A stretch of DNA of 64,000 bases from Treponema sp. (GTDB lineage Bacteria; Spirochaetota; Spirochaetia; Treponematales; Treponemataceae), in NCBI GenBank assembly GCA_017934745.1, contig JAGBIY010000002.1, positions 60,229 through 124,228 of the forward strand, written 5' to 3'. The notes beneath the pieces are model-generated. The model was given only the letters and a program-made list of their open reading frames with translations. It ran no database searches and was not told the origin of the DNA. The translations under genes were made by a program, and so were the position numbers. Below are positions 1-64,000 of this stretch, in pieces (position 1 is the stretch's first letter; each line of letters begins with the position of its first letter).

Positions 1-1326
1 GCATTGGGAGCTCTTGTTCTTGGAGCCGCCTCTGCCGAGACAAAAATAAGCATCAACTATAGAAACGGAGCCAACATCTACGCTGGAACTTTTGCAGGCG
101 ACAACGCTGATGCGACAAAGACATTCTTGAACCAGGTTGGATACAACGGTGGAAAAGATAGCGTGACGCTCTCTGCCGCTGGAGAAATCTTCAACTTCAA
201 ACTTTGCGTGCAGCCGACAGTCAAGAGCGACGCTCTCGCTGCCAACTTGCTTGAATTCGGCGCGAAGTACGGTCTCGACGACCTCGGAATTCCTGGAACA
301 ATCCATGCGATGGGTGGTTTCTGGGCTGATGGACAGTCGAACGGAAATATCAGAATCACGACAGACGCCTCAAACTTCGAGGGTCTCGACTGGGAAGGAA
401 ACAAGCCTGGTTCAATTTTCAAAGGCCGCCCGAACACGTTCGTGACGAACATGGTCGATTTCGGTCTCGATCAGGAGTACTTCACAGGTGTCGTCGACTA
501 TACTCTGCCTTTGGACTCTCTCTCTCTCAAAGTCTTGGGTTCTGTCATGACAGACCGCGCTGTGAAAGATGCAGGTACTACTACAGGTCTTGCAGTGAAG
601 AACGACGGAGCGTACTCTTGGGGCGTGAACGTGAACGCAAAAGTTCCTGGAGTTGTTGAACTCGAGGCTCTCGCCAAGGGAAATCCAAAGTGGAACACAG
701 TGTTGAACGAGGACGGCGACGATTACGCTGGAGCAATGGCTCTCGGCTTCTACGCAATGCCTCTCATGGTTGACGGTCTCAAGCTCGCGGTTGGTGGCTC
801 TTTGGGCTTCCTCGACGGTGGAGTTTCGGATATCGCTGTTGACCTCCGCGCCAACTACAAAGTCAACGACGCTCTTTCAATCACTTCTTACAACAACATC
901 TCTGTCGTGAAGCAGTCTGCCGACGCTGGCAAGGCAACTACAGACGAGTACTTCAACGCCCAGTTCGGACGCAGCTACTTTGGTTCCAGCAACGACCAGA
1001 AGGGTAGTGCTGAGAAGGGAACTACAGGTCTCTGGAACATGATCGGATTCGCCTACAAGGTCAGCCCGACAATCACTGCCCGCCTCTCAATCGAGGAGCA
1101 GACAATGCTTTCCCGCAACGAGACATCAAAGGATAAGGGCGACGACTACAAACTCGGAACAACACTCCGCTTCACACCTGCTGTTGAACTCACAGCTGTC
1201 AAGGGTGCGTCAATCCTCGCTGGTGTCACATGCGCTATGCAGGGTGTCGGCTCTGACGACGAGGTTTACGGCGAAGCTGTAGACTGGTTCTGGGGAATCC
1301 CGGTTCTCTTCCGTGTGAAGATGTAG
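1..1326 (+). CDS. Porin-like outer-membrane beta-barrel protein (5' end outside window)
   Basis: The reading frame is already open at base 1, so the gene starts upstream. The visible N-terminus is the tail of a signal peptide (LVLGAASA) followed by the mature start ETKISINYRNG. The remaining 430 or so residues alternate short polar turns with aromatic strand-like segments and end in FRVKM, as expected of a barrel whose last strand is close to the C-terminus. The protein at 8142..9494 begins AKITLNYR and ends IPVIFRVKM, against IPVLFRVKM here, so the two are paralogues. A role as an outer-membrane channel or surface protein is inferred from this architecture; the substrate is unknown. Confidence 0.75.
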   Translation, partial: ALGALVLGAASAETKISINYRNGANIYAGTFAGDNADATKTFLNQVGYNGGKDSVTLSAAGEIFNFKLCVQPTVKSDALAANLLEFGAKYGLDDLGIPGTIHAMGGFWADGQSNGNIRITTDASNFEGLDWEGNKPGSIFKGRPNTFVTNMVDFGLDQEYFTGVVDYTLPLDSLSLKVLGSVMTDRAVKDAGTTTGLAVKNDGAYSWGVNVNAKVPGVVELEALAKGNPKWNTVLNEDGDDYAGAMALGFYAMPLMVDGLKLAVGGSLGFLDGGVSDIAVDLRANYKVNDALSITSYNNISVVKQSADAGKATTDEYFNAQFGRSYFGSSNDQKGSAEKGTTGLWNMIGFAYKVSPTITARLSIEEQTMLSRNETSKDKGDDYKLGTTLRFTPAVELTAVKGASILAGVTCAMQGVGSDDEVYGEAVDWFWGIPVLFRVKM

Positions 1327-1379
1327 TTTTCCGACCAAGAGGTCGAAAAACTACCAAGAAATTCGCTATGCGAATTTCT
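1323..1379 (+). terminator. Two consecutive hairpins starting at the porin stop codon
   Basis: The first stem pairs 1323-1336 with 1341-1354 (14 bp, one mismatch, AAGA loop) and includes the TAG stop codon. The second pairs 1357-1366 with 1370-1379 (10 bp perfect, TAT loop). No long T run follows, so this may be an RNA-stabilising 3' structure as much as a terminator. The porin paralogue at 8142 has the same stop-codon-in-stem arrangement. Confidence 0.6.
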
Positions 1380-1434
1380 CGTACACATGTCGTTGGCAGA
1401 AAGTCAGCGGCGTGTGAGCAAAAAAACAAAAAAA

Positions 1435-1461
1435 CTCTCTGCTTTTTCCAAAAGCGGAGAG
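1435..1461 (+). promoter_or_regulatory. Leader hairpin just upstream of the 1480 ribosome binding site
   Basis: Bases 1435-1446 pair with 1450-1461 (12 bp with one G-T pair and a 3-nt loop), ending about 8 nt before the GGAG Shine-Dalgarno at 1470-1473. Its position suggests an effect on translation or RNA stability of the lipoprotein gene. This is inference from structure only. Confidence 0.45.
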
Positions 1462-1479
1462 CAAAAAAAGGAGTTAAAA

Positions 1480-2193
1480 ATGAAAAAGATTTCAAGCGTT
1501 ATTCTTGCTGCTGTAGCCCTTGCGGCTTTCGGTTTCGTTTCTTGCGACCACGACTATTCAAACTCGGACATTCAGGCTGGAACACCGTCCAAAGTCAAAC
1601 AGGCGGAGATTGACGCTGCCAATAAGGGCGGTTCTGAGAACTTGGGTTCAGCAACTGTAAAATATCTGACACTTGATTCATATACTGCAAATTCATCAAG
1701 TGTAACACCCGATTGGACTGCAACAGTCTCAAAGACAGCTCTTGTGACAGCGTCAGATTTGACATGGACACTGAATGCGGGTGCTGCGCATTCTCAGTGG
1801 GATGTGAAACTTGGCAATAATGGTGTCGCAGAAGCCCAGCTTGAAGAGCAGACAACGGGCGATACAACAGAGCCGTACACACTCGCAAGCGTTTCATTCA
1901 CCATCACAGCTGTGAAAGACATAAAACTCAAGACGATTTCTGCGATAACGTCAAGTGGAAAAACTCCAACCGGAATAACTTGCTATGTTGATGATGTTTC
2001 AAAAGCGACAGGTGCTTTGTATTCAGGGGCGACAAAGGCATATCAGCTGAGTGATGCGTCCTTGGGCGACACCGTTGTTGCGGCTGGCTCTACAGCCGTC
2101 ATCAAGATTACATGTGACAAAACTTCAACAACAAGCGGTGCAAAAGTTGACTTTGGTCAGATTGTTCTTACTGTTGAAGATGCTACTGAATAG
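1480..2193 (+). CDS. Putative secreted lipoprotein
   Basis: The start is set at 1480 because GGAG lies 6 nt upstream and the protein then begins with a clean lipoprotein signal peptide, MKKISSVILAAVALAAFGF followed by the lipobox VSC and an Asp/Ser-rich linker; the frame stays open further upstream but lacks these signals. The mature part (about 210 aa) is rich in Thr, Ser, Ala and Val and looks like a beta-sandwich. It resembles in style the proteins at 6429..7166 and 2269..2838. I recognise no catalytic motif. A surface-exposed or glycan-related role is possible but unproven. Confidence 0.7.
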   Translation: MKKISSVILAAVALAAFGFVSCDHDYSNSDIQAGTPSKVKQAEIDAANKGGSENLGSATVKYLTLDSYTANSSSVTPDWTATVSKTALVTASDLTWTLNAGAAHSQWDVKLGNNGVAEAQLEEQTTGDTTEPYTLASVSFTITAVKDIKLKTISAITSSGKTPTGITCYVDDVSKATGALYSGATKAYQLSDASLGDTVVAAGSTAVIKITCDKTSTTSGAKVDFGQIVLTVEDATE

Positions 2194-2210
2194 TTAGCAG
2201 TGAAATGCTG

Positions 2211-2253
2211 AAAAAAACGGGTGCTCACACAATCTGTGGCACCCGTTTTTTTT
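2211..2253. terminator. Bidirectional intrinsic terminator
   Basis: A GC-rich stem built on ACGGGTGC and GCACCCGT is flanked by an A run on the left and eight Ts on the right. It lies between two convergent genes (1480..2193 and 2269..2838) and can terminate both. Confidence 0.85.
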
Positions 2254-2268
2254 GAGCAATGCAAGAAA

Positions 2269-2838
2269 CTATTTCTTTGTAACTTCGACTTTAGAAAGTC
2301 TAACAGCTCGGGCAGTATTTCCTGTCACAAAATAGTAAGTACCTGCTGCAATGTTTGAATATGTGATTGTTGCAGCACCTGTTCCTCCTGTTACAGATAC
2401 AGTTCCGGCAGTTTCAGCCGTTCCTGTTGTTGCAGAGTGTGGCACAAGAGTTGAATATGTACTATCAGAATACAAGCCATTAGAGGCTGATTCATTAGAA
2501 CTGCTCGTAGAACCGATTGTCAAAACAAGGTCTGCATTTCCTCCGATGACGATTTTTGCAGCACCAGCTTTGTCTTTTGCGATTTCGACTGATGCAACAG
2601 AGCCGTCTGAAGAAGTTCTATAGATATTTCCGCTACCAGTGATAGAAAGGCAATCAGCTACCAATGTTGCACCATCTGCAGAGGCTTTATCAGCACTAAC
2701 GCCTGTAACATCTTTAGCTTCCCATGTCCATGATTCAAAATCAGTCTCTTCTTCCTCGTCAGAACCGCCCTTATCGGAAGTTTTTGCATGAAATTCGGAT
2801 TTTGTTGCATTTTTCCGAATTTTATTGAAAAAAAACAT
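2269..2838 (-). CDS. Hypothetical protein with a secreted-type beta domain but no signal peptide
   Basis: A 189-aa frame. The N-terminus (MFFFNKIRKNATKSEF) is not a signal peptide, yet the following acidic linker (DEEEETDFESWTWEAKD) and Ser/Thr/Gly-rich body look like the mature part of a secreted protein, similar in style to 6429..7166. The segment after the linker ends in AGTYYFVTGNTARAVRL and VEVTKK, resembling C-terminal beta domains of rumen-type secreted proteins. It may be a truncated gene that lost its signal sequence, with the present start being fortuitous. No enzymatic motif is visible. Confidence 0.5.
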   Translation of the reverse strand: MFFFNKIRKNATKSEFHAKTSDKGGSDEEEETDFESWTWEAKDVTGVSADKASADGATLVADCLSITGSGNIYRTSSDGSVASVEIAKDKAGAAKIVIGGNADLVLTIGSTSSSNESASNGLYSDSTYSTLVPHSATTGTAETAGTVSVTGGTGAATITYSNIAAGTYYFVTGNTARAVRLSKVEVTKK

Positions 2839-2858
2839 GTCTTTGTATATCCTAGATC

Positions 2859-3443
2859 ATGGCTATGAAAGAGTTGTGCATGGGGCAGTTTATTTTTTCC
2901 ACCACGGAACTTCTTGAAGCGGGGGGTTCGTACTATTCTATCAGGAAAATGGTCTCTGAGAGGAAACTTTCAAGATTGAACAAATGCTATTACGAAAATA
3001 TGCATTATTCAGGCGAACCAAACGATTTTTTTTATCTCAAGGCGTTTGTTCCAGATGGAGTAGTTTGTCTTTTGACTGCGGCCGTCCATCACGGACTTTC
3101 AACATACAGACCAGACTGCATAGATGTCGCTGTAAAGAACAAGGCTAAAATGTCATCGGCAAATCCAGCAGTTCCGATTAAACTGCACTATTTTTCAATG
3201 CCAAGGCTGAATTTGGGCGTACAAAAAATGGAATTGGATGGAAATTCGTTTCTCGTCTACGATGTCGAAAAGACGGTTGTAGATATAGTCTCAAGCAGAA
3301 ACAAAGTCGGAATCGAGGAGACAAGGGAAATTTTGACGAACTACCTCTCGCGAACCGACAGAGATTTGAACAAGTTGTGCCGGTACGCAGACGCTCTTTC
3401 ATGTCGCACCACTCTTCAAAACTACCTGGATGTGCTCCTATGA
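2859..3443 (+). CDS. abiEi: AbiEi-family antitoxin (type IV toxin-antitoxin)
   Basis: The 194-aa product begins with a winged-helix-like region (FSTTELLEAGGSYYSIRKMV followed by a basic helix) and continues with the pattern of AbiEi-type antitoxins: a transcriptional-regulator N-terminus and a C-terminal domain with DVEKTVVDIVSSRNK. Its stop codon overlaps the start of the AbiEii gene (ATGA at 3440-3443), the translational coupling expected of this pair. In the family AbiEi represses its own promoter and counteracts the AbiEii nucleotidyltransferase. The exact start is uncertain: no good Shine-Dalgarno precedes 2859, and an internal Met at residue 8 is an alternative. Confidence 0.8.
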   Translation: MAMKELCMGQFIFSTTELLEAGGSYYSIRKMVSERKLSRLNKCYYENMHYSGEPNDFFYLKAFVPDGVVCLLTAAVHHGLSTYRPDCIDVAVKNKAKMSSANPAVPIKLHYFSMPRLNLGVQKMELDGNSFLVYDVEKTVVDIVSSRNKVGIEETREILTNYLSRTDRDLNKLCRYADALSCRTTLQNYLDVLL

Positions 3444-4288
3444 ATCCCCAAAGCATAAAAGACAGACTGAAAAACATCGCTAAATCCAATGGCACAATTC
3501 TTCAGGAGCAACTGACCGCATACGCTCTTGAAAGGACAATATTTCGCATAGGAAAATCCCGATACTGTGAGAACTTTTCTCTCAAAGGCGGAATTCTCTT
3601 GTATGCGCTTTATGACAAGAACTACCCCCGTATTACAAGCGACATAGACTTGAGGGCGGATTCAATTAGTTCTGACGAAAATGAAATGCATCGTGTTTTT
3701 TCTGAAATTTTTTCCATAAATTTTGACGATGGAATCGAATATGACTTTTCCACCCTGAAAACCGCTCCAATAACGAAACTTGACGACTATCAGGGGATAA
3801 ACCTCTCCATAGCTGCGCTGCTTGGAAACATACGTATTCCTGTTTCCATCGACATAGGATTCGGAGACAAGATAGTACCTTGCAAGCGAAAGATGAAATT
3901 TCCAGTTCTTTTGGATATGGAGCCTCCTGAGGTTTTCGCTTATTCCGTTGAGTCTATGATTGCCGAAAAATTCGAGGCGTCAGCTTCTTTGGGATATGCA
4001 AACACCCGCTACAAAGATTTTTATGACTTGTACATGCTTCTGAACGACAAAATGCCGAATGCTGAGCTTTTAACGCAGGCGATTTCTGCGACATTTTCAT
4101 TCAGACGGACAAGGCTCGATGACATAGTGATTTTCGAGGACGATTTCGCCCTTGATGCTACGCGCATTTCAAGGTGGAGAGCCTTCTGCAAAAAGAAGAA
4201 GGCTCTCGCCACAATTTCCTTTAAAGATGCAATCGACAAGATAAAATCAGTTTTGAAGCCGATTGTCGATGAAATGCCTGCTAAATGA
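3440..4288 (+). CDS. abiEii: AbiEii/AbiGii-family nucleotidyltransferase toxin
   Basis: The 282-aa product carries the family's nucleotidyltransferase core: FSLKGGILLYALYD, with the conserved Lys-Gly-Gly, followed by RITSDIDLRAD, whose Asp-x-Asp is the metal-binding pair. A later segment, SVESMIAEKFEA, matches the conserved Lys-containing helix, and NTRYKDFYDLYML is typical of this toxin group. The start at 3440 is chosen because it overlaps the AbiEi stop as ATGA; the upstream in-frame Met at 3377 would lie inside AbiEi. Members transfer nucleotides to tRNA or other acceptors and act in phage abortive infection. All visible core residues are present, so it is probably active. Confidence 0.85.
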   Translation: MNPQSIKDRLKNIAKSNGTILQEQLTAYALERTIFRIGKSRYCENFSLKGGILLYALYDKNYPRITSDIDLRADSISSDENEMHRVFSEIFSINFDDGIEYDFSTLKTAPITKLDDYQGINLSIAALLGNIRIPVSIDIGFGDKIVPCKRKMKFPVLLDMEPPEVFAYSVESMIAEKFEASASLGYANTRYKDFYDLYMLLNDKMPNAELLTQAISATFSFRRTRLDDIVIFEDDFALDATRISRWRAFCKKKKALATISFKDAIDKIKSVLKPIVDEMPAK

Positions 4289-4344
4289 AAGCCACCCACG
4301 ATTGTGTCTGCCAATTTCAATAAAATATCCTATACTTGAACAAC

Positions 4345-4647
4345 ATGGATATGAACAAATTCAGAACCGAAGAAGAATATGTCGCACAGATGAACACGGG
4401 AGCCTTGCTGAATCCGCGCATGGATGCGACATTCAAGGCGATTTTTACCCAACCGACAGAGGAATCGAGGGCGGCGTTGCTCTCATTCCTTGAGGCAGCA
4501 ACAGAGAAGAAGATAAAGACGGTGCAATTGCTATGGGAAAAGAGCCGAATACCAAGTGTCCCGGCTTGAGACAACATACCTCAAAGGCCTTGAAGCCGGA
4601 AGAGCGGAAGGAAGAATCGAAATCGCAAAACGCAAAAGAAAGCTTCC
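4345..4647 (+). pseudogene. Decayed Rpn/PD-(D/E)XK transposase-like nuclease
   Basis: The start MDMNKFRTEEEYVAQM and GALLNPRMDATFKAIFTQPT match the intact protein at 42485..43462 almost residue for residue. After about 60 residues the frame breaks and jumps to the equivalent of YGKRAEYQ-(V)SRLETTYLK in another frame, and then to a C-terminal-like LEAGRAEGRIEIAKR. The central nuclease domain, with its catalytic acidic residues, is missing. This is therefore an internally deleted and frameshifted copy. Its start has the same TATACT-8 nt-ATG layout as the intact copy. Confidence 0.8.
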
Positions 4648-4650
4648 ATG

Positions 4651-4698
4651 CTATGTGGCGAGAGTCCATCTTTTGGAATGTGAGCGTGAATTTTCTGA
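4651..4698 (-). pseudogene. Fragment of a PBECR4 nuclease gene
   Basis: These 48 bases match 6001..6048, inside the PBECR4 gene, at 44 of 48 positions (counted by eye). The stretch joins directly to sequence that elsewhere lies upstream of that gene (4703-4743 against 6354-6394). It therefore looks like a deletion derivative of a duplicated PBECR4 locus that lost its start, its RNA and most of the coding region. Confidence 0.65.
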
Positions 4699-4715
4699 AT
4701 CATTGGCTGCCCACG

Positions 4716-4753
4716 CAAAAACAAAAACACCCGAACCGCGTGGGGGCGGGTGT
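4716..4753 (-). terminator. Intrinsic terminator of the PIN toxin-antitoxin operon (repeat family copy 1)
   Basis: On the minus strand a stem of ACACCCG (4753-4747) pairs with CGGGTGT (4733-4727), followed by a T-rich tail with one G interruption. It lies 25 bp past the PIN toxin stop. Related copies occur at 5512-5552 and 6364-6407, each downstream of a minus-strand gene. Confidence 0.75.
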
Positions 4754-4777
4754 GCGTCAAAAACAGGTTGCGCCACA

Positions 4778-5185
4778 TTATTCGCTGCCATGAGACAGTT
4801 CCAGAAGTTTCATAAAGTCTTGTGCGCTCATGACAATGTCGTCGTTAGGGAAATGTTTCAAATTTCCGGTTATGAGTTTTGCGTTGCAAAACTTGGCGAC
4901 TTCGTAAAATTTTTTGTCGGATTCATCTGCAAATTGCAATTCTGACTCTGGAGGAACGACGGATCTTCCGACTGTCTTTATCCAATCTAGAAGCGCCGTT
5001 GTTTCCTCTGGTTTGAATTGGAATTTTGGTCTTGCAAGCACAGTCTTGTATTCGCTCAAAATCCGCCAATCATAGCATGGAATAAGTTCTTCCTGCAGAA
5101 TTTTCGAGACGATTTTCGCCGGCATGCCATTTTTTGACCAGAGTGCTGATACCAGAATGTTAGTATCTACTACGACAAGCATCAT
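4778..5185 (-). CDS. PIN-domain toxin
   Basis: The 135-aa protein has the PIN fold signature of the small toxin family often annotated as 'putative toxin-antitoxin system toxin component, PIN family': VVVDTNILVSALW with the first catalytic Asp, a central acidic cluster (FADESDKKFYEVA) and TGNLKHFP near the C-terminus. Such proteins are Mg-dependent ribonucleases. The start overlaps the antitoxin stop as ATGA (5182-5185), so the toxin is translationally coupled to the antitoxin. A second Met directly follows the first and either could be used. The operon ends at the terminator at 4716. Confidence 0.85.
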   Translation of the reverse strand: MMLVVVDTNILVSALWSKNGMPAKIVSKILQEELIPCYDWRILSEYKTVLARPKFQFKPEETTALLDWIKTVGRSVVPPESELQFADESDKKFYEVAKFCNAKLITGNLKHFPNDDIVMSAQDFMKLLELSHGSE

Positions 5186-5463
5186 TCGTCTCTTCTAGCA
5201 GCATTGATTTCCGCCATTATCTCTTCGTCGCTCATGAACCCATTTTCGCAAGCGCGCTCCCGCATTGAATTGAACGCCATCATGGCTTTTGCTTGACGCA
5301 CAGCTTTTGCGTCATTTTCCATTTCGCTTGTTTCTTGAACTGAAAAAATTGACTCCTGCGTTTTCTTCACGCTTACACGAGCTTGTGGATAAAGTCTTAT
5401 GACGCTCTTGAGCGCATTTATGAGCGCATTGTCCGCATTCTGAATCGTCACTGTAGCTGTCAT
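5182..5463 (-). CDS. Antitoxin partner of the PIN toxin
   Basis: A 93-aa protein directly upstream of and overlapping the PIN toxin gene. Its first 40 residues (MTATVTIQNADNALINALKS) look like a short DNA-binding domain of the ribbon-helix-helix or Phd type, and the rest is a charged helical tail (EMENDAKAVRQAKAMMAF, then MSDEEIMAEINAARRDE) suited to wrapping a toxin. A strong GGAGGTGG Shine-Dalgarno lies just upstream. The antitoxin role is inferred mainly from position and size; the sequence family itself is not clear to me. Confidence 0.75.
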   Translation of the reverse strand: MTATVTIQNADNALINALKSVIRLYPQARVSVKKTQESIFSVQETSEMENDAKAVRQAKAMMAFNSMRERACENGFMSDEEIMAEINAARRDE

Positions 5464-5511
5464 TTGCCACCTCCATGTTTTGCTTCATTGTAGCACACCG
5501 CCCTTTGTTTT

Positions 5512-5552
5512 CGCCACAAAAACAAACACACCCGAACTGCGTGGGAGCCGAG
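5512..5552 (-). repeat. Degenerate copy of the cacccg/gcgtggg terminator-like repeat
   Basis: The segment keeps the 'acaaacacacccgaactgcgtggga' layout of copies 1 and 3 in diverged form, but its stem is weak. It lies 2 bp past the PBECR4 stop, where a terminator would be expected. It is probably a decayed member of the same family. Confidence 0.5.
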
Positions 5553-5554
5553 GG

Positions 5555-6133
5555 CTATGCGCGCTCATGGCGCAGCAAAATTTCTCCGCTTGAGACTCGA
5601 ATCTTCTCTTTTCTTAGGAGCGTGTATTTTGGCTGCCCTATGGAATAGTCGATAGTCGATTTTGGAAAAAACGTGCGGCACATTTGGCAGGACTCGTCGT
5701 TCTCGTTGCGATTCCCCAAGAATAGGTACACTGACAAATCACCAACGAGACCCTCCAAAAGATAATCGGATTTTATCTTCGAATAGACACGGACATTCTC
5801 GTTGTACTTGAATATGAGATTGTCATTGTCCAACACTTCCTCCAAATGGCAGAGAGGTGCGAGGCGGGCGGACATTTCAGTATACAAATCGCTTTCTTCT
5901 ATCAGTTTTTGCGAAACCGCCCCCTGTACAATCTTGTCGAATATGCATTCCCTTGTACCGCGAAGAACCTGTCTTGTATCTGTAAGTTTGTGCAGACCCG
6001 CTATGTGGTGGAAGTCCATCTTTTGAAATGTGAGCGTGAATTTTCTGACTATGCCTTTCCGCGCAATTGTGAAGTTGTAGGCGACATCGAGCAGTTTTTC
6101 GTAGTTCATTGCGCACTGTAAAAGTAAATCCAC
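5555..6133 (-). CDS. PBECR4-domain protein (predicted BECR-fold RNase)
   Basis: The 192-aa protein has the features I associate with PBECR4 (phage-Barnase-EndoU-ColicinE5/D-RelE-like nuclease 4): YEKLLDVAYNFTIARKG, FQKMDFHHIAGLHKL, a central LVGDLSVYLFLG and a C-terminal STIDYSIGQPKYTLLRKEKI. The proposed start is a GTG at 6133, because GGAGG sits 4 nt upstream (6138-6142) and the frame gives a hydrophobic first helix; the alternative ATG at 6109 has no Shine-Dalgarno. BECR-fold enzymes are usually metal-independent ribonucleases used as toxins or phage effectors. The gene follows a promoter, a structured RNA and a terminator (6146-6349), and a fragment of a second copy lies at 4651. Confidence 0.7.
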   Translation of the reverse strand: MDLLLQCAMNYEKLLDVAYNFTIARKGIVRKFTLTFQKMDFHHIAGLHKLTDTRQVLRGTRECIFDKIVQGAVSQKLIEESDLYTEMSARLAPLCHLEEVLDNDNLIFKYNENVRVYSKIKSDYLLEGLVGDLSVYLFLGNRNENDESCQMCRTFFPKSTIDYSIGQPKYTLLRKEKIRVSSGEILLRHERA

Positions 6134-6145
6134 GCTGCCTCCGAC

Positions 6146-6172
6146 AAAAAAAACCCGTCGCATGACGGGCTT
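6146..6172 (-). terminator. Intrinsic terminator between the small RNA and the PBECR4 gene
   Basis: A 6-bp GC stem (6154-6169) with an ATGC loop is followed by eight Ts on the minus strand, ending about 12 nt before the proposed GTG start of the nuclease gene. The nuclease would be expressed only by read-through or from an unseen promoter. Confidence 0.8.
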
Positions 6173-6315
6173 AAATGAGCATTTTCTTTCAGTCTTGCGA
6201 CCTAGCTGGGTCGAGGTACCGTTGCACAACCCCTCCAGAAGGCTCCGTAAGGAACTGCATCCCAGCACAACGCCTTACTTCAACACCTTGACAGACACAC
6301 CTGTTGCCTGTTGTT
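6146..6315 (-). ncRNA. Candidate structured small RNA upstream of the PBECR4 gene
   Basis: The minus strand has a near-consensus promoter (6321-6349) and, about 170 nt later, a hairpin CCCGTC-ATGC-GACGGG followed by eight Ts (6146-6172). The body contains several possible helices, including GCTGGG with CCCAGC, GAGG with CCTC, GTTGTGCAAC, and a CGACC/GGTCG hairpin. No ORF with a ribosome binding site fills it. It does not fit SRP RNA, 6S RNA, tmRNA or any riboswitch consensus that I could recall. It could be a free small RNA or a 5' leader controlling the nuclease by read-through. Confidence 0.6.
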
Positions 6316-6320
6316 GCCAT

Positions 6321-6349
6321 AATATAACTGACATCTTTCTTGTGGTCAA
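6321..6349 (-). promoter_or_regulatory. Sigma70-type promoter for the small RNA
   Basis: TTGACC and TATATT are separated by exactly 17 bp on the minus strand. The predicted start of transcription is near 6314. Confidence 0.75.
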
Positions 6350-6363
6350 TGATTTGGCTGCCC

Positions 6364-6407
6364 ACGCAAAAACAAAAACACCCGGACCGCGTGGGATCCG
6401 GGTGTTT
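6364..6407 (-). terminator. Intrinsic terminator of the 6429 lipoprotein gene (repeat family copy 3)
   Basis: An 11-bp perfect stem (6397-6407 with 6376-6386) is followed on the minus strand by TTGTTTTTG, ending the upstream lipoprotein transcript. It shares about 40 bases with copy 1 at 4716. Confidence 0.85.
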
Positions 6408-6428
6408 CGACTAGGCTTTGATTACAAA

Positions 6429-7166
6429 TTATTCAGCAGGAGTGTATTCGATTTTGTAAACATCGATATTTCCCGTGCCTGCTCCAGTTCCACGGAAATA
6501 ACCGACATATACATCACCGGCGGCACTGAGTGTTGCCGTTACAGTTTGGTCGCTGTACGCTTCCTTTTTCCCGTCGTCATCCAAAGTAGAATATGTTGCA
6601 TACGTTGTGTCGTATTCTTTAGACTCCAAAACACTGTCTGCGCTTGTCAACGCCACTGTCGCATCGGTTGCACCAATTTTGTCACTAGCAGTTGAAGCGG
6701 TTATCTTGTATGTAACGGTAACAGTTCCTGCAGCTGGTGCTGTTATTTTTATGTAATTATCGGCAGCTGCGGATGTAGCTGACGACATGTTGCTGTTGCC
6801 GATATTGATGGCGGTTGTCTTGCTGTCTGTAAATCTTGCTGAAATCCGCTTTGAGTTTCCTGTTACAATTGTTGCATCAGCAACTGTAACTCCGGCTTCA
6901 TTTTTCGCCAAATAAGGTTGTGTCTCAGTTCCAAGCTCTTCAAGCACAGTCGTGCCGTCAGCTTTTTTGGTCAAAGAACCTGCTGGGAAATCAGAGAATG
7001 ACAATCCTGCAAAATTATACGTCTTAGCAGTCGCTTTCTGAGGTTCTTCAGGATCCTTCGTCGTGCTTGATGACGAATCGTCGTCTGAATCCGAGCAGGA
7101 CACGAAGGCGAGTGAGAGGGCCGAGATGGCCGCGAATGCGAGGAAAACGTTCTTGAATTTTTTCAT
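6429..7166 (-). CDS. Putative secreted lipoprotein
   Basis: The start at 7166 is supported by AGGAG just upstream and gives a lipoprotein signal, MKKFKNVFLAFAAISALSL then AFVSC, followed by an Asp/Ser spacer (SDSDDDSSSS). The 245-aa protein continues with AKTYNFAGLSFSDFPAGSL and a Thr/Ala/Val-rich body with two repeated beta modules (AGTVTVTYKI and AGDVYVGYFRG), ending DVYKIEYTPAE. This resembles carbohydrate-associated accessory domains of rumen spirochaetes, but I see no active-site motif. It follows the lipoprotein gene at 7271..7978 with a gap of about 100 bp containing small hairpins. Confidence 0.75.
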   Translation of the reverse strand: MKKFKNVFLAFAAISALSLAFVSCSDSDDDSSSSTTKDPEEPQKATAKTYNFAGLSFSDFPAGSLTKKADGTTVLEELGTETQPYLAKNEAGVTVADATIVTGNSKRISARFTDSKTTAINIGNSNMSSATSAAADNYIKITAPAAGTVTVTYKITASTASDKIGATDATVALTSADSVLESKEYDTTYATYSTLDDDGKKEAYSDQTVTATLSAAGDVYVGYFRGTGAGTGNIDVYKIEYTPAE

Positions 7167-7270
7167 TTTTTGCTCCTTTTTGTTTTGTGTGCCGTTTCCG
7201 GCGTTTTTTGCAGCAATCGGCATTTTTGGGGATGCCGTTTTGTTTTTTGATTCCAGAAAAGCCCCTGGAA

Positions 7271-7978
7271 TCACAAGTATTCCATTATGAAATTCCTGAT
7301 TACGGTCTCGGTGACCGGCTTGAAAAGCTCCACGAAGGCTTCCTTGTCGTACTTTCCTCCGTAAAAGTCGATTTTGTCGACGGACTCCGCGGTGTACTCC
7401 TTGTTCACTATGTTTCGTCCTGAACTGCCGGAAATCCGAACCGTCATCTTCACCACGGCGGAAACCTGCTTCTTTTCGACTCGCTTGTCGAATTCGAATT
7501 CGGCGGAGACGAGGGACGATGCGCCAAGCTCCTTCATCAGGATGCGAGACTTCTTCGCTCCGATTGTGAGCCTGTCAGACTCGTAGCCGGTCGCCACGCA
7601 GTTCGTGCTCATAAATCCGAGAATGTTCGTCTTCGCGGATTTGTAGGTCTTGTTCTGCGTGACAGAATTCCTGTCGACGACGCTTACGCCGCCGATGTCC
7701 TCAAGAAGAAGCCTCAGGCACTCTTCCGCATAGTCGACTCTGTTCTGCGCGCTTGAGACCTCCGGGTCGTCGCCCTTCAACGTCTTGTTGAGCATCGTCG
7801 TCAAGACACCGTCCTCGTCTTCGTTGACTTCGCCGTTGTCGTCCATCCTGTGGATTACCAAATTTCCTTCGACACCGGTAATCGCCATGGGCGAAAGCGA
7901 ATCCAGACTGACCTTGTTCGACGCGCAACTGGCAAGCAGCGCCGATGCGGCAATGAGCAGAAAAAAAGCCTTTTTCAT
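7271..7978 (-). CDS. Putative lipoprotein of unknown function
   Basis: The start at 7978 has a GGAAGGGG ribosome site and a lipoprotein signal MKKAFFLLIAASALLASC. The 235-aa mature protein carries VDYAEECLRLLLEDIGGVSV and a long beta-rich region (SAEFEFDKRVEKKQVSAVVK) and ends near FKPVTETVIRNFIMEYL. This layout, with a residue stretch about 'EECLRLLL...VVDRNSVT', recalls periplasmic assembly-factor lipoproteins such as the CsgG or penicillin-binding activator type, but the similarity is weak. A hairpin (8016-8055) lies in its 5' leader. Confidence 0.7.
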   Translation of the reverse strand: MKKAFFLLIAASALLASCASNKVSLDSLSPMAITGVEGNLVIHRMDDNGEVNEDEDGVLTTMLNKTLKGDDPEVSSAQNRVDYAEECLRLLLEDIGGVSVVDRNSVTQNKTYKSAKTNILGFMSTNCVATGYESDRLTIGAKKSRILMKELGASSLVSAEFEFDKRVEKKQVSAVVKMTVRISGSSGRNIVNKEYTAESVDKIDFYGGKYDKEAFVELFKPVTETVIRNFIMEYL

Positions 7979-8015
7979 ACCCCTTCCTGTTTTTTTAATC
8001 ATGTTTTTTAAATCA

Positions 8016-8055
8016 GGGTATCGGCGTTTCCCAGAACAGAAAAACTCCGATACCC
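8016..8055. promoter_or_regulatory. Inverted repeat in the leader of the 7271 lipoprotein gene
   Basis: GGGTATCGG (8016-8024) pairs with CCGATACCC (8047-8055). On the plus strand it is followed by CTTTTT; on the minus strand it falls between the porin stop and the lipoprotein start. It may be a leader structure or a weak terminator. Confidence 0.4.
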
Positions 8056-8118
8056 CTTTTTGTCTTGGCATTCCGCCTTTGTACCACGCCTCTGATTTTC
8101 CGCCAGCGGCATGTATCG

Positions 8119-8145
8119 GTAGTTTTGACCGAAGGTCAAAACTAC
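8119..8145 (-). terminator. Hairpin containing the porin stop codon
   Basis: Twelve perfect base pairs (8119-8130 with 8134-8145) around a 3-nt loop include the TAG stop codon of the 8142..9494 gene. The stem resembles the one that ends the paralogue at 1326. Confidence 0.65.
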
Positions 8146-9494
8146 ATCTTCACACGGAAGATGACCGGAATGTCGAAGTTGAATGAAGAAACGTCGGTGT
8201 CAGCAATCGTGCAGCTGTTTCCGCTGAAAGCGAGTCCAGCCCAGATTGAGGCGTTCGGAGCAGCGTAGACCTGAACGGCTGGAACCACGCGCCACTCTGG
8301 ACCGTAGTCGTTGTCGTCGTTGTCGGCAGTTCCGAGCGGAGTGATGAGTCCGACGTTCAAAGTAGCGGCGAGCGACTCGCTGACCTTGTAGCGGGCTGAG
8401 AGGTTGTTCCACATCGCTGTTGTCACGCTGGCGTTTGCTGTGAATCCATTATCTTTTCCAGCAACCCAACCGTATGCGCCTTTGCGTCCTGCGATTCCAG
8501 ATGAAACATTGCGACCGACCTTATCGCCTGTGGCGTTCTCAAGGTTCGTTCCTGAAACGTTCGTGAAGAATGTGATTGAAAGCTCAGGCATGACCTGGTA
8601 GCGTGCGCGCAAGTCGACAGCCCAGTCTGTGTATCCGCCTTCCTCTTTCTCGTGGTTGTCGATTTCGAAAGCGGCTCCGACATTGAGCGTAAGCTCGTCG
8701 AGAAGTTTAGGCATGACATAGAAAGCGAAGTCCACTTTGTGTGGAGCCGGTTTCTTGAAGATGACTTCCGCGTTGAGGGCGTCCATTGCCAACTGGGCGC
8801 GAGAGACAAAGTACGCGTCGTAGTATGTCGTCTCTGTGTCTGTCGGATCGTCAGCGTCTGTAACTGTGTCGAATGCGTTGTAGACAGAGCCGAGCAATAC
8901 ATTGAGCTTCACGCCGTCGGCAACATCAAATCCATAGTCAGCTGTACTGAGGAGTGCAGAGTTGCTTCCGCCCAAGTTGTCTACAAATGAGAGTCCTTTT
9001 GTTTTGCTAAAAAGTGTTCCGAGCTTGAATCTTTCAAAGTCCGTTCCTTCCGCATTCTGGGCGTCCACGTCCTTCTTCACGCGGTATGCGCCGTCTGCGA
9101 AACCGTCCTTCCAGTTTCCAGAGCGGAGCGTGAGTCTTCCAGGTCCAAGATCCCAGCCCATCCATCCAGAGTACTCGTTGAGAGTGAACAACGAGCCACC
9201 GTTTGATGTTTTTACGTTTGTCGCAATGTTCGTCGCGAATGTGACTCCGGCATTTTCTCCGTTCAATACGAACTTCATAGTGTCGGAAGAATTCGTGGCG
9301 GCCTGCGCTCCTGCTCCGTCATAGCCTTCCCGGTCGAGCCACTCCTTTACTTTCGCGTCGTTGTCGCCAATAGAAGTTTTTCTGAGAGAGAAAGCGTCCA
9401 ACTTTGAACGATAGTTCAATGTGATTTTTGCATCAGCAGCAAAAGCTCCAGCTGCCATCGCACCAAGCAATGCCGCACCAATGATTTTTTTCAT
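8142..9494 (-). CDS. Porin-like outer-membrane beta-barrel protein
   Basis: A 450-aa protein with a GGAGG ribosome site and a classic signal peptide, MKKIIGAALLGAMAAGAFA then ADAKITLNYR. The body is strand-rich with repeated aromatic girdles and ends IPVIFRVKM. Its paralogue at 1..1326 shares the first mature residues, a segment around SGWMGWDLGPGRLTLRSG (compare the GxW-rich region there) and the end. I infer a surface beta-barrel; the transported or bound substrate is unknown. It lies upstream of two lipoprotein genes on the same strand but has its own terminator hairpin. Confidence 0.8.
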   Translation of the reverse strand: MKKIIGAALLGAMAAGAFAADAKITLNYRSKLDAFSLRKTSIGDNDAKVKEWLDREGYDGAGAQAATNSSDTMKFVLNGENAGVTFATNIATNVKTSNGGSLFTLNEYSGWMGWDLGPGRLTLRSGNWKDGFADGAYRVKKDVDAQNAEGTDFERFKLGTLFSKTKGLSFVDNLGGSNSALLSTADYGFDVADGVKLNVLLGSVYNAFDTVTDADDPTDTETTYYDAYFVSRAQLAMDALNAEVIFKKPAPHKVDFAFYVMPKLLDELTLNVGAAFEIDNHEKEEGGYTDWAVDLRARYQVMPELSITFFTNVSGTNLENATGDKVGRNVSSGIAGRKGAYGWVAGKDNGFTANASVTTAMWNNLSARYKVSESLAATLNVGLITPLGTADNDDNDYGPEWRVVPAVQVYAAPNASIWAGLAFSGNSCTIADTDVSSFNFDIPVIFRVKM

Positions 9495-9753
9495 AAAAAA
9501 TCCTCCATTTTTGATTGTCTTTCAGATGGGCGTTTTAAACCAACGGTTTTTTTGTGCGCTGTTTTGTAGAGGTGTTTTTTGGGATTCTGCGGAAGAAATC
9601 GGGCTTGTCGTTTTTGAAACCGATGACGGAATCGTCCAAGTCTGGCTTCGCAACGGATTTTCGGGAGAGTCTTTTTTGGCGAAAACGGCTTTTTAAAACT
9701 ACTGTTTTTTTGCCTTGGTTTGAGGCAAATATCGGCTACGCAGGCGGGGATTG
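9495..9753. other. Intergenic region between divergent genes
   Basis: About 320 bp separate the porin gene (minus) from plsC (plus). Apart from the plsC promoter at its right end I see no gene, tRNA or long repeat; short open frames here lack ribosome sites and coding character. The porin promoter must lie here but I cannot place it confidently. Confidence 0.5.
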
Positions 9754-9782
9754 TTGCCAAAACATTAGTATAGTTTTAAAAT
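9754..9782 (+). promoter_or_regulatory. Sigma70-type promoter of plsC
   Basis: TTGCCA and TAAAAT are separated by 17 bp; the predicted transcript would begin about 27 nt before the ATG at 9817. Confidence 0.65.
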
Positions 9783-9816
9783 ACATCTCTAAAACATTTT
9801 TTATCAGAGGAAAACT

Positions 9817-10716
9817 ATGGCTTCAATCCGAGAGCGATATGGGGAATTCTTCAAGAAACTTGGTGAATACTCCCATGCGGCCGCGAAAATAGACGAAACG
9901 AACGTATATCAAAAGGCGAACCCGAACACGAAAAAGATGATGGACATCCTCGTGGGCGACAACATGAAAGAGGGCAGCCGCCTTGAGGGAAAGGAGAATT
10001 TCAAGGCGTTCCTGGAAGCCGTCAAAGCCGGCAAGAAGGGACTGATTCTGATGGAGCACTATTCGAACACTGACCTTCCGGCAATCATCTACCTTCTGCA
10101 GCACGATTTGGGGGAGGAGGGCAAGGACCTCGCCGACAGAATCGTGGCAATCGCCGGAATGAAGCTCAACGAGGCGAACCCGATGGTCAGGGCGTTCGCG
10201 GAGAGCTTCACGCGCGTTGTCATCTACCCGACCCGCTCGCTCACGAAGGCCGAGGAGAACGCGCAGACCGAGGAAGAGAGAATAGCCGAGGAGAAGAAGG
10301 CGAGGACGATAAACTTGGCCGCCATGCGCGCGATGGACGAATGCAAGCGGAACGGAGAGGTCATTCTCGTCTTCCCAAGCGGCACCCGGTACAGGCCTGG
10401 CCAGCCGGAGACAAAGCGCGGACTCAAGGAAATCGACTCCTACCTCCGCATGTTCGACGTGATGATTCTGGTCTCGGTGAACGGAACCTGCCTCACAATC
10501 GACGTGAACAACCCGGAAGACATGCTCGCGGACATCGTGGAACCGGCCGTGCAGATTTTGGCGGCTTCTCCGGTCATCGAGTGCAAGCCGTTCAGGAAGG
10601 ACTTCCTCGCGACTCTGCCGGCAGATCATCCAGACCCGAAGCAGGCCGTAATCGACCATGTGATGGAATATCTTGAAAAACAGCACGAGAAAATCGAGAA
10701 GGACGGACGGCTGTAG
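9817..10716 (+). CDS. plsC: PlsC-type 1-acyl-sn-glycerol-3-phosphate acyltransferase
   Basis: The 299-aa protein has the acyltransferase HX4D motif (HYSNTD in LILMEHYSNTDLPAI) and a downstream substrate-binding motif VFPSGTRYRPG, corresponding to the FPEGT-type block. These residues acylate lysophosphatidate in phospholipid synthesis at the inner face of the membrane. There is no obvious transmembrane helix, and the protein is somewhat longer than typical PlsC, with a helical N-terminal 50 residues and a charged insertion around EENAQTEEERIAEEKKA. The start has AGAGGA upstream. An alternative is another lysophospholipid or glycerol acyltransferase of the same superfamily. Confidence 0.75.
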   Translation: MASIRERYGEFFKKLGEYSHAAAKIDETNVYQKANPNTKKMMDILVGDNMKEGSRLEGKENFKAFLEAVKAGKKGLILMEHYSNTDLPAIIYLLQHDLGEEGKDLADRIVAIAGMKLNEANPMVRAFAESFTRVVIYPTRSLTKAEENAQTEEERIAEEKKARTINLAAMRAMDECKRNGEVILVFPSGTRYRPGQPETKRGLKEIDSYLRMFDVMILVSVNGTCLTIDVNNPEDMLADIVEPAVQILAASPVIECKPFRKDFLATLPADHPDPKQAVIDHVMEYLEKQHEKIEKDGRL

Positions 10717-10743
10717 TTCCTTTTTGGAAAAACATTTCCGCCC

Positions 10744-10772
10744 TTGACCATTTTTTCGTAAAATTCTACAGT
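10744..10772 (+). promoter_or_regulatory. Promoter upstream of the glnN leader
   Basis: TTGACC (10744-10749) and TACAGT (10767-10772) are separated by 17 bp. Transcription would start near 10779, just before the large hairpin, so the hairpin would be part of the glnN leader RNA. Confidence 0.65.
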
Positions 10773-10785
10773 ATCTGCATACATC

Positions 10786-10850
10786 AAAGGCGATGTACAA
10801 ATTCTTTTAATTCAAATAGAAGAACTTGTACATCGCCTTTTTTATTTTTT
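10786..10850 (+). terminator. Strong hairpin with T tail in the glnN leader (attenuator or terminator)
   Basis: Bases 10786-10806 pair with 10820-10840 with one mismatch, giving a roughly 20-bp stem, followed by TTTATTTTTT. Since a good promoter lies directly upstream and glnN starts at 10880, this could be a regulated attenuator; it may also simply terminate plsC transcripts. A stem with the same CAAAGGCG start and CGCCTTT end precedes amtB. Confidence 0.75.
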
Positions 10851-10879
10851 TCAAACAACTACATGGGGGAATTAAGGAC

Positions 10880-12967
10880 ATGCCAAACGTACCAGAAATG
10901 TTCGGAAGCAAGGTTTTCAATCAGAAGACAATGAAGGACCGCTTGCCGAAAGAGACTTTCAAGGCTCTCAAGAAGACTCTTGATGATGGGCTTCCGCTCC
11001 AGCTCGATGTCGCCAACGTCGTTGCACACGCGATGAAGGAATGGGCGATTGAGAACGGAGCCACCCACTTCGCCCACTGGTTCCAGCCGCTCACGGGAAT
11101 CACTGCCGAGAAGCACGACTCTTTCATCAATCCGCAGGACGACGGCACTGTCATAATGTCGTTCTCTGGAAAGGAGCTTGTGAAAGGCGAGCCTGACGCT
11201 TCGTCCTTCCCTTCCGGCGGACACCGCGCCACATTCGAGGCGCGCGGCTACACTGTCTGGGACCCGACCTCATATCCGTTCATCAAGGAGCACACTCTCT
11301 GTATTCCGACCGCTTTCTGCTCGTACACTGGAGAGGCCTTGGACAAGAAGACTCCGCTCCTCCGCTCTATGGAAGCGTTGAACGTGCAGGCAATCCGCAT
11401 ACTTAAGCTTTTCGGAAAGGACGTTTCCCATGTGGCGACCACTGTCGGCCCTGAGCAGGAATACTTCATCGTCGACCACGATTTGTGGAGCCAGAGAAAG
11501 GACCTCCGCATGACCGGCCGCACATTGTTCGGAGCGAAGCCGTCGAAGGGACAGGAGATGGACGACCAGTACTTCGCCGCGTTGAACCCGAGAATCGTCA
11601 AATACATGGAAGACTTGAACGAGACTCTTTGGAAGTACGGAATCCTCTCCAAGACAGAGCACAACGAGGTGGCTCCAGCCCAGCACGAGATGGCGCCGAT
11701 TTTCTCCACCACGAACCTTTCTGTCGACCAGAACCAGCTCACGATGGAAATCATGAAGAAGGTCGCGAAGCGTCACGGACTTGAGTGCCTCCTCCACGAG
11801 AAGCCTTTCGCGGGCGTGAACGGTTCTGGAAAGCACAACAACTGGTCAATGTCCACGAATCTTGGGGAGAACCTTCTTGAGCCGGGAACCACTCCTGAAT
11901 CCAACGCCCAGTTCCTCCTCTTCCTCACGGCGATTTTGAAGGCCGTTGACGAGAACCAGGACTTGCTCAGAATCTCTGTCGCTTCCGCCGGAAACGACCA
12001 CCGCTTGGGAGCGAACGAGGCACCGCCTGCAATCATTTCGGTCTACCTCGGAGACGAGCTCTACAAGGTTTTGGAGTCGATTTACAGCGACAAGCCTTAC
12101 TCCGCCGACAAGACCGACAAGATGACAATCGGCGTTGATGTGCTTCCTCCGATTCCGAAGGATTCCACCGACAGAAACAGGACTTCTCCGTTCGCTTTCA
12201 CAGGAAACAAGTTCGAGTTCCGCTCTTGCGGTTCCGCCCTCTCAATCGCGGGTCCGAACACGACTCTCGACACGATTGTGGCATACACGCTCAAGCAGTT
12301 CGCCGACGAGCTTGAGAAGGCCGATGACTTCAAGTCCGCTTTGAACGCGCTGATTTCCCGCGAGGTCAAGGCGCACTGGAGAATCGTCTTCAACGGAAAC
12401 GGATACGACGACGCTTGGAAGGCCGAGGCGCACAAGAGGGGGCTGCTTGAGCTCAAGACGACGCCTGACGCGATGGAGCACTACTTGGACGAGAAGAACG
12501 TCAAGCTCTACACGGAGATGGAAGTCTACTCCAAGCAGGAGATGGAAGCCCGCTACGAGACAAAGCTCGAGAAATACTCGCAGGTTCTGAACATCGAAGT
12601 CCAGACGATGCTTGAGATGATTTCGAAGGACATTCTCCCGGCCGCCTACAAGTACATGAGCGCGGTTTCAAAGACCGTAATCGATTTGAAGTCGGTTGTT
12701 CCAGGAGCCAAGGCTTGCGCCGAGACTTCCCTCCTTTCAAAGCTCGACGGGCTTGTGGATTCTCTCGCGACGAAGGCAGACGAGCTTTCAAAGGTCCACT
12801 TGGCGGCGAAGGACGCAGGGGACGTGATGGCGGTCGCGAAGGCCTACGCCAACAAGGTCATTCCTGTGATGGCCGAGGCCAGGGCTGTCGCCGATGAAAT
12901 CGAGCCGTTGCTTGGAGAGGAATACAAGCCTTACCCATGCTACGAGGATTTGCTTTTCAGAGTCTGA
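10880..12967 (+). CDS. glnN: Glutamine synthetase type III
   Basis: The 695-aa length, the N-terminus ([15 protein letters not shown]) and the motif [14 protein letters not shown] are characteristic of GSIII, the large glutamine synthetase of Bacteroides, rumen bacteria and spirochaetes. It also carries the substrate segments [12 protein letters not shown] and [10 protein letters not shown] and the Arg/Glu-rich [19 protein letters not shown]. The enzyme makes glutamine from glutamate, ammonium and ATP as a cytoplasmic dodecamer. The start at 10880 is preferred over the upstream in-frame codon because it gives the conserved N-terminus. Its neighbour is an ammonium transporter fused to PII, a coherent nitrogen-assimilation pair. 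Confidence 0.95.
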
Positions 12968-13001
12968 TTTGATTAGCTGATTAAAACATAACTTTTTGCA
13001 C

Positions 13002-13083
13002 AAAGGCGTGCGCGAATTTTTCAGGGAAAAGCGGTTTCTGCCGCGGGTTGTTTTCCCTGGACGTTCGCGCACGCCTTTTTTTT
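13002..13083 (+). terminator. Large hairpin between glnN and amtB
   Basis: A perfect 15-bp stem (13002-13016 with 13064-13078) encloses a second stem (CAGGGAAAA with TTTTCCCTG) and is followed by seven or more Ts. It can end glnN transcripts; as amtB starts only 36 bp later it could also regulate amtB by read-through. Confidence 0.85.
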
Positions 13084-13118
13084 ATTCAAAAATTTCATTG
13101 AAAAAACAGGGGGTATTT

Positions 13119-14882
13119 ATGGAACAGCAGATAGCTGGAATTTTGGAACAAGCGGACAGCACTTTGTTCGGAGTTTGGTTCCTGATTGGAGCCGCTCTCG
13201 TATTCTGGATGCAGGCGGGATTCGCCATGGTGGAGGCCGGATTCACCCGCGCGAAGAACACGGGAAACATAATAATGAAGAACTTGATGGACTTCTGCAT
13301 CGGAACTGTCATGTGGTTCTTGATTGGAGCCTCGTTCATGCTCTCGTACACCGACCCTGCGACAGGTTAGGTGTCCCAGGGCGTCTGGGCGGTTCTTGGA
13401 AAGCCGGGATTCTCCGTGTTCAGCGATTTCGCGCATTTCGACTATTCGGGATTCGTCTTCAACCTCGTCTTCTGCGCCACCACCGCCACAATCGTCTCCG
13501 GAGCGATGGCTGAGCGCACGAAATTCTCGACATACTGCCTCTACTCGGCAATCATCTCCGGCATCATCTACCCGATTGAGGCGCACTGGACTTGGGGCGG
13601 CGGATTCCTCGCACAGTGGGGCTTCCACGACTACGCCGGCTCCAACTGCATCCACATGGTCGGCGGAATATGCGCCCTGATTGGAGCCGCAATGCTCGGC
13701 CCCCGTCTCGGAAAGTTCTCGCGCGACAAGGACGGCAAGGTCACCCGCGTCCATGCGTTCCCCGGAAGCAACATCGCCATGGGCGCGCTCGGATGCTTCA
13801 TCTTGTGGTTCGGCTGGTACGGATTCAACGGAGCCGCCGCGACAGATGTCCCGACACTCGGTTCCGTGTTCCTCACGACGACCGTGGCTCCGGCTGTCGC
13901 CACAGTCACATGCCTCGTCTTCACTTGGGTCAAGTGGGGCAAGCCCGACGTCTCCATGTGCCTGAACGCCGCTTTGGCCGGACTCGTCGCGATAACGGCC
14001 CCCTGCGATGTGACGGACTGCGCCGGAGCCGCAATCATCGGTCTTGTGGCAGGTCTCCTCGTCATATTCGGAATCTGGCTTCTCGACAACGTTCTCCATG
14101 TAGACGACCCTGTTGGAGCTGTCGGAGTGCACATGATGAATGGAATCTGGGGAACTGTCGCCGTTGGGCTTTTCGCGACGGACTCCGCTCCCGGTTTCGC
14201 TCTCGCCGGAATCAACGAGGGACTGTTCTACGGCGGCGGATTTTTGCAGCTTGGAAAGCAGCTCGGCGGAATGGGTGTCACGATTCTGTGGACTGTCGTG
14301 ACGATTACGATAGTGTTCTACATCCTCAAGAAGACAATCGGGCTTCGTGTCTCAGCCGAGGAGGAAATCATCGGACTCGACAAACTTGAGCACGGACTCG
14401 ACTCAAGCTACGCAGGATTCGCAATCAACTATTCCGAGGAGGAAATCGAGGAGGCGAAGGAAGCGCACGTCACCCTTCCGTCCGAGAGCGCGATTCCTGT
14501 CGTCAAGGCCGCTACGAACGGAAAGGCGATGAAGGAAGTCGTCATCATAACGAGAAGGACGAAATTCGACGCGCTCAAGAAGGCGATGAACAAAATCGGA
14601 GTGACCGGAATGACGGTCTCCAACGTGATGGGCTGCGGTGTGCAGAAGGGAGTCGACGAGTACTACCGCGGAGTTCCTGTGGAAATCAACGTGCTTCCGA
14701 AAATCCGCGTGGACATCGTTGTGTCGGAAGTTCCTGTGGACACTGTGATAGAAGCCGCGAGGTCCGCCTTGTACACCGGCCACATCGGAGACGGAAAGAT
14801 ATTCGTGCACGATGTGGAGAACGCCGTCAAAGTGCGCACTGGAGAGTCCGGCTACGATGCCCTCCAGTCCGACGACGAGTGA
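13119..14882 (+). pseudogene. amtB: AmtB-PII fusion ammonium transporter interrupted by an in-frame TAG
   Basis: From ATG 13119 (AGGGGG ribosome site) the frame encodes the first Amt helices (FWMQAGFAMVEAGFTRAKN). It then hits TAG at 13368-13370 and continues in the same frame for 503 more codons with the rest of an Amt channel (AMAERTKFSTYCLYS, WTWGGGFL, FGWYGFNGAA, DDPVGAVGVHMMNGIWG) and a C-terminal PII domain (KEVVIITRRTKFDALKKA to GDGKIFVHDVENAV). There is no frameshift, and codon character is the same on both sides. The TAG follows ACA GGT within a predicted loop after the third helix region. This may be a recent point mutation, an assembly error or read-through. If the TAG is one wrong base, the intact product is a 587-aa ammonium channel with its own PII regulator. 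Confidence 0.85.
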
Positions 14883-14920
14883 TTTGAATCGATGATTCAG
14901 CGTCGTTGACGCTTGATTTT

Positions 14921-14966
14921 GCCCCTGCCGATGTTCAACCCCGGTCGGCGGGGGCGTTTTTTCTTC
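14921..14966 (+). terminator. Intrinsic terminator after amtB
   Basis: GCCCCTGCCGA pairs with TCGGCGGGGGC and is followed by six Ts. It also lies immediately past the stop codon of the convergent gene 14966..15877. Confidence 0.85.
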
Positions 14967-15877
14967 TATATTATTTGTTTTTGCTTCTTTTCATATTCGG
15001 AAAGGAAATCCTTCACAGGTTCGCTCCAGCTCTCTTTCGGAAGCTTCTTTCCCTTCTCCAGATAATCCTCGAAAGTATTCTTCATGAAATTCCTCACTTC
15101 ATCAGCGTCCTCTTCCGAAAAGTATTTCTGGTTCCTGAACATGTCGTCCAAGAATTTCCTTGCGTCGTCTTCCGAAAAATATTCAGGATAATTGGCAGCC
15201 ACCAGATAGAGTGCCGCCGGTATGCAGTTCACGCTGTGCTGCTTCACATACAGAACCGAGTCCGCGATGTCGATTGCTCCCTTGTAGAGTTCCGGCCGCC
15301 ACCTGCCGATTTCTTCCTGCGTGAAGCCCTCGTCAATGAAGAGCTGGCGGTAGAATGCGTAGACCAGCGACACCGTGGCGATGTGCAGGCTCGGAACGCA
15401 GAGAAAATGCGGGTCGAGCGCGTGTATCTGCCTGAACTCCCGCATCTCGTCGTAATTCGGGCGGTCCGTCGTCGTCAGTCTGAAGTGGTAGATTTCCCCG
15501 GCTTTGAGGTAGAGACCACGGAACATCCGCATCCATTTTTTGCAGGCGCGGCCGTACTGCATGAAGCTCAATCGCTCCGCAATCATCTCAAGCGGGCGCA
15601 CCCAGAGGTTTATGTAGTCCAGATAGATTGTCACTTTTTCCGGCACGAACGGCACTTTCTTGTCGAGCGGATGGTCCACGTGCACGACTGGAATCTTGTA
15701 GATGCCGAATTTTTCGAGGAACTGCAGAAGAAAAAATTCTTTTATGATGATGGCGAACGTTTTGAAATTCGTGAAAACCGCTGCCGGATGGAAAACGTGG
15801 TGGAAATAGGCCAAGAGCGGATTGAAGTCTCGCAATGCCTTGCCTTTGCATTTTTCTATTCTTTTTTCTAGCTTCAT
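14966..15877 (-). CDS. Hypothetical protein, possible PAP2-like phosphatase
   Basis: The 303-aa product (start MKLEKRIEKCKGKALR) contains FLCVPSLHIATVSLVYAFYR, which resembles the second PAP2 phosphatase motif (PSxH), preceded by a basic segment TTTDRPNYDEMREF and followed by YVKQHSVNCIPAALYLV. The third-motif Asp is not evident, so catalysis is uncertain. The C-terminal third is charged and helical. The start at 15877 was chosen over an upstream ATG at 15901 because GGGG precedes it; neither site has a strong Shine-Dalgarno. Function otherwise unknown. Confidence 0.6.
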   Translation of the reverse strand: MKLEKRIEKCKGKALRDFNPLLAYFHHVFHPAAVFTNFKTFAIIIKEFFLLQFLEKFGIYKIPVVHVDHPLDKKVPFVPEKVTIYLDYINLWVRPLEMIAERLSFMQYGRACKKWMRMFRGLYLKAGEIYHFRLTTTDRPNYDEMREFRQIHALDPHFLCVPSLHIATVSLVYAFYRQLFIDEGFTQEEIGRWRPELYKGAIDIADSVLYVKQHSVNCIPAALYLVAANYPEYFSEDDARKFLDDMFRNQKYFSEEDADEVRNFMKNTFEDYLEKGKKLPKESWSEPVKDFLSEYEKKQKQII

Positions 15878-15943
15878 CAAAAAATCCCCAAAAAGTATCA
15901 TTCAATTTAATGATTTTGGAAGAAAACCGCTATAATTGTATGC

Positions 15944-16534
15944 ATGAAAACAAACATTCTTTACGTCCATGGATTCATGGGCAATTCCCGCGGTGGAACT
16001 TTTCAGGCGATAGAAGATTTTTCTTCAAGAATCGAGGACTGTTCGCTGCATACCTTCCAGTTCGACACGCTCCACACGGATGTCGAGGCCACCCAGAAAA
16101 AAATCGAGGAACTTTGCGGAAAGTTCGACATAAACCTGCTGGTAGGAGCGTCTTTGGGTGGGTTCTACACTCTTGTCGCCCGCCTTCCTGTCCGCAAAAT
16201 CGCCATCAACCCGTGCATGGTTCCGTCCGTGGAGATTCCGGCACTCAAGGATCGGGTGACGGGCGAAAACGTCAAAATCGACCCGAAAGTCATCTCCGAC
16301 TTCAAGACGCTCGAAAAGTACGAGATTTACTCGTCCGCCTTCGGAATTTTCGGCAAGCAGGACCAGACTTTCCATTTCGACGAGAACCACAACTTCTCCC
16401 CCTTGTTCAAGAAGATTTTCCACTCGGAAAGGAAGAACTATGCGATGGTCGATGGCCAGCACAGCCTTGAAAAAGAGGAGCTTTCGCAGGGCTTTTTTCC
16501 GGCCTTGGACTACTTCGGAATAAAACACTCGTAG
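15944..16534 (+). CDS. YqiA/YcfP-type alpha/beta-hydrolase
   Basis: The 196-aa protein begins with the oxyanion-type motif YVHGFMGNSRGG, has the nucleophile elbow GASLGGFY, an acid residue in GIFGKQDQTFHFDE, and a C-terminal VDGQHSLEKEE carrying the likely catalytic His. This order (Ser, Asp, His) and the size fit the YqiA/YcfP family of small esterases. The substrate is unknown. A perfect TATAAT (15931-15936) ends only 7 nt before the ATG and there is no Shine-Dalgarno, so the mRNA may be leaderless. Confidence 0.75.
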   Translation: MKTNILYVHGFMGNSRGGTFQAIEDFSSRIEDCSLHTFQFDTLHTDVEATQKKIEELCGKFDINLLVGASLGGFYTLVARLPVRKIAINPCMVPSVEIPALKDRVTGENVKIDPKVISDFKTLEKYEIYSSAFGIFGKQDQTFHFDENHNFSPLFKKIFHSERKNYAMVDGQHSLEKEELSQGFFPALDYFGIKHS

Positions 16535-16570
16535 AAAACATGAAATTTAAAAAAAATCCTCTGGTTCCAG

Positions 16571-16599
16571 TTGACTAAAATCCCCGTATTTTATAGGAT
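16571..16599 (+). promoter_or_regulatory. Promoter of tRNA-Ala
   Basis: TTGACT and TAGGAT are separated by 17 bp; the predicted start lies about 10 nt before the mature tRNA. Confidence 0.75.
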
Positions 16600-16614
16600 A
16601 AATCCATTCCCAAT

Positions 16615-16688
16615 GGGGAATTAGCTCAGCTGGCTAGAGCATCGGCTTTGCAAGCCGAGGGTCAGGGGTTCGAACCCCCTATTCTCCA
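16615..16688 (+). tRNA. tRNA-Ala(TGC)
   Basis: The acceptor stem GGGGAAT pairs with ATTCTCC. The anticodon arm TCGGC-TTTGCAA-GCCGA presents TGC, and the T arm has GGTTCGAACC. The terminal CCA is not encoded. The gene is 74 nt long. Confidence 0.95.
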
Positions 16689-16696
16689 TCACTTTC

Positions 16697-16730
16697 AAGA
16701 CCTGATTCAAAAGAATCGGGTCTTTTTTTT
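16697..16730 (+). terminator. Intrinsic terminator of tRNA-Ala
   Basis: AAGACCTGATTC pairs with GAATCGGGTCTT with an AAAA loop, followed by eight Ts. Confidence 0.85.
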
Positions 16731-16873
16731 GCGCGTTTCTCATTTCATAAGAAAACACAATTTTCCAATTTTTTTTACCTAGGCTATCACCGTATGATAG
16801 TATGTTGCGGTAGAGTTTTCTCGCGTATGCGGAAAGCATTCCGCCGTTTTTTGAAAAAAGTAAGGAGGAAAAA

Positions 16874-17485
16874 ATGGTAGACCATCGCTTGACCGACGAG
16901 GAGAAAAATTTGCTGAAATCCTTAATCGGGTCTAGGCTTGTCAGCTTTACTGCGGAAAAAATATGGGAGAACAAATTTACGCCATCTTACTGGATTGATT
17001 TGAAAACGGAAAGTTCATTGGTGAAAATTGAGAATGTGCTAGTTCCGACTGTATATCTGTCTACAGATGGGGATATCGAGGATGTCACAAGGTTCTCGTG
17101 TAAACTTGCTTCAGAAGAAAAAACTAATCTTGTTGACTATCTTGAGAAGCCTGCGAGGGGGACGATTTCTGACATCATTTTGGTCGACGACACCATCGCG
17201 GTGAGGGGCGACCATGACGACTTCGCCTATGACTTCGTGACGACCGAGGGCATCGTCATAAAAACCGAGGATTCTGCGTTTGCTATATCGAGAGGATGGC
17301 ATCTTATGGAGGTGATGCTCTTTGAGGAAACACTCGACTATGAAAAAGCCATCTATCCCGTTGCAGAAGTCATTGAGGACTGGGCACTTACAGAAGATGC
17401 TTGCGACGATCCTTTTTACACCGCCACCGCCACCTGCGACCGCAAATTTATCTCGCTCAAGGACGGAGGTGAAATCGCACGCTGA
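16874..17485 (+). CDS. Hypothetical protein
   Basis: A 203-aa acidic protein with a strong GGAGG site 5 nt before ATG. It has no signal peptide, membrane segment or catalytic motif that I recognise. The sequence alternates short beta strands (ISDIILVDDTIAVRGD, VTTEGIVIKTED) with acidic loops and looks like one compact cytoplasmic domain. It stands alone between tRNA-Ala and a convergent GNAT gene. Confidence 0.65.
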   Translation: MVDHRLTDEEKNLLKSLIGSRLVSFTAEKIWENKFTPSYWIDLKTESSLVKIENVLVPTVYLSTDGDIEDVTRFSCKLASEEKTNLVDYLEKPARGTISDIILVDDTIAVRGDHDDFAYDFVTTEGIVIKTEDSAFAISRGWHLMEVMLFEETLDYEKAIYPVAEVIEDWALTEDACDDPFYTATATCDRKFISLKDGGEIAR

Positions 17486-17510
17486 GCCTGTGGAAAAACG
17501 ATATTCGGCA

Positions 17511-18179
17511 TTACAGCCTTATCGGTGCGAATTCGTTTTGGCTTTCGTTCTTGAATTCAATCGAGCGGAATTTTTCGGCAGCGGAAGCCATCACGATTCC
17601 GGCCGATTTCCTCTTCTTCTCGAAAAGCAACATCATGCCGGTCTTTCCGAGCGTGGGGAAAAAGTCCTTCAGCGTCCGCACTTCCTCGAAGCCAAGCGAC
17701 TTGTAGATTTTGATTGCGCCTTTCCATTCTTCGTTCACGATTAGCACGACTTTTTCGACGTTCCTGAACGAGCCGCACAAAGCCGCGAGCGAGTTTTCAA
17801 AGAAGCGCGCGCCAAGCCCTTTTCCCTGGTATTCCCGGAGGAGAGCGAACGAGGAAATGTACAAAAAACGTCCGTTCTCGTCGTGCGTGTCCTTGATGTT
17901 GTGGCCGAGCTTGAATTTGCGCATGAAAACGTCGTCTGAATCGCCCGCGCTCGGGAACGACGACCAGATTTCCGAGCAGAGATAGCCACAGGTGAGGGCG
18001 GAGCGGTTCTCCTTCACGACTTTTTCGCTTGCGTCCGAGAGAATCAAAAAGCCGTTCGGGAAAATCTCAAGCCGTTTCTCGAATGTTTTCTTCTTCTCCT
18101 GAATCTGCGGGATGAACGCCTGCCTTTCTATTTTCATTATGGAATCGATGTCGAATTGTTGAGCTGGAAATAAATTCAT
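17511..18179 (-). CDS. GNAT-family N-acetyltransferase
   Basis: The 222-aa protein contains the GNAT acetyl-CoA-binding motif A in [19 protein letters not shown] (Q/R-x-x-G-x-G/A), followed by [21 protein letters not shown], the usual motif B. The acceptor substrate is unknown. The extra N-terminal 40 residues and C-terminal tail lengthen the domain. TAGAAT lies 6 nt upstream of the ATG without a Shine-Dalgarno; the gene is divergent from ridA with only about 30 bp between the starts. Confidence 0.8.
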
Positions 18180-18211
18180 TCTATGATTCTAGCATATTTT
18201 GGAGGAATAAT

Positions 18212-18583
18212 ATGAAAGCTATCCACACAGAAAACGCACCGGCCGCAATCGGTCCGTATTCTCAGGCTGTCGAGAGCGGAAATCTCGTCTTCACGTCGGG
18301 CCAGATTCCGCTCGACCCGAAAACCGGAAACATCGTCTCGGGCGGGATAAAGGAGCAGACGAAGAGGGCTTGCGAGAACTTGAAGGCCGTTTTGGAGGCC
18401 GCCGGAAGCTCCCTTGAAAAGGCTGTGAAGACGACCTGCTTCCTCAAGTCCATTTCCGATTTCGCCGACTTCAACGAGGTCTACGCCGGATATTTCACCG
18501 GAAAGCCCGCCAGAAGCTGCTTCGAGGTCGGAGCGTTGCCGAAGGGCGCGCTCGTTGAAATCGAAGTCGTCGCGGAGAAGTAG
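18212..18583 (+). CDS. ridA: RidA-family reactive intermediate deaminase
   Basis: The 123-aa product matches the RidA/YjgF family along its full length: [14 protein letters not shown] at the N-terminus, [14 protein letters not shown], and the C-terminal [20 protein letters not shown] with the conserved Arg that binds the carboxylate. The family hydrolyses 2-aminoacrylate and other enamine or imine intermediates from PLP enzymes, forming a trimer. GGAGG precedes the ATG. The gene is a single transcription unit ending at the terminator at 18611. Confidence 0.93.
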
Positions 18584-18610
18584 GGGCGCGAAATTTCTTT
18601 TCCACCCGAC

Positions 18611-18661
18611 AAAAAAAGCCGGATGCGCGTCCAAAATTGAAGTGCGCGTCCAGCTTTTTTT
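18611..18661 (+). terminator. Intrinsic terminator of ridA
   Basis: AAAAAAAGCCGGATGCGC pairs imperfectly with GCGCGTCCAGCTTTTTTT, giving a stem closed by an A/T run on both sides. It lies just downstream of ridA and also near the end of the convergent lipoprotein gene. Confidence 0.75.
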
Positions 18662-18734
18662 GTATTCGCCCGCTATTCCTCAAGAATCGAAAGCAGGTAG
18701 TTTGCGAGGAGCTTCTTCCAAGAGAAGACGTTTT

Positions 18735-19238
18735 TTATATCATCTGCTGACAGTTCCGTTCCAGAAAGTTGGCTCGGAGGTGTTGTCGATTTGTTCGCTG
18801 CTTCGCGCAACGGGTCTTTGCCCAATAGATTGCAGTCCATTTCGCGCGTGAGCCGTTTACGTTTATGGAAGCCGCATCGTCTTCACTGTCTCCGACCGTT
18901 GTTGTTTCGTCTTTCGGAAAGCTCTTTATCAAGTATGTGTTGTTCTTGAGGTCACTTATGATGCTGTCCGTGTCGCCCTTTGCAGTGACGACGACTGAAA
19001 GTCCAGCCGGGAGCGTTTTTCCAGACACTGTCGTGTCGTTTTCTGTGTAATAGAAATAAGCATACAAGTTCGCCGTGTCCGAGTCGTCGGAGTTCTTGTA
19101 CTCAACCGGCATCCTGCACCAGACGTTGGCGGGACCCTGCAGAACCTGCACGATTTCGTCGTCTTCGGAGCAGGAGCCGAGTACGAGGCTTGCGGCAAAC
19201 AATGCGGCTGCCGACAGAATTTTGAAAACTTTCTTCAT
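18735..19238 (-). CDS. Putative lipoprotein, C-terminus probably frameshifted
   Basis: The start at the second ATG (19238) places AAGGAG 6 nt upstream and gives the lipoprotein signal MKKVFKILSAAALFAASLVL with GSC. The 167-aa frame reads well up to about residue 140 (SRAKWTAIYWAK) and then becomes an odd Arg/Gln/Asn-rich tail. A shift of one base in the AAA near 18815 would instead continue with DPLREAANKSTTPPSQLS, then FSWKKLLANYLLSILEE, and stop at 18673, which looks far more protein-like. Either the gene is frameshifted or one base is missing from the sequence. It is the last gene of an envelope operon. Confidence 0.65.
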   Translation of the reverse strand: MKKVFKILSAAALFAASLVLGSCSEDDEIVQVLQGPANVWCRMPVEYKNSDDSDTANLYAYFYYTENDTTVSGKTLPAGLSVVVTAKGDTDSIISDLKNNTYLIKSFPKDETTTVGDSEDDAASINVNGSRAKWTAIYWAKTRCAKQRTNRQHLRANFLERNCQQMI

Positions 19239-19266
19239 TTTCATCTCCTTTTTTGCATGAAATGCT

Positions 19267-20529
19267 TTATATTCCGAATTTCAGAGCGACATAGACCGAT
19301 GCGCCCGCACCGGTGAAGCTTCTGAAAAAGTGAGGGCTTCTGAGCGCGACGCCGGTGTCCAGCTCGAAGATGCGCGTGTTTATCATGAGATTGAGCTGGT
19401 TCGAGAATGCCATGTCCGTGTATTTCATGCCGAGCGTGAGGCCGAGAAAATTGTAGAACTTTGCCGTTCCTGTGACTGCGTACTCCGGGTACATCTTCAC
19501 GGAGTTCGAGAATGGCGAGCGCAGCGCGAAACCGAGCATGGAATAGACGAGGAACGTGTTCCCGTGCGGCCTGTAGACTCCCTCGAAGCCGAACTTGAGC
19601 GGCCTGTGGAGCTTGTACGGCTCGTCGGAGTAAGTCGTGTCGCCGATTTCGCATTCGGTTTCTGGGGAGTTTCCGTTGATTACGTCGATGAGTCCGTTCT
19701 CGCTTGTGTAGACGGTCGCGTTTATCTCTTTCGACATCGAATAGTCGAGTTTTCCCGGAATCATCGGGATTCGGCCGTAGATTCCGGCTTCGAGCACGCG
19801 GCCTATGAACGGATATTCGACACCGAACGTCAAATCGACTCCGCCCCTGGACAGCGCGCTCATTATCTCGTCCTTGATTACCAGGTCGTCGTCGCCGTTG
19901 TCTTCTTCGCCGTCCCCGAAAAGCTTTTCGAGGTTCACGGCCGAGTAGACCGACAGGTTCGCCTTCGCCTTCGCCTGCAGTTTTCCAGAAGACGAGGTGT
20001 CCCATGAAAAACTCGCCTTCGTGTTCGGAATGTAGACTAGCGGCACGAAATATGTCGGCTTGACGGTGATTCCGAGTCCGCCAATGTTCGTCCTGAAAGA
20101 GGCCCCCGTCGTTATGTACAAGTCCGTGTATATGCTCATCTCGGCTTCGTAAGAGTCGCCGACCTCAAGCCCCTTCGCCAGAAAGTCGAATATTCCCTTG
20201 CCGAGGTTGAGGTAGCCGCTTCCGCTCGCCCCCGCGAAGAATCCGAGCCTGAACTTTCCGCCGAAATCCATGTTGAAATAGTTGTTTTCGTTCAGCGTGA
20301 ATTCCGTGGTCAATCCGTGCCGTGGCAGCTTGTCGTCGAATTCCTGCAGGTCGATTACGAGTTCCTTCACAAGAACGTCGGACGCTGAAATCGCGTTGTT
20401 CGAGAATCCCGCCTCGGCTTCCATTCCGAATTCCACCCTTCTGTTGTACTCGTGGATTTCGGAAGTCGCGAACGATGACGCAAGCAAAAAAAGCGATGCG
20501 ATTGCGAATCTGTTCTTCGTTTTTGTCAT
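19267..20529 (-). CDS. Putative outer-membrane beta-barrel protein
   Basis: The 420-aa protein has a signal peptide (MTKTKNRFAIASLFLLASSF) and a strand-rich body with repeated Gly/aromatic patterns (NMDFGGKFRLGFFAGASGSG; YNFLGLTLGMKYTD), ending GASVYVALKFGI with a terminal aromatic-type strand. The ATG overlaps the stop of the upstream gene as ATGA (20526-20529), so the two are coupled. Homology is not recognisable to me beyond this barrel architecture. It sits between two lipoproteins in one operon, suggesting a surface complex. Confidence 0.7.
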   Translation of the reverse strand: MTKTKNRFAIASLFLLASSFATSEIHEYNRRVEFGMEAEAGFSNNAISASDVLVKELVIDLQEFDDKLPRHGLTTEFTLNENNYFNMDFGGKFRLGFFAGASGSGYLNLGKGIFDFLAKGLEVGDSYEAEMSIYTDLYITTGASFRTNIGGLGITVKPTYFVPLVYIPNTKASFSWDTSSSGKLQAKAKANLSVYSAVNLEKLFGDGEEDNGDDDLVIKDEIMSALSRGGVDLTFGVEYPFIGRVLEAGIYGRIPMIPGKLDYSMSKEINATVYTSENGLIDVINGNSPETECEIGDTTYSDEPYKLHRPLKFGFEGVYRPHGNTFLVYSMLGFALRSPFSNSVKMYPEYAVTGTAKFYNFLGLTLGMKYTDMAFSNQLNLMINTRIFELDTGVALRSPHFFRSFTGAGASVYVALKFGI

Positions 20530-21977
20530 TTGCTCCAAACCTCAACTTCGCCTTCCGCTGTCAGCTTGAAAAGCGCGTATGCCCCAAATACGGAATTCCG
20601 CTTTATGGAAATGGCGTTTCCGTCGGTCTTGTCGATTTTCATGTACATCTTCGGCATGAACGGAGCCGTCTCGAATATCGCTGTGAATTCCTCCGTGGTG
20701 AATTCGAATTCGTGCTCTTCTCCGTCGAATTTTATCTCCTTGTCGTCGAAGAATTTTCCAGATTTTTCGCCGTCTGTTATCTCGTTCGACACGATTTTTG
20801 CCGAAAGTCCAAGCCCTGTCGAATTCGAGAATTTGTACTCGCATGACAAGGCCTGCAGCAAATCAGTGTACTTTTTGAACTCGAATTCCTCCCCGTCGTC
20901 CCTCTTGAACAAATCCTCGTCCAAAGCGTTTCCCGCGAGGTCCAGCAGGTCGTCGATTTCTATGTCGTCGGTCACTTCAAAGACCAAAGGAATCCTGAGA
21001 ATGATGTTGATGTTGACCGTGAGCGACTCGGTGTTCTCCAAAAATGACTGCAGCTCTTCTTTTGAGTCGAACGATATTATGGGTTGCAGGTTGCACGATA
21101 TTATGAATTTCTCGTGCTTTTTTAGAGTTCCGTCCGCTTGTTCCGTTCCGTTCATGTAGTCGGTGAGAGCGTCGCCGTCCAGAGCGACCGAGTATGCGCC
21201 GTCGGCACGGAAAGAGCCGTCCGTTATCACGCCCTCTTCGTCCGCTTTGGAACTCAAGTCCGTGTCCGTTGTGACGAGATGGAAATCTCCGTCTTGGTCG
21301 CTGTCGGCAAGCACGGAAACATACGTTGAAGCATCGTTCACATTTGCCGGGTCTGTCTCTCCGACTACGATTTTTCCGGTGAAATAGGCGTTGGCGCTTT
21401 CCACGGATTCGCATTCGATGTAGGCATAGGCTTCTATTCCGTAAGTTTCGTTGTCTATTGTTGTTGTCCCGAATTTTATCTTGTCGAATATGTAGCTGTA
21501 GTCTGTCGCATCCTCTTCGTCGCTTGAACCTGCGATTGATTCGAGGATTTCCTTGAAATTTATTCCTGTGTCGAGCGTATCCGTGAATGAATCCAAGCCG
21601 TCGTATTCGTATTTGCCGTCATTGTTTGGCGTTATGGAATTCACAATCGAGCTTGCGTCCGAAGTCGCCGGCAGTGCTGTCGTGTGGCTTTTGAGCGGAT
21701 AGTTCATCACATACTCAAGAACCGCGTCGTCTTTCTTTGTCGGGTTGAATTCGTATGCGTATATCTTCTGGGAGTCTTCCGATTCGTCGTCGCTTGATAG
21801 TGCGTCCTGAATGGTCTCCGCGCTGAATTTTTTTGCGAGTTCCACTTCTGTGTTTCCGAGCGGGATTTCATAGCTGACCTCGCTCGTCTTCATTGTGAGA
21901 GACTCCGGAATTGAGCATGAGAACAATAATGTTGTCACAAAAAAAGCCGTTGCCGGCATAAAAAAAGAAATCTTCAT
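20526..21977 (-). CDS. Putative large lipoprotein
   Basis: A 483-aa protein with signal MKISFFMPATAFFVTTLLF and SC lipobox. The body is acidic and beta-rich, with an Asp/Glu-rich pattern and repeated domains of the type FNPTKKDDAVLEYVMNY and SLTVNINIILRIPLVFEVTD. No enzyme motif is seen. It opens an operon with the overlapping barrel gene (19267) and the next lipoprotein (18735). The coding start overlaps the tex terminator stem: the ATG AAG ATT TC bases are the 3' arm of that hairpin. Confidence 0.7.
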   Translation of the reverse strand: MKISFFMPATAFFVTTLLFSCSIPESLTMKTSEVSYEIPLGNTEVELAKKFSAETIQDALSSDDESEDSQKIYAYEFNPTKKDDAVLEYVMNYPLKSHTTALPATSDASSIVNSITPNNDGKYEYDGLDSFTDTLDTGINFKEILESIAGSSDEEDATDYSYIFDKIKFGTTTIDNETYGIEAYAYIECESVESANAYFTGKIVVGETDPANVNDASTYVSVLADSDQDGDFHLVTTDTDLSSKADEEGVITDGSFRADGAYSVALDGDALTDYMNGTEQADGTLKKHEKFIISCNLQPIISFDSKEELQSFLENTESLTVNINIILRIPLVFEVTDDIEIDDLLDLAGNALDEDLFKRDDGEEFEFKKYTDLLQALSCEYKFSNSTGLGLSAKIVSNEITDGEKSGKFFDDKEIKFDGEEHEFEFTTEEFTAIFETAPFMPKMYMKIDKTDGNAISIKRNSVFGAYALFKLTAEGEVEVWSK

Positions 21978-22013
21978 CGCTCTCGAATTTTAATTGAAAA
22001 CGATGAAGATTTC
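21967..22013 (-). terminator. Terminator of tex that includes the start codon of the next gene
   Basis: A perfect 13-bp stem (22001-22013 with 21967-21979) around a 21-nt loop is followed on the minus strand by TTTTTTT. It lies 24 bp past the tex stop, and its 3' arm and T run are also codons 1-6 of the 20526..21977 lipoprotein. Confidence 0.75.
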
Positions 22014-22036
22014 TACTTTGTTGATATTCTCTGAAT

Positions 22037-24406
22037 TTATTTCTTGAGCAGAGCCGCGAACGGATTGTACATCATTCCGTCGCTAGAGCCGAAGTTCTTG
22101 TTGCCCCTCGGCCTGTCGCCCTTTTTCGCCGTGGCGGAAGCGTTTCCGGCTCCCTTCTTGACGATGACGAGCTTCTTCTTGCCGCTTCCGTCCGCCGTTG
22201 CCCTTGGAGAGCCTGCGTCCGCTTTCGGCTGCGCGTTCGTCTTGAGCGAGAGCGAGATTCTCTCTCTGTCCTTGTCGAGCGCAATTATCGTGAATTCCTT
22301 CACGTCGCCGACTTTCACCACGTCCATCGGATTGGAGACGAAGTTGTCGCTGAGTTCCGAGACGTGAATCAAGGCCGTCTCGTGGAGGCCGATGTCCACG
22401 AAGGCACCGAAATCGACGACGTTCTTGATTTTGCCGGTGACCTTCATGCCGACCTTCAAATCGTTGAACGAGAGGACTCCCTTCTGCATGATTGGAGCCG
22501 GGTAGCCGTCGCGCGGGTCCCTGTTCGGCTTTCCAAGCTCTTCGATGATGTCGTTGAGCGTCGTCTCGCCCACGCTGTATTTCTCCATGAGCGACTTCTT
22601 CACGTCGGAAGGAACCGCCTTTTTCGCCTGAACGTACGAGAGAAGCTCGCGCGCTACGTCGTAGTTTTCAGGATGCACCCATGTGTTGTCGAGCGGGTCG
22701 GAGCTTTCGGCGATTTTGAGGAAGCCCGCGCACTGCTCGAACGCTTTCGGTCCGAGTCCCGGCACTTTCTTGAGGTCTTCCCTGCTTGTGATTTTTCCGT
22801 TCTCGTCCCTGTACTTGACGATTTTTTTCGCGAGCGACACGTTGATTCCAGAAACGTACTTCAAAAGCATGTAGGAGGCCGTGTTCAGGTTGACTCCGAC
22901 ATTGTTCACGACTGAAGAGACGACCTCGTCCAACTGTTCCGCCAGTTTCTTCTGGTTCACGTCGTGCTGGTATAGTCCGACGCCAATCGCCTTCGGGTCG
23001 ATTTTGACGAGTTCCGCCAGCGGGTCCTGCAGCCTTCTTCCCATCGAAATCGCGCCCCTGACCATCACGTCCAAATCAGGGAATTCTTCCGTGGCGACAG
23101 GGCTTGCCGAGTAGACTGACGCTCCGGATTCGTCCACGACGGTGTATTTCACGTCCGCGTCCGAGTAGTTCTCGCTCAGGACTTTGGAGACGATTTCCTG
23201 GACTTCCTGCGAGCCGGTTCCGTTTCCGACCGCCAAAACCTGGATGTCGTACTTGTCGATTGCGTTGTTGATGAGGTCGTACGCCTCTTTCGGGTTCTGC
23301 TCCTGGAAAATCTTGAAGAAGCCGAGGTATTTTCCGGTCTCGTCCAATGCCGCGCACTTTGTTCCGTTCCTGTAGCCGGGGTCGATTCCGAGGACGCGGC
23401 TTCCCTTTATCGGCTGCGTCATCAAAAGGTTCTTGAGGTTCTCCGAGAAGATTCCGATTCCGTGGGCGTCCGCCTCGTCCTCTTCGTCGCTCCTGATTTC
23501 GCGCACGACCGACGGCGAGAGAAGGCGCACGAGTCCGTCCTCGATTGCCTCCGCCTGGTACTTGTTCTTGAGGTCGGCCCGCTTTTTGAGGAGGGCCACC
23601 GCATCGTCCACCGGCACGTCGATTGTCACGGTGAGCGCGCCTTCCCGCTCCGCCCTGTTGATTGCGAGAATCCTGTGCGGCTTGACTTGAGAGAGCGGCT
23701 CCGAGTAGTCCCAGTACATCTGGTACTTCGACGTCTTCTCCGCCTGCTCCTCCGTCTGTCCCTCTGGCACGATTCCCTTGGTGTTTATCGTTCCGTCCTC
23801 GATGTAGAGGTCGTGCACGTCCTCCCTGTTCTTCGGGTTCTGCGCGGTGCGCTCGGCTATGATGTCCATCGCTCCCGCAATCGCCTCTTTGACCGACTTG
23901 ACCGAAAGCTCCGGCGTCTCCTCGTTGTCCTTGACGAATTCCTCCGCCTTCTTTTCGATTTCAGCGTCCGAAAGTTCCAGCATGGAATCGGCGAGCGGCT
24001 CAAGACCTTTCTCGGCGGCGACCATTCCGCGCGTCTTCTTCTTCTTCTTGAACGGTGCCCACAAGTCCTCAAGCTCCGTCAGCGTCTTCGCGTTCATGAC
24101 CGCCTCATAGAGCGAGTCCGTCAGCTTGTTCTGCGCGAATATTCCCTTGACGATTTCGATTCTGCGCTCCTCAAGGTTCCTGTACGATTTGAAAAGGTGG
24201 TCGCAGTCCGTGACCTGCACTTCGTTGAGGTTGCCGTGCTGCTCTTTTCGGTAGCGAGAGATGAAGGCGATTGTGCAGCCCTCATTGACCAAACTGATGA
24301 CCGCCGAGACTTGGTTCACCTGAATCTCAAGCTCCTTGGCGATGCGTTTCATGATTTCGACTTCGTTCACGGTGAGCGAGTCGATGTTTTCCTGTGTAAA
24401 TTCCAT
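22037..24406 (-). CDS. tex: Tex-family RNA-binding transcription accessory protein
   Basis: The 789-aa protein carries the Tex architecture: an N-terminal helical domain with FISRYRKEQHGNLNE, a YqgF-like domain (VLGIDPGYRNGTKCAALDE), helix-hairpin-helix segments (SGINVSLAKKIVKYRDENG), and a C-terminal S1 domain (KVTGKIKNVVDFGAFVDIG). A basic tail with Lys/Gly-rich residues follows. Tex proteins bind RNA and associate with transcription or ribosomes, and affect toxin and virulence gene expression in other bacteria. The start has TAAAAT 7 nt upstream of the ATG and no Shine-Dalgarno. It is followed by a strong terminator. Confidence 0.95.
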   Translation of the reverse strand: MEFTQENIDSLTVNEVEIMKRIAKELEIQVNQVSAVISLVNEGCTIAFISRYRKEQHGNLNEVQVTDCDHLFKSYRNLEERRIEIVKGIFAQNKLTDSLYEAVMNAKTLTELEDLWAPFKKKKKTRGMVAAEKGLEPLADSMLELSDAEIEKKAEEFVKDNEETPELSVKSVKEAIAGAMDIIAERTAQNPKNREDVHDLYIEDGTINTKGIVPEGQTEEQAEKTSKYQMYWDYSEPLSQVKPHRILAINRAEREGALTVTIDVPVDDAVALLKKRADLKNKYQAEAIEDGLVRLLSPSVVREIRSDEEDEADAHGIGIFSENLKNLLMTQPIKGSRVLGIDPGYRNGTKCAALDETGKYLGFFKIFQEQNPKEAYDLINNAIDKYDIQVLAVGNGTGSQEVQEIVSKVLSENYSDADVKYTVVDESGASVYSASPVATEEFPDLDVMVRGAISMGRRLQDPLAELVKIDPKAIGVGLYQHDVNQKKLAEQLDEVVSSVVNNVGVNLNTASYMLLKYVSGINVSLAKKIVKYRDENGKITSREDLKKVPGLGPKAFEQCAGFLKIAESSDPLDNTWVHPENYDVARELLSYVQAKKAVPSDVKKSLMEKYSVGETTLNDIIEELGKPNRDPRDGYPAPIMQKGVLSFNDLKVGMKVTGKIKNVVDFGAFVDIGLHETALIHVSELSDNFVSNPMDVVKVGDVKEFTIIALDKDRERISLSLKTNAQPKADAGSPRATADGSGKKKLVIVKKGAGNASATAKKGDRPRGNKNFGSSDGMMYNPFAALLKK

Positions 24407-24487
24407 AGTTTCGATTTTAATGGAAAAAAAGTCAGTTGAGAATTCACCCTGTTCCGAAGAAAATTCCGCGGAACAGGCTTGTTTCCG

Positions 24488-25657
24488 TCATTTCCTGATT
24501 TCGTCCACGAATTCCTTTATCTTGTCCAAAGCGATTTTGATTTTGTCGATTGAGGTCGCGTAGCAGCATCTGATGTGCCCTTCGCCTCCGAGTCCGAACA
24601 CGCTTCCCGGAACGACGGCTATCGAATACTTCTGGAAGAGCTGCAAGGCGAATTCCTCGCTCGAAAGCCCTGTGGAAGTGATGTCGGGGAACATGTAGAA
24701 CGCCCCAGTCGGCTCAGGCACCGGAAGCCCCATGTCGCAGAATGCCTTGTACATGAGGTTGCGCCTCTGCTGGTAGCTGATTCTCATTTTTTCAACGTCC
24801 TTCCAGCCGTTCCTCAAGCCTTCCGCCGCCGCGTACTGGGAGAAAATCGGCGGACAAATCGTGTTGTAGCCGTGGAGCTTGACGATTTGTCCGAGCAGGT
24901 CGCTCGGTCCCGCGATGTAGCCGATTCTCCAGCCGGTCATGGCGAACGACTTGGAGAAGCCGTTCAAGATGATTGCATAGTCCTTCATGCCGGGGAAGCT
25001 TCCGATTGAGACGTGCTCGGCTCCGTCGTATGCAAGTTCGCAGTAGATTTCGTCCGAGATGCACCAAATTTGCTTCTCCACCACGACCTTCGCGATTTTC
25101 TCAAGTTCCTCTTTCGGAATCATGGTTCCCGTTGGGTTGTTCGGCGAGCAAATCATCAGCGCCTTTGTCTTCGGCGTTATGGCTGCCGCTATCTGCTCGG
25201 CTGTCGGATAGTAGCCGTTCACGCTTGAGTCAATCGGCACGATTTTCGCATTGCAGAGCTTGGCGAGCGGCACGTAGTTCACATAGCATGGCTGTACGAC
25301 GATGATTTCGTCGCCGGGGTTCAGTATCGCGCGGAGAACAGCGTCCACGCCCTCCGACGCTCCCACGGTCGGGAGAATCTCGTTCTTGGGGTTGTAGTAG
25401 CAGCCGTAGCGTTCCATGTACTTCGCTATTTCCTCGCGGAGTTCTATCAAGCCCCAGTTGGACGTGTAGGACGTGTGGCCTTTTTCAAGGTGGTAGTAGG
25501 CTTCCTCCCTGATGACCCACGGTGTCGGAAAGTCCGGCTCTCCGACTGAAAGCGAAATCACGTCGTCGTGCCCAATCAGCATTTCGAAAAATTTCCTGAT
25601 TCCTGACGGAGGCGTCTCCATCATCGACTTTGAAAATCTGTCTTCCCTGGTGTTCAT
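24488..25657 (-). CDS. Class I/II PLP-dependent aminotransferase
   Basis: The 389-aa protein is a fold-type I aminotransferase: the PLP lysine is in NGFSKSFAMTGWRIGYIAG, the substrate-binding Arg is in GHIRCCYATS, and the conserved Asn-Pro motif is in CSPNNPTGTMI. This composition is typical of aspartate/aromatic aminotransferases such as AspC or PatA-like enzymes, so it transfers amino groups between amino acids and 2-oxo acids; the substrate is unproven. The start overlaps the stop of the Lrp regulator (ATGA at 25654-25657), a strong sign that the regulator controls it. Confidence 0.9.
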   Translation of the reverse strand: MNTREDRFSKSMMETPPSGIRKFFEMLIGHDDVISLSVGEPDFPTPWVIREEAYYHLEKGHTSYTSNWGLIELREEIAKYMERYGCYYNPKNEILPTVGASEGVDAVLRAILNPGDEIIVVQPCYVNYVPLAKLCNAKIVPIDSSVNGYYPTAEQIAAAITPKTKALMICSPNNPTGTMIPKEELEKIAKVVVEKQIWCISDEIYCELAYDGAEHVSIGSFPGMKDYAIILNGFSKSFAMTGWRIGYIAGPSDLLGQIVKLHGYNTICPPIFSQYAAAEGLRNGWKDVEKMRISYQQRRNLMYKAFCDMGLPVPEPTGAFYMFPDITSTGLSSEEFALQLFQKYSIAVVPGSVFGLGGEGHIRCCYATSIDKIKIALDKIKEFVDEIRK

Positions 25658-26148
25658 GCCATCACTCCTTCGCGCCTGTCAGATTCGTCCTCCACATACA
25701 GTACGTCGTTTTCCTTGTATTTCTTGAGCAGAAAGTGCGTCTTCGTCGAGCGCACTCCGTTCAGCGTCGAAAGCTTGCTTGAGACGAACGACGCGACTTC
25801 CCGGAGGTTGTCCCCCTCGATGACGACTTTGAGGTCGTAGCCGCCCGACATCAAGTAGAGCGACTTGACCTGCGGGAAGCGGTAGATTCTCTCGGCGAGC
25901 GCGTCGAATCCGTGTTCCCTCTCCGGCTGGCACTGAATCTCTATCTCCGCCAGAACCTTGTCCTTGCTCGCCTCGTCCTTTTCCGGGTTCACGATGGCGG
26001 CGTATTTGAGAATTATGCCTTCGTTCTCCAATTCGCTGATGATTTTCTTCACATCGTCCACCGACTTCTTCGTCATCGCGGAGATGTCCTCGACTGCCAA
26101 TCTCGCATTCTCGCGAAGCAAATCCAATATCTCTTCTTTTCCGTCCAT
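25654..26148 (-). CDS. Lrp/AsnC-family transcriptional regulator
   Basis: A 164-aa protein with an N-terminal winged helix (DLLRENARLAVEDISAMTKK followed by VDDVKKIISELENEGII) and a C-terminal RAM ligand domain (VKSLYLMSGGYDLKVVIEG). This is the normal Lrp/AsnC architecture: an amino-acid-responsive octameric or dimeric regulator. It is co-transcribed with and overlaps the aminotransferase, so an amino acid or keto acid effector is likely. AGAGG precedes the ATG. Confidence 0.9.
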   Translation of the reverse strand: MDGKEEILDLLRENARLAVEDISAMTKKSVDDVKKIISELENEGIILKYAAIVNPEKDEASKDKVLAEIEIQCQPEREHGFDALAERIYRFPQVKSLYLMSGGYDLKVVIEGDNLREVASFVSSKLSTLNGVRSTKTHFLLKKYKENDVLYVEDESDRREGVMA

Positions 26149-26194
26149 ATTAGAACCTCTGTTTTTTCTGGATTCTCAATTTTAGCATATTTAA

Positions 26195-26213
26195 TAGGTC
26201 GAATGTCGAGTTT
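26195..26213 (+). repeat. 19-bp repeat (taggtcgaatgtcgag type)
   Basis: These 19 bases occur identically at 63861-63879 in the same orientation, both times in intergenic DNA close to other palindromes. They seem to be part of a dispersed intergenic repeat. Confidence 0.6.
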
Positions 26214-26273
26214 TCTCAGACCAATGTCAGAAACGAGGGAAAGCGAAAATTTCAAAAATGTCGCCATTCCGTC

Positions 26274-26502
26274 CTAATCTTCTGCAATTTTCCAAAATCC
26301 TCCCGAAGTCGTCTCGTCAATATTTGCAAGGCTCATAAGGAAATACGATTTTGAGATTGTTGAATTTGCCATCTTCTGCCGCGGCGACACGAAAAATTTC
26401 GATATCTTCCAAAAGCGTCTTGCAGAAATCAAAAACTGAGCCGTGGATTCCGAAACGAGTTCGGAATGACAAAAACGCGAACTGTACTTTTTGCGAAATC
26501 AT
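26274..26502 (-). pseudogene. Probable remnant of a small coding gene
   Basis: On the minus strand a 61-codon frame ends in VAAAEDGKFNNLKIVFPYEPCKY; shifting one base gives the continuation LMSLANIDETTSGGFWKIAED and a stop at 26274. Together they read like the end of one small globular protein broken by a frameshift. The original start is not visible, and a 31-bp palindromic repeat (26441-26471) overlaps the 5' part. Low confidence. Confidence 0.35.
26441..26471 (+). repeat. 31-bp palindromic repeat (attccgaa...ttcggaat type)
   Basis: The unit can form ATTCCGAA/TTCGGAAT. The reverse complement of this copy matches 58491-58521 at 27 of 31 positions by eye, keeping the palindrome. Confidence 0.6.
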
Positions 26503-26532
26503 TTGATGGATTCTCAGTGGCGAACGCAGTTT

Positions 26533-28065
26533 CTAGCGGGACTTTTTCAAATCCTCCAAGTCCGCGCTCCAGGACGAAAAAGCTGCGGCGTTCCATTTTT
26601 TGCCTTTGTAGGTTTCGTCGATTCGGAATTCATAGACATTCGTGAAGGCTCCTTTTTCTGTTATGTCGCGCAAATCCAGAATCTGCTCGCCTGTGCGGTC
26701 CAAAAGCGAGACTTCCTTCGTCTTTCCGTTCGCCATGTTGGTCACGGTCAGCTTTTTGAGCCGTCCGTAATCCAATTCGCTCTCTTTCTCAAAATATCCG
26801 TTTTCAATTCTTATGATGCCGGAGACGGGACGATTGCATTTTAAGACAAGCGTCGTTCCAATCGGAGAACCGTCGATGATGAAGCCGAAGCCGCCGCCGT
26901 CGTCGATTACCTCTTCCTCGCGAATCTCGTCCGCGTACTCTCGCACTTCGCCCGAGCTTTTTATCGTGTAGAATGTGCCCTGCGGAATTTTCGCCGATTC
27001 TTCGTCGCCCTCGCGTCTTCTGATTTCTTTTCGGTCTATGCACTTGATTCCGATTCGTCCGTCTTGAAAGAAGTTTCCCTCACGAAAATGGAACCAATTG
27101 GAATCTTCGCGCGTTTTTCCGCTCTCGTAGTAGTAGCTTGAAATCCGCTTGATTCTGTCGATTTGCGTCCAGGCGCTTATCGCCGCATCGAGCATACCTC
27201 CCGTTTTTGCAATGTCCGTTCCGATTACGCCGTCCATTCCCATGAAACCGTCATCAAGATGAATCGCATACCGCAGGGAAATGTGCTTCAAAATGTCCTT
27301 TCCGTTTTCAAAAAGAAATTCCCTCGCCGCAGTGATGTCTTTTTGAAGCTTTTCCACCTGTCTATTGAACTCGAAATCGAATTCCTTGTCTTTTGAAAAT
27401 TTGTAGTCCCCGCCGTACTGTCCCGACTCGACGATAAAATCTTTCTGAATCCTTTTCCAAAATCCAGAAGGCGGAAGGTAGATGTGAATCGTGGCGTAGA
27501 GTTTTTCTAGGCAAATCTCCGCAATCTCCTCTTCGCTCATCTCGCTGAATTTCTTTGGAAGCAAAATCGCGTCAGGCTCCGCCGTCACAAGAAAGTTGTC
27601 GGTAAACGGAAGGTCTTTCGGCCGGTTCTTCCAAATCTCAAAAAGCGCGTTTTGAACTTTCGGCAAAACAAAATACGCCCAGGCCGCGTCCTTCACGCTG
27701 TCCTTCGTGACGGTGACCCTGTATCCCAAACCACATTTTCCAGCCGACTCCTGTGGTTCCACGAATCCGTCGAAAATGTAGTGCATGATTAGCGCGAGCT
27801 GCCCTCCGTAATACTGCGGAACAGCCTTTTCTCCGTAGCATTTTTCCTTGAAGAAACTGCCCGGACTATGCCAATAGCGGTATGTTTCCATGTCGAACGG
27901 AACTCCCCGCACATTTTCCACATACACGAAATGGATTCCGTATCTTTGCTCAAGCGTTTCGAGCGCGTTTTCTTTTGCCGTCTCCGCCGACTTCACATTG
28001 CCGACTCTCATGCACGACGAAAACGCAAAACATGATGCAAGAAAAAGAATTGCACGGATTTTCAT
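26533..28065 (-). CDS. Lipoprotein with a possible C-terminal glycan-binding domain
   Basis: The 510-aa protein has signal MKIRAILFLASCFAFSSC with a lipobox. The N-terminal 370 residues contain no motif I know. The C-terminal part (SGIIRIENGYFEKESELDYG; VNGKTKEVSL-type segment; QILDLRDITEKG; YEFRIDETYKGKKWNAAAF) resembles the NADase-type glycan-binding or discoidin-like domain that ends many Treponema lipoproteins. That assignment is by pattern and not by alignment. A stretch before it (IPQGTFYTIKSSGEVREYAD) resembles an SH3-like or linker region. The promoter region has TATAGG close to the ATG. It is a single-gene unit. Confidence 0.65.
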   Translation of the reverse strand: MKIRAILFLASCFAFSSCMRVGNVKSAETAKENALETLEQRYGIHFVYVENVRGVPFDMETYRYWHSPGSFFKEKCYGEKAVPQYYGGQLALIMHYIFDGFVEPQESAGKCGLGYRVTVTKDSVKDAAWAYFVLPKVQNALFEIWKNRPKDLPFTDNFLVTAEPDAILLPKKFSEMSEEEIAEICLEKLYATIHIYLPPSGFWKRIQKDFIVESGQYGGDYKFSKDKEFDFEFNRQVEKLQKDITAAREFLFENGKDILKHISLRYAIHLDDGFMGMDGVIGTDIAKTGGMLDAAISAWTQIDRIKRISSYYYESGKTREDSNWFHFREGNFFQDGRIGIKCIDRKEIRRREGDEESAKIPQGTFYTIKSSGEVREYADEIREEEVIDDGGGFGFIIDGSPIGTTLVLKCNRPVSGIIRIENGYFEKESELDYGRLKKLTVTNMANGKTKEVSLLDRTGEQILDLRDITEKGAFTNVYEFRIDETYKGKKWNAAAFSSWSADLEDLKKSR

Positions 28066-28240
28066 GGTTCCTATACTAATATCGTTTAGAGCGTTTTACA
28101 ACGAATGTGCTGACAAGGAATCTAGCACTTAATTTTCTATTGGATGTTTAGTGCCATCTTTCGTTTTTCTGCAGGAATCAACGAAGAAGAAAGCTTTCAT
28201 ACCCTATAATTTCCGATAAGTGATTAAGGGAGGAAAAAAA

Positions 28241-28438
28241 ATGCTCACATTGAAACAATTCTACATAGCGCAGATGCTCAAAGGAACGAACGCGGCTTAT
28301 CCTGCAAGGGAAACGGGCGAGGAGATTTTTTCGAACTGCTGGGGAGACGCGACAGGCGCGCGCATCGTTTCCACCGTTGAAAGGATACTCGAATTGACGG
28401 GCGACGACGGGGACGAGCCTGTCGTTTTCGATGACTGA
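28241..28438 (+). CDS. Small conserved-looking hypothetical protein
   Basis: A 65-aa protein with a strong GGGAGG Shine-Dalgarno 7 nt before the ATG at 28241 and a TATAAT at 28205-28210. The sequence MLTLKQFYIAQMLKGTNAAY is well formed and the tail is acidic (DDGDEPVVFDD). No family is recognised. It is followed by the palindromic leader of the next gene. Confidence 0.6.
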   Translation: MLTLKQFYIAQMLKGTNAAYPARETGEEIFSNCWGDATGARIVSTVERILELTGDDGDEPVVFDD

Positions 28439-28475
28439 ACTGGAAAAAGCAGGAGAAAAAAGGAAAAATGGTCGG

Positions 28476-28587
28476 AACAAGGGAGATGTTACGCTAAGTA
28501 TGCTGAAATAAAAACGGTCATTGAGCGAAGTCGAAATGACCTGTTTTTGCATGACAATGCCCCCTTGTTAGCATACCTTTCGTAACA
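28476..28587 (+). repeat. Nested inverted repeats with pseudoknot potential
   Basis: Four complementary pairs are present: AACAAGGG (28476) with CCCTTGTT (28562), TGTTACG (28487) with CGTAACA (28581), GTATGCT (28498) with AGCATAC (28570), and AAAAACGGTCATT (28510) with AATGACCTGTTTTT (28535). The last three nest; the first crosses them. The centre carries the common 'gagcgaagtcg' loop. It lies in the leader of the 28617 gene. Confidence 0.65.
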
Positions 28588-28616
28588 CCACCCATTTTTA
28601 ATTGGAGAATCATAGA

Positions 28617-30854
28617 ATGGAATATACGAAACTCGACGTTGAAAAGATAATGACGCTGAACCCTGAAACGAAAGAAATCGTCGTGCCGGAGGGCGTTGCG
28701 GAGATTGGCGAGGAGGCGTTCATTGACGCGAGGAACACGCTTGAAAAGGTTGTGCTGCCCGACTCCGTGGTAAAAATCGGGAAGCAGGCATTTGCATTTT
28801 GCCAAAAGCTCACGGCGATTGATTTGCCGAAAGGTTTGACAGAGATACCGAATTCTGCCTTCAGTCATTGTTCATCGCTCAAAGAAATCGAGATACCTGC
28901 GGGCGTGAAAAAAATCAATTCTGAGGCTTTTGGTTCTGCGGCATTGGAAAGCATTGAGCTTCCTAGTGGTCTTGAGGAAATCGGTTACAGAGCATTTTTC
29001 AAGTGTAAACTTACGGCTATTGAACTGCCACAGTCGCTGAAGAAAATCGAGAGCAGTGCATTTTCGGGCAACAACATTGAAAGCGTGGCGTTTCCGTCTG
29101 GCATTGAAAAGATTGGAGGATTTGACTGCACTCCGCTGAAGAGCGTGGAAATCCCCGACGGCGTTTCTGAAATCGGAAGATTTGCATTCGCATCCTGCAA
29201 AACTTTGGAGAGCGTGAAACTTCCGAAAGAGCTTATCTATAAAGAAGAAAAATACATCGGCTGGCAAAATAAAGAAGAAACGCGGATTCTCGGCGGTATC
29301 GGAGACTCGGCATTTTCTGGCTGCGAGAAGCTGACTTCCATTGAGTTGCCTGAAAATCTCAGCATGATTCAAAGCGACTTGTTCGAGGGCTGTGCGTCTC
29401 TCAAGACTGTAAAAATCCCCGCGAGTGTTAAACAAGTGAACAGAGAGGCGTTCAAAGGCTGTACTGCACTCGAAGAGATAGAAATTCCTGCAACTGTAGT
29501 AAGAGCGAGCGAAAATCTGTTCTGCAATTCTGGAGTGAAAAAACTGCGCTGGCTTTCGAACACACCCATAAATGAAAATGCGCTGCTTGATATGACTAGT
29601 TTGGAGGAAGCGGAGCTGAACGCGCGTGAAATTGAAAAGTTCACTCTTTGCATGACTTACGAAAACAAAGACAACAAGGACAAAAAATGTCCGCTCAAAA
29701 AGCTCACAATCGGCAAGGACACGGAGAAAATAGAAGACGGCGCGTTTGCATCTTTGAAAGATTTGACAGAAATCATCGTTGACGCAGAGAACAAGAAATA
29801 CGCCGTTGATTCGGGCTGCCTGTACGCCAAAGGCACGAAGCGGCTCATCCGCGCCATTCCCGTGGGCGAAAAGGACGGAAAGCCGCTCTATCAGATTTCT
29901 GACAAAGTGAAGGCAATCGGCGCGAACGCTTTCCCGAAAACCGTGGAGAACGCCGTCGTTGAGTTCTTGGGCAAAATCGAGAAAGTGAGCGACAAGGCGG
30001 TGGACGGATTCCGCAAATCGAACTTGAAAAAGGAGAAGACTCCAGACGGCGCGACAGGCGGAGCGAGAACCGTGTACGACGCGATGAACTTGGTGCAGGC
30101 AAAGGCGGCGAAAATCGAGAGCGTGAAAAAAGCGGGCGCGGACGCATTGATTCTGGCGGCGTTGTCAGACTGGCAATACGGATACGACGAATGCGACGGC
30201 TACTCCCCTGCTCGCAAAGTCTACCGCGTGAAGTTGCCGTTTGGTGCGTCGTTTATCGTGAATATGAAACCGAAGCCGACTCAAAAAGACGCGCAGACAG
30301 TGTTCGAAAAAATCAGCAGCCTGAAGCCGTTTGTGGATGACGAATTTGCATTGTTCGAAAAGCTGCGTGAATTGAGCGAGCAGAGTGAGATGAGCTTGAA
30401 GCCAACGAGCAGCGGAAACGGAAAGTATCTGATTGAGTTCAGCGGGGACAGAAACAGCTACAACGACAGCAAAAACACGTTTGTTTCGTCGGAGGGCGTT
30501 CCGAGCGATAGTTTTATCGAAAAGGACATCGCATCATTCTTTGCAGGCACAAACCTTGAGTATCAGATTTTGATAATGCCGAAGAAAGACAGCGACGGAA
30601 ATGCGAAAATGCCGTCCGTGCAAATCGCCATCAAAAAAGGCGACAAAATCGTCGTGTGGAAATTCCGCGAATGGCGACTCTTTGCCCGCGGAAAAGACGA
30701 CAATGGCAATGTAAGAAACTACCTTGATAGCCGCCACGGTTTGCAGAATATCATCGCGCTTGTGCAGGAAACCCTCGGCGACGATATTGCAGCGGCTCTT
30801 GCACTAGATAAAGATATACAGCGAATAGCAACGCCTTTTGTGATAACAGTCTAA
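28617..30854 (+). CDS. BspA-like leucine-rich repeat protein
   Basis: The 745-aa product contains about a dozen LRR_5/BspA-type repeats in residues 20-480 (for example EIGEEAFIDARNTLEKVVLP, IGKQAFAFCQKLTAIDLP, IPNSAFSHCSSLKEIEIP), with the Cys-x-x-L consensus of this class. There is no signal peptide, so it is probably cytoplasmic, unusual for BspA-like proteins. The C-terminal 250 residues (KAGADALILAALSDWQYGYD, MKPKPTQKDAQTVFEKISSL, VVWKFREWRLFARGKDD) form a separate domain I do not recognise. GGAG precedes the ATG. The leader contains the palindrome at 28476-28587. Confidence 0.75.
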   Translation: MEYTKLDVEKIMTLNPETKEIVVPEGVAEIGEEAFIDARNTLEKVVLPDSVVKIGKQAFAFCQKLTAIDLPKGLTEIPNSAFSHCSSLKEIEIPAGVKKINSEAFGSAALESIELPSGLEEIGYRAFFKCKLTAIELPQSLKKIESSAFSGNNIESVAFPSGIEKIGGFDCTPLKSVEIPDGVSEIGRFAFASCKTLESVKLPKELIYKEEKYIGWQNKEETRILGGIGDSAFSGCEKLTSIELPENLSMIQSDLFEGCASLKTVKIPASVKQVNREAFKGCTALEEIEIPATVVRASENLFCNSGVKKLRWLSNTPINENALLDMTSLEEAELNAREIEKFTLCMTYENKDNKDKKCPLKKLTIGKDTEKIEDGAFASLKDLTEIIVDAENKKYAVDSGCLYAKGTKRLIRAIPVGEKDGKPLYQISDKVKAIGANAFPKTVENAVVEFLGKIEKVSDKAVDGFRKSNLKKEKTPDGATGGARTVYDAMNLVQAKAAKIESVKKAGADALILAALSDWQYGYDECDGYSPARKVYRVKLPFGASFIVNMKPKPTQKDAQTVFEKISSLKPFVDDEFALFEKLRELSEQSEMSLKPTSSGNGKYLIEFSGDRNSYNDSKNTFVSSEGVPSDSFIEKDIASFFAGTNLEYQILIMPKKDSDGNAKMPSVQIAIKKGDKIVVWKFREWRLFARGKDDNGNVRNYLDSRHGLQNIIALVQETLGDDIAAALALDKDIQRIATPFVITV

Positions 30855-30855
30855 C

Positions 30856-30896
30856 AGGCATAGCCTACCTTACAAAACAGGCTGTGCCTTTAAAAA
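30856..30896 (+). terminator. Terminator after the leucine-rich repeat gene
   Basis: AGGCATAGCCT pairs with AGGCTGTGCCT, 2 bp past the stop codon. A second short hairpin (GAGCCA-TT-GGCTC) follows. Confidence 0.6.
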
Positions 30897-31075
30897 GAGC
30901 CATTGGCTCATTTATTTACCATGTTGAATGAAAGAACGAACTTCCAGTTATTATTCCAGTTAACTTCGTTGTTTTCGCCGGGCTTAAATGTATTAGCCCA
31001 AAGCAAACGGCGTCTTGGTTTTCTCTGAATAAGCGAACGCGCCATGCTGGAGGCGTTTCCTGCTGGAGACGCTTT

Positions 31076-31312
31076 TCAGCGTTTGGCGTTCACGAACAGC
31101 TCTCTTTCGTTCTCCAGCAGAATCTGGACAAGCACCTTGCAGTCAAGATATTGGATTCCGTATTCACCAGCGGCGATTCTGTCCGCGAGTTTACTCTGAT
31201 AGTAAATGTCCATCGCAGTTTGCAAATCAAGATTCTTGACTTCGGCGAGGTGCGAGATGATTTTTTCCTCAAGGCGTTCTTTGTATATTTTTTCCAAAAT
31301 TTCTCCGTCCAT
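31076..31312 (-). CDS. Small hypothetical protein, third gene of the DUF3791/DUF3990 module
   Basis: A 78-aa acidic, helical protein (MDGEILEKIYKERLEEKI; then LDLQTAMDIYYQSKLADRI; GEYGIQYLDCKVLVQILLEN). It starts 2 bp after the DUF3990 stop with GAGG in front. The family is unknown to me, but similar small proteins accompany DUF3990 genes, so it probably belongs to the module, perhaps as an accessory or immunity factor. Inference rests on operon position. Confidence 0.6.
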   Translation of the reverse strand: MDGEILEKIYKERLEEKIISHLAEVKNLDLQTAMDIYYQSKLADRIAAGEYGIQYLDCKVLVQILLENERELFVNAKR

Positions 31313-31314
31313 AA

Positions 31315-31794
31315 TCAGACCTCTTCAAACGAAGTGAATTTCAAAACCTGTTCGACAGCTTTTTGAGTTATGAACGCAATCTGGTCGTAGTTCGGATATG
31401 CCCTGATTTCTTTTATCGCGCGTTCCTTGTCCCAAAGTCCGTCATGATACATGTCAACCACTCGGAAAACCTTGTCGTTCGCAACCTTGCCGATTATCAC
31501 GTCGTATTTTTCGTAATCCGTTCCGCCATCCCGGCAGTGGCAGACAAAATCAATCCATTCAGATAAATCTTCTCCGAAATTCTTGCATTTCAGCTCGCCA
31601 AAATTCTCGTCCATCTCGTAAAAATTCACGATGGCTTTCTCTTTTCCGAGAATGACGCTTTTCCGTTTAGCCCAATTTTCAGCTTGATTTTTATTCGTGG
31701 TAACGTAAAATCCCTTGCCAAAATCAAGGGGGCGGTAGGAGTGCAGAACATCGGGATTTTTTATGATTTCCGTGGAACCGTGATAAACCGTCAT
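31315..31794 (-). CDS. DUF3990-family protein (ART-like candidate toxin)
   Basis: A 159-aa protein beginning MTVYHGSTEIIKNPDV with, further on, DFGKGFYVTTNKNQAENWA and VRDGGTD-type segments. The H-G-S start and the DFGxGFYxT core are the signature of the DUF3990 family, which resembles ADP-ribosyltransferase folds such as DarT-like toxins. The product may modify a macromolecule, with the neighbouring DUF3791 protein as antidote; this is inference. The start overlaps the DUF3791 stop as ATGA. Confidence 0.7.
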   Translation of the reverse strand: MTVYHGSTEIIKNPDVLHSYRPLDFGKGFYVTTNKNQAENWAKRKSVILGKEKAIVNFYEMDENFGELKCKNFGEDLSEWIDFVCHCRDGGTDYEKYDVIIGKVANDKVFRVVDMYHDGLWDKERAIKEIRAYPNYDQIAFITQKAVEQVLKFTSFEEV

Positions 31795-32006
31795 ACGCTT
31801 ACTCCCCTTGCCGCAAGGTATTCTTCAATGTCGCCCACGATATAGCTCGTGCTTTGCGTGTGCATGATGTCGTAATACGGAACGAGAAGCTTGTTTATGC
31901 AGTCGGAATCCTTGAGCTTCTTGTACGCGGCAGACGGAAAAACCGACCACTTTTCCGCGCAGGCGTGGAGAATGTAGATGATGAATTCAAAAACTGGTTT
32001 GGGCAT
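31791..32006 (-). CDS. DUF3791-family protein (candidate antitoxin)
   Basis: A 71-aa protein with MPKPVFEFIIYILHACAEKW, SAAYKKLKDSDCINKLLVPY and ending YIVGDIEEYLAARGVSV, all DUF3791-like. The start at 32006 is preferred: a TATAAT lies 6 nt upstream with no Shine-Dalgarno, whereas the longer in-frame ATG at 32024 lies upstream of the -10 box. It is the first gene of a three-gene overlapping operon with DUF3990. Confidence 0.65.
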   Translation of the reverse strand: MPKPVFEFIIYILHACAEKWSVFPSAAYKKLKDSDCINKLLVPYYDIMHTQSTSYIVGDIEEYLAARGVSV

Positions 32007-32156
32007 GGAGAAATTATAGCACATCGATTGAGCGTTTTTGCGTTGCGCCGCTCCTTCGCCTCTGTCGATTTTTGGCCGCTCTGTCGATATAATGAATCAG
32101 TTCGATATGACAAATTGTTTGATGGAATGTCGGAATTTTATAAATTGGAGAAAAAA

Positions 32157-33029
32157 ATGGACAAACTCAGAATTTTGCTTGCCAAGGGACGCATCTACGA
32201 ATCTGTTTATGAACTTTTGAACGACGTGGGAATTTCTATTCATCTTCCGGACAGGACGTATTTTCCAACGACGAACCAGGAGGATTTGGCTTTCCAGGTC
32301 GTCAAGCCGCAGATAACGTCGGCTCTTTTGGCGCAGAACAAGGCCGACTTGGGATTTTCGGGAAAGGACTGGGTCTACGAGAACGGAGTGGAGAACGACG
32401 TGGAGGAAATCATGGATTTCGGCTTCGACCCGGTGAGAATCGTGGCCGCCGTCCCGAACACTGTCGATTTCGACTCTCTCCTCAAGGGAAAGGTCACAAT
32501 CGCCACGGAGTACCAGAATCTTTCGAGAAAGTGGATTGAGGAGAAGAAGGTCGACGGAACGATTTTCAGGACGTGGGGAACGAGCGAGGGCTTCGTTCAG
32601 GACAACGAGGACTCCATCGCCCAGATTCTCATCGACAACACTTCCACAGGCTCGTCGCTCCGCGCGAACAACTTGAAGATTGTGGACACGCTCATGGAGT
32701 CGTCCACGAGGATGTACGCTTCCAAGGAGGCCCTCAAGAACCCGGAGAAGAAGCGCAAGATAATGGAGCTCAAGATGCTCTTCGAGTCCGTCCTGAACGC
32801 GCGGGGCAGGGTCATGCTTGAGATGAACGTCTCGAAGGACAAGGTCGACTCCCTCATTAAGGGAATCCCGTCCATGAAAAGCCCGACAGTCTCGCCGCTC
32901 TACGGAGACGACGGATTCGCGGTGAAAATCGCCGTGAAGAAGAGCGAGGTTCCGACCCTTCTTCCAAAACTCCAGTCTTTGGGCGCGACCGACATCCTCG
33001 AATACGCCCTCAGAAAAGTGATGATGTGA
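32157..33029 (+). CDS. hisG: ATP phosphoribosyltransferase (long form)
   Basis: The 290-aa protein begins LRILLAKGRIYESVYELLND and contains LVVxP-type catalytic and ATP-binding segments (ADLGFSGKDWVYENGVE; VTIATEYQNLSRKW; DNTSTGSSLRANNLKIVDT), typical of HisG. The C-terminal 80 residues (VMLEMNVSKDKVDSLIKG; SPLYGDDGFAVKIAVKKSEV) are the ACT-like regulatory domain that marks the long, histidine-feedback-sensitive form that does not need HisZ. It catalyses the first step of histidine synthesis. GGAG precedes the ATG at 32157. hisB follows 11 bp after the stop. Confidence 0.92.
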   Translation: MDKLRILLAKGRIYESVYELLNDVGISIHLPDRTYFPTTNQEDLAFQVVKPQITSALLAQNKADLGFSGKDWVYENGVENDVEEIMDFGFDPVRIVAAVPNTVDFDSLLKGKVTIATEYQNLSRKWIEEKKVDGTIFRTWGTSEGFVQDNEDSIAQILIDNTSTGSSLRANNLKIVDTLMESSTRMYASKEALKNPEKKRKIMELKMLFESVLNARGRVMLEMNVSKDKVDSLIKGIPSMKSPTVSPLYGDDGFAVKIAVKKSEVPTLLPKLQSLGATDILEYALRKVMM

Positions 33030-33040
33030 CGGAGCGGACC

Positions 33041-33652
33041 ATGCGAATTGCCACGATAGAACGGATTACGGGCGAGACTCAGATTTCGCTCACGCTGAAT
33101 CTTGACGGAAGCGGAAAGTGCTCGGTTGAGAACCCGATTGGATTCTTTGACCACATGCTCAAGTCCTTCTGCAAGCACGGGCTTTTCGATTTGTCCGGCA
33201 GCATAAAGGGCGACTTGGACGTGGACCAGCACCACACAATCGAGGACACTGGAATCGTGCTCGGCCTTTGCTTCGCGAAGGCTCTGGGCGACTGCGCGGG
33301 AATCTACCGCTCCGGCTTCTTCATGTACCCGATGGACGAGTCGCTCCTGCAGGCCGCCGTGGACTTTGGAGGCCGACCCTTCCTTGTGTGCGACGCGAAA
33401 CTCTCCAACATTCCGCTCGTCTCCGTGCAGGACGGAAGGCAGGGCACGTTCCAGACCGACTGCTTCGACGACTTCTGGAACGGCTTCGTTCAGGGCGCGA
33501 AGTGCAACCTCCATCTGGACACAATCCGCGGAAGAAGCGACCACCACAAGATGGAAGGGATTTTCAAGGCGGCGGCCCGCGCAATCCGCTCGGCAGTCGA
33601 AATCGACCCGCGGCGCAACGGGGAAGTCCCAAGCACAAAGGGCGTAATATAA
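33041..33652 (+). CDS. hisB: Imidazoleglycerol-phosphate dehydratase
   Basis: The 203-aa monofunctional HisB contains all metal-binding motifs of the family: FFDHMLKSFCKHG, DQHHTIEDTGIVLG and RGRSDHHKMEGIFKA. It removes water from imidazole glycerol phosphate in histidine synthesis. The start at 33041 follows GGAG; a GTG overlapping the hisG stop (33026) is an alternative. Gene order hisG-hisB is consistent with an operon; the rest of the pathway is not in the window. Confidence 0.93.
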   Translation: MRIATIERITGETQISLTLNLDGSGKCSVENPIGFFDHMLKSFCKHGLFDLSGSIKGDLDVDQHHTIEDTGIVLGLCFAKALGDCAGIYRSGFFMYPMDESLLQAAVDFGGRPFLVCDAKLSNIPLVSVQDGRQGTFQTDCFDDFWNGFVQGAKCNLHLDTIRGRSDHHKMEGIFKAAARAIRSAVEIDPRRNGEVPSTKGVI

Positions 33653-33707
33653 AGCGAAGGCGGCGTGTTCCAGCCGGGAATCGCCGCTCTCGATTTCCAA
33701 ATAAATT

Positions 33708-33736
33708 TTGAATTCAATAAAATTCAATGGTATCAT
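33708..33736 (+). promoter_or_regulatory. Promoter of the first GGDEF gene (leaderless arrangement)
   Basis: TTGAAT and TATCAT are 17 bp apart, and the -10 box ends 7 nt before the ATG with no Shine-Dalgarno in between. Confidence 0.6.
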
Positions 33737-33743
33737 TAAATTT

Positions 33744-34820
33744 ATGGATATTTTCTTTGATATGCCGAATCTCTCGGTCGACAATCTGACCCAGCTCCAT
33801 GACCGCGAAGCCATGGTTTCGTACATCGACCACCTCATGACGCTGAAGACGCCTTTCACTATGGCGTTGATAGACATAGACAACTTCACATACATAAACG
33901 AGAACTACGGGCACATAGCCGGGGACAAGATAATATGCGAAGTCGCCGAGCGCGTGAGCAAGCAGATTGGCGACAAAGGCGTCGTCGGAAGGTTCGGGGG
34001 GGACGAGTTCATCGTAGTCATGCCGAATTTCGTGAAGTATGACGAAATCTGGCAAGTGTGCCACAAAATCCAGGTGAACATGAGCGAGTGCGAAGTCCAG
34101 GCGTGCAGCGGCCTTTATGTGACCGTCACGATTGGGCTTTCCCGATTCCCTGAAAACGCCCAGAGCTACGACAAACTCATCGAAAACGCGGACAAGGCCC
34201 TGTACCGTGGAAAGACGAAGGGACGCAACTGCTTCATCATCTACCTTCCAGAAAAGCACGCGAACATCGTCTTGAAGACGGAGAAGGACAGACAGCTCAG
34301 CTCGATGTACCTCCACTCCATCGTATTCAGCAACCTCACGAAGACCGAGAACCTCAGGGATGGAGTGAAGAGCCTCTTCGACTTCATCTGCTCCTACTAC
34401 ATGATAGACCATCTGTGCATACAGACCGAGGAGGACGGGAGCGGAGACGGCAGCGTCTGGTATGAGAAGATTCATCCGCTTTCAAAGGCAAAGTCTTTCA
34501 AGCCGCTCAAACTGAGCCTCATAAGGAGCTACCTCAACAACACGATTGAGATGCTTTATTTGAACGACACGAAGCAGCTCATGCGGGCGAACCAGAATGA
34601 TTTGTACGAAGCCCTGTGCGAGCAGAGGGTGACGTCCACCTGCTGCGTGAACATCGCGTACAAGGACGAGTTCTTCGGAATGCTCAGGGCCGACATGACG
34701 GGCGTGGCCGGCTCCAGCAGGATTTGGCAGTACGGGGACATGGACATACTTTTGACGGCGGCGAAAACGATAGCCTTGATACTCCATTTCACGGGCAAGA
34801 CGCTTTCCTCTTTGGATTAA
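33744..34820 (+). CDS. GGDEF diguanylate cyclase with C-terminal sensor-like domain (copy 1)
   Basis: The 358-aa protein opens directly with a GGDEF domain (FTMALIDIDNFTYINENYGH; GRFGGDEFIVVMP; ADKALYRGKTKGRN). The GGDEF signature, metal Asp and substrate residues are present, so cyclic-di-GMP synthesis is likely. The RxxD allosteric I-site upstream of GGDEF is absent, suggesting no product inhibition. The C-terminal 170 residues (MYLHSIVFSNLTKTENLRDG; DHLCIQTEEDGSGDG; AAKTIALILHF) look like a GAF-type sensor, although the order (catalytic first, sensor last) is unusual. A paralogue follows 32 bp later. Confidence 0.88.
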   Translation: MDIFFDMPNLSVDNLTQLHDREAMVSYIDHLMTLKTPFTMALIDIDNFTYINENYGHIAGDKIICEVAERVSKQIGDKGVVGRFGGDEFIVVMPNFVKYDEIWQVCHKIQVNMSECEVQACSGLYVTVTIGLSRFPENAQSYDKLIENADKALYRGKTKGRNCFIIYLPEKHANIVLKTEKDRQLSSMYLHSIVFSNLTKTENLRDGVKSLFDFICSYYMIDHLCIQTEEDGSGDGSVWYEKIHPLSKAKSFKPLKLSLIRSYLNNTIEMLYLNDTKQLMRANQNDLYEALCEQRVTSTCCVNIAYKDEFFGMLRADMTGVAGSSRIWQYGDMDILLTAAKTIALILHFTGKTLSSLD

Positions 34821-34852
34821 AATCGGAGCGTATTCATTCGAGGAGTTATTTT

Positions 34853-35917
34853 ATGAATGACGAATTTTTCAACATCGGAAGGCCTAAGGACAACTTGACT
34901 CAAGTCTACAGCAGGGAAGTCATAACGGACTATGTGAACCATCTCATAGAAGAGGGGACTCCGTTCACGTTCGCGCTGGTCGACATCGACAACTTCAAGT
35001 ATGTGAACGACACGTTCGGGCACATAGCCGGCGACAAAATCCTAAAGACCGTAGCGAACAGGCTCATCAAGCTCATCGGCTCAATCGGGACGGTTGCGCG
35101 TTTCGGCGGCGACGAATTCATTCTCGTGTTTCCGCGACTCATCGACTACGACGCTGTTTGGACGACGTGCCGCAGCATCATGATGTTCATGAACAACTTC
35201 GAGATTTCCGATTTCGAGGGGCTTTTCGTCACGCTCACGATAGGCCTCGCCCGATTTCCCGAAAACGCCAAGACTTACGACGATGTGTTCGAGACGGCCG
35301 ACAAGGCTTTGTACCGCGGAAAGATGAAAGGGCGCAACTGCTTCGTCATCTACCTTCCAGAGAAGCACGCCCACATCGACCTGAAGAATTCGAATGCGAA
35401 AACCATAAGCTCCATGCAGCTGCATTCGCACGTTTTCGCCATGCTGACGACCGGTCCGAGCCTTGGGGAGGGTGTTTTCGCCCTTTTCAATTATTTCAGC
35501 TCATATTTGATGATAGACCACCTATGCATTCAGTCGCTCCCCGACAATCCCGACGGCGGAAACAAAATCTACTTTGAGAAGACTCACGAGCTTTCCAGAA
35601 ACCAGTCGTTCCTTCCGATAAACCTTCTGCAGCTTGCGGATGCGACCGACAAGGCCATGGGGCTTTTCTACACGAACAATGTCGAGCATCTTGAGGAAGC
35701 CGGAAAAATTGATTTGCTTGGCGAATACAGGGCGCAGCAGATTCAGTCCGCGTGCGCCGTGGAAGTGTCCATCTGCGGAACCCTTTATGGAATCCTCCGT
35801 GCCGAGTCGACTTCCGTCCGCATTTGGCAGCGAGGGGATTTGGACATCCTCGTCACGACCGCAAGGACGCTCGCGATTCTGCTCCACGAGCGAAACCTTA
35901 CATTGAAGGATTTGTGA
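34853..35917 (+). CDS. GGDEF diguanylate cyclase with C-terminal sensor-like domain (copy 2)
   Basis: A 354-aa paralogue of 33744..34820 with the same layout: N-terminal GGDEF (FTFALVDIDNFKYVNDTFGH; VARFGGDEFILVFP; ADKALYRGKMKGRN) and a C-terminal GAF-like region (MIDHLCIQSLPDN; FLPINLLQL). Again no RxxD site. The N-terminus MNDEFFNIGRPKDNLTQVYS differs from copy 1, and GAGGAG precedes the ATG. The pair is a tandem duplication that diverged, perhaps to sense different signals. Confidence 0.88.
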   Translation: MNDEFFNIGRPKDNLTQVYSREVITDYVNHLIEEGTPFTFALVDIDNFKYVNDTFGHIAGDKILKTVANRLIKLIGSIGTVARFGGDEFILVFPRLIDYDAVWTTCRSIMMFMNNFEISDFEGLFVTLTIGLARFPENAKTYDDVFETADKALYRGKMKGRNCFVIYLPEKHAHIDLKNSNAKTISSMQLHSHVFAMLTTGPSLGEGVFALFNYFSSYLMIDHLCIQSLPDNPDGGNKIYFEKTHELSRNQSFLPINLLQLADATDKAMGLFYTNNVEHLEEAGKIDLLGEYRAQQIQSACAVEVSICGTLYGILRAESTSVRIWQRGDLDILVTTARTLAILLHERNLTLKDL

Positions 35918-35922
35918 TTTTG

Positions 35923-35956
35923 CGCTTTTTTGGGTGGAGAATCTGCCAAAAAAGCG
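35923..35956 (+). terminator. Inverted repeat after the GGDEF pair
   Basis: CGCTTTTTTGG (35923-35933) pairs with CCAAAAAAGCG (35946-35956). It lies about 6 bp past the stop of copy 2 and can act as a terminator, though the T run is inside the stem. Confidence 0.55.
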
Positions 35957-36045
35957 TTCCGATTGGTGAAATTTGACATTTGAAAAAAAATCTCACAAAA
36001 TGCAACGCTTATTGAAAATAGACTTTAATTTATGCCTCTTCAATC

Positions 36046-36074
36046 TTGAACAAGAACCACCAAACTTCTAGAAT
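36046..36074 (+). promoter_or_regulatory. Promoter of the 36084 gene (leaderless arrangement)
   Basis: TTGAAC and TAGAAT are 17 bp apart. The -10 box ends 9 nt before the ATG, and there is no Shine-Dalgarno between. Confidence 0.6.
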
Positions 36075-36083
36075 ACATCACAA

Positions 36084-36608
36084 ATGAACGATTTAATTAC
36101 AGAATTCTTAGACAAAAACGTGATTGATTCACTCTCGATTTTCCTTGCGGCTACAAAAAGCGACGAGCTTTGCAAAAATGCGAAGACCGTCGTCGGCGCG
36201 TTCGGTTCTGGAGATTTCAAGTGCTCTTCCGTGGACGAGGAGAAAAAACTGATTTCGAGTTTCAAGCGCAATCTTTCGCTTCTCGTCGAAAAGACGTGGG
36301 TCGAGCAGATGGACATCTATCTCAAGGAGGAAGTCCTCTCGAAACTCGAAGGATACTGCAGCGCGATTGAGAAGGACAATTGGTCGGAATCCTACCAGTC
36401 TTTCCTGAAAATCCTGAACGACGTCGTCTATTTGATGTTCGGAAACCAGACTCGCGATTCCGATTTCGGCGAGTACGCTTTGAGAATCGATCCCGAATTC
36501 GGAATATTCTGGTGGTACATGAGAAGCCTCCCGGAATCCAACGACTGGTCGGAGGAGAAGAACAAAATCGCGCAATGCGTAGCCTTGTATTTCCTCGCGA
36601 ACTACTAG
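36084..36608 (+). CDS. Hypothetical cytoplasmic protein
   Basis: A 174-aa helical, acidic protein (MNDLITEFLDKNVIDSLSIF; KTVVGAFGSGDFKC; FGIFWWYMRSLPESNDW). No signal peptide or known motif is seen. It has its own promoter and appears leaderless. proA starts 70 bp later with its own ribosome site, so the two may be co-transcribed. Function unknown. Confidence 0.6.
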   Translation: MNDLITEFLDKNVIDSLSIFLAATKSDELCKNAKTVVGAFGSGDFKCSSVDEEKKLISSFKRNLSLLVEKTWVEQMDIYLKEEVLSKLEGYCSAIEKDNWSESYQSFLKILNDVVYLMFGNQTRDSDFGEYALRIDPEFGIFWWYMRSLPESNDWSEEKNKIAQCVALYFLANY

Positions 36609-36678
36609 ACATGAGAAAGCTCACGGCATGTGGGCTTTTTTTATGTGCGCATAGAATTTCAAAAATTGGAGAAAAAAA

Positions 36679-37941
36679 ATGGACATTGACGAAACAACTA
36701 GGCCGCTCAGGAAGGCCGCCGGGGAACTGGCGCTCCATACAGCGAACCAGAAGAACAGCGCGCTTTCGTGCGTCGCAAAATCAATCGACCGTTTCAGAAA
36801 CGAAATCATCGAGGCGAACAAGGCCGACTTGGCCGAGTCCAAGGCGAAGGGAATGAGCGACGCTCTGCTTGAGCGGCTCATGCTCGACTCGAAAAGGGTC
36901 GACGGAATACTCGACAGCATGAAAATCGTCGTCTCCCAAAACGACCCCATCGGCGAGGTCGTTTCCGGCTGGAACACCGCGAACGGAATGTCGATTCGGC
37001 AGGTGAGGGTGCCGCTCGGCGTGGTCGCCATAATCTACGAGAGCCGCCCGAACGTGACGGTTGACGCCTTCTGCCTCGCCTACAAGTCGGGGAACGCGAT
37101 TCTCCTCCGTGGCTCCTCCTCCGCGCTGAACACGAACAGGGTTCTCGTCAAGGCGATAAAAGAGGGCTTGAGGAATGCGGGCGAAAACGGAATCGAGGAT
37201 GCAATCGCCTTGTGCGAGCCGCTTCCAGACCATTCCGACGTGGACGCGATTTTGGGCGCGGTGGGAAAAATCGACTGCGTTCTTCCGAGGGGCGGCGCGA
37301 AGCTCATTCAGCGCGTGGTGCAGAACGCGAAGGTTCCCGTAATTGAGACGGGCGCGGGCGTGTGCCACCTCTTCGTGGACGAGTCGGCGGATTTGGACAA
37401 GGCCGCAAAAATCGCGGAGAACGCGAAAATCCAGCGGCCGGGCGCATGCAACGCAATCGAGTGCATCCTGGTCCACGAGAAAGTCGCATCGGATTTTCTT
37501 CCAAAACTTGAAAAAACATTGGCTGGCAGGGTGGAGCTTCGCTGCGACGAGAAAAGCTATTCGATTCTCTCTTCGTCGAAGTCCCCAAAAGTCGTGAAGG
37601 CTTCCGATTCGGATTTCGGCTTTGAATTTTTGGATTTGGTGTGCGCCGTCAAGGTCGTCTCTGGAATAGGCGAGGCCGTGGAGTACATCAACTCGCATTC
37701 CACAAAGCATTCGGAATGCATCTGCACGAACGACAGGGCGAACGCGCGAATCTTCCAGCAGAGAATCGACAGCGCCTGCGTCTATGTGAACGCCTCCACA
37801 AGGTTCACCGACGGCGGCGAATTCGGCTTCGGAGCTGAGGTCGGAATCTCCACGCAGAAACTGCACGCGCGAGGACCGATGGGCATAAAGGCTCTCACGA
37901 CCACGAAATTCCTGATAGACGGCGACGGTCAGGTCAGGTAG
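36679..37941 (+). CDS. proA: Gamma-glutamyl phosphate reductase
   Basis: The 420-aa protein is a full-length ProA: an aldehyde-dehydrogenase-like fold with VPLGVVAIIYESRPNVTVD, the catalytic Cys in RPGACNAIECILVHE, and the C-terminal FGAEVGISTQKLHARGPMG. It reduces glutamyl 5-phosphate to the semialdehyde with NADPH in proline synthesis. GGAG precedes the ATG. proB and proC lie 6 kb away (43485..45089), so the pathway is split in this genome. Confidence 0.95.
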   Translation: MDIDETTRPLRKAAGELALHTANQKNSALSCVAKSIDRFRNEIIEANKADLAESKAKGMSDALLERLMLDSKRVDGILDSMKIVVSQNDPIGEVVSGWNTANGMSIRQVRVPLGVVAIIYESRPNVTVDAFCLAYKSGNAILLRGSSSALNTNRVLVKAIKEGLRNAGENGIEDAIALCEPLPDHSDVDAILGAVGKIDCVLPRGGAKLIQRVVQNAKVPVIETGAGVCHLFVDESADLDKAAKIAENAKIQRPGACNAIECILVHEKVASDFLPKLEKTLAGRVELRCDEKSYSILSSSKSPKVVKASDSDFGFEFLDLVCAVKVVSGIGEAVEYINSHSTKHSECICTNDRANARIFQQRIDSACVYVNASTRFTDGGEFGFGAEVGISTQKLHARGPMGIKALTTTKFLIDGDGQVR

Positions 37942-37954
37942 AAATCGATTTAGC

Positions 37955-37990
37955 AAAAAAAAGGAACCTCAACCGAGGTTCCCTTCTTTT
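37955..37990 (+). terminator. Intrinsic terminator of proA
   Basis: GGAACCTC-AACC-GAGGTTCC is preceded by an A run and followed by CTTCTTTT. Confidence 0.85.
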
Positions 37991-38025
37991 GTCTATCAAT
38001 GCGAAAATCAAATTTTTTACAGTTC

Positions 38026-38137
38026 AATGACCGAAACGAGCGGAAGCGGGGTTCCAGATTGAAAAACATTCAGCCACCGCGAAGCGGTACTGCCGTTTTT
38101 CAATCTGGGTTCCCGCTGTGAGCTTGTTTCGGTCATT
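38026..38137 (+). repeat. Long covarying palindromic element, copy 1
   Basis: The element forms one long hairpin: an outer stem (ACCGAAAC with GTTTCGGT), a constant stem (GCGGG with CCCGC), a variable stem (AGATTGAAAAAC with GTTTTTCAATCT), and a central CAGCCACCGC-GAA-GCGGTACTG hairpin. The copy at 63895-63998 is in the opposite orientation, has the same constant parts, and has different but again self-complementary variable stems. It fills the gap between proA and fabV. Confidence 0.8.
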
Positions 38138-38147
38138 ATTACAGATG

Positions 38148-39350
38148 CTACTCGATTACGTCCATTCTTGCGACGTCTTTCTCGTAGTCCACTCCGTCAA
38201 CGTCGAAACCGTTGATGTTCAAGAAGTCCTTCTTGATTCCGTCCAAGTCGATGAGGCTTGTGACGTTCGAAGGCGTAATCTCCGACATGAGCTTGTCGAT
38301 TTCGGTCTGGACTTTCGGGTCGAGTTCCCAGTCGTCGATTCTGATTCTTCCCTCGTCGTCTGTTGGAACAACTCCGTCGGCAGTGAAGAGACGCTCGCGG
38401 AAGAGACGCTCCATCTGCTCGATGCAGCCTTCGTGCGTTCCCTGGGCCTTCTGCACTTTGAAGAGGCAGCCGAGGTAGAGCGCGATTACAGGGATGACGG
38501 AAGATGAGCGGGTAACGAGTCCCTTGTTCACAGAGACGTAGCCGGCTCCGTTCACTTTCTCCGCGAGCTTCTTGTTGATTGAGCGGGCGTGCGCCTCCAA
38601 ATCCTTCTTTGCGGTTCCGATTGTTCCGTCCCTGTAGATTGCGTGCGAGTATTTCGGTCCGATGTATGAATAGGCGACAGTGCGGCAGCCTTCGTTCAAG
38701 ACTCCTTCCTCGGAAAGCTTGTCGATCCATCTCTCCCAGTCTTCGCCGCCCATGACCTTTATCGTGTTCAGAATGTCGCTTCCTTCCGCGACTGGGGCGG
38801 ACATCTCGGAGAGCGTCCCTGTCATCATGTCCAAGGCCTGACCCGTGAATTCCTTGCCGATTGCCTTGATTACCGAGCGGTACATGACTTTCGTGTCAGG
38901 GTCGGTGCGCACTGGAGAGGCGAGCGAGTAGACCACGAGGTCGAATTTCATTCCGTTCTCCTTTGCGATTTTGACGACTTCCGCGCGGCACTCGTCCGAG
39001 AACGCGTCCATGTTGAGTGTGAAAGACTTGAGTCCCGCTTCCTTGGCTGATTTGTCGAACTGCTTGTTGTTGTACCAGCCAGGAGTTCCGGCCTTCTTCT
39101 CGGTTCCTTCCTTCTCGAACGACACGCCGATTGTGTCGGCACCGTACTCGAAAGCGGCGGCGATTCTGGACGCCAAGCCGTATCCTGTGGAGCATCCGAG
39201 CACGAGGACGTTCTTTACGCTTTTCGTGACGTTCCTCTTCGATTTCTGCTCCTTCACGTATTCAATCTGCCTCAAAGTGTCCTTCGCGCATCCAATCGGG
39301 TGTGCGTTGATGCAGATGTTCGAGCGAACCATTGGTTTGATTACAGCCAT
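38148..39350 (-). CDS. fabV: Enoyl-[acyl-carrier-protein]/trans-2-enoyl-CoA reductase FabV
   Basis: The 400-aa size, the Rossmann motif VLVLGCSTGYGLASRIAAAF and the active-site pair Tyr-x8-Lys in IYRDGTIGTAKKDLE are the hallmarks of the FabV/Ter family, which replaces FabI in several bacteria. Treponema denticola Ter is the best-known member. It reduces trans-2-enoyl thioesters with NADH in fatty-acid synthesis or butyrate-type metabolism. AGGAG precedes the ATG. The gene is monocistronic and its end lies beside the palindromic element at 38026. Confidence 0.94.
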   Translation of the reverse strand: MAVIKPMVRSNICINAHPIGCAKDTLRQIEYVKEQKSKRNVTKSVKNVLVLGCSTGYGLASRIAAAFEYGADTIGVSFEKEGTEKKAGTPGWYNNKQFDKSAKEAGLKSFTLNMDAFSDECRAEVVKIAKENGMKFDLVVYSLASPVRTDPDTKVMYRSVIKAIGKEFTGQALDMMTGTLSEMSAPVAEGSDILNTIKVMGGEDWERWIDKLSEEGVLNEGCRTVAYSYIGPKYSHAIYRDGTIGTAKKDLEAHARSINKKLAEKVNGAGYVSVNKGLVTRSSSVIPVIALYLGCLFKVQKAQGTHEGCIEQMERLFRERLFTADGVVPTDDEGRIRIDDWELDPKVQTEIDKLMSEITPSNVTSLIDLDGIKKDFLNINGFDVDGVDYEKDVARMDVIE

Positions 39351-39547
39351 TTTTATCTCCTAAAAATAATTATTCTCAAGTATTCTTCATACTAATTGAT
39401 TCTGACATTTTTCGTCAATTTGTCATTTAAATTCAAGGCATCGCGCGTTGAATTTGCCGATTCTATTGATTCTAACACATTCGATTATATAATCAGACAT
39501 CTACAAAGTCGAAGAAAATCTGGGCGGAAAAATGTATAATGGAATCC

Positions 39548-40303
39548 ATGAAGACAAATCCAGATTACACGGTCATCTACAGCGATGACGACATTGTTGT
39601 CCTGAACAAGCGCTCGGGACTTTTGATTGCGGCCGACAGGTATGACGAGAACGCTCCCAGGTTGGACAAGGAAGCTGAGAAGGAGTTCGGCACGCTTTTC
39701 GCCGTGCACAGAATCGACAAGGACACTTCCGGCTGCGTAATCTACGCAAAAAACGCCGAGGCGCACCGCTCGCTTTCCATGCAGTTCGAGAACAGACAGG
39801 TGGAGAAGGTCTACCACTGCCTCGTGCACGGATATCCAACATGGCAGACACAGCACGTTGACATCCGCCTTCTCGCCGACGGAGACTCCAAGCACAGGAC
39901 GGTGCTCTCAAAAGAAGGAAAAACTGCCGTCACGGATTTCAGGAACCTCGGCAAAGTCGGCCCCTACACATGGATTGAGGCGAAACCGCACACGGGACGC
40001 ACTCACCAAATCCGTGTCCATCTGAACTCGCTCGGGCTCGCCATCGTCTGCGACCCGCTCTATTCTGGAAACCAGCATCCGGTCTTCCTGAGCGAGATAA
40101 AAAAGAGATGGAATGGCGACGAGTCGCAGGAGCGTCCTCTTCTTTCAAGGCTCGCCCTCCACGCGTACAAGCTCACCGTCGCGCACCCGAAGACGGGCGA
40201 GCGCATGACTTTCACGGCTCCGTACCAGAAGGACATGGAAGCGACAAGAAAGCAGTTCAAGTCGATTTTCGGCGTTGACCCCCAGGAAGAAAATCAGGAC
40301 TGA
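39548..40303 (+). CDS. RluA-family rRNA/tRNA pseudouridine synthase
   Basis: A 251-aa protein with the RluA catalytic motif HRIDKDTSGCVIYAK (Asp), a YHCLVHGYP segment and the conserved PHTGRTHQIRVHLNSLG. It isomerises specific uridines in rRNA or tRNA; the target position is not deducible. The start at 39548 is chosen because a perfect TATAAT (39535-39540) ends 7 nt before it and the earlier ATG at 39539 lies inside this -10 box; there is no Shine-Dalgarno, so the mRNA is probably leaderless. The omptin gene follows after 3 bp. Confidence 0.88.
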   Translation: MKTNPDYTVIYSDDDIVVLNKRSGLLIAADRYDENAPRLDKEAEKEFGTLFAVHRIDKDTSGCVIYAKNAEAHRSLSMQFENRQVEKVYHCLVHGYPTWQTQHVDIRLLADGDSKHRTVLSKEGKTAVTDFRNLGKVGPYTWIEAKPHTGRTHQIRVHLNSLGLAIVCDPLYSGNQHPVFLSEIKKRWNGDESQERPLLSRLALHAYKLTVAHPKTGERMTFTAPYQKDMEATRKQFKSIFGVDPQEENQD

Positions 40304-40306
40304 TTC

Positions 40307-41284
40307 ATGAAGAAATTCCTTTCCGCGCTCGTTTTCGCTTTGCTTTCTCTTTCGGCTTTTCCGTTCACTTTTTCCATCGCGCCCGTGGGCGGAATCAGGA
40401 GCGGACAAATCGACGAGTACGTTTTCCTGAAAGAGTGCGCCTACGACGACGACAAGCTGAGCGAACTCAACTGGAACTTCGACAACGAATACTACGCCGG
40501 CGGAAGAATCGGCGCGAAATGGAACTACATTTTCTTCAACGGAGAATTCATCTTCGGCTTCCCCATGAAAGTCGGCAGCATGTGCGATTCCGACTGGATG
40601 AACGCGGATGCCAAAAACGCCGCCGACTACCAGTACAAGACGAATTGGTCGCACCACGACAACTACCTCGAAAGCGACTTCTCTTTTTCCGTAAAATGCG
40701 GCTTTGAAGTCAATGTCGTCGAGAACAGTCGTCTTTCATTCTCCATAAGTCCCTTCATCGGATTCGAATACGACAAGATAAAATTCAGGGGCGAGAACGG
40801 ATACGCATGGTACGGAAATTCAAGTGGCGACTACCGTCTTCCATTCAGCGACGAGGACAGAACCGAATACACTTTCGACGGCAAGGTGATTTCCTATGAA
40901 AGGCGCACTTTCCTTTCGTGGCTGGGGGTCGAGGGAAATATTGAATTCTCTAAGGCAATCGCCTTTTCCGCAGGCTTCCAGGTTTCTCCGTTCGTGTACG
41001 CGGAGTCGATAGACACGCACTGGAGCAAGAAGACGATGTACGGAGACAAGACGCCCGGCTTCTTCTCGGCTTTCCGCTGGCACGTCTCCCAGTCCATTTT
41101 TCTGGGCGGACACAGCTACCTGAATTTGAGCGCGCGCTGGCTCTACGTCGGAGTCCTCCGCGGCGACAGCTACAGCAAGAGCATCTCAGGAAGCTACTAC
41201 ACTAAAGACGAGACTTGCGACGGCGGAGCGGGGGAGTTCTTCTTCGACATAAGCTTGAGCTATGAGATAAGGATTGGCGGATGA
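40307..41284 (+). CDS. Omptin-family outer-membrane protease (copy 1)
   Basis: The 325-aa protein has a signal peptide (MKKFLSALVFALLSLSAFPF) and a barrel-like body. The omptin active-site pairs are visible: Asp94 and Asp96 in GSMCDSDWMN (compare GNMVDQDWMD in OmpT) and Asp236 and His238 in SIDTHWSK. A segment RRTFLSWLGVEGNIEFSKAI corresponds to the conserved region before the second pair. Omptins cleave extracellular peptides at the cell surface. The gene begins 3 bp after the RluA-type gene, so they share a transcript. A paralogue is convergent at 41388. Confidence 0.82.
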   Translation: MKKFLSALVFALLSLSAFPFTFSIAPVGGIRSGQIDEYVFLKECAYDDDKLSELNWNFDNEYYAGGRIGAKWNYIFFNGEFIFGFPMKVGSMCDSDWMNADAKNAADYQYKTNWSHHDNYLESDFSFSVKCGFEVNVVENSRLSFSISPFIGFEYDKIKFRGENGYAWYGNSSGDYRLPFSDEDRTEYTFDGKVISYERRTFLSWLGVEGNIEFSKAIAFSAGFQVSPFVYAESIDTHWSKKTMYGDKTPGFFSAFRWHVSQSIFLGGHSYLNLSARWLYVGVLRGDSYSKSISGSYYTKDETCDGGAGEFFFDISLSYEIRIGG

Positions 41285-41361
41285 AAAAAATCGCGGTTGC
41301 TTTTTGTGTTTTTCTCTTCTTTATCGTGTACGAGCATTCTAACTTGGCTTATTTGACGTGA
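41281..41361 (+). CDS. Tiny signal-peptide-like ORF coupled to the omptin gene
   Basis: The ATG at 41281 overlaps the omptin stop as ATGA, and the frame reads MKKIAVAFCVFLFFIVYEHS and six more residues before TGA at 41361. It looks like a secretion signal with nothing behind it: either a 26-aa membrane peptide or the stump of a deleted third gene. Evidence is only the overlap and the hydrophobic content. Confidence 0.3.
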   Translation: MKKIAVAFCVFLFFIVYEHSNLAYLT

Positions 41362-41387
41362 TTTCAGAAATGAAAGAGAGAAATTTT

Positions 41388-42410
41388 TTAAAAGATTTTG
41401 ATTTTTATTCCCAATGTCACTGTAAAATTTTCAAGGCTCATACCGGAATCCTGTCCAGATTTGTAGAATTCATCTTGCGGATCATCTTCCCAAAAATCCA
41501 AAAAGAGGCTTCCCCTTGCACTTTCGAAATTGAAAGTGTAGGAGGTTTCCAATGAAAGCTCAAAAATCGAATTTATTATGAAATTTACCCTAGGTGAAAG
41601 CGAAAGAAAATTGAAGTAAGAAAGTTGCTTCATCTTATAATGTTTTTCCCACCATTCTCCGTTAGTATTTTTTGCATGATGCGTATCAATGGCATAAAAG
41701 TACGAAAACGGCGAAAGCAGAATTTCAAAATCAAAATTTACTTTGGAAAAAGGCTTGATTTTCGTGCTGAATCCCAGCCATGTGAAAAGCGAGTGCCGAA
41801 AAATATCGATTCCGGCTAGTCTCCTCGTGACATATCGACCTTTTTCATCGTTCCAATATGTGTACGGATAATGTGTCGAAGAGTCATCGTACCACCAGTG
41901 CTTTCTGTCACTGCTGTACCAGCCTTCTGCATCACGACGTTCAAAAGAATCGTAATCATACATTACGGCAATAATAGGAGAAAAACTAACAAATGAGGTC
42001 GCATCGAAATCGTATGAGAAAGAAGTCGTAAGCTCATAGTTTGCGACAGCATTGTTTGTTCCTACAGAATATGTTGTCTTCATCGAATAGTCGCTTTCGT
42101 TTAACCAGTCGGAATCACGCATATCTCCGCTTTTTTGTTCAAAAAGTGAACTGGCAGCACCAATAGACCACTTGAACTGCCGGTATTTAATATCTGCATT
42201 TGCACCAAAGAGAAAAATATTCCGTTCCCATTCAAGTTCACTTATACGCTTTGAAGGATTTGCTGAATAGTAGATTTCTTCACCAAGTTGTCCGACAGAA
42301 TATGAAAAGATAGGAACAACGCTCACATGGAGTTTTTTATCGGGAAAAATTTGTGCGCTAGCAGCTGTCGCAAAAAAAGAAAGCAGAATCAAGGTAGACA
42401 ACTTTTTCAT
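41388..42410 (-). CDS. Omptin-family outer-membrane protease (copy 2)
   Basis: The 340-aa protein has signal MKKLSTLILLSFFATAASA and the same active-site pattern as copy 1: Asp99 and Asp101 in GDMRDSDWLN, and Asp242 and His244 in AIDTHHAKN. Between them lies a Tyr/Ser-rich surface-loop region (AEGWYSSDRKHWWYDDSS). The C-terminus ends in a strand rich in alternating residues (FTVTLGIKIKIF), fitting a beta-barrel. It is convergent with copy 1 and shows lower GC and AT-rich codon use than its neighbours, hinting at a different history. Substrate unknown. Confidence 0.8.
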   Translation of the reverse strand: MKKLSTLILLSFFATAASAQIFPDKKLHVSVVPIFSYSVGQLGEEIYYSANPSKRISELEWERNIFLFGANADIKYRQFKWSIGAASSLFEQKSGDMRDSDWLNESDYSMKTTYSVGTNNAVANYELTTSFSYDFDATSFVSFSPIIAVMYDYDSFERRDAEGWYSSDRKHWWYDDSSTHYPYTYWNDEKGRYVTRRLAGIDIFRHSLFTWLGFSTKIKPFSKVNFDFEILLSPFSYFYAIDTHHAKNTNGEWWEKHYKMKQLSYFNFLSLSPRVNFIINSIFELSLETSYTFNFESARGSLFLDFWEDDPQDEFYKSGQDSGMSLENFTVTLGIKIKIF

Positions 42411-42484
42411 AAAATAATCCTATTCTAAAACATAAAATTTTCAAGTGATGATTCATCTAGCAAAATTAAGGTATACTAGGGAGC

Positions 42485-43462
42485 ATGGATATCACAAAGT
42501 TCTCCACAGAAGAAGAATACCTTTCTCAGATGCATGCAGGTGCGCTTCTCAATCCAAGAATCGACAGCACGTTCAAGGCATTGTTCACGCAGCCGACGCA
42601 AGACTCAAGAGAGGCACTGCACGCTTTTCTTGAGGCTGCCACCGAACGGAAAATAAAATCATTTGAACTGACGGCAACTGACGCGCCTGTAGAATTCGGT
42701 GGACAGAGAAATGTAAATTACGACATTGCATGTATTTTTGACGACGGACTTTCTGCCGAAATCGAAATGCAAGCGTTCAATCAAAAATACGACTACGGAA
42801 AAAGGGCCGAATATCAAGTTGCGCGACTTGAAACAACGTATCTCAAGAAAGGCGAAACATGGGAAAAAGCACCTACTGTTTATCAAATAAGCATACTCGA
42901 CTTCAACTATGCACCGAAAAGCAGTTCAGAAAAGAACGATGCAAACATCAAAAAAACGGAATCGGAATGTTCGCCCGTCAGTCGCTATTCAATGCGGACA
43001 AAAGATGGAAAAGAACTTTCAAATTCCCTTAACATAGTTTTTGTTGAACTTCCGAAAGTCCAACAACTGGAACAATCGCTCGAAACAAATACGTCTTTGG
43101 AAAATTGGGCAATTTTTCTAAAAGAGGCTGACGATCCCGAAAAAACTTCGGTTATTCAGAAACTCACGCAAAAGGAGGCTGGGCTTATGCAGGCGAAAAA
43201 TTCACTTTCATCTATCAGCGTAAATCAGGATCTCTGGATAGCGCAGTACCATCAAGAACTGAAAGAACGCGACTACATTTCAGGTCTGGCTGCCGCAAAA
43301 ATTGAAGGAATCGGAATCGGGCGTGCGGAGGGAATCCTTGATACAAAAATTGAAACTGCACGCAATTATCTGAAATTAGGACTTACGGCAGAACAAGTTG
43401 CAGTAGGTTCTGGATTGCCACTTGAAGAAGTCAGAAAAATAGAAGCAGCAATAATTAGATAG
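42485..43462 (+). CDS. Rpn-family PD-(D/E)XK nuclease (transposase-like)
   Basis: The 325-aa protein has the Rpn/PDDEXK transposase-family layout: MDITKFSTEEEYLSQMHAGA, the core GALLNPRIDSTFKALFTQP, and the nuclease centre EFGGQRNVNYDIACIFDDGL followed by SAEIEMQAF, which supplies Asp and Glu-x-Gln catalytic residues. The C-terminal helical segment with AAKIEGIGIGRAEGIL is the variable recombination-promoting tail. Such proteins cut DNA and promote recA-independent recombination. A -10 box TATACT ends 7 nt before the ATG without a Shine-Dalgarno. A decayed paralogue lies at 4345. Confidence 0.82.
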   Translation: MDITKFSTEEEYLSQMHAGALLNPRIDSTFKALFTQPTQDSREALHAFLEAATERKIKSFELTATDAPVEFGGQRNVNYDIACIFDDGLSAEIEMQAFNQKYDYGKRAEYQVARLETTYLKKGETWEKAPTVYQISILDFNYAPKSSSEKNDANIKKTESECSPVSRYSMRTKDGKELSNSLNIVFVELPKVQQLEQSLETNTSLENWAIFLKEADDPEKTSVIQKLTQKEAGLMQAKNSLSSISVNQDLWIAQYHQELKERDYISGLAAAKIEGIGIGRAEGILDTKIETARNYLKLGLTAEQVAVGSGLPLEEVRKIEAAIIR

Positions 43463-43484
43463 TCAAAAAATTCGGAGAAAAAAA

Positions 43485-44291
43485 ATGTCTGAAAATTCGG
43501 CGATAAAGGACGCGATAGCAAATTCGCGGAAGATTGTCATAAAAATCGGTTCCAACACGCTAGCGAAAAGCGACGGAACCCAGAACACGGAATTCATGCG
43601 GAATTTCGCCCGCCAGTGCAAGAACCTCATCGACTCAGGAAAGAACGTCGTGGTCGTTTCCTCTGGCGCGCAGGTGTCGGGAGTCTCGACTTTGAAGGAA
43701 TGGGCGCGTAAGAAGGACGTGCATTTTAGGCAGGCGCTCGCCTCAATCGGCCAGGTCGAGCTGATGGCGCAGTGGAGGGCGGCTTTCGGGGAGTGCGGCC
43801 TTCATGTCGGCCAGCTCCTCTTCACGAAGGACGACTTCGAGGACAACCACCGCTCGCTCAACATCAGGAACACGATTTTCACGCTCGCCGACGAGGGCGT
43901 GGTCCCGATAATCAACGAGAACGACTCGGTTTCCACGGACGAATTCGCAATCGGCGACAACGACAACCTCTCTGCCCTCACAGCGATTCTCTGGAGCGCG
44001 GATTTGCTGATTCTCTTCAGCGACATCGACGGAATCTACACCGACAACCCTAAGACGAACCCGAACGCGGAACTGATAGAGACTGTCGGAAACATAGCCG
44101 AACTCAGAAAAAACATCAAAATCGGCGGAACGAACTCCTTCGGCACAGGCGGAATCGAGACGAAAATCCAGGCGGCCGAGAAGACGACCGTCTACGGAAT
44201 CCCGATGCTTCTCGCGAACGGCGGCCGGGAGAACATCCTTGACGACCTTGCGTCTGGAAACGCGAACGGCACGCTCTTCTTGGCGGAATGA
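43485..44291 (+). CDS. proB: Glutamate 5-kinase
   Basis: The 268-aa protein is an amino-acid kinase with the N-terminal KIVIKIGSNTLAK, the nucleotide/substrate segment VVVSSGAQVSGV, and the catalytic IINENDSVSTDEFAIGDND. It lacks the C-terminal PUA domain of the 367-aa Escherichia coli enzyme. It phosphorylates glutamate as the first step of proline synthesis. GGAG precedes the ATG. proC follows after 18 bp with its own ribosome site, forming a proB-proC operon. Confidence 0.94.
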   Translation: MSENSAIKDAIANSRKIVIKIGSNTLAKSDGTQNTEFMRNFARQCKNLIDSGKNVVVVSSGAQVSGVSTLKEWARKKDVHFRQALASIGQVELMAQWRAAFGECGLHVGQLLFTKDDFEDNHRSLNIRNTIFTLADEGVVPIINENDSVSTDEFAIGDNDNLSALTAILWSADLLILFSDIDGIYTDNPKTNPNAELIETVGNIAELRKNIKIGGTNSFGTGGIETKIQAAEKTTVYGIPMLLANGGRENILDDLASGNANGTLFLAE

Positions 44292-44309
44292 TTTTTTTGG
44301 AGGATAAAG

Positions 44310-45089
44310 ATGGAAAAAATTGCGTTCATCGGAATGGGGAACATGGCGAAGGCTCTTGTCTCCGGTTTTGTGAAGTCTGGTTTCGACGCGAAGAAGATTT
44401 TCGCCTATGCGCCGAACCAGGAGAAGCTTCTGGCGAATTCAAAGGAACTGGGCTTCGTGCCGTGCGCTTCGCTGAAAGATGCCGTCGCTTCGGCCGACAC
44501 GGTGTTCATGGCGTGCAAGCCGTATCAAATCGAGGCTGTGCTTTCGGAGATTGACGAGAGCCTCTTCGGAAAGACGCTCGTTTCAATCGCTCTCGGCTGG
44601 AATTTTAGAAAGTACCATGAAATTCTCGGTGACGATACCAGAATCCAGTTCGTCATGCCGAACACGCCTGCGATGGTGGGGGAGGGCGTTTTCCTTTTTG
44701 AGAAATCAAATTCCCTCAAAGAAGAAGAGCGCGGTGAAATCATGAATCTCTTCTCGAAACTCGGCGTTGTCGAGGAGCTTCCCGATTCTCTCATGGGAAT
44801 CGGAGGTGCCGTGACAGGCTGCGGCCCTGCCTTCGTGGACTTGTTCCTCGAAGCCTACGCCGACGCTGCCGTGAAGTACGGAATCCCGCGCGCGACCGCG
44901 TACAAGCTCGTGAGCCAGACCGTCCTCGGCTCCGCGAAACTCCAGCTTGAGACGGGAGAGCATCCCGGCGTGCTCAAGGACAACGTGTGCTCTCCGTCCG
45001 GCAGCACAATCCGCGGCGTGACAAAACTTGAGGAATGCGGGCTCCGCACTGCCTGCATTCAGTCCATCGACGCCATAATGAAGATGTGA
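44310..45089 (+). CDS. proC: Pyrroline-5-carboxylate reductase
   Basis: A 259-aa Rossmann-fold protein beginning IAFIGMGNMAKALVSGFVKS, with VMPNTPAMVGEGVFLFE and the C-terminal EHPGVLKDNVCSPSGSTIRG, the conserved ProC signature. It reduces pyrroline-5-carboxylate to proline with NAD(P)H. GGAGG precedes the ATG. It is the second gene of proB-proC, and the tRNA cluster follows. Confidence 0.95.
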   Translation: MEKIAFIGMGNMAKALVSGFVKSGFDAKKIFAYAPNQEKLLANSKELGFVPCASLKDAVASADTVFMACKPYQIEAVLSEIDESLFGKTLVSIALGWNFRKYHEILGDDTRIQFVMPNTPAMVGEGVFLFEKSNSLKEEERGEIMNLFSKLGVVEELPDSLMGIGGAVTGCGPAFVDLFLEAYADAAVKYGIPRATAYKLVSQTVLGSAKLQLETGEHPGVLKDNVCSPSGSTIRGVTKLEECGLRTACIQSIDAIMKM

Positions 45090-45126
45090 GGCTGATGTAA
45101 AGTCGATTTGATTTTTTTCCGTCCAC

Positions 45127-45155
45127 TTGACCAAAAAAATCAAATCGTGTATGTT
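45127..45155 (+). promoter_or_regulatory. Promoter of the tRNA-Ser/Ser/Arg cluster
   Basis: TTGACC and TATGTT are separated by 17 bp, with the start predicted about 9 nt before the first tRNA. Confidence 0.7.
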
Positions 45156-45170
45156 ATAAAAACATTCGTT

Positions 45171-45255
45171 GGAGCGATGGCAGAGCGGCTGAATGCACCG
45201 GTCTTGAAAACCGACGTACCGCAAGGTACCGGGGGTTCAAATCCCTCTCGCTCCG
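45171..45255 (+). tRNA. tRNA-Ser(TGA)
   Basis: The 85-nt gene has acceptor GGAGCGA/TCGCTCC, anticodon loop CTTGAAA (TGA), and the long variable arm typical of serine tRNA. CCA is not encoded. Confidence 0.95.
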
Positions 45256-45284
45256 GTTTTCCTGTTTTTTTGAAAAAAGCAGAT

Positions 45285-45369
45285 GGAGGCGTCGTATAGC
45301 GGTATTACAACGGATTGCTAATCCGTCAGTTCCTTACGGGCTGGGCAGGTTCGACTCCTGTCGCCTCCG
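45285..45369 (+). tRNA. tRNA-Ser(GCT)
   Basis: Acceptor GGAGGCG/CGCCTCC, anticodon stem ACGGA/TCCGT with loop TTGCTAA (GCT), and a long variable arm. 85 nt. Confidence 0.95.
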
Positions 45370-45391
45370 TTAACAGAGCAAAGCTCTCAAT

Positions 45392-45466
45392 GAGATTGTA
45401 GCTCAGCTGGATTAGAGCGCCACCCTGCGGAGGTGGAGGTCGCACGTTCGAATCGTGTCAGTCTCA
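45392..45466 (+). tRNA. tRNA-Arg(GCG)
   Basis: Acceptor GAGATTG/CAGTCTC, anticodon stem CCACC/GGTGG with loop CTGCGGA (GCG, reading CGC), and T arm GCACG-TTCGAAT-CGTGT. A GCG anticodon is unusual among bacterial arginine tRNAs, which mostly use ACG for this codon box. Confidence 0.9.
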
Positions 45467-45485
45467 ATCGACAAATTGAATTGGG

Positions 45486-45520
45486 AAAAAGGTTCACTTT
45501 TTTGAGTGAGCCTTTTTTTT
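45486..45520 (+). terminator. Terminator of the tRNA cluster
   Basis: AAAAAGGTTCACT and AGTGAGCCTTTTTTTT form a stem, 20 bp past tRNA-Arg. Confidence 0.8.
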
Positions 45521-45551
45521 GTCCCCGTGGCCTTTTTTTCTTTCGTGTGTC

Positions 45552-45600
45552 AAAAAAAAGCGCATCCTCCAGTGCCTTTCAGCCGGGGAATGCGCTTTTC
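45552..45600 (-). terminator. Terminator of the M48 protease gene
   Basis: On the minus strand GCGCATTCCCC and GGAGGATGCGC form a stem followed by eight Ts, directly after the protease stop. Confidence 0.8.
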
Positions 45601-45601
45601 G

Positions 45602-46888
45602 TTATGCGTTCTCCGCTTTCCTGCAGGATTCGATTCTCTCAAGCAGGGGCGGGTGGCTGTAGTTGAACACCGAGTATATCTTCGGGACCTGGATTTCGCT
45701 CAGGTTCTCCTTGTTGAGCTTTATGAGGGCGGAGATGAGGTTCTTCGCGCCGCAGGCCTTCGCGCTGAACGCGTCTGCCTGGAACTCGTCCTTGCGGCTC
45801 AGGAAGTTGGAGACGAGGCTTGCGACGGGCGCGAATCCGCCGAAGACCGTCCCGGAGAAAATCAGTCCGACCATCATCATCTTGTGGCTTATCGAGCCGT
45901 CCTCGTTCGTCAGAATCTGGAAGCCGAATCCCTCGTAGAGCGACGGCAGCTTTATGATAAAACTGATGGCGAACAATACAGCGAAAATCAGCGGAATCAT
46001 TGTCAGGAGCTTCTTGAGTATGTGGCGGTGCTTGTAGTGCCCGAGTTCGTGGGCGAGCACGGCTTCTATTTCGTCCGTGGAGAGCTGTTCTATGAGTGTG
46101 TCGTAGAGGACGACTCGCTTTGACTTGCCGAATCCCGTGAAATATGCGTTGGAGTGGCCCGACCGCCTCGACGCGTCCATGACGAAAAGCCCGGACGACT
46201 TGAAGCCGCAGCTTTTCAGGAGCTTTTCGAGCCTCTCCTTCAGCTCACCTTCCTCAAGAGGCGTGAATTTGTTGAAAATCGGAGCGATGAAGAGCGGGTA
46301 GATGACGGACAGGAGCAGGCTGAACGCCACGTAGACGCCACCGAGCAGGAGCCACCAGAAATCCGGGAAATGCTTGAAGAGAAGGCTTGCCACGGCGAGC
46401 AGCGGGACCGCTATGACGACAGCCACGAGGAAGGACTTTATGCCGTCCGCAATCCATGTTCCGAACGTCTGCTTGCAGAAGCCGAACTGCTTTTCGATTC
46501 CGAACGTGGAGTAGAGGCTGAACGGAATCGAGAGGATTGTGCCGGGAATGCTCGTGAAAAAAATGAAGAGGAGGTTCACCAGTATCGAATTTCCCGTCCA
46601 TGAGCAGATTGTCTCGAAGACGGCCGGATAGAAGCCCGAAACCATCAGGTACAGGTTCAGGGCGAGGGAGACGACGACCTTTGGAATCCAGAATTTGTAC
46701 TTGGCGTCCTCGTAGGCGCATGTCCTTTCGAGTGTCGCCTTGTCGATGAGCCCTTCGATTTCGGCGGGGATTTCGGTTCCGTGCTTCTTCCTGAACGAGT
46801 AGTCGATTCCCTCAAGAATCATGTCCAGGAAAAAATTCAGGAACGTTCCGATGAAAAATAGAATCACAAAAATGTTTGAGTACTGCAT
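45602..46888 (-). CDS. M48-family integral-membrane metallopeptidase (Ste24/CAAX protease-like)
   Basis: The 428-aa protein has the Ste24 topology: several N-terminal transmembrane segments (YSNIFVILFFIGTFLNFF; VSLALNLYLMVSG), a cytoplasmic HExxH zinc site in EIEAVLAHELGHYKHRHIL, and the third ligand Glu in SRKDEFQADAFSAKACG. It is probably an inner-membrane quality-control or prenyl-type peptidase. TAGAAT lies 6 nt before the ATG without a Shine-Dalgarno. It has its own terminator. Confidence 0.85.
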   Translation of the reverse strand: MQYSNIFVILFFIGTFLNFFLDMILEGIDYSFRKKHGTEIPAEIEGLIDKATLERTCAYEDAKYKFWIPKVVVSLALNLYLMVSGFYPAVFETICSWTGNSILVNLLFIFFTSIPGTILSIPFSLYSTFGIEKQFGFCKQTFGTWIADGIKSFLVAVVIAVPLLAVASLLFKHFPDFWWLLLGGVYVAFSLLLSVIYPLFIAPIFNKFTPLEEGELKERLEKLLKSCGFKSSGLFVMDASRRSGHSNAYFTGFGKSKRVVLYDTLIEQLSTDEIEAVLAHELGHYKHRHILKKLLTMIPLIFAVLFAISFIIKLPSLYEGFGFQILTNEDGSISHKMMMVGLIFSGTVFGGFAPVASLVSNFLSRKDEFQADAFSAKACGAKNLISALIKLNKENLSEIQVPKIYSVFNYSHPPLLERIESCRKAENA

Positions 46889-46929
46889 TTCGTGATTCTA
46901 TCAAATTTTCGTCCGATTTTTGCGACCGG

Positions 46930-47697
46930 CTATTTCCTTGTTATGATGACCTGTGTCGTCTTGTAGTACGGTTCCGAGAAGTCTACTACCTGTCGCCTGT
47001 CCTCTGTGGCGGACATTCCCGCCGCTATGAAGTCCACAGCCCCAGTCTGAAGGGCGGGAATCAGCGAGTCGAACGGCTTGTCGAGAATCTTGAGTTTCTT
47101 TCCGCAGCCGTTCGCGATTATTTGTCCGAGGCTTATGTCGAACCCTATGATTTTTCCGTCGTCCCTGCAAGTGTATTCGAACGGGGGGAACGCCGCGTTC
47201 GTTCCCATCGTGATGTACTCGTCCGTCTCGGCTTCCTCCGTTTCTGGGAGTTGTATGTTCCCCTCGACCGATATGAACGCGTTGACGAGCGCCTTGTACG
47301 TTCCGTTCTCCCTCGCTTCCCTTATCGTCTTGTTGATGGAGTCCAGAAGCTCCTTGTTCCCCTTCCTCACCGCAACCGCATATTCTTCCTCGACGAACTT
47401 GTCCTTGACTATTTTCAGGTTGTCGTTTCGGGCTATTATCGACTTCGCTGGAAGTTCGTCCATGACAATCGCGTCGATTTTCCGCTTTTTGAGGGCTTCC
47501 GCGGCGTCGTATCCTGTGATGAATTCCATCAAGTACGAGTCAGGGAGATGCTTTGAGATGTATGATGCGCTTGTCGTGCCGGATTGCACTCCGATTCGCT
47601 TTCCTGCCAAATCCTCTATGGAGTTGATTTCGGAGTTCTTTGGCAGGCACGAATAGAGCAGTGTTGAAAAAATGACCAATGCAAAAAACTTTTTCAT
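46930..47697 (-). CDS. Solute-binding lipoprotein with domain halves in permuted order
   Basis: The 255-aa protein has a lipoprotein signal (MKKFFALVIFSTLLYSC). Its mature part begins with what is normally the second half of an amino-acid-binding SBP_bac_3 protein: NSIEDLAGKRIGVQSGTTSA, DAIVMDELPAK, EEEYAVAVRKGNKELLDSI. It then continues with the usual first half: EYITMGTNAAFPPFEYTC, DGKIIGFDISLGQIIANG, FDSLIPALQTGAVDFIAAGM, VVDFSEPYYKTTQVIITRK, where it ends. All parts of one complete domain are present once, in swapped order. It probably still folds as a periplasmic amino-acid-binding protein. No transporter permease lies nearby. Confidence 0.85.
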   Translation of the reverse strand: MKKFFALVIFSTLLYSCLPKNSEINSIEDLAGKRIGVQSGTTSASYISKHLPDSYLMEFITGYDAAEALKKRKIDAIVMDELPAKSIIARNDNLKIVKDKFVEEEYAVAVRKGNKELLDSINKTIREARENGTYKALVNAFISVEGNIQLPETEEAETDEYITMGTNAAFPPFEYTCRDDGKIIGFDISLGQIIANGCGKKLKILDKPFDSLIPALQTGAVDFIAAGMSATEDRRQVVDFSEPYYKTTQVIITRK

Positions 47698-47744
47698 GTC
47701 TTAAAGCATATCATTTTATGGCTGTCTCTTGCTATTTCCGCAAA

Positions 47745-47773
47745 TTGATTTTTGCGCATTTTCTGCCGATAAT
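47745..47773 (+). promoter_or_regulatory. Promoter of the TPR gene (leaderless arrangement)
   Basis: TTGATT (47745-47750) and GATAAT (47768-47773) are 17 bp apart; the -10 box ends 8 nt before the ATG at 47782 with no Shine-Dalgarno. Confidence 0.65.
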
Positions 47774-47781
47774 TAACTGTT

Positions 47782-49107
47782 ATGGAATTACTGATTGGAA
47801 TAGTTTTTGTTGTCGCTTTTGCCGCGATAGTTTTGGCTTTGGTTACTAGAAAAGGTGGCAGGAAAGGAAAGCAAAAAGGTCGCTCTCAGATAATCAGGGA
47901 CGCAAACCGCAAACTTTCCCAGGATCCGCACAATCCTGACGGGCTGATGGCCTTGGGCGAGCTGTACTACAACGAGCGTGCTTGGGACAAGGCCTACCCG
48001 CTCTACGAGACGATGATGAGCGTCGCCACAATCCACCACGAAATAGACCCGTTCAAGGCTTCTCTCAGGCAGGGAATCTGCGCCGTAAAATTGAACAAGA
48101 CGGCAGATGCGTTCCGCGGACTCGGAGCGGCCTTCAAGATAAACAAGCAGGATTTCGACGTGAACTATTATCTCGGAGTCGCGAGCTTCAAGAACAACGA
48201 ATTCGAGAAGGCGATACCATGCTTCAAGCGCGCTCTCATAATCCGCTCGGACGCGCCTCACCTCAATTCCTACATCGGACTTTCCATGTACAAGGCCAAG
48301 CATTTCAAGGAGTCCCTTCCGTATTTGAAGAGGGGGTTGGACGAAAACCCGGACAACAAGGAAGTGCTTTTCTGCATGGCTGACGCGATGAACGAGGGCG
48401 GATATTCGGACAAGGCCATGAAGGTCTTCATGCATCTCCGCCCGGATCCGGAATTCGGCGCGCGCTCCTGCCTTTCGTGCGGACTCTTCCATCTCAAGTC
48501 CAACCAGGCGGATTTGGCAATCCAGGATTTCGAAATCGGAATGAAGCACCAGAACGTGCCTCAGGACATCATGGTGGAAATCCGCTATCGGTACGCGACT
48601 GCATGCTTCATGACGAACTGCATAACGAAGGGCTTGGACGCGCTCAAGGAGATTCAGGCGACGAATCCGAACTACAAGGACGTTCCGCAGCTCGCCGCCC
48701 GCTACCAGGAACTGAACAAGAACAAGAACCTCCAGATGTATTTGATGGGCGCGTCGAGCGACTATGTGGCCTTGTGCCGAAGGATAGTGCTTTCGTACTA
48801 CAAGAAGGGGACCGCGAAGCTCCTCGATTTCTCCGTCGCGCAGGACACAGTTGATGTCCTCGTGAACGTGGACTTCATAAGGTCGGAGGAGAACCACATG
48901 TTCAAATTCTTCCGCTCCACAGGTTCAATCGGAGAGCTTCCTGTGCGCGACTTCCACGGCAAGGTCTCCGAGCACAAGGCCGACAAGGGTTTTTTGGTGT
49001 CTGCAGGAACATACAGCGAGGAGGCTCGCCGCTTCGCCGAAGGTCGTCCGATAGAGCTTTTCGACAAGGACATGCTCATAAAGCTCTTGAAGAAGGTCGG
49101 CGATTAG
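47782..49107 (+). CDS. Membrane-anchored TPR protein with C-terminal Mrr-like domain
   Basis: The 441-aa protein starts with one transmembrane helix (MELLIGIVFVVAFAAIVLAL) and a basic stop-transfer. Six to seven TPR units follow in residues 45-280 (for example PDGLMALGELYYNERAWDKA and FDVNYYLGVASFKNNEFEKA). The last 130 residues (TAKLLDFSVAQDTVDVLVNV; RSTGSIGELPVRDFHGKV; KGFLVSAGTYSEEARRFAEG; IELFDKDMLIKLLKK) follow the pattern of Mrr-type endonuclease-like domains, but the usual catalytic Asp and QxK are not clearly present, so it may be a binding domain only. It overlaps rsmG tail to tail by 4 bp. Confidence 0.75.
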   Translation: MELLIGIVFVVAFAAIVLALVTRKGGRKGKQKGRSQIIRDANRKLSQDPHNPDGLMALGELYYNERAWDKAYPLYETMMSVATIHHEIDPFKASLRQGICAVKLNKTADAFRGLGAAFKINKQDFDVNYYLGVASFKNNEFEKAIPCFKRALIIRSDAPHLNSYIGLSMYKAKHFKESLPYLKRGLDENPDNKEVLFCMADAMNEGGYSDKAMKVFMHLRPDPEFGARSCLSCGLFHLKSNQADLAIQDFEIGMKHQNVPQDIMVEIRYRYATACFMTNCITKGLDALKEIQATNPNYKDVPQLAARYQELNKNKNLQMYLMGASSDYVALCRRIVLSYYKKGTAKLLDFSVAQDTVDVLVNVDFIRSEENHMFKFFRSTGSIGELPVRDFHGKVSEHKADKGFLVSAGTYSEEARRFAEGRPIELFDKDMLIKLLKKVGD

Positions 49108-49808
49108 TTCTTTTCTATCACGACAAGATTCCGCTCGCGCTCTTCCCCGCTTGAATTTTCGGTGAGGAAGGGAACCGTGAGCGGCAGGACTTTGTATTTC
49201 GGAACCGAGGGGAGCGACTGCATCTCTTCGGTTATTTTTTCGCTCCTCGCCTTGTACGCCGCGAGAAAGCCTCCGTCCTTCAGAATCCGCAGGAGCACTT
49301 TCGTCATCTTTTTTTCCAACGGCCTGAACGCCCTGAACACGCAGATGTCGAACCGCTTCTGCTCGATTCTTTCCGCCTGGTTCTCTTCCACCGCCACATT
49401 TTCCAGCGACAGAAGTCCTTTGCAGTTTTCAAGGAATGCGCACCTTTTTGTCATGCGCTCCACGAGCGTGAAGTTGAACTTTGGCAGGACGGTCGCTAGC
49501 GGAATCCCCGGAAGCCCGGCTCCGGAGCCGATGTCGGCGATTGTGAAACCGTCAGGAATCGTCGGGAATCTCGTTGAGATTTCCTTGCAGATGGCTGGAA
49601 CCGCCGACAGCGAGTCGAGAATGTGCTTTATGACGATTTCGTCGTGGTCGTCCGTGTTCACAAGGTCGAATTTCGCGTTGAACTCCTGCAGATTCTTTAT
49701 GTATTTTTCGATTTTCCCTTCGATTTCTCCGATTGGAAGCGTCTTTATTCCAAAAAATTCTCCGCTTCCGAATCCTATTTTCTCAAGTCCCTCTTTCAGA
49801 TAGTCCAT
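49104..49808 (-). CDS. rsmG: 16S rRNA (guanine527-N7)-methyltransferase RsmG
   Basis: The 234-aa protein has the SAM motif FTIADIGSGAGLPGIPLATV, followed by FTLVERMTKRCAFLENC and RFDICVFRAFRPLEKKM, typical of RsmG/GidB. It methylates G527 in the 16S rRNA decoding region; loss confers low-level streptomycin resistance in other bacteria. The ribosome site is GGTGGAAG. It is convergent with the TPR gene, the coding ends overlapping by 4 bp. Confidence 0.93.
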   Translation of the reverse strand: MDYLKEGLEKIGFGSGEFFGIKTLPIGEIEGKIEKYIKNLQEFNAKFDLVNTDDHDEIVIKHILDSLSAVPAICKEISTRFPTIPDGFTIADIGSGAGLPGIPLATVLPKFNFTLVERMTKRCAFLENCKGLLSLENVAVEENQAERIEQKRFDICVFRAFRPLEKKMTKVLLRILKDGGFLAAYKARSEKITEEMQSLPSVPKYKVLPLTVPFLTENSSGEERERNLVVIEKN

Positions 49809-49829
49809 TCTTCCACCTTGCCGTTTTTC

Positions 49830-50756
49830 CTACATCGCCAGGAGCATGTCGAGTTTGAGCGACTCTCCGCTTATCCTGAGCGTCACGAGGTTCCCCGTTC
49901 TGTACGCGCCGACTTCTCCGCTCTGCGTGGCGGCCTCAAGCTTTTTGAGCACCGAGTCGGGATTTTCCGTGTCCTGGCTCGCCGTGGCGCGCACCCTGTA
50001 CCTGGTCACGCCGCCGTCCGCTCCGTCGGGTTCGAAGAGAATGTAGAAAGTCTCGTTCCTCGCGATTCCGCCCGACGAATATTTGCAGTCGCCTGTCAAA
50101 AGGAAAGTCCCGTCGAGCGATTCCGTGGAGAAGAAGGAAGACTTGATTGTCTTGAGGAAATCCGCGTTGTCCGCCGTGAACCTGAGGATTTTCGCTTCGG
50201 ATTTTGCAGGAGTGGAAGAAAGCGAGACCTTCTTTTGGTTCTTCGGTGTCTCTTCCTTGAGCTTCGCCCAGTCGGAGAGCAGCCCCTCAAGTTCGTCCTT
50301 TCCGTCCGCGCCGTATGCGGACGAGCGTTTCTTCAATGCAGAGCCGATGTCGTCAACAAGCCCAAGGTCGCTCAGGGCGGCTATGTCCTTCGCCGTGAGG
50401 ATTTTCGAGAGCGCGGACGATGCCGAATCCTTTTTGCTCGCAGCCGAGGACGAAAGCGCTGCCCCCAGCTCCTCCGCCAGAGCCTTCTTGGCCGCATCGC
50501 CGAGGGATGCTGTTCTTGTTCCGGTCTTCGCCTCCGTCGATTCGCTTGCCGTTTCGGCGGCCTGCTTCTTCTGAGCCTGCCCCCTGTTTCCGTTGTAGAA
50601 TCCGTTTGTGGACGGCGAGTAGAAGCCGCTTCCCACCGTCGGCATGGACGGCATCGAAGGCATCGTCGGCATTGTCACTCCGTTCTGCGCGAACGTGGAC
50701 GCCGCGCACAGCGAAAAAGCCGCCACGCAGCCCAAAAAAGTAGTCGTTCTCTTCAT
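49830..50756 (-). CDS. Hypothetical secreted protein
   Basis: The start at 50756 follows GGGAG and gives a signal peptide (MKRTTTFLGCVAAFSLCA, cleavage near TFA-QN). Three Met/Pro repeats follow (MPTMPSMPSMPTVG), then a low-complexity Ala/Ser/Lys/Glu region, and a C-terminal domain of about 110 aa (EAKILRFTADNADFLKTIKS; ETFYILFEPDGADGGVTRYR). No known function. The 21-bp gap to rsmG suggests both belong to one transcript. Confidence 0.6.
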   Translation of the reverse strand: MKRTTTFLGCVAAFSLCAASTFAQNGVTMPTMPSMPSMPTVGSGFYSPSTNGFYNGNRGQAQKKQAAETASESTEAKTGTRTASLGDAAKKALAEELGAALSSSAASKKDSASSALSKILTAKDIAALSDLGLVDDIGSALKKRSSAYGADGKDELEGLLSDWAKLKEETPKNQKKVSLSSTPAKSEAKILRFTADNADFLKTIKSSFFSTESLDGTFLLTGDCKYSSGGIARNETFYILFEPDGADGGVTRYRVRATASQDTENPDSVLKKLEAATQSGEVGAYRTGNLVTLRISGESLKLDMLLAM

Positions 50757-50799
50757 CTCTGATATCTCCCTTTCCGCTTCAATTTTCAACTCTCAATTA

Positions 50800-51603
50800 T
50801 CACATCGTCTCAAGCGTCTCTTCCACGAATTGGAGCCGCTGCTGCAGCGACGCGATTGTCTTTTCCAGCCTGTTCTTCTCTTTTTCGAGCCTGTCCTTCT
50901 GGGATTCTTCCGAACTCTTCTTCATCAGCTCGGAGACCGTGTCGGGCGTCTTCCCGGAAAGGAGCTGCTGCTCGGCGGAAGCCTTGTCCTCCGGCTTCTT
51001 GAGCGTGGCGACTTTCTTCATGTTGTCGAATCCGAGCGCCGGGTTCACCTTCGCTGTCGCGACCTTCGTCAAGTCCTTGGCCGTGTTCTTCGGCAAACAG
51101 AGGACGCGCTCGAGATAGTCCTCGTATCGTATGTTCGAGTCCTTGCAGAGTTTGTGCGCCTTGATGAGGAGGTTGCCGAACTCTATCATCATCTTTCCGT
51201 TCGCCTCGATGTAGTCTTCCTTGATTTTCTTCGTCAGTTCCTTGAGCTCAGGCGATTCCTCGATTGAAATCTTGTACAGCCCCAGCCCTTCCGCCTTCTC
51301 AAGCATTGCGTGGAATCTCGCCCAGAACGCGGCGTTGTGGCTTCTCGCTCCGCTCGGCGGAAGCTTTCCCGCGTTCTCCGCCATGTATTTTTCCGTCTCC
51401 AAGTGGTGCGCGTACTCGTGGATTGCAGTGTACATGAGCTGGTTGTCGTCCGAGAAATTCTTGTTGTGCAGGAGGATTTCGTGCGTGTCCGGCTTGTAGA
51501 GTCCGTTCACCCTCACGCTCTCCTTTCCCGTCTGCGTCACCGTGAATTCTATCTGCGTCTCTTCAATCTGAAGGAGTTTTGATTTTATGTCTTCGTTTTC
51601 CAT
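50800..51603 (-). CDS. Putative zinc metallopeptidase with C-terminal coiled coil
   Basis: The 267-aa protein carries a zinc site HEYAHH in LMYTAIHEYAHHLETEKYM and, about 30 residues later, SHNAAFWARFHAML, which may provide the third ligand as in SprT-like or minimal gluzincins. The last 60 residues form a charged coiled coil (SQKDRLEKEKNRLEKTIASL). There is no signal peptide, so it acts in the cytoplasm. AGAGGG precedes the ATG at 51603. Substrate unknown. Confidence 0.7.
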   Translation of the reverse strand: MENEDIKSKLLQIEETQIEFTVTQTGKESVRVNGLYKPDTHEILLHNKNFSDDNQLMYTAIHEYAHHLETEKYMAENAGKLPPSGARSHNAAFWARFHAMLEKAEGLGLYKISIEESPELKELTKKIKEDYIEANGKMMIEFGNLLIKAHKLCKDSNIRYEDYLERVLCLPKNTAKDLTKVATAKVNPALGFDNMKKVATLKKPEDKASAEQQLLSGKTPDTVSELMKKSSEESQKDRLEKEKNRLEKTIASLQQRLQFVEETLETM

Positions 51604-51675
51604 TTTTCCCTCTGAAAATTGCAACGTTTTTCTATCTTATCCGAAAGTTCCGAGTTTTTCACTGTGGCAAATCGG

Positions 51676-52446
51676 TCAATCCAGGACTCCCATCCCGTCC
51701 AAGATGATTGAGCTTGCGACCGTGGCCGCCGTTTCCGTTCTGAGGACGCGGTTGCCCATCGAACAGAGCGTGAATCCGCTTGATTCGAGCAGGTCCCGCT
51801 CCTTGTCCGTCCAGCCGCGCTCGCTTCCGATTGCCGCCACGACTCCGGATTTTTCGAGACAGCTTTCGCTTTCTGCTTCCGTTGCCAGCCACTTGTGGAG
51901 CGACATTTTCGCGCGGCGGTTGTCGAGAGCGCACTTCTTTGGGCAGCCCTTCGTCTCAAAAATCATTTTTATGGCTTCCTGCATTGTCTTCGCCGTCTCA
52001 AGAAGCGGAACGTGCGTGCTCGCGGCCTGCACGGTTCCTTCCAAAAGCATCCGCTCCGCCGCTCCGTCTTTTATGTCGTTCGATTCCATGTAGGATTTTT
52101 CCGTCAGTTCCGTTCCTGCGAGTATGATTCTTTTCGCTCCGAGTCCCGCCACGTCCCGGAAGAGCCTCCGAAGCTGAATCGGGCGGGGAAAACCGATTAT
52201 GAGCGTGAGCGGGTGGAGCGGCTTTCCTTTCGCCCTTTCCTCGTCTTCGAATTCCCTGAATTCAAAATCGATTCCGTTCTCGTCGATTTTCCTTATCGTG
52301 GCCGTTCCCGCTTTCCCTCCGATTATCCCCGCGTCGAAGCTGTCGCCCTCTTTCTTGTGCAGCACCTTCGCTATGTGCTTCGCGCGTTCGTCGTTCGCCG
52401 ATAGCGTCTTTCCAATCTCTTCTTCTTTGAAAAGGCAAATGTTCAT
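51676..52446 (-). CDS. rsmE: 16S rRNA (uracil1498-N3)-methyltransferase RsmE
   Basis: The 256-aa protein has the RsmE layout: an N-terminal PUA-like part (ERAKHIAKVLHKKEGDSFDA) and a C-terminal SPOUT knot (VAAIGSERGWTDKERDLLES; CSMGNRVLRTETAATVASS). It methylates U1498 of 16S rRNA. A Shine-Dalgarno AGGACGGGG precedes the ATG. The metallopeptidase gene begins 72 bp downstream on the same strand. Confidence 0.92.
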   Translation of the reverse strand: MNICLFKEEEIGKTLSANDERAKHIAKVLHKKEGDSFDAGIIGGKAGTATIRKIDENGIDFEFREFEDEERAKGKPLHPLTLIIGFPRPIQLRRLFRDVAGLGAKRIILAGTELTEKSYMESNDIKDGAAERMLLEGTVQAASTHVPLLETAKTMQEAIKMIFETKGCPKKCALDNRRAKMSLHKWLATEAESESCLEKSGVVAAIGSERGWTDKERDLLESSGFTLCSMGNRVLRTETAATVASSIILDGMGVLD

Positions 52447-52618
52447 GTTCCCCGTCCTGTATTTTATGAAAAAACTATTATGAAAATTATAATTGAATGT
52501 GAGATAATTTTTTGGTTTCTCATTTATAATTCAACAAACATTTTTGAGAATGCGGAACTGTGTCTTTTTCCGCGTTTTTCGACTCAACATTGTTTTCATA
52601 CACATCGGGAGAAAATTT

Positions 52619-54475
52619 ATGAAGAAAATCAACAAGATTGGAATCGCCCTCGCGGCGGCGTCTTTCGCGGCCGTGTCCTTTTCGGGATGCGACTGGCTGT
52701 TCGAGGAGAGTTCGAGTAGTGACGATGACGATATTGCAACAACCACTGCTACTGAAGAAAAAACATGGGATTTCACTTCGTCGGCAAGTGCGACTCAAGA
52801 AGATACCTGGAATTATTCTTCATCATCAAGCAAAGTGTTCAAAGTGGATTCTTCTACGCTTTCTGTGAATATAAATGGGGACATAGGTGGAAAAACTCTG
52901 TATTTGGTTCAGGTGAATCCAAGCGAGAATAAATTTCCAGGAAACTATTTGAGGTATGTGAAAAGTTCTGGGGCCCTGTCCTCTTCTCTTTCGGATGAAG
53001 TCGTCGAGTCGGAAAGTTCGAGGAGCGTTGTTTCTGAAACAGGCTTTGACGAGTCCGTTTTGGGAAGAAAGCACTTTGTAGGCGAAAAACTGCCGGAATT
53101 CAATGCGGTCTCATCGCGTTCTGCTCTGAGCGAGCCTAGCCTTTCTGTCACGCAGATAACAAGGAGCGTGGGCACCACAAAAAACATCTATGTCGACACT
53201 GACACTTCCATGAGCACTTACGAACAGAAAAGCGCGACTTTGAGGGCTGTAGGAACATATTGCAATGTTTGGGTCGTGGATGATTATTACGCTTCATCTG
53301 CTTCTGGAAACAAGGTCGATTCGACAGTCGCCCAAAAATATGCCGACGCTTTCGACAAAATGTACAAGGTCATAACGAATGTGTTCGGAGACGAGTCGAA
53401 TAAAATCTTGGACTACGACAGTTCCACTCTGAAAGATATCTCCGCGCTTTCTGATACGGGCGAATATGTGAACATTGTCATATACGACATCGCCGCAGAC
53501 TACAAAAACAAGGACAATGTTTCTTCTGTTGGTGTCGTCGGATATTTCTATGCGAAGGACTATTACTACACGACTCAGGGAAATTCGCTGGCCATGCAGC
53601 TGAGCGGAAATTCTGTCATAACGAAGTCCAATGTCGGAAAGTACTTCTACATAGATTCGGGCTACGCAAACACGAACCTCAACGACACTGTTTCCACGTT
53701 GGCGCATGAGTTCCAGCACATGATAAATTTCAACATGAAGGACATCAAAAGAGACCTTTCGCCGGACAGTTCCTACAACGAGATGCTTTCAATGCTCTGT
53801 GAAGACATGATGCAGGACTTCCTGGGGCTTGAAGACAGCGAGTCGCCCAAGAACAGGACACAGGGATTCAACATTTACTATTACCTTTCCGGCATAAGGG
53901 AGTACAGAACCGAAAGCAGCTATTCGGCCTTGTCTTATGCCACTTCATACATTTTCGGTTCTTGGCTTTGCAGACAGTACGGTGGTGCAAAACTCGTAAA
54001 GGAAATAATGGACAACTCTTATGTTGACAGTGCCTCGCTTGTTGCGGCCGTGAATTCTGTGAACGGAACATCTTATACCTTCGACGATTTGTTCAGGCAG
54101 TTTTTGCTTGCCCTCTTGAATGATTCAACTTATACACACAACAAAGATGCCAGCCAGACTCTCACCTACAGTTCGGGAGGCACTACCTATTCTTATCCTA
54201 TGACTGCGTTCAACATATTCGGCAGCGATTACAGCCCTTCCGCACTGGATGGGTTCAGTAGATCGGATTATCCAAGCTATGCGTGGTCTAGTTACAAAAA
54301 TGGCGGATATCTTGGACCATTCTTGTACAAAAACAGTGTTCGCGCAGAGCTTCGCCCAGAATACGGCATTATGCTTCATGGAATTGGAACATATTCATCT
54401 GGCACGACATCCGACACTATAACATTCTCCGATACAGGTGCTGCGGATTTGGTCATGTATCTTATAATAAAGTAG
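52619..54475 (+). CDS. M30-like (hyicolysin-type) metallopeptidase lipoprotein (copy 1)
   Basis: The start at 52619 follows GGGAG and gives a lipoprotein signal (KIGIALAAASFAAVSFSGC) then a long Ser/Asp linker. The 618-aa protein carries the zinc motif HEFQHM at about residues 363-368 in LAHEFQHMINFNMKD, and a downstream SYNEMLSMLCEDMM that may supply the third ligand Glu. This is the pattern of peptidase family M30, hyicolysin-like. An earlier segment YCNVWVVDDYYASSASGNKV is shared with copy 2. It is probably a surface protease. Confidence 0.78.
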   Translation: MKKINKIGIALAAASFAAVSFSGCDWLFEESSSSDDDDIATTTATEEKTWDFTSSASATQEDTWNYSSSSSKVFKVDSSTLSVNINGDIGGKTLYLVQVNPSENKFPGNYLRYVKSSGALSSSLSDEVVESESSRSVVSETGFDESVLGRKHFVGEKLPEFNAVSSRSALSEPSLSVTQITRSVGTTKNIYVDTDTSMSTYEQKSATLRAVGTYCNVWVVDDYYASSASGNKVDSTVAQKYADAFDKMYKVITNVFGDESNKILDYDSSTLKDISALSDTGEYVNIVIYDIAADYKNKDNVSSVGVVGYFYAKDYYYTTQGNSLAMQLSGNSVITKSNVGKYFYIDSGYANTNLNDTVSTLAHEFQHMINFNMKDIKRDLSPDSSYNEMLSMLCEDMMQDFLGLEDSESPKNRTQGFNIYYYLSGIREYRTESSYSALSYATSYIFGSWLCRQYGGAKLVKEIMDNSYVDSASLVAAVNSVNGTSYTFDDLFRQFLLALLNDSTYTHNKDASQTLTYSSGGTTYSYPMTAFNIFGSDYSPSALDGFSRSDYPSYAWSSYKNGGYLGPFLYKNSVRAELRPEYGIMLHGIGTYSSGTTSDTITFSDTGAADLVMYLIIK

Positions 54476-54502
54476 TTTTCGTTGTTCCTATGGAGGAAAA
54501 AA

Positions 54503-56179
54503 ATGAGAAAGACACAAATATTGAAAATGCTGCCTGCGCTTCTCGCGTGCGCTTCGTTCACTTTCTTCTCTTGCGGAGACGATGAGGAGGAGGCTGATTT
54601 CGAACTCGGCACGAACGTCTACCAGTTCGAGGGCGAATCACTGACTTTGAGCGGAATTTCCGGAAAAGAAATCTACCTTGCGAAAGTGAACGGCTCTTTG
54701 ACCACCGACAAGTCTCCTGCGTCGATAGTCACCGCTTCCTGCACGGGGCTTTCTGCGAGCGTTTCTCCGTCGTTGAGCGTCGCTTCAAGCTCTTCGGACA
54801 CGGAGGAGATTCTTCCCGCGAGAAAGCATTATGTGGTGAGCGACGCTGAAAAGGAGCTTGCGAAGGAGTTCGGCCGCCTGCACGTGCAAAAATACGGCAA
54901 GCAGTCCAGAAGCGCGCTCCAGGCGTTGTACTCGAAGCACGAGAGCGACTTGAGCGTGGGAGACGATAAATCTATCTGGATTCAGACAGGAAGCGACAGC
55001 AAGTCGCTAGATTCGTACGAGGAGCTGGACGCAACTCTTAGAGCCAGCAAAACTTACTGCAACGTATGGGTCGTGGATTCTTGCTTCTCGGAAGATACTG
55101 CTTCTGGAAACAAAGTGACGGCTGCCATAGCGGAAGAGATAGCCTCGAAATTCGACGAGATTTATCCCCGCGTAACGACTGTTTTTGGAACAGAATGCGA
55201 CAAGATTCTTAACATAACAGTCGATGAAAGCACTGGAAATACCGTTTCTCAGGAACTTGTCGATATGGGGTCGTTCGAGGACAACGAAACTGGAACGAAA
55301 ATAAACATTGTCCTGTGTGATTTGTCTACTGCCGGTTATGTGGGATATTTCGCGCCAAAGGACTACTACAATTACAGCGTTGTGGTGGGCAACATCGCTG
55401 ATGTCTCAAACTACGGAAAGTACTTTTATGTGGATACGACTTCCGTGAATGACAACATAAAAGATGCCCTCCTCACGCTCGCCCACGAGTTCCAGCACAT
55501 GATTAGATTCAACATGAAGACTGTGCAGAACAATGTGACATTCGGCACTTTTTACGACGAGATGTGCTCGATGGTCTCTGAGGACATGATGGCGAGCTAC
55601 CTTGAGGTGGATGATAGTGTAACTCCGAGAAATCGTCTTTCAACGTTCAATCAAAATTTTTACAAGATTGGAACTGGCGAGTGGATTGATACTGATAGTC
55701 TTCAGGAACGTTACTCATATGCATCCGCCTATGCGTTCGGGGCTTGGCTCGCCCGCCAGTACGGTGGCGCGAAACTCTTCAAGGCGATTCTCTCTAATTC
55801 GCATTCCGACATGGACGTTGTGACGGAGGCAGTGAAGAGCGTCGCCGGTGAGGACTACACGGACGAGCAGATTCTTGAGCGTTATGTGCAAGCACTTGTG
55901 TTCACGACTTCGGATTTCACCCATCCGACGATGAACCAGGCTGCTAAGCAAACTCTTACTTACGGTTCAGGTGATTCCGCATATTCTTATCCGATGACAG
56001 CAATAAACTTGTGGAATTATGGAAGTGGACCAAGTTATTTGAATGCTTCGGACACGACGGCTGTGCGTCCTTACGGGGTCACGCTGCACAAGGTTGGGAC
56101 GGCTTCCGCGGATTCTGTTACGTTAAAGTTGTCCGCTTCTCCGTCGGGAAGCACGAAATATTACGTTTTGGTTCAGTAG
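54503..56179 (+). CDS. M30-like (hyicolysin-type) metallopeptidase lipoprotein (copy 2)
   Basis: A 558-aa paralogue of the preceding gene. The start follows GGAGG and gives MRKTQILKMLPALLACASFT then FFSC. The HExxH is at about residues 328-332 in LLTLAHEFQHMIRFNMKTV, followed by FYDEMCSMVSEDMMASY. The shared YCNVWVVDSCFSEDTASGNK and GAWLARQYGGAKLFKAILSN segments show the duplication. The two genes are 27 bp apart and probably one operon. Substrate unknown. Confidence 0.78.
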   Translation: MRKTQILKMLPALLACASFTFFSCGDDEEEADFELGTNVYQFEGESLTLSGISGKEIYLAKVNGSLTTDKSPASIVTASCTGLSASVSPSLSVASSSSDTEEILPARKHYVVSDAEKELAKEFGRLHVQKYGKQSRSALQALYSKHESDLSVGDDKSIWIQTGSDSKSLDSYEELDATLRASKTYCNVWVVDSCFSEDTASGNKVTAAIAEEIASKFDEIYPRVTTVFGTECDKILNITVDESTGNTVSQELVDMGSFEDNETGTKINIVLCDLSTAGYVGYFAPKDYYNYSVVVGNIADVSNYGKYFYVDTTSVNDNIKDALLTLAHEFQHMIRFNMKTVQNNVTFGTFYDEMCSMVSEDMMASYLEVDDSVTPRNRLSTFNQNFYKIGTGEWIDTDSLQERYSYASAYAFGAWLARQYGGAKLFKAILSNSHSDMDVVTEAVKSVAGEDYTDEQILERYVQALVFTTSDFTHPTMNQAAKQTLTYGSGDSAYSYPMTAINLWNYGSGPSYLNASDTTAVRPYGVTLHKVGTASADSVTLKLSASPSGSTKYYVLVQ

Positions 56180-56183
56180 CTTC

Positions 56184-56309
56184 GACTTCGCTCAGCTACC
56201 GGACTTCGCTCAGCTACCGGATTTCGCTCTGCTAGCGGGCTTCGCTCGGTTGCTGGACTTCGCTAAGCTACCGGATTTCGCTAAGCTACTGGATTTCGCT
56301 AAGCTACTG
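56184..56309 (+). repeat. 18-bp tandem repeat (7 units)
   Basis: Seven consecutive 18-bp units of the type ga(c/t)ttcgct(c/a)agcta(c/t)(c/t)g lie between the stop of copy 2 and the next gene. Because the period is a multiple of three, one frame stays open and would read D-F-A-x-L-x repeats, but no start or ribosome site supports a protein here. Confidence 0.85.
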
Positions 56310-56346
56310 GGCTTGGGCGCAGAGGTTGAAGAAAAAGGAGATTTTT

Positions 56347-56679
56347 ATGAAGAAGACATTTTTTGCAGTTGTTTTGATGGTCGCAGGGCTTGCGGCGTTC
56401 GCTTTCGGAAAGAAGACGATTACGGGGCACATCCAGATTTACGGAAACGCTCCGTTCACTTTCGTGGGATTCGTGACTGACGATGGGGAGAAGTATTCGC
56501 TCGACATCGACCCGAAAGCGGACTTCACAATCAAGGACATCCAGGCGCATCAGGGAGAGCCGCTCAAGCTCACGGGAGTCGTGAACGAGAAGGAGCTGAT
56601 GGGCTTCCAGACGCTCAAGGACGGCCGCTTCGTCGTGAGCAAATTCAAGGTGATGGATAAGGGTTCGGACTCGAAATGA
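56347..56679 (+). CDS. Small secreted protein, possible OB-fold
   Basis: The 110-aa protein has GGAG upstream and a signal peptide (MKKTFFAVVLMVAGLAAFAF). The mature part of 90 residues (TITGHIQIYGNAPFTFVGFV; YSLDIDPKADFTIKDIQAHQ; PLKLTGVVNEKELMGFQTLK) has the strand pattern of a small OB-fold domain. Function unknown. It overlaps the aldo-keto reductase start as ATGA. The leader contains the tandem repeat. Confidence 0.65.
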   Translation: MKKTFFAVVLMVAGLAAFAFGKKTITGHIQIYGNAPFTFVGFVTDDGEKYSLDIDPKADFTIKDIQAHQGEPLKLTGVVNEKELMGFQTLKDGRFVVSKFKVMDKGSDSK

Positions 56680-57539
56680 TGGACAGGAATTCAACTTATG
56701 AACTGTCGAACGGCGTGAGAATCCCGGTTTTGGGATTCGGGACTTGGCAGAGCGCGGACGGAGACGAGGCGTACAACGCTGTCTTGTCTGCGCTCAGAGC
56801 CGGCTACAGGCACATCGACACAGCCGCCGCCTACGAAAACGAGGAGTCTGTCGGAAAGGCGATAAACGATTTTATGAAAGAATCGGGCGTTTCCAGAAAG
56901 GACTTGTTCGTGACGACAAAACTCTGGAACGGCGACCACGGGCGAACCCTCACCGAAAAGGCGATTGACGAGTCGCTTTCCAAACTCGGACTTGATTATC
57001 TGGACTTGTACCTGATTCATTGGCCGAATCCGCTCAAATTCCGCGACTGCTGGGCAGAGAAGAACGCCGAAAGCTGGAAGGAAATGGAGGACGCCGTAAA
57101 AGATGGAAAAATCCGAGCGATTGGACTGAGCAATTTCTGGGAGCACCATATCGAGGCTCTTCTGAAAACCGCCGTCATGAAGCCGATGGTCAACCAGATA
57201 AAGATTTGTCCAGGTCAGAGCCAGAAAAAACTCGTCGAGTATTCAAAAAAGCTCGGCATGGTCGTGGAAGGCTATTCTCCGCTCGGCACGGGAGCGATTT
57301 TCTCGAACGAATTCATGAAGTCGCTTTCGGAGAAGTACAAGCGTTCCATCGCGCAAATCTGCATCAGGTGGAGTATTCAGTCGGGATGCATTCCGCTTCC
57401 GAAATCGGTCACGGAATCGCGAATAAAAGAGAACCTCAACGTCTTCGACTTCGAACTCGACGCGGAAGACATTGAGAAAATCGCCAATCTCAAATGCGAC
57501 ATCAAGCTTGCGCGGAACCCGGACGAGGCTCCGTTCTAG
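56676..57539 (+). CDS. Aldo/keto reductase
   Basis: A 287-aa TIM-barrel oxidoreductase with the full AKR tetrad: Asp and Tyr in HIDTAAAYENEESVGKAI, Lys in FVTTKLWNGDHG, His in DLYLIHWPNPLK, and the NADPH-binding C-terminal PLPKSVTESRIKENLNVFDF. It reduces aldehydes or ketones with NADPH; substrate not deducible. The first ATG overlaps the stop of the upstream small secreted-protein gene (56676-56679); a second ATG follows directly and could be used. Confidence 0.88.
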   Translation: MMDRNSTYELSNGVRIPVLGFGTWQSADGDEAYNAVLSALRAGYRHIDTAAAYENEESVGKAINDFMKESGVSRKDLFVTTKLWNGDHGRTLTEKAIDESLSKLGLDYLDLYLIHWPNPLKFRDCWAEKNAESWKEMEDAVKDGKIRAIGLSNFWEHHIEALLKTAVMKPMVNQIKICPGQSQKKLVEYSKKLGMVVEGYSPLGTGAIFSNEFMKSLSEKYKRSIAQICIRWSIQSGCIPLPKSVTESRIKENLNVFDFELDAEDIEKIANLKCDIKLARNPDEAPF

Positions 57540-57557
57540 CTTGGTTTTCGGAATTTT

Positions 57558-58439
57558 TCAGCTTCCGTAGTTTCCAGAAAGGAGTTTGGCTTCTTCCTGA
57601 AGCTGCTTCCTCGTCATGTCCTCCTTCTTTTTGAGAAGGGCGGCCGGAATCTCGTAGGCTTTCTCCAAATCTTCGTCGGTCAAGACTTCCTCTGGCGTTC
57701 CGAGCGACATGTCGCGGTTCGGATAGAAGAGGATGACCTGGTCGGCGTATTTTTTCGACAAGTCGAGTTCGTGCATGGCGATGTAGATTGTCTTTCCCGT
57801 CTTGTGGACAAATTCCCGAAGATATTCGAGCGAGGCTTCCTTCTGCCTGTCTTCCATCGCGAACATCGGCTCGTCCATGAAAATCGAGTCGCTGCCGTAC
57901 AAAATCGAGAATGCGAGCAGGACGCGCTGGATTTCGCCCTTGCTCAAGTGCGTGAGGGATTTTTCAAGCGATTCCTTCAACTCGAAAATTTCGACGGCCT
58001 CTTCAAGCAAATCTGAATCTGAACGGAGAGCTTTCGCCTTGCCCTTGAGTTTGCCGTTCTGGAAAACCTGCTTCAGCAAATCCCCCACTTTCTCTTCCGT
58101 CTCGAATTCCATGTTCTGGTAGATGACGGATGCCAGAAGGTTCTTCTCTTCGTCGTCCATTCCGTAGAGCTTCTTTCCCAAAAGCGAGACGCTGCCGCTG
58201 TCCGGGTTCAATCGGCCGGACGCGAGCAGCATGAGCGTGGACTTTCCACAGCCGTTCTGGCCGACGAAACTCACGAGGCCTTTCGGCAGTGCCGCCGAGA
58301 AATGCTCGAAGACAGGCTTCGGCTCAATCTGCTTTCCATTTTCGTCCACGTCTCCTTCTACCGGGGGATATGTGAACGTTACGTCGTCGAATTCGACAAA
58401 ATTTTCTGTGTCATTTTCTGTGATTTTTTCTGTGTCCAT
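57558..58439 (-). CDS. ABC transporter ATP-binding protein
   Basis: The 293-aa ATPase has Walker A GQNGCGKSTLM, signature LSKGEIQRVLL, Walker B SDSIFMDEPM and a His switch in AMHELDLSKKY. It carries an unusual Glu/Asp-rich insert near the N-terminus (PVEGDVDENGKQIEPKP) and a basic C-terminal tail. No permease is in this window, so the partner and cargo are unknown; the similarity is to cobalt/energy-coupling or ABC-type exporters. TATCTT lies 6 nt before the ATG without a Shine-Dalgarno. Confidence 0.85.
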   Translation of the reverse strand: MDTEKITENDTENFVEFDDVTFTYPPVEGDVDENGKQIEPKPVFEHFSAALPKGLVSFVGQNGCGKSTLMLLASGRLNPDSGSVSLLGKKLYGMDDEEKNLLASVIYQNMEFETEEKVGDLLKQVFQNGKLKGKAKALRSDSDLLEEAVEIFELKESLEKSLTHLSKGEIQRVLLAFSILYGSDSIFMDEPMFAMEDRQKEASLEYLREFVHKTGKTIYIAMHELDLSKKYADQVILFYPNRDMSLGTPEEVLTDEDLEKAYEIPAALLKKKEDMTRKQLQEEAKLLSGNYGS

Positions 58440-58490
58440 GCGTAAAAGATACTAAAAAAACAGGATTGTGTTGTGGTCAGATTGCTTTTT

Positions 58491-58521
58491 TGTCATTCCG
58501 AACTTGATTTGGAATCCGCGG
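58491..58521 (-). repeat. 31-bp palindromic repeat, second copy
   Basis: This copy matches the reverse complement of 26441-26471 at 27 of 31 positions and keeps the ATTCCGAA...TTGGAAT palindrome. Confidence 0.6.
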
Positions 58522-58592
58522 TAAGAGAGATGCTGGAATTGATTTTCTATGTTGTTTTTTCATATCTCGGATTAGAATATGATTCGGTGCAT

Positions 58593-58617
58593 AGAAACAA
58601 ACTTCGGAAATGTTTCT
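58593..58617 (+). promoter_or_regulatory. Leader hairpin of the chemotaxis receptor gene
   Basis: AGAAACA pairs with TGTTTCT around an 11-nt loop, about 45 nt before the ATG at 58662; TAGAAT (58573-58578) may be the -10 box just upstream. Confidence 0.4.
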
Positions 58618-58661
58618 AGAACTCTAACTTTTGAGCTTCCCGACAGGGAGAAGGAGCTATT

Positions 58662-60746
58662 ATGAAATTTATCCACAGCCTTGAATTTCGCCTGATTTCG
58701 ATTGTATTGTCGATTTTCATCGTTTCCAATGTGGGTTTGACTTTTACCGCGATACGGACTTCAACGACTTCCATAAACGAAAATGTCGATAAGCTTTTGA
58801 ACGCTGTGACTGATTCCGCCGCAGGAAAAGTGAAAGGCGAGGCTGAAAAACAGTTTCGGGCCTTGAATTCTCTGGCGAGGGCTGATTTTGTCCGCGACAG
58901 CGAAATGCCGCTTTTGGACAAGTGCCAGCAGCTCACACGAATTTCCAAAGTCAGCGACGAGTACGAGAACATCGCTTTCTATGACTTGGACGGCAACAGC
59001 TATACGGCGGCAGGCATGGCCATTCAATTGGACAGAGACTACATAACCGCTGCGAAAGCAGGGCAGTCGAGCCTTGTCGACCCCGCCATAAATTCCGTGA
59101 CCAACGAGCTTTTCCAGGTTTATGCGGTGCCTGTCTATGGAACTGACGACAAAATCATCGGCTGCCTTTCCGCGAATGTACGTGGCAACGTGCTTTCAAA
59201 AAGAATCGAGCAGGTCTCGTTCGGCACTTTTGATTCACATCTGCAAGTCGTGAACAAAAAAACCGGGCACACTGTCGCTTCAACAACATTCGACGATGTT
59301 CTAAATTTCCAGAGCGTCGAAGGGGATGCCGGAGACGAAATCAAGCCGATTCTTCAAAAAGTCCTCGCTGGCGAAACCGGAAGCGACGTCTTTGTGAACC
59401 CGGCGAACAACACGCAGATGATTGCGGCCTACCGGCCAGTTCCAAATTCCGATTGGGCGGTTCTTGGCGTCTGCGGCTATTCCGATTTCTACGGCGGATT
59501 GACAAGAATGGAGACCATAACGGGCATCCTGTCGTTTGTTCTTCTTGCCGTGACTTTCGTCGCCGTTGGAGCCACCGTGAACATCGGGCTGAAGCCGCTC
59601 AAGAAAGTGCGCTCCGCCATATCAAACGTGGCTTCCGGCGATGCCGATTTGACGAGGCGCATTGACTCGAAGGGAAAGGACGAGGTCGCGGCTGTCGTTG
59701 TGGGATTCAACACTTTCATGGACAAGCTTCATGCGATAATTTCCCAGGTCAAGTCGTCCAAGGAAAAACTTGGCGTGGCAGGTTCAGACCTTTCCGCCAG
59801 CACTGACGACACTGCAAATTCGATTTCACAGATTCTTTCCAACATAGAAAATGTCCACAACCAGATAACGAACCAGAGCAACAGTGTCCACGAGACTGCC
59901 GGTGCCGTGAACGAAATCGCCTCGAACATCGAGTCGCTTGAGAGAATGATTGAGAAGCAGAATTCCGGGGTCAGCGAAGCGAGCGCGGCCGTGGAGCAGA
60001 TGATTGGCAACATCGGCTCGGTGAACAACTCCGTCTCCAAAATGTCGGAGACCTTTGAGGATTTGGCAGAGAGCGCGAAATCTGGAATCGAAGTTCAGCG
60101 CGACGTGAACGACAAGATTGAGAGAATCAAGACCCTGAGCGAGACTTTGCAGGAAGCGAACTCCGCCATCGCCGCCATCGCCGAGCAGACGAACCTCCTC
60201 GCCATGAATGCCGCAATCGAGGCGGCGCACGCGGGCGAGGCGGGAAAGGGCTTCTCCGTTGTCGCGGACGAAATCAGGAAACTTTCGGAGACTTCAGGCG
60301 AGCAGTCCAGGACGATTGGAGAGCAGCTCATGAACATCCGCAATTCAATCGACAGCGTGGTCTCGGCTTCCGAAAAGTCGAACGGAGCGTTCCAGAGTGT
60401 CGCGTCGAAAATCTCCGAAACCGAGCAAATCGTCCGCCAAATCCAGTCCGCGATGGAGGAGCAGAACGAAGGCTCCCAGCAGATAAGCGCGGCTTTGAGC
60501 ACGATGAACGATTCTTCGCTCGAAGTCCACAACGCGGGTCAGGAGATGATGGCAGGAAACAGGGCGATTCTGGACGAGGTGAAGAACCTGCAGGATGTCA
60601 CTGGCCTCATCCAGGACAGCATGAAGGAGATGAACTACGGAGCCACAAAAATCCACGAGACCGGCGTGGCTCTCCGCGGAATCTCTGAGCAGATGAAGGT
60701 CGCCATAGACGAAATCGGTACCCAAATCGACAAGTTCAGGACTTGA
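58662..60746 (+). CDS. Methyl-accepting chemotaxis protein with Cache sensor
   Basis: The 694-aa receptor has an N-terminal transmembrane helix (LISIVLSIFIVSNVGLTFTA), a large periplasmic double-Cache-like sensor (residues 35-280), a second membrane helix (ITGILSFVLLAVTFVAVGAT), HAMP, and a full signalling domain with the hairpin tip IAEQTNLLAMNAAIEAAHAG and methylation helices. It senses small molecules and controls CheA. GGAG precedes the ATG. The gene is alone; no che genes are visible here. Confidence 0.93.
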   Translation: MKFIHSLEFRLISIVLSIFIVSNVGLTFTAIRTSTTSINENVDKLLNAVTDSAAGKVKGEAEKQFRALNSLARADFVRDSEMPLLDKCQQLTRISKVSDEYENIAFYDLDGNSYTAAGMAIQLDRDYITAAKAGQSSLVDPAINSVTNELFQVYAVPVYGTDDKIIGCLSANVRGNVLSKRIEQVSFGTFDSHLQVVNKKTGHTVASTTFDDVLNFQSVEGDAGDEIKPILQKVLAGETGSDVFVNPANNTQMIAAYRPVPNSDWAVLGVCGYSDFYGGLTRMETITGILSFVLLAVTFVAVGATVNIGLKPLKKVRSAISNVASGDADLTRRIDSKGKDEVAAVVVGFNTFMDKLHAIISQVKSSKEKLGVAGSDLSASTDDTANSISQILSNIENVHNQITNQSNSVHETAGAVNEIASNIESLERMIEKQNSGVSEASAAVEQMIGNIGSVNNSVSKMSETFEDLAESAKSGIEVQRDVNDKIERIKTLSETLQEANSAIAAIAEQTNLLAMNAAIEAAHAGEAGKGFSVVADEIRKLSETSGEQSRTIGEQLMNIRNSIDSVVSASEKSNGAFQSVASKISETEQIVRQIQSAMEEQNEGSQQISAALSTMNDSSLEVHNAGQEMMAGNRAILDEVKNLQDVTGLIQDSMKEMNYGATKIHETGVALRGISEQMKVAIDEIGTQIDKFRT

Positions 60747-60777
60747 TTTTAAGCCGTGTTTGCTCTTGCCGGATTCG

Positions 60778-60806
60778 TTGAACAGTGGTTTTCCATTTGA
60801 TATAAT
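60778..60806 (+). promoter_or_regulatory. Promoter of guaB
   Basis: TTGAAC and a perfect TATAAT are separated by 17 bp, 42 bp upstream of the ATG. Confidence 0.8.
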
Positions 60807-60848
60807 CATTCAATTTAACTGATACACAAATTCAAATGGAGAATCACA

Positions 60849-62354
60849 ATGGCATTTTATTTTTCAGAGCCGTCACACACGTTCGGTGAGTATTTGCTTG
60901 TTCCTGGCTATTCTGGCGAGAATTGCATTCCAGACAATGTTTCGCTCAAGACTCCGCTTGTGCGCTTCAACAAAAGAGCAGGAGAGACTTCACCGCTTTC
61001 GATGAACATCCCGATGGTTTCGGCTGTCATGCAGGCCGTTTCTGACGATAAACTCGCCATCGCGCTTGCGAAGGAGGGCGGAATCTCTTTCATCTACGGA
61101 AGCCAGACAATCGCAGACCAGGCGGCTATGGTCGCCCGCGTGAAGGCCTACAAGGCCGGATATGTCACTTCTGATTCGAACGTTCGCCCTGACCAGACTC
61201 TTGAAGAAGTCATCGCCTTGAGCGAGAAGACCGGCCACTCGACTTGCGCTGTCACGGAGGACGGAACAGCCCACGGAAAGCTCGTCGGAATCATCACTTC
61301 AAAGGATTTCAGAATCACGCACTGCAAGCCGAATTCAAAGGTTTCCGAGTACATGACACCGCTTTCTGGAATGACTGTAGGCCACGAGGGAATCACTCTC
61401 TCGGAAGCCAACGAACTCATCTGGGAGAAGAAGGTCAACCAGCTCCCTGTCGTGGACAAGGACGGAAATCTCGTCTCATTGATTTTCAGAAAGGACTATT
61501 CCACACACGAGTCGAACCCGAACGAGCTTCTCGACGAAAAGCACCGCTACATCGTCGGAGCCGGAATCAACACCCGCGACTACATGGACAGGGTTCCAGC
61601 CCTTGTCGAGGCTGGCGCGGACGTGTTCGTCCTCGACTCAAGCGAAGGATACTCATATTGGCAGGCGAAAGCACTCAAGGACATCCACGAGAAGTTCCCG
61701 AACGCCAAAGTCGGTGCCGGAAACGTCGTCGACGCTGAGGGATTCCGCTTCCTCGCCGATGCCGGAGCCGACTTCGTGAAAATCGGTATCGGCGGCGGCT
61801 CAATCTGCATCACGCGCGAGCAGAAGGGAATCGGACGCGGACAGGCGACTGCCACAATCGAAGTCGCAAAAGCCCGCGACGACTACTACAAGGAGACTGG
61901 AATCTACGTTCCAATCTGCTCCGACGGCGGAATCGTCCACGACTACCATGTGACGCTCGCGCTCGCGATGGGAGCCGATTTCGTGATGCTCGGACGCTAC
62001 TTCGCTCGCTTCGAGGAGTCTCCTTCGAACAAGCTCGTGGTGAACGGACAGTACGTCAAAGAGTACTGGGGCGAAGGCTCGAACAGGGCGCGCAACTGGC
62101 AGAGATACGACCTCGGCGGAAAGAAGGGCATGGCTTTCGAGGAGGGCGTCGACTCTTACGTTCCATACGCAGGCCACCTGCACGACGGAGTCGGCCTCAC
62201 CCTCAAGAAGGTCGCCCACACGATGTGCAACTGCGGCGCGCTTTCGATTCCTGAGTTGCAGGAGAAGGCGAAAATCACCCTCGTTTCTGCGACCACGATT
62301 TCCGAAGGTTCCGCACACGACGTAATCGTAAAGACAGCTTCGGTTCAGGGATGA
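60849..62354 (+). CDS. guaB: Inosine-5'-monophosphate dehydrogenase
   Basis: A full-length 501-aa IMPDH. The N-terminal barrel part ([20 protein letters not shown]), two CBS domains at about residues 100-215 ([18 protein letters not shown]), and the catalytic loop [20 protein letters not shown] with Cys near residue 320 are intact, as is the flap [17 protein letters not shown]. It makes XMP from IMP with NAD, the committed step of GMP synthesis. GGAG precedes the ATG. The transcript ends at the terminator at 62382. Confidence 0.96.
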
Positions 62355-62381
62355 GACTTTAGCATTTTTGATTTTTAGGAC

Positions 62382-62417
62382 AAAGGGACTTGTGATTGCT
62401 CGCAAGTCCCTTTTTTT
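62382..62417 (+). terminator. Intrinsic terminator of guaB
   Basis: AAAGGGACTTG pairs with CAAGTCCCTTT, followed by seven Ts. Confidence 0.85.
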
Positions 62418-62433
62418 GCGATTTGGGAGAAAA

Positions 62434-63804
62434 TCAGGCTTCTTCTATTCTTGCGCTTTTACCGCCCCTCAATGCCGGGTGCCTCACGAACACGAACAGA
62501 AGCTGCGCCGTCATCACGATCCAGATGAGCGGCTCGCAGATTATGATTCCCCACAAGCCGATTCTCTTGACGATGACCGCCGTGAAGAAGATTTTTCCGA
62601 CAAGCTCGATGATGCTCGAAATCAGCGGCAGAACCTTGCTTCCAAGTCCCTGCAGTGAATTTCTCGTGATGAAGAGCGTGCCAAGGACAAGGAAGAACGG
62701 AATGCAGAAGTACATGTAGTTCGTTCCGTATTCGAGCAGAGTTTCGTTCGTGGAGCCGGAGATGAACATCAAAAGCGGCCTTATGGTGAATTTCATCGAC
62801 GCGATGAGGAAAAGTGCCCAGACTATGCCTATCAAGACCGAAATCGAGATTCCTTTCTTGATTCTGTCTGTCTTTCCCGCGCCCAGGTTCTGCGACACGA
62901 ACGTGGAAGACGCCGTTCCGAGCGCGATGAGAGGAATGTTCACGATTGAAAAAATTTTCCTCGCCGCTATGTGCCCTGCTATGACGAATTTTCCGAAGCC
63001 GTTTATGGCAGACTGCAGGACGACCGTCCCCGACGAGACGAGCGCGCCCATCAACGCCATGGAGAATCCCTGCGCGAAGAGGTCGGACATGAGCCTCCTT
63101 TCAAAAGTGAAGTGGCGCTTCGACGGAAGCAGAATCCGCGCTTTTTTGAGGATGTAGAGGAGGCAGAGGACTGCCGAGAATCCCTGCGCTATCACTGTCG
63201 CGATTGCCGCGCCTTTTATGCCCATGCCGATTTTCGTTATGAAGAGCAGGTCTAGGAAGATGTTCATGATTGAAGAGACAATCAGGAAGACCAACGGCAT
63301 GAAGGAGTTCCCGATTGCCCTCAAAAGTCCAGAAAGCAAATTGAACGCGAAGAGCACGCAGACGAAGAGCGTCACCGTGTTTATGTAGGAGAACGCCTCG
63401 TCCTTTATCTCTTCCGGTGTTCCAAGCAGAGTCAGAGCCTTCATGAGGGTGAACCTGGAAACGACCGTGATGAAGAGCGTGACTAAGAACGTGAGGGCGA
63501 GCGAGGACGCCACGACTTTCTTGAGCTTTTTCTCGTCGCCCGAACCGAACGCCCGCGCCGCCACGATTGAGAGTCCGTTGCCGAACCCGTTCCCGAATCC
63601 CACGAGAAGCTCGAAAAGTACCGCGCTCGACCCGATTGCGGCCAACGAAGATTCTTTCAAGAAATTTCCGACAATCACCGCGTCCACTGCGTTGTAGAGC
63701 TGCTGGAACACGAGCGAGACCAAAAGCGGAAAAGTGAAACTGACGAGCGAGGACAAAATGTTCCCGTTTATCAAATCCGGCCTCAAAAATCTTCTGAAAT
63801 TCAT
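62434..63804 (-). CDS. MATE-family multidrug efflux transporter
   Basis: The 456-aa protein has 12 predicted membrane helices in two repeats (VSFTFPLLVSLVFQQLYNA; VFLIVSSIMNIFLDLLFITK; FSMALMGALVSSGTVVLQSA) and the MATE pattern with NAVDAVIVGNFL near the N-terminus. Such proteins export drugs or metabolites using Na+ or H+ gradients. The start MNFRRFLRPDLINGN at 63804 is preferred, since the longer frame begins with an implausible leader. No strong Shine-Dalgarno precedes it. Confidence 0.9.
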   Translation of the reverse strand: MNFRRFLRPDLINGNILSSLVSFTFPLLVSLVFQQLYNAVDAVIVGNFLKESSLAAIGSSAVLFELLVGFGNGFGNGLSIVAARAFGSGDEKKLKKVVASSLALTFLVTLFITVVSRFTLMKALTLLGTPEEIKDEAFSYINTVTLFVCVLFAFNLLSGLLRAIGNSFMPLVFLIVSSIMNIFLDLLFITKIGMGIKGAAIATVIAQGFSAVLCLLYILKKARILLPSKRHFTFERRLMSDLFAQGFSMALMGALVSSGTVVLQSAINGFGKFVIAGHIAARKIFSIVNIPLIALGTASSTFVSQNLGAGKTDRIKKGISISVLIGIVWALFLIASMKFTIRPLLMFISGSTNETLLEYGTNYMYFCIPFFLVLGTLFITRNSLQGLGSKVLPLISSIIELVGKIFFTAVIVKRIGLWGIIICEPLIWIVMTAQLLFVFVRHPALRGGKSARIEEA

Positions 63805-63860
63805 CTTCGTTTTCCCGTTCTCAATTCTCAATTCTCAACTTTCAATTATCCATTATCAAT

Positions 63861-63879
63861 TAGGTCGAATGTCGAGTTT
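63861..63879 (+). repeat. 19-bp repeat (taggtcgaatgtcgag type), second copy
   Basis: This copy is identical to 26195-26213. It adjoins a hairpin GTTTCTGCA/TGCAGAAAC whose right arm is shared with the palindromic element that follows. Confidence 0.6.
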
Positions 63880-63894
63880 CTGCATATCGTAGTT

Positions 63895-63998
63895 GCAGAA
63901 ACAAGCTCCCAGCGGGAACCCGTCCATCAAAACGGCAGTACCGCTTCGCGGTGGCTGAGTGTTTTGATGGACGGAACCCCGCTTCCGCTCGTTTCTGC
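63895..63998 (-). repeat. Long covarying palindromic element, copy 2
   Basis: This is the reverse-oriented copy of the 38026-38137 element. The constant blocks match, while the variable stem is GTCCATCAAAAC with GTTTTGATGGAC instead of AGATTGAAAAAC with GTTTTTCAATCT, and the outer pair is GCAGAAAC with GTTTCTGC. All remain self-complementary. It abuts the right edge of the window. Confidence 0.8.
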
Positions 63999-64000
63999 CA

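Follow-up and report, generated by a model that had tools for sequence, protein, structure and literature searches.

We report a repeat of Treponema which is, on a modest preponderance of the evidence, a non-autonomous mobile MITE-like DNA element that carries a conserved fold of a single strand as its cargo. The core of the element is structured, probably as RNA, single-stranded DNA being the main alternative. The repeat was found in a stretch of 64,000 nucleotides of a Treponema sp. contig (the window), for which an initial annotation had pointed out two palindromic copies, at 38026-38137 and 63895-63998. Their positions are correct: the whole core aligns between the two, and the constant blocks that had been named are present. 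The arms were said to differ between copies yet to be complementary within each of them, and this is what we observed, the inner arms being paired at 14 of 14 positions in both copies (CCAGATTGAAAAAC/GTTTTTCAATCTGG; CCGTCCATCAAAAC/GTTTTGATGGACGG) with sequences that differ from one copy to the other. The outer arms covary as well (GACCGAAAC/GTTTCGGTC versus GCAGAAAC/GTTTCTGC). When the folding energies are compared to those of dinucleotide shuffles, the two copies have z values of -11.1 and -9.5, none of the 200 shuffles being as good in either case. The features of the window are the following:

38026-38137, + strand: folded core (nested hairpin) of copy 1; the + strand is the constrained strand (match to covariance model R1, see below, at G000:C3:98254-98363, E 8.6e-33)
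38028-38041, + strand: copy 1, outer stem, 5' side (partner 38122-38135)
38042-38044, + strand: copy 1, internal loop, 5' side, GNA (GGA)
38045-38051, + strand: copy 1, middle stem, 5' side (partner 38111-38117)
38054-38067, + strand: copy 1, variable inner arm, 5' side (partner 38095-38108)
38068-38094, + strand: copy 1, apex module, with a C(GAA)G hairpin
38095-38108, + strand: copy 1, variable inner arm, 3' side
38118-38121, + strand: copy 1, internal loop, 3' side, GNRA (GTGA)
38000-38015, + strand: copy 1, left terminal inverted repeat, decayed (12/16 match, row L001)
38148-38163, - strand: copy 1, expected place of the right terminal repeat (9/16 match, near chance)
63895-63998, - strand: folded core of copy 2 (R1 match at G000:C3:124121-124228)
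63961-63974, - strand: copy 2, variable inner arm, 5' side (partner 63920-63933)
63920-63933, - strand: copy 2, variable inner arm, 3' side
63863-63879, + strand: copy 2, terminal inverted repeat GGTCGAATGTCGAGTTT, intact
26197-26246, + strand: third copy, truncated (terminal repeat and start of the left half)

The window stops inside copy 2 because contig C3 ends there, the end of the window being the end of C3. The expected right terminal repeat of copy 1 overlaps the stop codon of a trans-2-enoyl-CoA reductase gene (window 38148-39350). An element of the same architecture in another genome (L073, in G009) also lies directly behind a trans-2-enoyl-CoA reductase gene; this sharing of a flanking gene between species may be due to chance. 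Neither window copy reached the gathering score of any Rfam family, the only matches being below threshold and near copy 1.

The element is larger than first described. Alignment of the flanks gives about 166 bp from end to end, including the terminal inverted repeats GGKCGAAWGTCGAGTTT. In the genome of the window (G000; 3.58 Mb in 73 contigs, 96% complete), the element has 42 blast matches, many of them at contig ends, and the terminal repeat has 197 matches at no more than two mismatches, the reversed control having none. Hence, we estimated that there are about 100 copies of the element in G000; at least 117 clusters were counted among the matches listed. An exact 5-bp direct repeat surrounds 26 of the 56 distinct elements with both flanks (taken from 66 rows, some of which are one element in both orientations), when 1.7 are expected from shuffled flanks. 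Other lengths of direct repeat are at or near background (2 bp at background; 6, 8 and 9 bp once or twice each). The target duplication is mostly TA-rich: T-A, then A/T. From the terminal repeats and the target duplications we concluded that the copies are transposed elements, so that the "mobile palindrome" which the initial annotation had listed among its possibilities is confirmed, with dispersed copies, terminal inverted repeats and a 5-bp target duplication. No called gene spans an element in any of the 66 rows, with a crude gene caller and some open reading frames reaching the edge of the element. The repeat has the attributes of a MITE, namely terminal inverted repeats, many copies, no open reading frame and a target site duplication, and it comes in classes of 166, 186 and 203 bp. 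No box pairs more than 263 bases apart were seen in the loci examined, and hence no autonomous element with an open reading frame between the boxes.

The 186-bp class has extra hairpin modules in its apex. In the 203-bp class, to which 7 of the 56 distinct G000 elements belong by their length (6 sequences were inspected), a different hairpin stands in place of the 3' inner arm. In the two members whose fold was computed, the 5' inner arm lacks a partner, and the outer stem still pairs in L056 (the folded slice of the other, L052, excluded the outer stem). It had been stated that copies lacking complementary arms would refute a maintained fold; the 203-bp class, which recurs although its inner arms are unpaired, goes part of the way towards this, and it counts against our main reading. 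Several other variants can be mentioned. Locus L198 consists of two tandem elements, the second of which lies between direct repeats of 9 bp (TAATAGGTA), above the usual 5 bp. In G005, L074, L083, L089 and L092 have like ends (GGTCGAAAGTCGAGTTT) and an interior made of hairpins of the ATTGCCGGATCAAGTCCGGCAATGAC type. L225, L226, L231, L232 and L235 are versions of 156-164 nt with a large multi-hairpin apex, the predicted fold of which is suggestive of a complex RNA.

The core is a nested hairpin of about 110 nt in which one meets, from the outside in, the outer stem, an internal loop with GNA opposite GNRA, the middle stem, the boxes (GGTT/GTTC, T being opposite T in most copies), the variable arm and the apex module. 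Type-A copies have a further internal loop, AYT opposite CC, between the variable arm and the apex module. We aligned 63 of the 86 unique cores, those of equal arm length (alignment A2); L008, which is one base short, 10 copies with 13-nt arms according to the fit and 12 copies failing the box criteria were excluded. In A2, 98.1% of the cells pair and 26 of the 42 pairs have changes on both sides, none of 500 shuffles being as good; pairing falls to 42 and 45% when the partner is slid by one column. The initial annotation had proposed to collect the genome copies with a covariance model. In a set of 63 distinct divergent copies, whose alignment was fitted to covariance model R1, the arms keep pairing (91.2%) while both sides have changed in 41 of the 42 pairs, the apex helix being the weakest (76.9% paired). 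These copies have other apex modules, yet nearly all of them have the same GNA/GNRA loop. As cores had to have TT in the two boxes to enter A2, 3 added copies being exempt, and as the comparison set was chosen through the exact apex pattern, the conservation of the apex and of TT in A2 is partly a product of selection by us. TT is opposite TT in 69 of the 72 type-A cores without the long insertion (which 14 of the 86 unique cores carry) and in about 39 of 64 divergent copies; the box is a weaker argument because only the latter fraction of divergent copies keeps it. One can notice in A2 that a same arm position, columns 32 and 80, wobbles in many different arms (UG in 10 and GU in 5 of the 63).

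Paired substitutions had been taken as strong evidence that the fold is what is maintained. The fold does appear to be maintained as a single strand, but paired substitutions are insufficient proof of selection, because template switching and conversion between copies also keep arms complementary. The evidence for selection comes not from the covariation of the arms by itself but from two other observations. The first one is the internal loop. The middle residues of GNA and GNRA were G,G in 74, T,A in 39, G,T in 5, T,G in 3, C,A in 3, T,T in 2, A,G in 1 and G,A in none of 127 rows, which include related copies and are hence not independent. Presumably, these residues are akin to a non-Watson-Crick pair with sheared G·A pairs on either side. 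Both the G,G and the T,A states are present within each of the genomes G020, G053, G066, G047 and JAFXSM. In JAFXSM a same arm CCGACCAC occurs with either state, as do the apex types CACTTTGTG, CACTTTGCGC and AAAACTCGCTT of G020/G053/G066. As this arm and these apex types lie between the two halves of the loop, the halves stay matched across exchanged sequence. The states are therefore not simply two linked lineages, though two old lineages could be part of the explanation.

The second observation is a strand bias of the wobbles. Up to 38 nt from the apex we counted 48 G·T contexts against 22 A·C contexts (p 0.0025), some contexts being in both zones, related copies being included, so that contexts are not independent, and 13 "ins" elements of 155 being omitted from the count. 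By zone the figures are 24 against 8 (p 0.007) and 24 against 14 (p 0.14, not significant alone). A2 alone gives 19 G·T against 5 A·C (p 0.007), 8 of these 19 G·T being located at two arm pairs. Taken together, the covariation of the loop and the strand bias of the core suggest selection on one folded strand.

We have to weigh this against a self-correcting palindrome, that is a MITE whose boxes are bound by proteins as double-stranded DNA, template switching in replication and conversion between copies being all that keeps its arms complementary, without selection of a fold. The outermost arms, which lie outside the core, behave as it predicts. In 41 copies of other genomes they drift and tend to stay inverted, with a within-copy score of 23.6 against a cross-copy score of 15.3; 20 of the 41 copies are above the 95th percentile of the cross-copy score, and the mismatches are unbiased by strand (135 G·T against 115 A·C contexts, p 0.23). 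L187 carries the exact complement of its 5' box in place of the 3' GGTTCCC, and L068 has an apparent copy of the 5' arm where its apex should be: in both, one arm seems to have served as template for the other. Forms shortened to about 90 bp, which lack the hairpin (L172, L180, L194), look like palindrome deletions. In PMC8794818, such template switching is proposed as a mechanism of compensatory multi-base change in stems. However, a copied arm would give complementary partners and not switches between G,G and T,A, so that the loop goes beyond copying. Such a palindrome also predicts as many G·T as A·C in the core, where the counts given above differ, and it would tend to erase asymmetric boxes, which type-A cores have kept almost without exception. 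We regard it as unlikely that copying is the whole explanation, and we infer that two processes would together keep the arms complementary: selection of the fold, and copying through template switching or through conversion among copies, the latter process letting arms drift or be swapped in place.

Changes in place can be followed at sites common to two genomes, in assemblies which are MAGs or drafts and in which chimeras are possible. In the sister genomes G020 and G053, L257 and L280 occupy a common site with flanks about 90% identical, yet their core arms and apex are different; at a second site common to these genomes (L255/L275) the core differs by one base. The alignment of L069 and L141 spans 3,023 bases, the element among them, at 88.7% identity; the direct repeats at the ends are the same, the 5' arm having changed as a block. 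The pair L220/L262 has different cores, but the blast match covers one flank only and the pair was not counted. L016/L154 was dropped as a core swap, the left flank differing by about 500 bp.

The swap at the fixed site of L257/L280 is also what could be expected if the core, as a single-stranded DNA fold recognised by a protein during replication or transfer, were the real mobile unit and its terminal repeats were borrowed. Some cores of G009, inspected by eye, lie inside different outer inverted repeats (GGTCGAATGTCGATTTT, other arms, and an outer TGTGGAAGGCAAGTG), and the loops of the apex would, we assume, suit single-stranded DNA just as well. The absence of a significant bias relative to the direction of the flanking genes fits this reading too. 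Over three groups, neighbours in tandem on the same strand number 35 against 27, that is 20 against 11, 9 against 13 and 6 against 3 for 54, 43 and 25 elements, none of which is significant with our crude gene caller. A function of the core in read-through RNA predicts a bias, so that its absence counts against such a function, and a role at the 3' ends of mRNAs was rejected as there is no significant orientation of the element relative to neighbouring genes. Against a mobile single-stranded core, no match to a Y1 (HUH) transposase was found in G000, and the 5-bp target duplication together with the terminal repeats indicates ordinary cut-and-paste in this genome; we find it rather improbable. 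As an observation by eye, L219, L251 and L247 of G009 have the second outer inverted repeat TGTGGAAGGCAAGTG around their cores, and their hairpins look nested three deep.

Returning to a mobile element that carries a selected fold, the state of decayed copies is informative. We scored 67 copies with enough flank: of the 15 whose ends are unrecognisable (at least 12 mismatches out of 32), which had been found through the exact apex pattern, 14 have intact scored boxes and no more than one unpaired arm pair, the exception being L139. An ordinary, decayed and functionless MITE family, which would owe its hairpin to a few master copies that were active recently, would account for the many near-identical copies of G000 (at least 15 places share the R1 score of 123.2) and for the patchy presence in the genus, but it is very improbable, since copies that have lost their ends keep intact cores and the structure is kept across species despite strongly diverged arms.

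The exact apex pattern was found at 66 loci or more, all of them, among the matches listed, in records of Treponema or Spirochaetaceae. Of the 59 genomes sampled within the genus, 28 have a core detected by covariance model R1, G000 included. Across the order it is detected in 10 of 116 genomes, 9 in the genus and a marginal one (E 5e-4) outside. At most 65 candidates per genome were scored in the genus set and 33 in the order set, and the count for G000 is thus a lower bound. The hosts are Treponema of the rumen type. Copy 1 has no match in phages or plasmids and the apex pattern has none in viral contigs; an origin on phages or plasmids was rejected on these searches.

As for mobilisation, our searches give no support to the REP-associated transposase mentioned in the initial annotation: there is no match to Y1_Tnp in G000, and in the sample of 59 genomes this family is present in 4 of the 28 with the core and in 8 of the 31 without it. 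We therefore rejected mobilisation of the REP/RAYT kind. A parent of the Tn3 type, suggested by the AT-rich 5-bp target duplication, has 0 matches in G000 as well, and DDE_Tnp_1 is represented there by one insertion sequence whose ends are unlike those of the element. Hence, the searches of G000 for Y1_Tnp, Tn3 and DDE_Tnp_1 yielded no transposase with matching ends. The element would be mobilised in trans by a transposase of the DDE kind. An unpaired end of the element is found at C18:88290, with open reading frames nearby. In the window itself, a PD-(D/E)XK family transposase (PF12784) is encoded at 42485-43462 (+).

The core would then act as RNA when it is transcribed by read-through. A promoter or terminator of its own was rejected: a scan of two copies gave one weak promoter-like site per copy, on the strand opposite to the fold, and a terminator-like site lying outside the element. 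An RNA-binding protein or an RNase may recognise a non-Watson-Crick motif formed by the GNA/GNRA loop of the folded strand, and this RNA role and recognition of the loop may matter for the persistence of the repeat. A broader picture, which is doubtful, is that of folded single-strand cassettes housed in terminal-repeat shells of different origin, with cores swapped in place, stems drifting almost limitlessly, a shape held by arm copying and by selection of the loop motif, and a candidate recognition partner of their own.

Attachment sites attC of integrons have RYYYAAC/GTTRRRY boxes and belong to cassette arrays with an integrase. The repeat is probably not an attC site, dispersed copies with a 5-bp target duplication arguing against it. 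In the literature searched, including searches with the apex 16-mer and for titles on Treponema MITEs or palindromes, we found no report of this repeat family. By analogy, it would join the MITE-like structured repeats, the closest kinds being BOX, bcr, Correia and ERIC.

BOX of Streptococcus pneumoniae, as presented in PMC3049150, is likewise modular, in high copy number, folded as RNA, provided with terminal repeats and regarded as parasitic and MITE-like, with variable inner modules. The host is different and the likeness is one of architecture; in the Treponema repeat, by contrast, the stems can take almost any sequence whereas a small loop motif persists, the inner modules are placed at the tip of a single nested hairpin, and arms or cores are exchanged in place. 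The families bcr1-bcr18 of the Bacillus cereus group are, according to PMC3446304, intergenic, some being MITE-like and some having a conserved secondary structure, and 40-51% of the intergenic copies of all 18 are present in transcripts; they belong to another phylum and are likened by description. Correia and ERIC, also likened by description, are of MITE type with folded transcripts, for which effects of RNase III or RNase E are reported; arm covariation of the Treponema kind is not described in the passages of PMC10969869 and PMC3049150 that were consulted. REP sequences with RAYT are high-copy palindromes too, and G-T pairing in their stems is read as a sign of transcription in PMC3733652, but they are 20-40 bp long, GTAG-tagged and associated with a tyrosine transposase, Y1_Tnp having no match in G000. 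Finally, the RNA hairpins attributed to template switching, from PMC8794818 as above, share a mechanism for compensatory multi-base stem change; they illustrate a mutation mechanism and not an element family, and the covariation of the loop is left unexplained by that mechanism.

The repeat offers a test case for when the covariation of stems signals selection on an RNA and when it signals replication copying one arm from the other. A same element gives differing answers, with outer arms devoid of strand bias on the one hand and, on the other, a core with both strand bias and loop covariation. It is also a widespread structured repeat of one genus, without a match in Rfam, and the binding partner of its loop motif could be sought. 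In the rest of the window, one can notice a simple stretch of the TTCTCAATTCTCAATTCTCAAC type beside copy 2, at 63815-63862, and a drum RNA (RF02958, 90 bits) at 6174-6288 (-), which is unrelated to the palindromic repeat.
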